DNA of 20,438 bases from a virus, in IMG/VR virus record IMGVR_UViG_3300000930_000252, positions 1-20,438 of that record; one strand, given 5' to 3'. The notes below the pieces were generated by a model. That model worked only from the letters and a program-made list of their open reading frames with translations, did no database searches and was not told the origin of the DNA. How positions within the stretch are numbered: the first letter of the stretch is position 1; the number at the start of each line of letters is the position of its first letter. Shown here piece after piece: positions 1-20,438 of this stretch. Position numbers and translations under genes: made by a program.

Positions 1-31
1 CGCTTGAACGATGCGCTTCGTGAGTTAACGC

Positions 32-541
32 TCAGATCGTGAGCTTCGTAGTTGCCAGCGCGAAAGCGAGAAGTCGTTCGAGCTGTTCTGATTCAGCCTT
101 GATCGCCAGCTTGCCACATGGATCGATGACTTTGAGTTCTATCGTCTTCGAGTTGCGTTCGAAGAATAGAATGATCTCATGCCCTTCGATCACTTTCTGA
201 ACCACTGCGCGATGACTCTTCTGATGAGTGACATCATCGAAGTCTCGCTCGTCGATCAGGTAACTGATCGCGTTCACATCGAATCCGAAACTGCCGAGAT
301 AGTACAAGAACGGTTGGCGATGCCGCTGAATGAAGTCTCGAACATCTCTCGCCTCGACACAATCGAAGCGACCATGCTCGCACAGCGCCACATGCTCGAA
401 CATCTCGCTTGATGCGAAAGTCGCTGCCACCAAGAACTTCGGACCATCCTCATCTTGCGCTGGTCGCACGCTCCAGTAAAAGTTGTTGTCGACCAGCAAC
501 TGCTTAGCTTCTTTCAGCGTCATTCGTTTTTTGGTATTCAT
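32..541 (-). CDS. Hypothetical phage protein, 169 aa
   Basis: I do not recognise this family. The ATG at 541 is preceded by TAGGAGACAAAC, the leader shared by all seven genes of this block, which fixes the start. The product is soluble, of mixed charge, with no signal peptide or membrane segment. The N-terminus is basic (MNTKKRMTLKEAKQLL) and looks like a short helix; the middle (about residues 60-110) is rich in aromatic and acidic residues; the C-terminus is a hydrophobic helix-like stretch (LERLLAFALATTKL). It lies 21 bp after the preceding gene with no ribozyme or hairpin between them, so it is probably translated from the same processed message. It is the last gene seen; what follows is outside the window. 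Confidence 0.72.
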   Translation of the reverse strand: MNTKKRMTLKEAKQLLVDNNFYWSVRPAQDEDGPKFLVAATFASSEMFEHVALCEHGRFDCVEARDVRDFIQRHRQPFLYYLGSFGFDVNAISYLIDERDFDDVTHQKSHRAVVQKVIEGHEIILFFERNSKTIELKVIDPCGKLAIKAESEQLERLLAFALATTKLTI

Positions 542-562
542 GTTTGTCTCCTAGTTCGGGAA

Positions 563-883
563 TTACTTGTTCAGTCGCTTGGCTTGTTCAGGCCACTCGA
601 TGTGATCATCAGGCCACTGCTTGCGATCATCAAGATCAGCGAGTCGCTGAGCTTCTTGCCACTGAGACGTTGTGAGATACTTAGCCTCGCCGCTAACACG
701 AACGAAGCACGATCCGTTGTTGCTAAAAAACAACTGATAGATCCGATGCCATCGACTGCCGAGCTTGATCATCAGATGAGTCGGTGAACCATTCTTCGAA
801 GTGTAGCCATCGATTGTTAGGTTCGGCCTAACGTCTTTCGCCTTCGCCTCAGTGAACTTCGTTTCAAGATATTGAACGCTCAT
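563..883 (-). CDS. Small phage protein, 106 aa, conserved type
   Basis: The ATG at 883 follows TAACTAGGAGACAATC. The centre (residues about 25-65) has the pattern of a small phage protein I have a loose memory of: a G-Y-T-S-x-N-G-S-P-T segment, then LGSRWHRIYQLFFSNNGS and a V-R-V strand. This suggests a compact beta-rich fold with conserved Trp, Arg and aromatic residues, but no function is known to me. The C-terminus is hydrophilic with three Trp residues (SQWQEAQ, KQWPDD, IEWPE). The gene is preceded by an 82 bp gap with strong hairpins and followed closely by the last gene of the block. Function unassigned. Confidence 0.75.
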   Translation of the reverse strand: MSVQYLETKFTEAKAKDVRPNLTIDGYTSKNGSPTHLMIKLGSRWHRIYQLFFSNNGSCFVRVSGEAKYLTTSQWQEAQRLADLDDRKQWPDDHIEWPEQAKRLNK

Positions 884-911
884 GATTGTCTCCTAGTTAG
901 TAACGAGTAAG

Positions 912-962
912 AACGAAGACGAGCAGTCGATGAACTGCTCGCGGTTCGTTGCTACTCAGCAA
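912..962 (-). promoter_or_regulatory. Intergenic double hairpin (no hammerhead core)
   Basis: On the minus strand, right after the DUF932 gene, UUGCU-GAGU-AGCAA (962-949) is followed by a long hairpin. Its inner stem is CGAGCAGU/ACUGCUCG (941-934 with 927-920, loop UCAUCG), and it extends through a small internal loop by AACGAA/UUCGUU (950-945 with 917-912). The two hairpins compete for two bases. The 3' flank has CUUAC and no U-run, so it is a poor intrinsic terminator. It occupies the place where three other gaps of this block carry a ribozyme, and may protect or delimit the message end. No CUGAUGA or GAAA core is present. Confidence 0.6.
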
Positions 963-965
963 GTC

Positions 966-1862
966 TTACGCACTCATGGTGAATGCGAGATCCCATGCCT
1001 TGTCGCATGTCTTATCGTCGAGTGCCAAGAACGCTCGCTCTGCTGCGCTCGGCTTTCCAACTCGCGTCTTGTCATGCTGAATGAATCCAGTGACCATGTT
1101 CGCGAGTTGCCATGGTGTCGCTCGACGAGCGCTGACTTCGACGCCAGTTTTCAACTGCTCACGTTGAAGACGATCGATCATCTGACCAATGTGCTTCTTG
1201 TGACGGCTGATCTTCGACTCAGTCGATGCTTCTGCTGGCGGCGGAAACATCTGAGCGAGGAACTCAGCGGTGTCGACTCGTCGTTCGTTCAGCTTGTTCG
1301 CTGCTTCGACGATGTTATCGTACTTAGCGGCGAGCGTTCTGAACTCATCGACAGTCGAATCGAAGTGATCTCGGAATCCGCCAGTGTGACGAAGCGAGAC
1401 GGTAGTGCCTTGAACCTTGCGCATCATCTGCAAGTTCGAACAAGCATCTCTGAACATGCCAGCAGATGCGATGAACTTGAACCCGAAGTCAGCTCGAAGC
1501 ACGAAGCGCGGCCAGAGCGAGTCGTCGCCGCGAGCGAGCGTTCGTCGATGCTCGTTCGTCGGTGCGATCGAAACACGATGCCCGTTCTTGCCCCAGCAGC
1601 AATCGACTTTGATCTGATCATCTTGCAAGCCGAAACCTTCGGCAGCGATGCGACAGATGTCGACTACATCATCGAGCGTATGCTCTTGGTAGCCTCGCTT
1701 CATCGTTCGAGGAAACCATGCTTCCGGTCCTTCGATGTCAGTGCGACAGATCCCGTAGTGGGGTGTCGGCATGTTATCTGGCCCCATCAGCGGCAGCTTC
1801 ATCGTCTCGCCGAAAGTGCTTCGGATCTTCTCTTCAACATTGTTTGCGAATGCGATACTCAT
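966..1862 (-). CDS. DUF932 family phage/plasmid protein, 298 aa
   Basis: The start is the ATG at 1862 behind TTAGGAGACTAACT; the frame stays open upstream to 2195, but that part crosses a ribozyme and the preceding gene and is not coding. DUF932 features are visible: a central strand-rich part with FVLRADFGFKFIASAGMFRDAC at about residues 131-152 and the R-D-A-C-x-N-L-Q-M-M signature, followed by VSLRHTGGF. The C-terminal helical part has RATPWQLANMVTGFIQHD, matching the family's W-x-x-x-N-x-x-T motif. Family members occur in phages, plasmids and integrative elements; their biochemical role is not settled. The gene follows the first-described ribozyme (1886-1945), whose self-cleavage would give this gene its own 5' end. 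Confidence 0.85.
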   Translation of the reverse strand: MSIAFANNVEEKIRSTFGETMKLPLMGPDNMPTPHYGICRTDIEGPEAWFPRTMKRGYQEHTLDDVVDICRIAAEGFGLQDDQIKVDCCWGKNGHRVSIAPTNEHRRTLARGDDSLWPRFVLRADFGFKFIASAGMFRDACSNLQMMRKVQGTTVSLRHTGGFRDHFDSTVDEFRTLAAKYDNIVEAANKLNERRVDTAEFLAQMFPPPAEASTESKISRHKKHIGQMIDRLQREQLKTGVEVSARRATPWQLANMVTGFIQHDKTRVGKPSAAERAFLALDDKTCDKAWDLAFTMSA

Positions 1863-1885
1863 AGTTAGTCTCCTAAGAATTGAAT

Positions 1886-1945
1886 GCCCGTTCTCATCAG
1901 TGCGGGGATGGGCTTGATCCCGCAGACGCCTTGCGGCGTTTCGAG
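1886..1945 (-). ncRNA. Type II hammerhead ribozyme, copy 1 (weakest stem II)
   Basis: Minus strand, 5' to 3': CUC (stem II 5' side, 1945-1943), GAAA (1942-1939), stem III CGCC-GCAA-GGCG (1938-1927), U-C cleavage site (1926-1925, cut expected between 1925 and 1924), stem I UGCGGG (1924-1919) pairing with CCCGCA (1906-1901), CUGAUGA (1900-1894), GAA (stem II 3' side). The stem I loop has GCCC (1913-1910), complementary to GGGC (1889-1886) just past stem II, giving a 4 bp pseudoknot. Stem II has only C-G and U-A; the third pair seen in the other copies is a C/A mismatch here. It lies 8 nt after the stop of the upstream gene and 24 nt before the DUF932 start. Confidence 0.87.
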
Positions 1946-1953
1946 TTTGGCGA

Positions 1954-2550
1954 TCACTCGCTGTCTTCGAAAGCGATGACAGCATCGATCGCAGGATCGA
2001 CGAACGGATGAACAGCGACCTCATCGAGAAGCGCTTCTGTCTGCTTCGGTTCTTCGACATCGCCGAAGACGATGCGAGCAGTGCTGAACTTCGCAGCGAT
2101 CTTTCGATCGATCTGCGATTCGAACTCTTCGAGCGCCTCGCCGATCTTGTCATCAAAGTCGAACGATTCAAGCGCCTCGCCGATCTTCTCATCAAAGTCG
2201 ATGTAGCTGAGCTGCTCTTCGATCGCAGTGTCGAAGTCGTACTCGTTCACTGCTTCCCCGATCTCATAGCTGAAGTCATGTTCGCTGATCGCTTCAGTCA
2301 TCAAGTGATCGAAGTCATAGTCGTTCAGCTTCTCATCGACGAGTTCATCAACCGCTTCGAGTTGCTGCGTCAGTTCTTCGATCTTCATCTTCAAGTCGCC
2401 GATCTCGTCTTCGTGAGTCAGAACGAGATGATCGATGCGGTCGAGCATCTGCCCCATCGTCTCGACTGACGCACCATGATCGACGAGCATGAACCAGCGA
2501 AGGTTCTTAAAGATTCGAGCAATAGCTTTCTTGATGTTTAGAACTTTCAT
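1954..2550 (-). CDS. Acidic repeat protein, 198 aa, with five 13-residue repeats
   Basis: Not a family I recognise. The ATG at 2550 follows AATAGGAGACAACT. Residues 1-25 are basic and partly hydrophobic (KKAIARIFKNLRWFML). Residues 35-75 are a heptad-like helix and probable coiled coil. Residues 79-143 are five tandem 13-residue units, each beginning D-F (DFDHLMTEAISEH, DFSYEIGEAVNEY, DFDTAIEEQLSYI, DFDEKIGEALESF, DFDDKIGEALEEF). The tail is acidic (EALLDEVAV, AFEDSE). Strong negative charge and amphipathic repeats suggest a rod or an interaction surface, possibly a mimic or inhibitor of a basic or nucleic acid-binding host factor; that is guesswork. It is flanked by ribozymes on both sides, so its message should be released as a single-gene unit. 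Confidence 0.8.
   Translation of the reverse strand: MKVLNIKKAIARIFKNLRWFMLVDHGASVETMGQMLDRIDHLVLTHEDEIGDLKMKIEELTQQLEAVDELVDEKLNDYDFDHLMTEAISEHDFSYEIGEAVNEYDFDTAIEEQLSYIDFDEKIGEALESFDFDDKIGEALEEFESQIDRKIAAKFSTARIVFGDVEEPKQTEALLDEVAVHPFVDPAIDAVIAFEDSE
2122..2316 (-). repeat. Five in-frame 39 bp tandem repeats
   Basis: This stretch encodes the five 13-residue D-F-x-x-x-I-x-E-A-x units of the 198 aa protein. The units at the low-coordinate end are nearly identical in DNA (both encode KIGEALE), while the earlier ones have diverged. That gradient fits repeat expansion by slippage or unequal recombination at the 3' end of the array. Confidence 0.8.
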
Positions 2551-2571
2551 AGTTGTCTCCTATTGAATGTT

Positions 2572-2631
2572 TGCGCTGTCTCATCAGTGCGGGAAGCGCA
2601 GAACCCCGCAGACGCCTTTCGGCGTTTCGAC
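2572..2631 (-). ncRNA. Type II hammerhead ribozyme, copy 2
   Basis: Minus strand: stem II 5' side GUC (2631-2629), GAAA (2628-2625), stem III CGCC-GAAA-GGCG (2624-2613), U-C (2612-2611, cleavage expected between 2611 and 2610), stem I UGCGGG (2610-2605) with CCCGCA (2593-2588), CUGAUGA (2587-2581), stem II 3' side GAC (2580-2578). The stem I loop contains UGCGCU (2600-2595), the exact complement of AGCGCA (2577-2572) immediately after stem II: a 6 bp pseudoknot. All conserved hammerhead core bases are present. Stem II starts on the base after the UAA stop codon of the preceding gene; the next start codon is 22 nt beyond the pseudoknot. Confidence 0.94.
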
Positions 2632-2889
2632 TTAGAAGCGATAGAACCTCTCTGGACCGTTCGTGTAACCTTCAAGAACAAACTCAGTCACCATCTCATC
2701 AAGCAGCGACATGAGTACCGGGTAGGTGTTGAAGTTCGCAGCGAAGTGAGGCATCGCGTTCCATGCTTCTTCGAGCGTGAACTTCTTCGATGTCAGAAAG
2801 TTATTACGAAGGGCATTAAAGTATGTTTTCTTGCATTCAAGCCGCTGCTCGTACTCGCTGAGTCTTGTTCGCGTTATGGCACTACTCAT
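2632..2889 (-). CDS. Hypothetical small phage protein, 85 aa
   Basis: The start is the ATG at 2889 behind CTAAGGAGACAACT; an open extension to 2988 overlaps the preceding gene and lacks a binding site. The product is small, helical and mildly basic at the N-terminus (RTRLSEYEQRLECKKTYFNAL), with an aromatic C-terminus (GPERFYRF). I do not recognise the family. Its UAA stop abuts copy 2 of the hammerhead ribozyme, so after cleavage its message would end in the short ribozyme stem III hairpin, which could stabilise the 3' end. It lies only 26 bp after the preceding gene and is probably translated with it. Confidence 0.72.
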   Translation of the reverse strand: MSSAITRTRLSEYEQRLECKKTYFNALRNNFLTSKKFTLEEAWNAMPHFAANFNTYPVLMSLLDEMVTEFVLEGYTNGPERFYRF

Positions 2890-2915
2890 AGTTGTCTCCT
2901 TAGTTGAAGTTCTAA

Positions 2916-3275
2916 TCAGTGAGATCGGACGATAGCGTGAGTCTCGAACGCTGCGATCTCTCGGATGCCAGCGTGACTGGCGAAGCATGTGAGATCCTTG
3001 CTGATCTGAGTGAACAGATAGCAGTTCGGATTGTGAACGCTTTCAGGGATCTCAGCAGCGATGAAGAATCGATACTCCCAGTTCATCGACTCAGCGAATT
3101 GCTTCGCCGCTTCGACGATGTTCTCATGATCGTTCATCTCCCAGTCCCATCCGTAGCGCTTGCGGTTGCCAGCGCTTGTCGGTCCAGACATGACGAGCAT
3201 TCGCTTGCTTCGATGACTCGTCGCAGGAAGAACTCGAACTCGAATCGCTTGCAGTGTTTGAATGTTAGCACTCAT
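2916..3275 (-). CDS. Hypothetical phage protein, 119 aa
   Basis: The ATG at 3275 follows AACTAGGAGACAACT. The N-terminus (IRVRVLPATSHRSKRMLVMSG) has the shape of small phage proteins that begin with a V-x-x-L-P-A-T strand followed by a basic R-x-x-R turn and a second strand. A helix (ENIVEAAKQFAESMNWEYRF) and a strand region follow. The pattern is familiar from phage accessory regions but has no function I can name. The gene follows ribozyme copy 3, so it should head the message fragment released by that ribozyme, together with the 85 aa gene downstream. No signal peptide or membrane segment. Confidence 0.75.
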   Translation of the reverse strand: MSANIQTLQAIRVRVLPATSHRSKRMLVMSGPTSAGNRKRYGWDWEMNDHENIVEAAKQFAESMNWEYRFFIAAEIPESVHNPNCYLFTQISKDLTCFASHAGIREIAAFETHAIVRSH

Positions 3276-3293
3276 AGTTGTCTCCTAGTTGTG

Positions 3294-3353
3294 TGGCTTG
3301 TCTCATCAGTGATCGAGTAGCCAACTCGATCAGACGCCTTGCGGCGTTTCGAC
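3294..3353 (-). ncRNA. Type II hammerhead ribozyme, copy 3 (best formed)
   Basis: Minus strand: stem II 5' side GUC (3353-3351), GAAA (3350-3347), stem III CGCC-GCAA-GGCG (3346-3335), U-C (3334-3333, cleavage expected between 3333 and 3332), stem I UGAUCGAGU (3332-3324) pairing perfectly over 9 bp with ACUCGAUCA (3318-3310), CUGAUGA (3309-3303), stem II 3' side GAC (3302-3300). The 5 nt stem I loop UGGCU (3323-3319) is the exact complement of AGCCA (3298-3294). The G of the UAG stop codon of the preceding gene is the first base of stem II. Stem I and the pseudoknot differ completely from copies 1 and 2 yet pair, so they covary. The ribosome binding site of the next gene follows about 8 nt beyond the pseudoknot. 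Confidence 0.95.
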
Positions 3354-3655
3354 TAATAGCTTTCGTATCGAACAGCATTAAGCATCTGAGCGACAGCAGG
3401 ACTAACAGTCTTCGTATTGTTCGCCATCAAAACCGTGTTGATCATTCGAGCGATCGTCAAACCACTGACATCGCCAGCGGGCAAGTTGATGCTCAGCGGC
3501 TGAATGCCGCCGATGTCCACGTTAGTGAAGATCTTGAAAGATCGATTGTCGTAGCTGCCCGTTAGCGAGCAGTTGCCGATGTAACCGGATCGAGCTTCGA
3601 TGTTCGGGAAGATCTTGTTCAAGATGTTCGCAGCTTGTTCATGTGAAGTCTTCAT
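3353..3655 (-). CDS. Hypothetical small phage protein, 100 aa
   Basis: The ATG at 3655 follows AACTAGGAGACAACC. The product is neutral and soluble: an N-terminal helix (EQAANILNKIFPNIEA), a central Gly/Ser-rich beta region (GYIGNCSLTGSYDNRSFKIF), and a C-terminal helix pair (TIARMINTVLMANN, VAQMLNAVRYES). I do not recognise the family. It is the first gene after the 600 nt structured region and a hairpin at 3692-3719. Its UAG stop overlaps the first base of ribozyme copy 3, so coding sequence and ribozyme are fused without a spacer. Confidence 0.72.
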   Translation of the reverse strand: MKTSHEQAANILNKIFPNIEARSGYIGNCSLTGSYDNRSFKIFTNVDIGGIQPLSINLPAGDVSGLTIARMINTVLMANNTKTVSPAVAQMLNAVRYESY

Positions 3656-3691
3656 GGTTGTCTCCTAGTTTTAGAAAGTAAGAACGAGAAA

Positions 3692-3719
3692 GAGCATCGC
3701 GTTCATGACAGCGATGCTC
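3692..3719 (-). terminator. Hairpin with U-rich tail, possible terminator
   Basis: Minus strand GAGCAUCGC (3719-3711), 10 nt loop, GCGAUGCUC (3700-3692): 9 perfect base pairs, followed by UUUCUCGUUCUU. The tail is U-rich but interrupted, so termination may be partial. It would mark the 3' end of the structured RNA or act as the 5' hairpin of the following message. ACGA before and UCGU after can extend the stem, an arrangement similar to the hairpin at 912-950. Confidence 0.55.
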
Positions 3720-4246
3720 AGATTCGTACCGACTTTGCATTCGGTGAATCGCGTCTATCGTTCGATGTGTTCTGAGTGACCAGCTGGTTTCAGATCGCAT
3801 CGTTCTAATGAGCGGCGATTCTCTTTCGACCGTAACCGGTCACCGCTGTGCCCGCGCCGCTTCGCAGCGGTGCGTATCAGCGGGGCAGAGGACTTTCTCA
3901 CCTTGCGGTTCGAGATGGGATCTTCATGATCCGCCCTTGATCTGCGGTCGTTCGTTTGCCGGATCTTTCGATCGTTCGGCGACCGCGAGACTTCTGCTCG
4001 CTTCAGGATTCCATTCCCGATGTCTATACATTAGAACAGAAAGGGTAGAACTACGCAAGGCCCCTAGTTCCTCGCCCACAGCGATAGACCCGGCGTTTCA
4101 CGGCATTTAAGCGATTCTCTTCTGAGGATTCCCATCACATCGCCACACTCATCAGGATCGAGCAGGACGAGCGCAGATGATCGCATAGCAGGTTATGCGA
4201 ATAAGGAATCGAGCGAGCGTAGGCGATGCGCTGCTGACATGAGAAC

Positions 4247-4289
4247 GAACTCTCGCCACTCAGCGGGATAGGATGAGCGACGAGAGTTC
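4247..4289 (-). terminator. 16 bp hairpin after the methyltransferase gene
   Basis: The arms 4289-4274 and 4262-4247 pair over 16 consecutive positions on the minus strand (14 Watson-Crick, 2 G-U), with an 11 nt loop. It begins 17 nt after the methyltransferase stop and is followed by GUUCUCAUGUC, a weak U tail. It is either a leaky terminator, a 3' stabiliser, or the first domain of the structured RNA that follows. Confidence 0.55.
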
Positions 4290-4305
4290 CTAGCGCGACA
4301 AGCGC

Positions 4306-5550
4306 TTAGACCTTTGATGCCTTGAATCCGGTTAGGTTCTGCCATCGTTCAACTGCCAGATCGCAGTACGCTGGTTCGAGTTCCATCGAGTAGCAGATTC
4401 GCCCGAGCTGTTCGCAGCAGATCATTGTAGTGCCAGTGCCACCGAAGGGATCGAAGACGCTCATCGCTTGATCGCATAGCTTGTCGATAACCCAAGTCGG
4501 CAGATGCAGTGCCATCGTCGCCGCATGTACTTCGCTAAACTCGTTCTGAGTGTTCGGTCTGCCTTGATAAACATTCGTCTCAGTGCCTCGCCATGATGCT
4601 AGCGGCACTCGTCGAGATGCGTCTTTCTCTTTCGAGAATATAAACAAGAACTCAAACTGTGAAGCGAGAACACCTTGCGCCATTGCCGGGGGTCCGTGAG
4701 TCTTGTCCCATATCGCTACATCGCAGAACTGACTAGCGTTGTCAGCGATGAACTTCGTGAGCTGCCGCTTGTTCCCAGCGAGCGACTGAACATTGATGAC
4801 GTAGGCACTGGCAACATGATCGGCACTCGCATCGAAGAACCCTTGCATCAGATCACCCCATCCTTCGCTCTCATCCTTGTAGCCGACATACGGTGAAGTC
4901 GCGTTCTTCATTGCTGTATTGCCACCGACTGCGATCGACTTGCCCAGTGCGTAAGGTGGCGAAGTGAACAGCAGATCGGCTTGATCTCCTTTCATGAGCT
5001 TCGCGATCTGATCCGAGTCAGTCGAATCGCCGCACATCAATCGATGATCGCCGCAGATCCAGACATCGCCTTTCTTCGTTACCGGGTCTTTCGGTACTGC
5101 TGGGATCTCATCGTCTTCGATTATGCTGTCACTCTCTGGCAACATCGCCATGAGTTCATCGTGACTGAAAGCGAGATCAGCGAGCATCGATTCATCGATC
5201 GAGTCCAGTGATTGCAATGTCGAAGCTAGAGCATCATCATCCCAGTTCGCAAGCTCAGCAGTTCTATTGTCAGCGATGGCGAACGCTGTCAGATCTGAGC
5301 CGCTGAGATCTGATCTCACACATGCGATCGATTCCCAACCAAGTTGCTTAGCAGCTTCGAGTGTGCCGTTGCCAGCATGAACAACATTCTTCGCATCTAT
5401 TACGATCGGTTTCTGCTGACCGAACCGAACGAGACTCGACTTGATTGCCTCGATGTTACGGTCGCTGTGTTGACGTAAGTTCGATGGGTCCAACACTAGA
5501 TGCGTCAACTGTTTCTGCTCGACGATGAGCGATGCTTTCTGTATTGCCAT
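4306..5550 (-). CDS. ParB-domain DNA methyltransferase (adenine-N6 or cytosine-N4), 414 aa
   Basis: An orphan DNA modification enzyme. Residues about 18-105 form a ParB/Srx-like N-terminal domain, with the G-N-G-x-x-x-A-A-x-x-L-G box near 60-71 and IADNRTAELANWD at 92-104. The catalytic part follows: TSPPY (motif IV) at 196-200 and then DPFGGTGTT (S-adenosylmethionine-binding motif I) at 367-375. This order is that of beta-class methyltransferases, which modify exocyclic amino groups of adenine or cytosine. I chose the ATG at 5550, with GGAAAG five bases upstream; the frame is open to 5622 but has no site there. Even so the gene overlaps the preceding one by 95 bp. No restriction partner is visible, so host-restriction evasion or regulation is likely. 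Confidence 0.92.
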   Translation of the reverse strand: MAIQKASLIVEQKQLTHLVLDPSNLRQHSDRNIEAIKSSLVRFGQQKPIVIDAKNVVHAGNGTLEAAKQLGWESIACVRSDLSGSDLTAFAIADNRTAELANWDDDALASTLQSLDSIDESMLADLAFSHDELMAMLPESDSIIEDDEIPAVPKDPVTKKGDVWICGDHRLMCGDSTDSDQIAKLMKGDQADLLFTSPPYALGKSIAVGGNTAMKNATSPYVGYKDESEGWGDLMQGFFDASADHVASAYVINVQSLAGNKRQLTKFIADNASQFCDVAIWDKTHGPPAMAQGVLASQFEFLFIFSKEKDASRRVPLASWRGTETNVYQGRPNTQNEFSEVHAATMALHLPTWVIDKLCDQAMSVFDPFGGTGTTMICCEQLGRICYSMELEPAYCDLAVERWQNLTGFKASKV

Positions 5551-6037
5551 CAGCGCTTTCCAAGATGATAGGGTTTCGTTGTCTGAATGCTTCGATGTGT
5601 TTGATGAGTATGACCGCAACATCCTTCACTGTCATAAACATCTGCCGATCCGCTGGCTGTTTCTTGTAAACAGTTGTGGAGACTCGATCGATCTTCGGCA
5701 TCAGAGTTTCAGGATCTTCTTCGATGTCCCATCGGTTAATGATGTGGCGAACCGAAGACTTGCATGATGAACAACCCAAGAACAGACCATCGATCTGAGC
5801 CTTGATGAACGAGTCGCCCAGCTTGTTGTCGTCAAGTGTCGCCAGCAGTTTTGCCTTCTTCTCTTCTGCCGACATCGCTTTCCGTTTAGTTCCCACCGGC
5901 TGAGCCTTGCTCTTGTTCAGCGAACTGCTTACACAACTTCGATTAGCTCGTCGATGTTCTCGGTCTTTCTCTCGCTGCTCTTTAAGGTAGTACCGCTTGA
6001 GCCGCTTCTCTTTCTCTTTCTGTTCTTGTTTCGTCAT
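5456..6037 (-). CDS. Hypothetical basic phage protein, 193 aa
   Basis: Its ATG overlaps the stop of the 703 aa gene by one base (TGATG), so translation is probably coupled. Residues 1-35 are an extremely charged Lys/Glu/Arg helix (KEKEKRLKRYYLKEQREK). Residues 40-75 are basic. A C-S-S-C pair occurs at 89-92, and a predicted helix (VKDVAVILIKHIEAF) lies near 138-152. The C-terminus is polar. The Cys pair could be half of a small metal site or nothing of note. I do not recognise the family. The last 95 bp also encode the start of the methyltransferase in another frame, which may explain the unstructured tail. It could be a tail assembly or DNA-binding accessory protein, but evidence is lacking. 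Confidence 0.7.
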   Translation of the reverse strand: MTKQEQKEKEKRLKRYYLKEQREKDREHRRANRSCVSSSLNKSKAQPVGTKRKAMSAEEKKAKLLATLDDNKLGDSFIKAQIDGLFLGCSSCKSSVRHIINRWDIEEDPETLMPKIDRVSTTVYKKQPADRQMFMTVKDVAVILIKHIEAFRQRNPIILESADGNTESIAHRRAETVDASSVGPIELTSTQRP

Positions 6038-8148
6038 CAGTTACAGTCTCCGATATTCGTGACAGTGAAACTTGGGAAGTCGAATCCGCCAGCATCGCAA
6101 CCGGTGAGACAGTCATCGCCCGGTGGATACGTTGAACAGTCAAGCGAAGTTTCACCATCGCAAGTAGGAACTAGAATAGTGTTGCCGGGCCAGCCCGCGC
6201 TAAGATCACAAGCGGGATCAAACTGGCAAACATCGGTTGGCATGGTCAAAGTGATCTCCCAGTAACAGCATGTGTTAGTTTGTTTTAGCACTGCTGTCGC
6301 GCCAGTTGTCTGCGAAGTGCCACAGCTTTGGTTCTGCCATGTCACATTGAACGATAGAGTAGCACCGCATGGACCGGCGGCAGAGAACGATGAGCTGCCA
6401 GCCGCAAGTGTGCCTTGCGTAGTGTCGAAGTTGCAAGGATTCGTAAACTGGAAGTCAACGAAGCTCACCGCTGTCGTCGGACTTACATTGTCACAGCAGA
6501 CACCTGCTTCTTCTTCACATGGGTAGGTGACAGTGGTCGGATCAGTGCCAGTCGGCGGTGCTGGCGGACTTTGGCTACAGTCACAACCTTCTGGGCATGG
6601 CACAGTGTTCACCCACTCTTCCTGAGTTGTGTCCCAGTCCCACACACAATCGCTATTCTCGCAACCGCACTGAGCCTCGCAACACTCATAGAACTGATCG
6701 CAGTAGCAGAGCAGCGGACAGATGTCGACCACATCTGGCTCAGCGGCAGTGATGCTACAAGTCGTGATCGTCGATCTGTTCAAGTAGATGCTGCTCCCTT
6801 GTGTCGTCGCATCAGTCACAACATCAATAGTCAGATAGGTTGGCGTAACTCGATCGATGATCGGATCAGCGTCACTCTCGAACAAGCACACTTCTTGAAG
6901 CGTCACTTCGAGAGCGCAAGGATACAAGGCACCAGCATCACCGATCTCGACTGGTACGAACCTCTGAGTCGGCGAACCCATGAGCGCCGAGACCGTAGCT
7001 GTCGCGATGTACTCATGAGTCTCTGGCTTGTAGCTAGCGATGCCGCATGTGTTGTCTGGGATGCAAGGTGGCATACCGCATGGGTCAACTATAGCAGGGT
7101 GATCGCATGCGCCCACGAACGGATCACAACCGTCCCACGCTTGACCCTCGCTGCTAGACGAACCGAAAGGCTCCCACTCATCACCAGTCCAACGAACTTT
7201 TAGCCACCTCGCTATCTGCTCTTCGACTTGCACTATGTGCCAGTTCACTGCGTTCGATGTGTGTCCGCTAGGTATGGCACAAGCGAAGGGATCACTCGGC
7301 AGCATGTCAGGTATTCGGCGAAGTCGTACTTTCTTATTAGCGCAAGTGTCGAGCTTGAAACTGTTCAATGCCGTGATCGTGTTTGTCGAAGTGCTGAACT
7401 CTGGCGGCAGATCAACATTGTGATACTGTGACCACATGCTTAGCTGATCGTTTATGTCGAACGTAACTGACGCATCCACATCAGTCTTCTTCAAGCAAGT
7501 AGTCACTGTGCCTATCACTTCATCAAGTGGCAGACTCAGTTCTTCAACTTCCCATCGACCTTCGTCGAGATCACAATGCTCGTCAGCAGGTCGGTAATAG
7601 GCCCATCCGATCGCTTCAGGTTCGCCGTTGTAAAACAGATTGAAAGGATCGTTGAACACATGAGTCGAACCATAAGCAAGACCACCTTCGCCTTCACTGA
7701 GAATGACGAGACCGCTGATCTGTCCGTTGCTCATCTTCGTAGTCGAGCGGAACTGCACTCGCTTAGCGCCGCTGCCACCACCGGCAGCGACCACTAAGAC
7801 GTTGCCCACTTGTGTAGCGATGAACCATTCGCCACCAGCCACGGCGCTTGTCGAGAGATTGTAAACGTACTGCTCCAAAGTCTCGGCATCTTGATTCGTT
7901 TCTTCAAGCAGCGAAGGTGGAGTCGGATTCTCATCGATGATGAAGGAATCGCAGATAGCTCGACCCGGTGTGTAGCTCGTTCGAGGTGGAATGCCAGATG
8001 GTGGAGTCTGAACTACCCAAGACTGACCGCGAGCTACCTCCATCTGTGTATCGTAGGGCAGAGGCTTAGCTGCCATCGTTGCTGGCAATCTAGTCGCTTG
8101 CATCTGAGCGCGAGCGTTCTTCCAGTTCAGATACTCATCAGGTGTCAT
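6037..8148 (-). CDS. Large cysteine-rich structural protein, probable tail tip or fibre, 703 aa
   Basis: The start ATG overlaps the previous stop as ATGA. Position after the tape measure and one more tail gene suggests a tail-tip, baseplate or receptor-binding protein. Residues 1-330 are mixed beta-type sequence with a Gly-rich turn (AAGGGSGAK near 127). The rest carries most of about 39 cysteines, in clusters such as CPLLCYCDQFYECCEAQCGC near 475-495, CPEGCDC, CCDN, CCYW and CDAGG, plus Thr/Pro-rich linkers and beta-strand-like repeats. No signal peptide is seen, so the cysteines would become oxidised or bind metal only after release, or inside tail structures. No domain is recognised with certainty; the role is inferred from gene order. 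Confidence 0.8.
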   Translation of the reverse strand: MTPDEYLNWKNARAQMQATRLPATMAAKPLPYDTQMEVARGQSWVVQTPPSGIPPRTSYTPGRAICDSFIIDENPTPPSLLEETNQDAETLEQYVYNLSTSAVAGGEWFIATQVGNVLVVAAGGGSGAKRVQFRSTTKMSNGQISGLVILSEGEGGLAYGSTHVFNDPFNLFYNGEPEAIGWAYYRPADEHCDLDEGRWEVEELSLPLDEVIGTVTTCLKKTDVDASVTFDINDQLSMWSQYHNVDLPPEFSTSTNTITALNSFKLDTCANKKVRLRRIPDMLPSDPFACAIPSGHTSNAVNWHIVQVEEQIARWLKVRWTGDEWEPFGSSSSEGQAWDGCDPFVGACDHPAIVDPCGMPPCIPDNTCGIASYKPETHEYIATATVSALMGSPTQRFVPVEIGDAGALYPCALEVTLQEVCLFESDADPIIDRVTPTYLTIDVVTDATTQGSSIYLNRSTITTCSITAAEPDVVDICPLLCYCDQFYECCEAQCGCENSDCVWDWDTTQEEWVNTVPCPEGCDCSQSPPAPPTGTDPTTVTYPCEEEAGVCCDNVSPTTAVSFVDFQFTNPCNFDTTQGTLAAGSSSFSAAGPCGATLSFNVTWQNQSCGTSQTTGATAVLKQTNTCCYWEITLTMPTDVCQFDPACDLSAGWPGNTILVPTCDGETSLDCSTYPPGDDCLTGCDAGGFDFPSFTVTNIGDCN

Positions 8149-9170
8149 GGTGACTCAGCGCGTAGAAAGACGAAATCGATTTCTTCTTGAACGACGAACT
8201 CTTCGTATTCGATCTGGCTGGGTGATGGGATTCCATGCTCGTCGATCTGCCCGATGTAGTTCGTTCGACCGCCTTCCTTCGTTACGAACGGCATTCGAGT
8301 CGACTCATCGCCAGCAGTCGCGAGATAGTGAGTGTCCAGCAGCGCTCGCTTCGATCGCCAACCAGCGGGCTTGTCTAGTTTCTGAACAGTGTACTCGACG
8401 AGGAAGCAATCGAGAGCGACTGGATTTGATCCGCTGCCGACTGCGATTCTTGTTTCTTGCCAGTTAATAGCAGTGATCTTCCACTTGTTCGCATCGCTGC
8501 TAGTTAACCACGAAGCGCCGTTCACTTTCTCTAATCGCTCTGCCACAATCTCATCGCTGAAAGTTGTCTCATATTGTGTGACGATCTTCGTCTCGTTCGC
8601 CACTTTCTCGATGAACGGTTGCGAATATAAGTTCCCAGTCGGTAGCTTGCATTGCTTCGGTGTAGTGCTGTTATCTTCGTACAAAACGAAGTCGACAAGC
8701 CGCTGCTCTGTTTGATAGATAACCGGATAAGCGTTTAGATCTGCTGGCACTGCTATCGGTCCGAGATCTCTAATCTCGACATGATTGAACTGACCAGTGC
8801 GAAAGATAGTCGTGAAGATGAACTCCTGAGTCGCCTTCTCGTTCTGCTTCACTTGAACGCTTCCGCAGTGCATGAACGGAAAGACTTTGCCGTTGGCGAA
8901 GAGAATATCCATGCCCGCTTCCGGTATCTGATCCTCAGTGATGGGTTGAGTGTTTAGCCGACCAGTATGTTCAGCAAGAACTTCAGCAGCGGTAACGAAG
9001 ATCGTTGTCGGTTGCTGACTGCCATCATCGCATAATTCCGTTGCATCGTAATCGGTAACTCTGCATCTGAAAGCTAGTGTCGCTTCATGCTGAACCAGCG
9101 AACTAGAAGCGGTCGCTGCTGCGTCACTGTGCCGAAGTCTTGCGATCTCATAGCTGTATGTGATGGTCAT
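8145..9170 (-). CDS. Putative minor tail protein, 341 aa
   Basis: The ATG overlaps the tape measure stop by four bases (ATGA). The protein is rich in predicted beta strands and has no signal peptide or membrane helix. Gene order (tape measure, this gene, large tail-tip gene) matches that of distal tail or baseplate hub proteins of siphoviruses. Recognisable spots include a paired-strand region LEKVNGASWLTSSDANKWKI near 205-225, and WRSKRALLDTHYLATAGD near 275-292, followed by a G-R-T-N-Y-I-G-Q-I-D segment. I know no named domain with these. It could be a Dit-like protein, but the sequence does not show the usual N-terminal motif. Assignment rests on neighbours only. Confidence 0.78.
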   Translation of the reverse strand: MTITYSYEIARLRHSDAAATASSSLVQHEATLAFRCRVTDYDATELCDDGSQQPTTIFVTAAEVLAEHTGRLNTQPITEDQIPEAGMDILFANGKVFPFMHCGSVQVKQNEKATQEFIFTTIFRTGQFNHVEIRDLGPIAVPADLNAYPVIYQTEQRLVDFVLYEDNSTTPKQCKLPTGNLYSQPFIEKVANETKIVTQYETTFSDEIVAERLEKVNGASWLTSSDANKWKITAINWQETRIAVGSGSNPVALDCFLVEYTVQKLDKPAGWRSKRALLDTHYLATAGDESTRMPFVTKEGGRTNYIGQIDEHGIPSPSQIEYEEFVVQEEIDFVFLRAESP

Positions 9171-10642
9171 GGTGCTAGTTCAACCTCTCGCATGTTAATT
9201 CTTTTCGGCCCAGTGATGACATCTCGCTTGTTGGTTTGCAGTATTGCGTTCGTGTTGTTGTTGAGCGCGGCGATGTTCGTGCTTGTTAGCCTCGCTTGAT
9301 TCTCTCGCTGCTGCTTCTCTAGCAAGAATCGATATTCTTCGATGCTATCTTGCTCGGCAGTCATGCCCGTTTTGATGTTCTTAATTCCGTCCTCTTTCAA
9401 GAAGTCGTCCATCTTGTCAGCATCATCACCGTTGTCGTCTTTGACCAGCGTGAACTTTCGCCTATCGGGTTTCCATCCCATCATCCAGCCGAGAAGCGAT
9501 TCTTCTTGAACCTGATTGACTTGTCTTTGGAATATCTCGTTCTGCGTTTTCTCGTCGAAACCGAAAGTAGGAAGAAACAAAGGTTCCGCGATGTCTTTGT
9601 ATGATTCTTTCGCAAGACCCTTAGTCCCTTCCTTCATCCACGCCTTCGAGTAACGTCTCATATTCTCCGGACCATCAGGGTTGAGTGTCTTCATCCACTT
9701 CGTGAACTGTGCAAGCGACTCGGTAAGATCTTGCAATCCTTCAGCAAGTCCTTCGAACATCGGAGCAGCGCCTGCGGCTAGAACAAGTTTGAAGTTCTCC
9801 CATGAGCGACTGAGCTTGTCGATCGCATCATTCGCTCTCGCTGCATCTGAGACCATCGATTCATCCAGAAGAATGCCCATCTCTTCGGCTTGCTTCTTGT
9901 ATTCTTCAAGAGTCGCCGCTCCACCTCTCATCGTTATATGAAGACGCCTCGCTTCCATGTCGAACAACTTCGCAGCAAGAGCGGCGCGAGTGCCAGCATG
10001 TGGCACCGCTTCCATCGCATCAGCTAAGAGTTGAAACTGCTTGTAAGGTTTTAGCTTGTTGAGTTCTTTCGCATCGATGTTCAGCTTCTTCAATGCCATC
10101 GCTGCTTCGCCAGTTCCCATGGCCGCTTCAGCAACTCGCTTGGACATCTTCTCGAATCCAGCGACTGCCGTCTCGAAAGGTAAGCCCGATGTTTGACCGG
10201 CGGCGAATGCGAGTGCTTGAATGTTGGCGACTGATTCGCCCATGCCTTTCGATTTCTTGTCGAGATCATCAATCTTCGTGAGTCCTTCGCGAAGACTGCG
10301 CAGACCTTGAACGAGCGTACCGATTGAAACCGCTGCTGCTGCCATTGCCACAGCCCTACTTCTCAGGTTCTTAGAGAATCTGCCGCTGAATGTATGCGCT
10401 TCACGATATTCTTTCGAGAGTCTCGCGACCTCTTGCCGATGCAACTTGATAGATAGGTTTCCGCGCTTTAGCATCTCATCAGCCTTATTCAAGCTGCGAG
10501 CGTACTTGTCATGGACTGACAGATTCTTCTCGAACACTCGACGAGTTGAACGCATCTCCTTTCGAGTTTTGAATAGACCCTTCTCGAACTCATCAGTGCG
10601 AGCGATGATGTCCATTCGTAGGGTGCCGATTGACACTGCCAT
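9167..10642 (-). CDS. Tail tape measure protein, 491 aa
   Basis: This sets tail length and threads the tail tube during assembly. The ATG at 10642 has AGGAG eight bases upstream, inside the end of the chaperone extension frame. The N-terminus (SIGTLRMDIIARTDEFEKGL) is typical of tape measures, followed by a long Lys/Glu-rich helical region (about 20-105). A hydrophobic Ala-rich stretch (RAVAMAAAAVSIGTLVQGL) lies near 90-112. Residues 130-330 include an Ala-rich helical core with the AGQTSGLPFETAVAGFEKM and GTRAALAAKLFD segments seen in tail tape domains. It is short for the family; at roughly 1.5 angstrom per residue the tail would be about 70-75 nm (inference). The direct neighbour of the G/GT gene pair, as in lambda. 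Confidence 0.92.
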   Translation of the reverse strand: MAVSIGTLRMDIIARTDEFEKGLFKTRKEMRSTRRVFEKNLSVHDKYARSLNKADEMLKRGNLSIKLHRQEVARLSKEYREAHTFSGRFSKNLRSRAVAMAAAAVSIGTLVQGLRSLREGLTKIDDLDKKSKGMGESVANIQALAFAAGQTSGLPFETAVAGFEKMSKRVAEAAMGTGEAAMALKKLNIDAKELNKLKPYKQFQLLADAMEAVPHAGTRAALAAKLFDMEARRLHITMRGGAATLEEYKKQAEEMGILLDESMVSDAARANDAIDKLSRSWENFKLVLAAGAAPMFEGLAEGLQDLTESLAQFTKWMKTLNPDGPENMRRYSKAWMKEGTKGLAKESYKDIAEPLFLPTFGFDEKTQNEIFQRQVNQVQEESLLGWMMGWKPDRRKFTLVKDDNGDDADKMDDFLKEDGIKNIKTGMTAEQDSIEEYRFLLEKQQRENQARLTSTNIAALNNNTNAILQTNKRDVITGPKRINMREVELAP

Positions 10643-10868
10643 CTAGGAATCTCCTGTGCGCCTCATCTGGCGGCAGTTGTTGGTTGTCTTGTTTCTTGTC
10701 GAGAGTGTGCTTCTTGTATCCAATCCACGCATCGATCACTCGATCGCCGACCGCATTGAACCAAGTGATCGGATCGTCGATCCCAAGTTCAAGAGCAAGT
10801 CCGAAGACGAAGCTCAGCCGCGAGTTGCGATTGAACTCCATCTCAAACCTTTCAATGCGGTTCACTCG
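10593..10868 (-). CDS. Tail assembly chaperone, GT extension (made by -1 frameshift)
   Basis: This frame lies between the short chaperone and the tape measure and has no good start of its own: the first candidate is a TTG at 10901 within the upstream gene, without a proper binding site. Its sequence (SFVFGLALELGIDDPITWFNAVGDRVIDAWIGY) is that of the C-terminal domain of lambda gpGT-like proteins, an L-G-x-D-P...W-x-x-Y helical pattern. It is in the -1 frame relative to the short chaperone, and the slippery heptamer GGGAAAC (10874-10868) lies at the junction. Re-reading base 10868 gives a fusion of 120 plus 91 residues, 211 aa. The end overlaps the tape measure start by 50 bp. Confidence 0.88.
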   Translation of the reverse strand, partial: RVNRIERFEMEFNRNSRLSFVFGLALELGIDDPITWFNAVGDRVIDAWIGYKKHTLDKKQDNQQLPPDEAHRRFLDGSVNRHPTNGHHRSH

Positions 10869-11227
10869 TTTCCCGATTCCTCCTCGTCGAAAGTCTGACA
10901 AGCATCATAGAGCAGATCGAGCTTCGTAGAACTTACATCGTCGCTCGTCAGTAATTGAAGATCAGCGTCAGTGAACAACGGATCGCCGTTCATGTCGCAG
11001 CACATATCAATCACACAATAAGCGTTGGCGTGAAAGAACTGCTTCTCCTTGCTCATGCTCGCGATTGATGCTTGCCTTCTTGATCGAGTAACTGGCGACC
11101 ACGACTTGATCATCACAGTTCCGATGCCTTCAACTGTGACACTTCGCATCGTTGCCTTGATCGCACCGAGCAGCGATTCACGAGTTAACGAAGTCGTCTT
11201 CGTAGTGCTTTCCTTCGTCTTCGTCAT
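10862..11227 (-). CDS. Tail assembly chaperone, short form (gpG-like), 121 aa
   Basis: Short product of the frameshifted chaperone gene, which binds the tape measure and recruits tail tube subunits. I start it at the ATG at 11227 (AAGGA seven bases upstream) rather than the TTG one codon earlier. Typical features: a Thr-rich start, a helix (SLTRESLLGAIKATM), V-T-V-E-G-I-G-T-V strands, and a second half with VIDMCCDMNGDPLFTDADLQLL, the D-x-x-G-x-P-L-F-T-x-x-D pattern of this family, then a helix SSTKLDLLYDACQ. The acidic tail EEESGNE contains the frameshift site. It overlaps the upstream 100 aa gene by 50 bp. Confidence 0.9.
   Translation of the reverse strand: MTKTKESTTKTTSLTRESLLGAIKATMRSVTVEGIGTVMIKSWSPVTRSRRQASIASMSKEKQFFHANAYCVIDMCCDMNGDPLFTDADLQLLTSDDVSSTKLDLLYDACQTFDEEESGNE
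10868..10874 (-). promoter_or_regulatory. Programmed -1 frameshift site GGGAAAC
   Basis: On the minus strand the heptamer reads G GGA AAC in the frame of the short chaperone, the X XXY YYZ form of -1 slippery sites, and differs from lambda's G/GT site GGGAAAG only in the last base. GAG and the UGA stop follow at once, so only slipped ribosomes make the 211 aa form. Both peptides around the site look like the two halves of known chaperones. A purine-rich GAGGAGGA stretch just upstream (10886-10878) could act as an internal Shine-Dalgarno stimulator. Confidence 0.9.
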
Positions 11228-11480
11228 CAAACATTCCTTCGGGTATCTCTGGGGGTACTGTCTTGCTCAGCACTTGACGTTCAAGCGCTTCTTCAATAAC
11301 TGCGGTGATCTTCTTCATGGCGACCGGATCGATCACTCTTCGCGGCAGAAACTTTGCACCGTCTCGAAAACTGATCACACCGACCTTCTCATCGTCGAGA
11401 AAAACCCAGTACTGTTCATAGTACTGGGTGATGCCCGTTGCGATGTTTCTGCCGCTGCTCTGAACTAATTTAATATTCAC
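11178..11480 (-). CDS. Hypothetical protein between tail tube and chaperone, 100 aa
   Basis: Starts at a GTG (11480) behind a purine-rich AAGGAAAGGGAAGCGA. The N-terminal half is beta-like (residues 15-45, with YYEQYWVFLDDEKVGVISFRDG). A helix near 53-70 (PVAMKKITAVIEEALERQ) and an acidic tail (DDEDEGKHYEDD) follow. It overlaps the chaperone start by 50 bp, so the acidic tail is partly dictated by the other frame. It is in the slot between tail tube and chaperone that often holds a small tail assembly gene, but I recognise no family. No signal peptide or membrane helix. Confidence 0.68.
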   Translation of the reverse strand: MNIKLVQSSGRNIATGITQYYEQYWVFLDDEKVGVISFRDGAKFLPRRVIDPVAMKKITAVIEEALERQVLSKTVPPEIPEGMFDDEDEGKHYEDDFVNS

Positions 11481-11501
11481 TCGCTTCCCTTTCCTTCTTG
11501 C

Positions 11502-11939
11502 TTATTGCTCTGCAACGTAAGTAGGACCAGTCTCGCCGTCGAACGCAATAGTTAAAGTGATGATCATCAACTCATTTATAGCGAGGTTAGGCATCGCCAT
11601 GTTGATAACGAAACCAGTTCCGGCAAGTGTCGCCGCAGTCGTTGCACCGGTTCGACATGGACTCTTCGGGAACTCGATCTCTAGCGCTTCGCCACATCCG
11701 CCCATTCTTGTAAGAGCATCGAAGTCATCTTGCGGATCGAAGATTAGTTCGAGTGTGATCTCGCCGGGATCGACTACATCTCCCGAGATGTATTCCATGA
11801 AACCGTTAGTGAGCAGACTTGTCGCATCGATTTTCTCCTGAGCGAACTCTGGGAGTTGAATCGACTTCACTCTGGACTGCAAGCTCAGAGCCGCCATCGT
11901 GAATAGTGCGCCTTGTCCGGTGTCGCCTAAGTATGCCAT
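11502..11939 (-). CDS. Major tail tube protein, 145 aa
   Basis: Forms the stacked rings of the non-contractile tail tube. The ATG at 11939 is preceded by GAAAGG at six bases. Recognisable features: a start that places the polypeptide in a beta-sandwich (residues 5-35), then VDPGEITLELIFDPQDDFDAL near 57-77, a pattern common in tail tube proteins where P-G-E/T precedes a strand and the D-P-x-D-D helix, and a C-terminal strand set ending LIITLTIAFDGETGP-like (about 123-140). Length is normal for small tube proteins. The position after the tail terminator and before the chaperone agrees. No sheath gene is present, supporting siphovirus morphology. Confidence 0.87.
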   Translation of the reverse strand: MAYLGDTGQGALFTMAALSLQSRVKSIQLPEFAQEKIDATSLLTNGFMEYISGDVVDPGEITLELIFDPQDDFDALTRMGGCGEALEIEFPKSPCRTGATTAATLAGTGFVINMAMPNLAINELMIITLTIAFDGETGPTYVAEQ

Positions 11940-11949
11940 CAGTAACCTT

Positions 11950-12381
11950 TCAAATTAAGTCAACGGGATAGTGAGTGATCTGATAATCGACTCGGCTGAT
12001 ATATCTAAAACCAGCCGAACCAAGTTCTGGGCGATCTGTTTCGAACGACTGTCCAGTGAGCCTAGAAGTCTTCATGCAAACCTCGCCGACCTTTCCTATG
12101 TAATTGCCGCATCTCCGCACAATTATCCGCTGGATCTTATCTGCCATCGCTCGCGTCGATGCGAATGCTTCAACTTGGAAGCGACTGATGGAGCAGTTGA
12201 TTATCACATCCGGCTCGATGCTGTTTTCGATATTGCTGCTGATCTCATAGAACACGATGGCAGGTGTCGCCATCGCTTCCGGTAGCTGATCGCTACAGAC
12301 TCTTTCGCCTACGATTGCCGCGAGATCAGGTTCGGTAATCAATAACTCTCTGAATGCTGCCGCGATGTCTTGAACGCTCAT
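11950..12381 (-). CDS. Tail terminator/completion protein, DUF3168-like, 143 aa
   Basis: Caps the tail tube and joins it to the head. I start at the ATG at 12381, which overlaps the previous stop as ATGA and has GGAAGA five bases before it; the ATG at 12393 has no binding site. Typical DUF3168 features: an N-terminal helix (VQDIAAAFRELL), L-A-A-I-V-G-E-R-V with D-Q-L-P, then AIVFYEIS, and I-N-C-S-I-S-R-F-Q-V-E-A-F-A-S-T-R helix-strand pattern near residues 70-95. The C-terminal region has the R-Y-I-S-R-V-D-Y strand. Family and order make the call firm. Confidence 0.85.
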   Translation of the reverse strand: MSVQDIAAAFRELLITEPDLAAIVGERVCSDQLPEAMATPAIVFYEISSNIENSIEPDVIINCSISRFQVEAFASTRAMADKIQRIIVRRCGNYIGKVGEVCMKTSRLTGQSFETDRPELGSAGFRYISRVDYQITHYPVDLI

Positions 12382-12947
12382 AGTTTCTTCCATCGTTTTT
12401 TGACTGCGAGAATGAACGCTGTCTTCTGATTGTGTCTTGTCATGTCGACCGCTGCTCGCATAAACGGTCGTGGACGCTGCCTCGTTCTGTCAGTTCTGCC
12501 TCCCTCTTTATTCCATCGCGGAATCATGCCACCATACTCGAACACGTTGCCGATGTTGCCCCACGGTCTTTCCGGTCCGATCATGCAGAGAACAGCGTTT
12601 CTATAAACTACGATCTTGGTTCGAAGCGACTGCGATAGATTCTTCGGGTTGTTCGCTCGTTGTTGGCGAGTCGCTTTCGCTTGAAGTTTCGCCGTTCCGG
12701 TTCTGCGTGATTGATGCGGTCTCGCAAGTGCTGCGGCTTTCCTTGCCACTACTGTTCCGCCTGCTCGCGTTGCTTGCGTCATGACCTTGAGCCTAAGTTC
12801 CTCTGGTAGCTTGCGGAACATCTTCTCAGTCGCGGGAGTGATTCTGAACGAGACACCCTTGCGGCTGTTCTTCGCAGACATGCGGCGCTTGTATCTTAGC
12901 GCCTTGCCTTGCATCTCGATCTTCTGAAACATACCCGACGAACTCAT
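12378..12947 (-). CDS. HK97 gp10-like tail completion protein, 189 aa
   Basis: Connects head to tail during completion. The ATG overlaps the previous stop as ATGA. Residues 30-90 carry the gp10 pattern: a helix FRKLPEELRLKVMTQATR followed by A-G-G-T-V-V-A-R-K-A-A-A-L-A-R-P-H and an R-R-T-G segment. Unusually basic overall (many Arg/Lys, especially residues 15-30, 65-100 and the C-terminus KKRWKKL), and somewhat longer than many family members. A central strand region (KIVVYRNAVLCMIGP) and a Trp-Gly-Asn turn precede the final helix FMRAAVDMTRHNQKTAF. No catalytic function is expected. Confidence 0.86.
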   Translation of the reverse strand: MSSSGMFQKIEMQGKALRYKRRMSAKNSRKGVSFRITPATEKMFRKLPEELRLKVMTQATRAGGTVVARKAAALARPHQSRRTGTAKLQAKATRQQRANNPKNLSQSLRTKIVVYRNAVLCMIGPERPWGNIGNVFEYGGMIPRWNKEGGRTDRTRQRPRPFMRAAVDMTRHNQKTAFILAVKKRWKKL

Positions 12948-13294
12948 TGCTCTTCTCCTAGTTGAATCCTCATCTCTCGCTTTTCGCCCGAGTCATCCAG
13001 CACGGATATCACATCGCTCACGATGCCGTCAACTTTGCATCTCATGCGAGCAGAAGCGATAGCGACAGCAGCGAAGTCTCCATACAAGACGCGCTTAGTT
13101 TGCGCAGTTACCTGCTGCCCGCGAAGAGTCTCCGAACCTGATGTCGCTAAGCATTCGCAAGGCCATCCGCTGATGACTTGCTGCCATGCCGCCGGATCAT
13201 TGAAAGTCGGCTGCCCTACACTGTCGACCGTTCCATCATGAGAGAAGAAGGTGGCTAGGTATCGTCTGCTGCCGATCTTGTTTCGTCTTGCCAT
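12944..13294 (-). CDS. Head closure / head-tail adaptor protein, 116 aa
   Basis: Seals the portal after packaging and provides the tail docking ring (SPP1 gp16-like). The start overlaps the preceding stop by one base (TAATG) without a clear Shine-Dalgarno, which suggests re-initiation. Residues 45-70 have the family pattern: W-P-C-E-C-L...G-S-E-T-L-R-G-Q-Q-V-T-A-Q-T. A beta-rich C-terminal half ends with SVLDDSGEKREMRIQL, the usual final strand pair before a short acidic tail. Size is normal. Order between connector and gp10-like genes is standard. Confidence 0.88.
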   Translation of the reverse strand: MARRNKIGSRRYLATFFSHDGTVDSVGQPTFNDPAAWQQVISGWPCECLATSGSETLRGQQVTAQTKRVLYGDFAAVAIASARMRCKVDGIVSDVISVLDDSGEKREMRIQLGEEQ

Positions 13295-13887
13295 TATGGA
13301 TAATCACTTCGAGTGAATCGTTCGATGAGTCTTCGGTATGGCAGATCCGTATAGATGACATCATTCATGTCCATCGTCGGATTCTGGAACCACTTACCTG
13401 ACTGCATGTAAATCGCTTGGCGAAGAACGGTCGGAACAGATGGTTCGCTGTCACCGTAACCGACTACGATCGTGATCTTCACATCGATCGCATCAGTTGG
13501 CCACGAAGCATCAGCATTCAGAACGATCATCTGCTGAGAAGCGTCGAAAGTATATTCGGTGAAAGTCGCTTCTGCTTCTGCATTCTGATCGTAGTACTTC
13601 ACATGCTCGATCGACTGAACCGGGCGAATCGGGAAATAGATGTAACTCTGATCAGAAGGAAAGAGATCTCGCTTCATCTTGTAAGTCTGAGTGATGAGTG
13701 CTGACGAAGTATCGTGTTCGACTTGCTCAGTAGCGGCATCGATATACATCGTGAGAATCTCATCATGACTATCATCTTCGACGCTGAGTCGGATAGCTCG
13801 CTTTAGCGCGCTGATTGTCACCGGTCGATTCGCTGGCGCGATCGTTCGTTCTAGTGACCATGGAAGACGGGCAGACATCTGACTCAT
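13294..13887 (-). CDS. Head-tail connector protein, gp6-like, 197 aa
   Basis: Forms a ring under the portal. I place the start at the ATG at 13887, which has AGGA seven bases upstream; earlier in-frame starts at 13953 (GTG) and 13947 (ATG) would translate through a strong hairpin. Features: helix VTISALKRAIRLS, then DDSHDEILTMYIDAATEQVEHDT, the D-x-x-L-x-x-x-I-x-A-A-x-x-x-x-E helix of the family near residues 40-60, then beta strands with PIRPVQSIEHVKYYDQN, and ITIVVGYGD followed by VPTVLRQAIYMQSGKW, the usual P-x-x-L-R-Q-A-I helix. The size matches other members. Confidence 0.88.
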   Translation of the reverse strand: MSQMSARLPWSLERTIAPANRPVTISALKRAIRLSVEDDSHDEILTMYIDAATEQVEHDTSSALITQTYKMKRDLFPSDQSYIYFPIRPVQSIEHVKYYDQNAEAEATFTEYTFDASQQMIVLNADASWPTDAIDVKITIVVGYGDSEPSVPTVLRQAIYMQSGKWFQNPTMDMNDVIYTDLPYRRLIERFTRSDYP

Positions 13888-13903
13888 AACTTGATCCTGA
13901 TTA

Positions 13904-13955
13904 GGGTGAAAGCACAGCGACCGGAAAGCAGAGCCGCTGTGCCCCATCGTCACCC
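13904..13955 (-). promoter_or_regulatory. Strong two-part hairpin between capsid and connector genes
   Basis: Minus strand: outer stem GGGUGA/UCACCC (13955-13950 with 13909-13904) and inner stem GCACAGCG/CGCUGUGC (13942-13935 with 13919-13912), with a 15 nt loop. Upstream, GUCAC can alternatively pair with GUGAC in the outer arm. No U-run follows. It lies 37 nt after the capsid stop and is a plausible 3' stabiliser or partial attenuator that raises capsid output relative to later genes. Confidence 0.65.
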
Positions 13956-13991
13956 GCTGAGAACGAGTGACGCTGTGAACATCAAACTAGA

Positions 13992-15347
13992 TCAAGTAGC
14001 AAACAAGCCGACGATGCTGCCAGCAGTGGTCGCAGTTCCGACATCGAAGATCTGGGTATCAGATCGACTTGTAGCGACGAGACCGACTTGATCGCTCGCG
14101 GCATACAACTCGTTCAGCACCTTGATCGTGAGACTTCGGCGAATGCCCATGATTGAACCCATCCGAAGATCACCGAAGACAGCAGTCAGATCGCCAGCGA
14201 CAGCACCCAATCCAGAGAGAACTTGCGTGAAGTAAACCGGATACCCGAGAAACTGAGCTGGCATTCCGCCCGCAACATTGTCGCCAGTGTTTCCGCCAGC
14301 GGCATAGAGCAATCGCTGCATCGAAGCAGCGTAACCAGAGTGATTGATATACCACGCTGGCTGGATGCCTGCGTACAACGGCAGAGCAGCGACAGCATCG
14401 GTGAACTCGTCGAGCGTCTGCGCTCCCCAGTTCACATTGAGTGCCAACTGAGAACCCGCAGCAAGCGCGTTCGCGATGCCAGTGATGCCACCGAACGCCG
14501 CTGTGCCGTCACCGAGGAAGCTATTCGTATCCTCTGCCACAGCGATCGCATAAGCGATCTCCTCAGTAACAAGATCGACCATCGAGATGATCGAGTCTTC
14601 TTCGAGTTCGGTACTCATCAGTGCCAGCACTGCGTACTTCTTAGCTACGAGATTGATCTGTCCGAAAGTGAGATCTGAGTTTCCGATATTTCCACCCTCG
14701 CCCGGGTACTCGACGGTCAATCCGCCAACCCGCTGCGGCACATCGAGAGTGTTCGAAGTCATCGGCATCGTTCGAGCGCTTCGACGAAAGACGCCAGCTT
14801 CCTCGACGAGTCGAATGATCGTCGCTTCCAGCGGTTCAGGAACAGTGAATCCACCGGCAGTATTCGGTGTGATGCTCATGTCGCCGCGAGCAGGACTCAT
14901 CTGATAGCCTGACTCGATCAGCTTGTTCTTCGCCGAGTGATTGCCAGCAGCAGCAGCGTAGAACAATCCAGCGAAGTACGCTTCCTTGTTGCTGTTAAAG
15001 TGCTTCGACTTCTGATAAGCAACCCGAGCAGAGATCTTCTGATTCTCCCACGGATAATCAGCGCTTGCGTTAGCGGTGCCGTCTGGCTGAGACGAGTCGC
15101 CACCAGTAGCGATCTGCCGATTAACCTTTCGTGCTTCGCTCTGCTTCGTCTTCTCGAATGCAGCAGCGTAGACTTTCAGCTCATTCTCGTTCTTGTCGAA
15201 CTCAGCACTGAGTTCGCTGATTGAGTTGAGTGCAGACGACTGAGCATCTGCGTCAGCGGTTTCAACTGATCCGATTGCTTCGATCTCGCTTGCGATCTCA
15301 GCGTTCCGAGCGTCGAGCTTCTCGATCTTGTTCTTGATTGTACTCAT
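13992..15347 (-). CDS. Major capsid protein, HK97 family, 451 aa
   Basis: Main head shell protein. Residues 1-75 are a helical scaffold-like delta domain, with IKNKIEKLDARNAEIASEIE and a second heptad-like helix (SISELSAEFDKNENELKVY). The mature domain begins near 150: MSITPNTAGGFTVPEPL, then E-E-A-G-V-F-R-R-S-A-R, LVAKKYAVLALMSTELEED (residues about 230-250) and the later AFGGITGIANAL region, all typical of HK97-fold capsids. The delta domain is likely removed by the adjacent ClpP-like protease. The start ATG at 15347 has only a distant AAGG, unusual for so highly made a protein; a 109 bp leader precedes it. Confidence 0.94.
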   Translation of the reverse strand: MSTIKNKIEKLDARNAEIASEIEAIGSVETADADAQSSALNSISELSAEFDKNENELKVYAAAFEKTKQSEARKVNRQIATGGDSSQPDGTANASADYPWENQKISARVAYQKSKHFNSNKEAYFAGLFYAAAAGNHSAKNKLIESGYQMSPARGDMSITPNTAGGFTVPEPLEATIIRLVEEAGVFRRSARTMPMTSNTLDVPQRVGGLTVEYPGEGGNIGNSDLTFGQINLVAKKYAVLALMSTELEEDSIISMVDLVTEEIAYAIAVAEDTNSFLGDGTAAFGGITGIANALAAGSQLALNVNWGAQTLDEFTDAVAALPLYAGIQPAWYINHSGYAASMQRLLYAAGGNTGDNVAGGMPAQFLGYPVYFTQVLSGLGAVAGDLTAVFGDLRMGSIMGIRRSLTIKVLNELYAASDQVGLVATSRSDTQIFDVGTATTAGSIVGLFAT

Positions 15348-15456
15348 CGTGAGTTAATGCCTTGTGAAGTTGGAAAGGTTGTCAAGTGGCAACACATTCG
15401 AACGGTTCAACTGCATCAACGGATGAGTGAGATAGTTCGCTGCTTGTCGGTTGGCA

Positions 15457-16515
15457 TCAACTGATGCCCAGTCGTTGTCGCATAATGCGGTGCCGCTTGT
15501 CAAGCACTGCCGCTAGAACTCTGGCAGAATGAAGCACAGCGATCGGCTCGACTCGATCTTCTTCTTCTTCTCGCTGCAACTGATCGACGATCTTTCTGCT
15601 TCGACTGAACCCAGCATCGCCACCCCACAGCGCCCAAGCAATCCGCCCAGCACTAGGGAATCCGTCTTCATCCGGTGTGAACCCTTCGCCATCCTTGTCG
15701 ACCTCATGACGAGCGAGATAGCTATAGACTCGCTTCCATGTATCTTCGCTCAACTCGCCATCTCTGATGATCTGATTAGCTCGCGTCACTCCGACCTGAG
15801 TGCCACCTCGATTGAACTCTTCTCGCCATGCGAGACCTTTCTCAGCTTCTTCGACCATGCCATCGCTCACGCTGAGATCGATCTCTGCCCTTGCTGGATC
15901 AGTCATGCGAGCGCTGATCGAGTACGGACTGGCAGTGTCTTCGTCTTCCTGTTCTTCATCGATTGCCGTTCGAACTTGCGGTCGAGAGATCTCATCAGCA
16001 AGCCCAGCTGTCATCGCCTGCTCAGCATTGAACCAAGTCTCATCTCTCATCAACTGTAGCCACATATCGACATCTGTCGTGACTCCGTTCGCTGCCGATC
16101 GAGTCGCATAGACATCGGCGATCTCGCGAGCAAGGGCATCGAGATGATCGGCGACAGTTCGAAACCCTGAGGCATTGCCCATCGCGACAGTCCACGGATC
16201 ATGAATGAATAGCTGAGCCTTGCGGCGCATCACAATTCTGTCCGCCGCCATTGTGATCACACTCGCGATCGATGCAGCGACAGCATCAACCACGATTGTA
16301 GTCTCGCCGCTTCTTGCCTCGATCTGATTGAAGATCGAAAGACCTTCGCTAACTACACCTCCAGCGCTATTGATGATGATCTTGATGTCTTCGCCTTCGA
16401 GATCGGCGAACGCTTCCACGAAGTCATCCGAACTAAATCCGCTCTGACCTTCGTATCGTTCTTCAACAACACCGCGAGCGTCGATCACTTTGGTATCTAG
16501 GTTTACTCTGAACAT
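15457..16515 (-). CDS. ClpP-like head maturation protease with C-terminal extension, 352 aa
   Basis: Cleaves the capsid delta domain and scaffold. Residues 1-180 are the ClpP-fold serine protease: substrate-groove strand I-I-I-N-S-A-G-G near 46-53, nucleophile Ser82 in AVAASIASVI, His105 in LFIHDPW, and Asp158 in MRDETWFNAEQAMTAGLADEI. Residues about 225-312 are an extra domain (EEFNRGGTQVGVTRANQII, then LARHEVDKDGEGFTPDEDGFPSAGRIAWALWGGDAG) of a type I recall from other phage head or protease proteins. Its start adjoins the portal stop (TAG ATG). The extension could serve scaffold duties, since no separate scaffold gene lies before the capsid gene. Confidence 0.93.
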   Translation of the reverse strand: MFRVNLDTKVIDARGVVEERYEGQSGFSSDDFVEAFADLEGEDIKIIINSAGGVVSEGLSIFNQIEARSGETTIVVDAVAASIASVITMAADRIVMRRKAQLFIHDPWTVAMGNASGFRTVADHLDALAREIADVYATRSAANGVTTDVDMWLQLMRDETWFNAEQAMTAGLADEISRPQVRTAIDEEQEDEDTASPYSISARMTDPARAEIDLSVSDGMVEEAEKGLAWREEFNRGGTQVGVTRANQIIRDGELSEDTWKRVYSYLARHEVDKDGEGFTPDEDGFPSAGRIAWALWGGDAGFSRSRKIVDQLQREEEEDRVEPIAVLHSARVLAAVLDKRHRIMRQRLGIS

Positions 16516-18165
16516 CTAGCTTCTCACATCATCGAGGATCTTGGTTGTAAGTGCATCAGCGCGATCGCCTTGCTGTCTCATGTGATTCATCACTGCTTCG
16601 CATGGTTCGTCGATGTTCATCGCGACGATCTCCCGAAGTTGATTCGATGTGTCGTTGCAGTATTGTGAAGCGATTGAACTGTTCGCTCCCAGATCTTCGA
16701 CTGCTGTGCCCAGTGTGACCGCCCATGTATCGTAGAACTTTGCTAGCCACTCTTGATAGTTCTTGCGATCGACACTGAGTCGCTCATCTTCGATCTTCGT
16801 CATTCGCTTGATCGTGTTTCTGACTACACCTTCGAAGAGCGCTGTCTCGCGCTCGCTCTCGATGTCTTCGCCGCTGTCGTCATCACTCACGATGATCTGC
16901 TCAGTGCTGTTCGTTGTCGTGTTCGGGTTCGTGAATGTTTCAAGTTGCGGATCTTCGACGAAGTTCAGATGGTGCATTCCCCGACCTTCGTTGCCGCTTA
17001 TCAATCCTTGCGCTCGTAGCTTGCCAGTGTAGTCCGCCATGGCATTAGGATCACCGGATAGGAATGCTGTAGTGTCAAACTTGAAGTATAGATCGCCTTT
17101 CTGCTTCTCTTCTTCTGTCAGTAGTTTGAGCGTCATCTCTTGCTCCCACTTCGTCAACCAGCGGTTGAGACAGTTCGCAAGGTAAGCCGCATTCCTTTCA
17201 GTGATGCTCTTGTAAGTCACACCACTCGAATCGCCGAGAATGTTTTCGAGGTTCATGATCAGAGCGATCTCTTCTCGGTTGAATACTCGCTGCTGCAAGA
17301 ACTGGGCATCGCTCTGACTGATGGGCAGAACTCTTGCCGTCACACCTTCACGAAGCATCGCTGTTCTCCCTGCGTTGTCGATGCCTTTCACATTCTCATC
17401 GAACGAGTTTAGAAACTGCTTAGCCTTCTGAGGATCTCTGAACTTGCCGACTGGCGCTTCGAGAATGATGCCCGGTCTTCCAGCGTTTACGAACGCTTGC
17501 CCTGCTGCTTGCTGACCTGCTAATCCCAGTCCGATGATCTCTCGACAGATGTGGATCAGTGAGTAGCCCCAGACTCCATTCCATCCGAACCCTTGAATGT
17601 GAACACAATCTTCGTCGGGTATGTAATAGACTCGACCCGGTTGTTCGAAGAGTTCGTTCTGGGTGTAGTCGTACAGATCCGGCGCGATCACCATCGTCCA
17701 CTTCTTCCCATCGACGAGCATCGTTCTCGCTGACTCTGGAAGTATAGGAATGAGTTCGATCGGTCGCTGTGCTTCGTCTCGAACGATCGCCATTCGACCA
17801 TTGCCCATCAGCAGAGTGTGTCCTTGAATCTGCTCGCGTTGAATCGCCGCAGTTTGATAGTCGTTCGGTCTTTCAACAAGTCGCTGGCGAGGATCATCTC
17901 TCATCCACTCAGTTGTTAGATCGCTCGTTCGCTTCATCAGCTTAAGCGGCATAGTCGCGATGTGACCGCTGATCTTGTTAACCGCATACCACAGCGGCGC
18001 GAGTCCCATAGCAGTGTATGGGTTGACGGTCATTCCGACCGCTTTATTGTTCCCGCCCAGTGCATCGACTAGCCACTCCTGCGGATCGCTGATGCCGCTC
18101 GTCGCTGAGTTCATGGCACCCATCACATCGGCGATCAGTGCTTCTAGTTCTTTCTGCTCGTTCAT
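16516..18165 (-). CDS. Portal protein, HK97 family, 549 aa
   Basis: Twelve-subunit gate at the capsid vertex for DNA passage. The ATG at 18165 follows AGAAGAAGACG, ten bases after the terminase stop. Family features: LWYAVNKISGHIATMPLKLM near residues 57-76, then DDPRQRLVERPND (89-101), where Phage_portal proteins have H-P-L-x-x-L-L-x-x-x-P-N; an R-E-Q-I-Q-G-H-T-L-L-M-G-N-G helix; the ILPISQSDAQFLQQRVFNREEIA region and F-D-T-T-A-F-L-S-G-D, characteristic of the stem and crown. Residues 430-549 extend the C-terminus with an acidic linker and a helical domain longer than in compact portals. Confidence 0.94.
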   Translation of the reverse strand: MNEQKELEALIADVMGAMNSATSGISDPQEWLVDALGGNNKAVGMTVNPYTAMGLAPLWYAVNKISGHIATMPLKLMKRTSDLTTEWMRDDPRQRLVERPNDYQTAAIQREQIQGHTLLMGNGRMAIVRDEAQRPIELIPILPESARTMLVDGKKWTMVIAPDLYDYTQNELFEQPGRVYYIPDEDCVHIQGFGWNGVWGYSLIHICREIIGLGLAGQQAAGQAFVNAGRPGIILEAPVGKFRDPQKAKQFLNSFDENVKGIDNAGRTAMLREGVTARVLPISQSDAQFLQQRVFNREEIALIMNLENILGDSSGVTYKSITERNAAYLANCLNRWLTKWEQEMTLKLLTEEEKQKGDLYFKFDTTAFLSGDPNAMADYTGKLRAQGLISGNEGRGMHHLNFVEDPQLETFTNPNTTTNSTEQIIVSDDDSGEDIESERETALFEGVVRNTIKRMTKIEDERLSVDRKNYQEWLAKFYDTWAVTLGTAVEDLGANSSIASQYCNDTSNQLREIVAMNIDEPCEAVMNHMRQQGDRADALTTKILDDVRS

Positions 18166-18175
18166 CGTCTTCTTC

Positions 18176-19912
18176 TCATACTATGATTAGGTTTTCATCC
18201 GTCGATCTGCCCGATGAACTCATCGCACGCCGATAAGCCATAACTAAACTAACAACTCCATCGACCTTGTCTGCCGACTTTCGCTTATCAATCATCCATC
18301 GATCTTGACGATCGCGACAAGCGACAGCGTTGCCGATCATCCATCGCAACACTGGGCAACCATCATTAACTAACCGACCATCGTTCATCGCTTGCGAGAA
18401 GTCATTGAGTGGTTCGTTGAACATGGCATATGTTTGTGGCATCCTCGCGACGAGCAAGCCTTCTTGTTCAAGATCTTCGGCGAACTGCTGACCATTGTGT
18501 GGATCGTATGCGATGCCATCATCGAACTCGAACTCGTAGCTCGCTTCTAGGATGTCGTGCTTCATGTCGGTGATCGGATACTTGCAAAGCTTAATTCTGC
18601 CTTCGTGAATCCAGTTCGCGAATGGTGGCGCTGTCAGATCTCGCTCAGTGTCTTCGGCGATATAAACGAAAGAACGGCATTCGTACCGAAAGACGAAAGG
18701 CGATTCGTGTTCGTCTTCTTCTGAACTCTCCTCTTCTGTCTTCCTCCGATGTTCGAACCTTGCGACCATCGACCATGCTGCGAAGTCGTCTCGACCTCCG
18801 AGATCGACACCGATGCCGATAGCATCTGCTTCGAGCCAGTCACTCTGATCAGAAGCACAAGCGTCCCACGCTTCGAGGTTGAACGCTTGCTCTGACGATG
18901 TGACGAGTCGATTGCCGTGGTATCGAGTGAACCGATTTATAGCTAGTCGAGTTGTCGATCGCTCTGCTTGCTCTTTCAGATAGCTCGGCTGAACACTTAT
19001 GCCGATGTTCGGGTTAGCCTTCTGCCATACATCAGGATCGAGCGCTTCATCGTCTTCGTCTAACTCGTACACTAAAGCGAGCAGCGATTCATCTTGATAT
19101 TCGTTCGCTGCCACTGCCTTCGCATGTCGATACTCTTCGAGCCAGATGTAAGACTTGTCATCGCCTGCGGTTGTTAGTGTGCCGATCAGCGGTTGTATTC
19201 TTGAAGCGCTGCCAGTCTGCATCGTGTTATAGAAGTCCGAGTGATGATGCTTCCAAGCGTGTAGCTCGTCCATCAGAACAAGCGAAGCATTCAACCCATC
19301 GTAAGACTTATCCGATCCGACACATGCGATGGTTCCCTGATTGTGGTGGAACATCACTTGCTTGTTCAGTATCGATGACCGACTCTTCAAGTACGGTCCT
19401 TGCTCGACCATGCGGCTAATCTCGCTAAAGATGACTTTCTCGACTTGCTCTTTCTTCGTTGCAGCGAGGATAACTTGAGCGACTGCTTCCGGTGATCTTG
19501 TTTCTGGGTTGATGTCCAACGAAGCACAGTACAAAGCGATCCCAGCACCGAGGCAACTCTTGCCATTCTTGCGACCGAGCGAAAGATAGAAGCGGCGAAA
19601 GCGTCTCGAACTATCATCATCTCGAACCCATCCGAACAACGAACCGACGAACATGATCTGCCAGTCTTCAAGCACGAAACTTAGACCGGCATCCTTTCCG
19701 ATGCTATGCTTCAAGCACAGCGGAAAGAAGTCACAAGCGACACTCGCCAGCGTCTCATCGAAGTGATACGGAAAGCCGACTGTCGATTGCTGCTCGATGT
19801 CTCGCTTGTGTCTTTCACAAGCAGCGATCACCGACTTCGAGGCGATCTGCTCACCGCTCAGAACTTTCTCGACGTAGGCATTCAGCCGATGCAACACTCC
19901 GCTGGCAATCAC
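18176..19912 (-). CDS. terL: Terminase large subunit, 578 aa
   Basis: ATP-driven packaging motor and headful or cos nuclease. The GTG start at 19912 overlaps the small-subunit stop as GTGA. The ATPase domain has Walker A GRKNGKS at residues 113-119 and Walker B LVLMDE at 211-216, with DELHAW following. The nuclease domain has Asp370 in GVDLGGRDDFAAW, Asp470 in AYDPHN and Asp551 in KVDGVVSLVMA, the three acidic positions expected of the RNase H-like fold. An acidic insert (EEESSEEDEHES near 393-404) interrupts the nuclease domain. Order and motifs are typical of HK97-like phages. Confidence 0.96.
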   Translation of the reverse strand: MIASGVLHRLNAYVEKVLSGEQIASKSVIAACERHKRDIEQQSTVGFPYHFDETLASVACDFFPLCLKHSIGKDAGLSFVLEDWQIMFVGSLFGWVRDDDSSRRFRRFYLSLGRKNGKSCLGAGIALYCASLDINPETRSPEAVAQVILAATKKEQVEKVIFSEISRMVEQGPYLKSRSSILNKQVMFHHNQGTIACVGSDKSYDGLNASLVLMDELHAWKHHHSDFYNTMQTGSASRIQPLIGTLTTAGDDKSYIWLEEYRHAKAVAANEYQDESLLALVYELDEDDEALDPDVWQKANPNIGISVQPSYLKEQAERSTTRLAINRFTRYHGNRLVTSSEQAFNLEAWDACASDQSDWLEADAIGIGVDLGGRDDFAAWSMVARFEHRRKTEEESSEEDEHESPFVFRYECRSFVYIAEDTERDLTAPPFANWIHEGRIKLCKYPITDMKHDILEASYEFEFDDGIAYDPHNGQQFAEDLEQEGLLVARMPQTYAMFNEPLNDFSQAMNDGRLVNDGCPVLRWMIGNAVACRDRQDRWMIDKRKSADKVDGVVSLVMAYRRAMSSSGRSTDENLIIV

Positions 19913-20397
19913 TTGGCGATCCTTCCAAGCAGCGTCTCGAACTGATCTTCTTGCTTCTGAGTGTTCAGCGATCGCAGTCGACCCCTAGCTGATGGTGTGA
20001 GTCCCATCTCTGGGCGAAGGCGATCCATCTGCTGCGCGTACTTGTGAAGTTCGACCGAGAGATGGTTCTTTCGTATCGTCACTGCGTTGCCATCGCGCTC
20101 GATGATCGCTGGTCCGGTCTGGCGAACGAGATCGAGGCATCTTCGCCACTGGCTGTAGGCAATGCAGTAAGCAGCGAAGATCTCGCGACAATCACTGCTC
20201 AGAACGCCCAGCGTCTGAAAGTCACCGATGAGTTCGTTCCACTTCTCTTTAGCATGGTGATCGAAGTAGTCTGGCATCTCTGGCGCAGCACCATCGGCTC
20301 GCGGAATCAGATCATGATCAGCGTATCGCTTCGGGTTGCGAGAGATCGCTCCCGATCGTTCGGCGAACTCGATTGATTGTGCTTTCTGACCAGTCAA
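19909..20397 (-). CDS. terS: Terminase small subunit, P27 family, 162 aa
   Basis: Recognises phage DNA and recruits the large subunit. Features: AKEKWNELIGDFQTLGVLSSDC near residues 49-70, where P27 proteins have W-x-x-x-x-x-x-L-x-x-x-G-x-L-x-x-x-D, a helix with AAYCIAYSQWRRCLDLV, then G-N-A-V-T-I-R-K-N, and the signature MGLTPSARGRLRSL near 134-147. No ATG is in frame before the conserved part. I take the TTG at 20397, which has GGAGG twelve bases upstream, a wide spacing; a later non-ATG start is possible. The first gene of the packaging module inside the window. Confidence 0.9.
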   Translation of the reverse strand: MTGQKAQSIEFAERSGAISRNPKRYADHDLIPRADGAAPEMPDYFDHHAKEKWNELIGDFQTLGVLSSDCREIFAAYCIAYSQWRRCLDLVRQTGPAIIERDGNAVTIRKNHLSVELHKYAQQMDRLRPEMGLTPSARGRLRSLNTQKQEDQFETLLGRIAK

Positions 20398-20417
20398 AAC
20401 TCAGTAAAACCTCCAAC

Positions 20418-20435
20418 TTGTGTAAAAAAACACAA
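20418..20435. other. AT-rich inverted repeat at the window end
   Basis: TTGTGT and ACACAA flank a run of six A on the plus strand (U on the minus strand), 20 bp upstream of the terminase start. It is a weak 6 bp stem that could be a binding site or part of a leader. The rest of the upstream region is not in the window, so its role cannot be judged. Confidence 0.35.
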
Positions 20436-20438
20436 AGA

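Follow-up and report, generated by a model that had tools for sequence, protein, structure and literature searches.

What are three predicted self-cleaving RNAs doing between the small genes of a phage operon? The question is raised by a 20,438-base virus record, which we will call the window. On its minus strand, the main genes run from the terminase and portal through the structural genes to a ParB-methyltransferase fusion; after a non-coding stretch of 650 nt come seven small genes, from position 3655 down to position 32:

3353 to 3655, minus strand: gene for a 100-amino-acid (aa) protein; no family found
2916 to 3275, minus strand: gene for a 119-aa protein; weak match to phrog_3199 (unknown function)
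2632 to 2889, minus strand: gene for an 85-aa protein; no family found
1954 to 2550, minus strand: gene for a 198-aa acidic repeat protein
966 to 1862, minus strand: DUF932 gene (Pfam PF06067, 7.6e-13)
563 to 883, minus strand: gene for a 106-aa protein
32 to 541, minus strand: gene for a 169-aa protein; no family found

The six gaps inside this cluster are 77, 26, 81, 91, 82, and 21 nt long. The initial annotation proposed that three of the four long gaps carry a hammerhead ribozyme (HHR), directly after a stop codon and 20 to 30 nt before the next start, and that the fourth carries a different hairpin. The coordinates of the gaps, and the scores from a covariance model that was built without the window's own copies, bear this out:

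3289 to 3356, minus strand: HHR A, in the gap between the 100-aa and 119-aa genes; predicted cut between 3333 and 3332; 64.4 bits
2567 to 2634, minus strand: HHR C, in the gap between the 85-aa and 198-aa genes; predicted cut between 2611 and 2610; 58.2 bits
1880 to 1948, minus strand: HHR D, in the gap between the 198-aa and DUF932 genes; predicted cut between 1925 and 1924; 44.8 bits
884 to 965, minus strand: hairpin in the fourth long gap, rejected as an HHR; folds strongly (z = -3.6) and is terminator-like in a simple scan

The stop codon is 2, 3, or 11 nt from the GAAAC of the ribozyme, and the CUGAUGA is 27, 30, or 31 nt from the next start codon. The first bases after the predicted cuts (3332, 2610, and 1924) are also the ones that the initial annotation gave. 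In the gaps of 26 and 21 nt there is a leader only, so a gap with an HHR resembles a ribozyme wedged between a stop codon and the standard leader. This leader is a near-identical ribosome binding site region, with AGGAGACAA shortly 5' of the ATG (minus strand), and it precedes six of the seven small genes (window positions 536-552, 878-894, 2545-2561, 2884-2900, 3270-3286, and 3650-3666).

The core of the ribozyme is intact in all three HHRs: C-GAAAC, a short stem III that ends in GUC, a closed stem I, and CUGAUGA. In each of them, stems I and III are closed by loops and stem II is open, which is the type II order. Loop I forms a pseudoknot of 4 to 6 bp with the 3' tail in every copy, with differing sequences (UGGCU/AGCCA, UGCGCU/AGCGCA, and GCCC/GGGC). 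Stem II has 3, 3, and 2 bp in HHRs A, C, and D, and in HHR A, the UAG stop codon at 3353-3355 lends its G to stem II. The three HHRs lie on one strand within 1.5 kb and flank the 119-aa plus 85-aa, 198-aa, and DUF932 blocks.

Just one of the window's copies scores above the cut-off of Rfam's type II model (RF02276, 37 bits): HHR C, with 39.9 bits, exceeds the gathering score; HHR D reaches 21.4 bits, which is below the cut-off; and HHR A is absent from the list of matches in the Rfam search of the window. Two of the three fall under or outside the cut-off because stem I and the loops vary. A covariance model of 60 HHRs (57 from IMG/VR and the three from the window) scores copies A, C, and D at 67.9, 65.0, and 54.2 bits. 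The second model, which gave the scores listed above, has 50 HHRs and leaves out the window copies; the next match in the window scores 11 bits. In the 60-sequence alignment, pairing reaches 93-100% in stem II, stem III, and the lower part of stem I, compared with 72% in the upper part of stem I and 78% in the pseudoknot. Both sides of a pair have changed in 266 cells, versus 72 in shuffles, and the pairing is lost when the partners are slid by 1-3 columns. By sequence and structure, A, C, and D are type II hammerhead ribozymes, and cleavage is predicted. They match RF02276 in strand order, invariant core, GUC cut site, stems, and pseudoknot, and the 2-bp stem II of copy D is not an essential difference.

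We also considered two other places in the window. A pairing of CUGAUGAG with GAAAC in the 650-nt non-coding stretch was rejected as a further HHR, as it had no Rfam match with E ≤ 1 and no match to the models. In the gap between the 119-aa and 85-aa genes (2889-2940, minus strand), CACTGATTAGA is one base off the ribozyme's CACTGATGAGA and sits where the 3' half of an HHR would; it could be a decayed copy, and the models do not support it.

Are the ribozymes kept at these sites? Relatives of the DUF932 protein at 42-44% identity are found in three records: L170 (which is the record of L009/G007), L171, and L172. Each of these records also has relatives of the 198-aa repeat protein and of the 106-aa protein (34-38%). 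In all three, there is an HHR before the repeat-protein gene, another before DUF932, and another after DUF932, and the last of these is weak in L172. At the first two sites, the downstream gene is constant across the window and the three records, and the upstream gene varies. At the repeat-protein site, the gene upstream of the HHR encodes 85 aa in the window, 78 aa in L170 and L172, and 152 aa in L171. At the DUF932 site, the window has the repeat gene in this place; L170 and L171 have a relative of the 106-aa gene there, and L172 has a gene for 66 aa. The DUF932 site shows compensatory changes between the window and its relatives, both in stem I (UGCGGG/CCCGCA to CACAAG/CUUGUG) and in the pseudoknot (GCCC/GGGC to GUCC/GGAC). 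HHRs seem to have been kept at both sites despite the differing upstream neighbors, which is apparently a new point. The gene that comes after the relatives' third HHR is not the one that comes after DUF932 in the window, and the window lacks this HHR.

The 198-aa protein of the window contains in-frame repeats of 39 nt (FDxxIGEALE-like; 2120-2275, minus strand), and its relatives in L170-L172 look acidic and repetitive too. A comparison gave no support for homology between the 119-aa protein and the 78-aa gene of L172.

The expectation that related phages would have ribozymes in the same gaps thus holds for close relatives, before the repeat-protein gene and before DUF932, and does not extend to distant ones: in records with DUF932 at 30-35% identity, there was no HHR anywhere in the records searched. 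The ribozyme is therefore not required for the DUF932 gene. Locus L168 has a weak partial match (11 bits) with GATGAGAC at 12774-12843 (minus strand), between relatives of the repeat-protein and 106-aa genes, which is perhaps another decayed HHR. As for how the relatives were found, single-sequence searches with the DUF932 and 119-aa proteins gave no relatives among viral contigs or phages; with an alignment of two DUF932 sequences, 12 loci were found in IMG/VR, and GTDB genomes yielded none. Judged by terminase or methyltransferase, the closest relatives are L123 (94%), L124 (83%), and L164 (93%); these short contigs end before the operon and had no HHR.

The HHRs might be inherited relics, neutral or decaying, that have no present role. 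Their absence from the distant relatives fits, as does the possible decayed copy between the 119-aa and 85-aa genes. Relics would not be expected to have intact cores in three of three copies or compensatory changes in stem and pseudoknot at matching sites, and we consider this explanation very improbable. Because the HHRs are real, intergenic, on the same strand as the genes, and matched site by site in relatives with compensatory changes, a role in RNA processing would be the natural reading.

What would the processing be for? We think it probable (roughly 60%) that the HHRs cut themselves during transcription and thereby provide each following gene with a standard leader, with a 5'-hydroxyl (5'-OH) on a hairpin, like a natural RiboJ. 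This proposal builds on what is observed, namely, the identity of the motif, the conservation of its structure at matching sites, and a statistical tie to the downstream gene (see below). As the minus-strand message is synthesized, each HHR would fold and cut itself. Four pieces would result from the polycistronic RNA: one with the 100-aa gene, one with the 119-aa and 85-aa genes, one with the 198-aa gene, and one with DUF932 and the two genes after it. The stem III hairpin, just past the stop codon, would form the end of each upstream piece and carry a 2',3'-cyclic phosphate. The downstream pieces would start at the stem I hairpin with a 5'-OH, and the standard leader and ribosome binding site would come next. 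The main beneficiary would be the downstream gene, which would acquire a fixed leader that is independent of what lies upstream. Such a leader may also resist decay that depends on the 5' end, as the engineered insulator RiboJ does. In this reading, cleavage would take place in cells, stabilize the RNA, and affect expression.

RiboJ combines an engineered sTRSV hammerhead with a hairpin and, as predicted for the window, leaves a 5' hairpin leader before the ribosome binding site; it raises transcript levels about 2-fold and protein levels 2- to 10-fold (PMC6206723). RiboJ is engineered, belongs to another type of hammerhead, is promoter-proximal, and is not serial, so its likeness to the window's HHRs is functional only. 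RNases E, J, and Y generally favor 5'-monophosphate ends (PMC7509114). On cutting, the ribosome binding site is predicted to become slightly more exposed (0.60, from 0.56), and part of this rise is expected from the shortening of the RNA. With so little change in exposure, insulation by unmasking is weakly supported. Also, as distant DUF932 phages lack the HHR in the records searched, the effect would be dispensable over longer times.

The initial annotation described a serial array of intergenic HHRs as unusual. This is not supported: the arrangement is common in the data that we searched and was known before. As described by Perreault et al. 2011 (PMC3088659), prophages contain clustered type II hammerheads that flank single genes; tandem arrays cleave in vitro, and one cleaves in E. 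coli; and processing to operon- or gene-length mRNAs was proposed. The prophage arrays in that paper (from Agrobacterium, Azorhizobium, and Clostridium scindens) likewise have several HHRs on a strand, around single genes or short blocks of varied content. Cleavage was assayed there, whereas the array in the window is in a metagenomic virus record and is known from its sequence.

Our census of HHRs combined three pattern scans of IMG/VR with related loci, and some of the records are separate stretches of one contig. It includes at least 316 distinct HHRs in at least 191 records that carry one or more; at least 65 of these records have two or more HHRs and at least 34 have three or more, and as the records were picked for having an HHR, these counts are not informative on phages in general. 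When 45 records were searched over their full length, the highest numbers of HHRs per record were 13, 10, and 7. Among the matches listed, all 125 pairs of neighboring HHRs are on the same strand, with a median spacing of 632 nt, and exactly one gene lies between the HHRs in 61 of the 125 pairs.

There is also an array in a cultured phage, Streptomyces phage Thestral, which has ten HHRs at 42516-51065 of its genome, all unannotated. In our locus L282, the features are:

12517 to 21066, minus strand: ten HHRs, unannotated
13961 to 14338: gene whose annotated start runs into an HHR
20041 to 20472: gene whose annotated start runs into an HHR

The annotated starts of both genes are probably wrong. 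Automated annotation misses HHRs and may place start codons within them, as for these two genes. For three other loci (L043, L235, and L271), no cultured relatives were found.

In L103, L112, and L025, HHR copies within one genome have a common stem I and differing stem III; in L103 and L112, the copies share the 3' flank as well. This suggests that the copies may have arisen by duplication, after which stem III drifted freely. Shared stem I and flanks with differing stem III, as in L103 and L112, might also be expected if neighboring ribozymes release and ligate a unit, as a stage of RNA circularization or of a mobile element. We give this idea hardly any credence: neighboring ribozymes enclose ordinary genes that have leaders of their own, and about half of the neighboring pairs counted above enclose a single gene. 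Also, Perreault et al. sought circular or spliced products and found none (PMC3088659).

With which neighboring gene does the HHR go? Across different records, among the matches listed, 48 pairs of HHRs share only the downstream gene, 26 share only the upstream gene, and 16 share both. Families that have unrelated partners on the other side show the same bias (26 downstream versus 11 upstream, p = 0.02, among the matches listed). The pairs and families in these counts are not fully independent, so we take the downstream bias as moderate support. The HHR seems to be kept mainly with the downstream gene, by about 2:1 and not exclusively, which is apparently a new point. In this respect the ribozymes resemble RiboJ: they lie in the leader of the gene that they are kept with.

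The position of the stop codon is also regular. Among the matches listed, GAAAC begins 2-4 nt after the upstream stop in 172 of 301 cases, and just four of the 301 stops are inside the ribozyme. Where the two are 2 nt apart, 62 of 77 stops are UAG, and in 60 of the 77 the last base of the stop is paired in stem II (again among the matches listed). UAG accounts for 38% of the stops adjacent to HHRs, versus 22% for the remaining long ORFs of these loci (p = 3e-8, among the matches listed). The distance from CUGAUGA to the start codon has a median of about 30 nt. That the ribozyme abuts or overlaps the upstream stop, with UAG enriched, is apparently a new point. The searched passages of PMC3088659 do not mention stop codons or discuss a tie to the downstream gene; our coverage of the literature was of open-license papers, and within it both regularities appear to be new.

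The tight spacing, the excess of UAG with its last base often paired in stem II, and the 26 pairs that share only the upstream gene would all fit a different purpose. The HHRs might mainly form the 3' end of the upstream gene's message, where the hairpin and cyclic phosphate would resist 3' exonucleases, much like a terminator that does not depend on transcription. We consider this unlikely, as the HHR stays with the downstream gene in related phages while the upstream neighbors change, and as shared downstream genes are about twice as frequent. Compact genomes alone could account for the spacing. A test of long gaps for whether HHRs are anchored to the stop or to the start gave no separation, and unlisted small genes probably split those gaps.

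Compactness can explain the spacing; the same spacing would also put the 5' part of the ribozyme under the terminating ribosome. Perhaps stem II, along with the 5' strand of stem III, is masked by this ribosome, and the ribozyme folds only if the upstream gene is not being translated or after its translation. If the overlap with the stop is functional in this way, which seems a long shot, then each cut, and the release and stability of the next message, would report on translation of the preceding gene. This would be a protein-free, translation-gated ordering of gene expression along phage operons. The overlapping or abutting 5' end and the scarcity of stops within the ribozyme are as expected from such gating. 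They are also purely geometric: gaps in phages are short in general, and the limits on the sequences of the stems forbid most internal stops. We therefore judge gating to be quite improbable, and continue to favor the standard leader for the downstream gene.

RNase III sites between the early genes of phage T7 let a polycistronic message be cut into stable, gene-sized pieces. Processing in T7 needs a host protein and leaves 5'-phosphate ends, unlike the HHRs of the window. Theta (HDV-like) ribozymes from gut phages are also self-cleaving RNAs in phage genomes; unlike the window's HHRs, they belong to another class of ribozyme and are tied to tRNA-based recoding (PMC10879173). The purpose of hammerhead arrays in phages was left open by the 2011 paper (PMC3088659). 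With the conservation of the HHR with the downstream gene, the overlap with the stop codon, and an array in the cultured phage Thestral, the purpose becomes a question that experiments can answer.

Finally, the hairpin of the fourth long gap has a counterpart just upstream of the first small gene:

3656 to 3720, minus strand: hairpin in the leader of the first gene; its sequence is related to that of the hairpin at 884-965

The gap at 884-965 and the gap before the 100-aa gene have TCGTTCTTACT and the leader in common. The two hairpins are alike (GAGCA...UGCUC) and are followed by a common YTCGTTCTTACT and the same leader; one of the two is terminator-like. More broadly, the region from the methyltransferase to the small-gene operon (3656-4305) is about 650 nt without a convincing gene. 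Its minus strand folds far better than shuffled sequences do (z = -5.5), and it is possibly a long structured leader.
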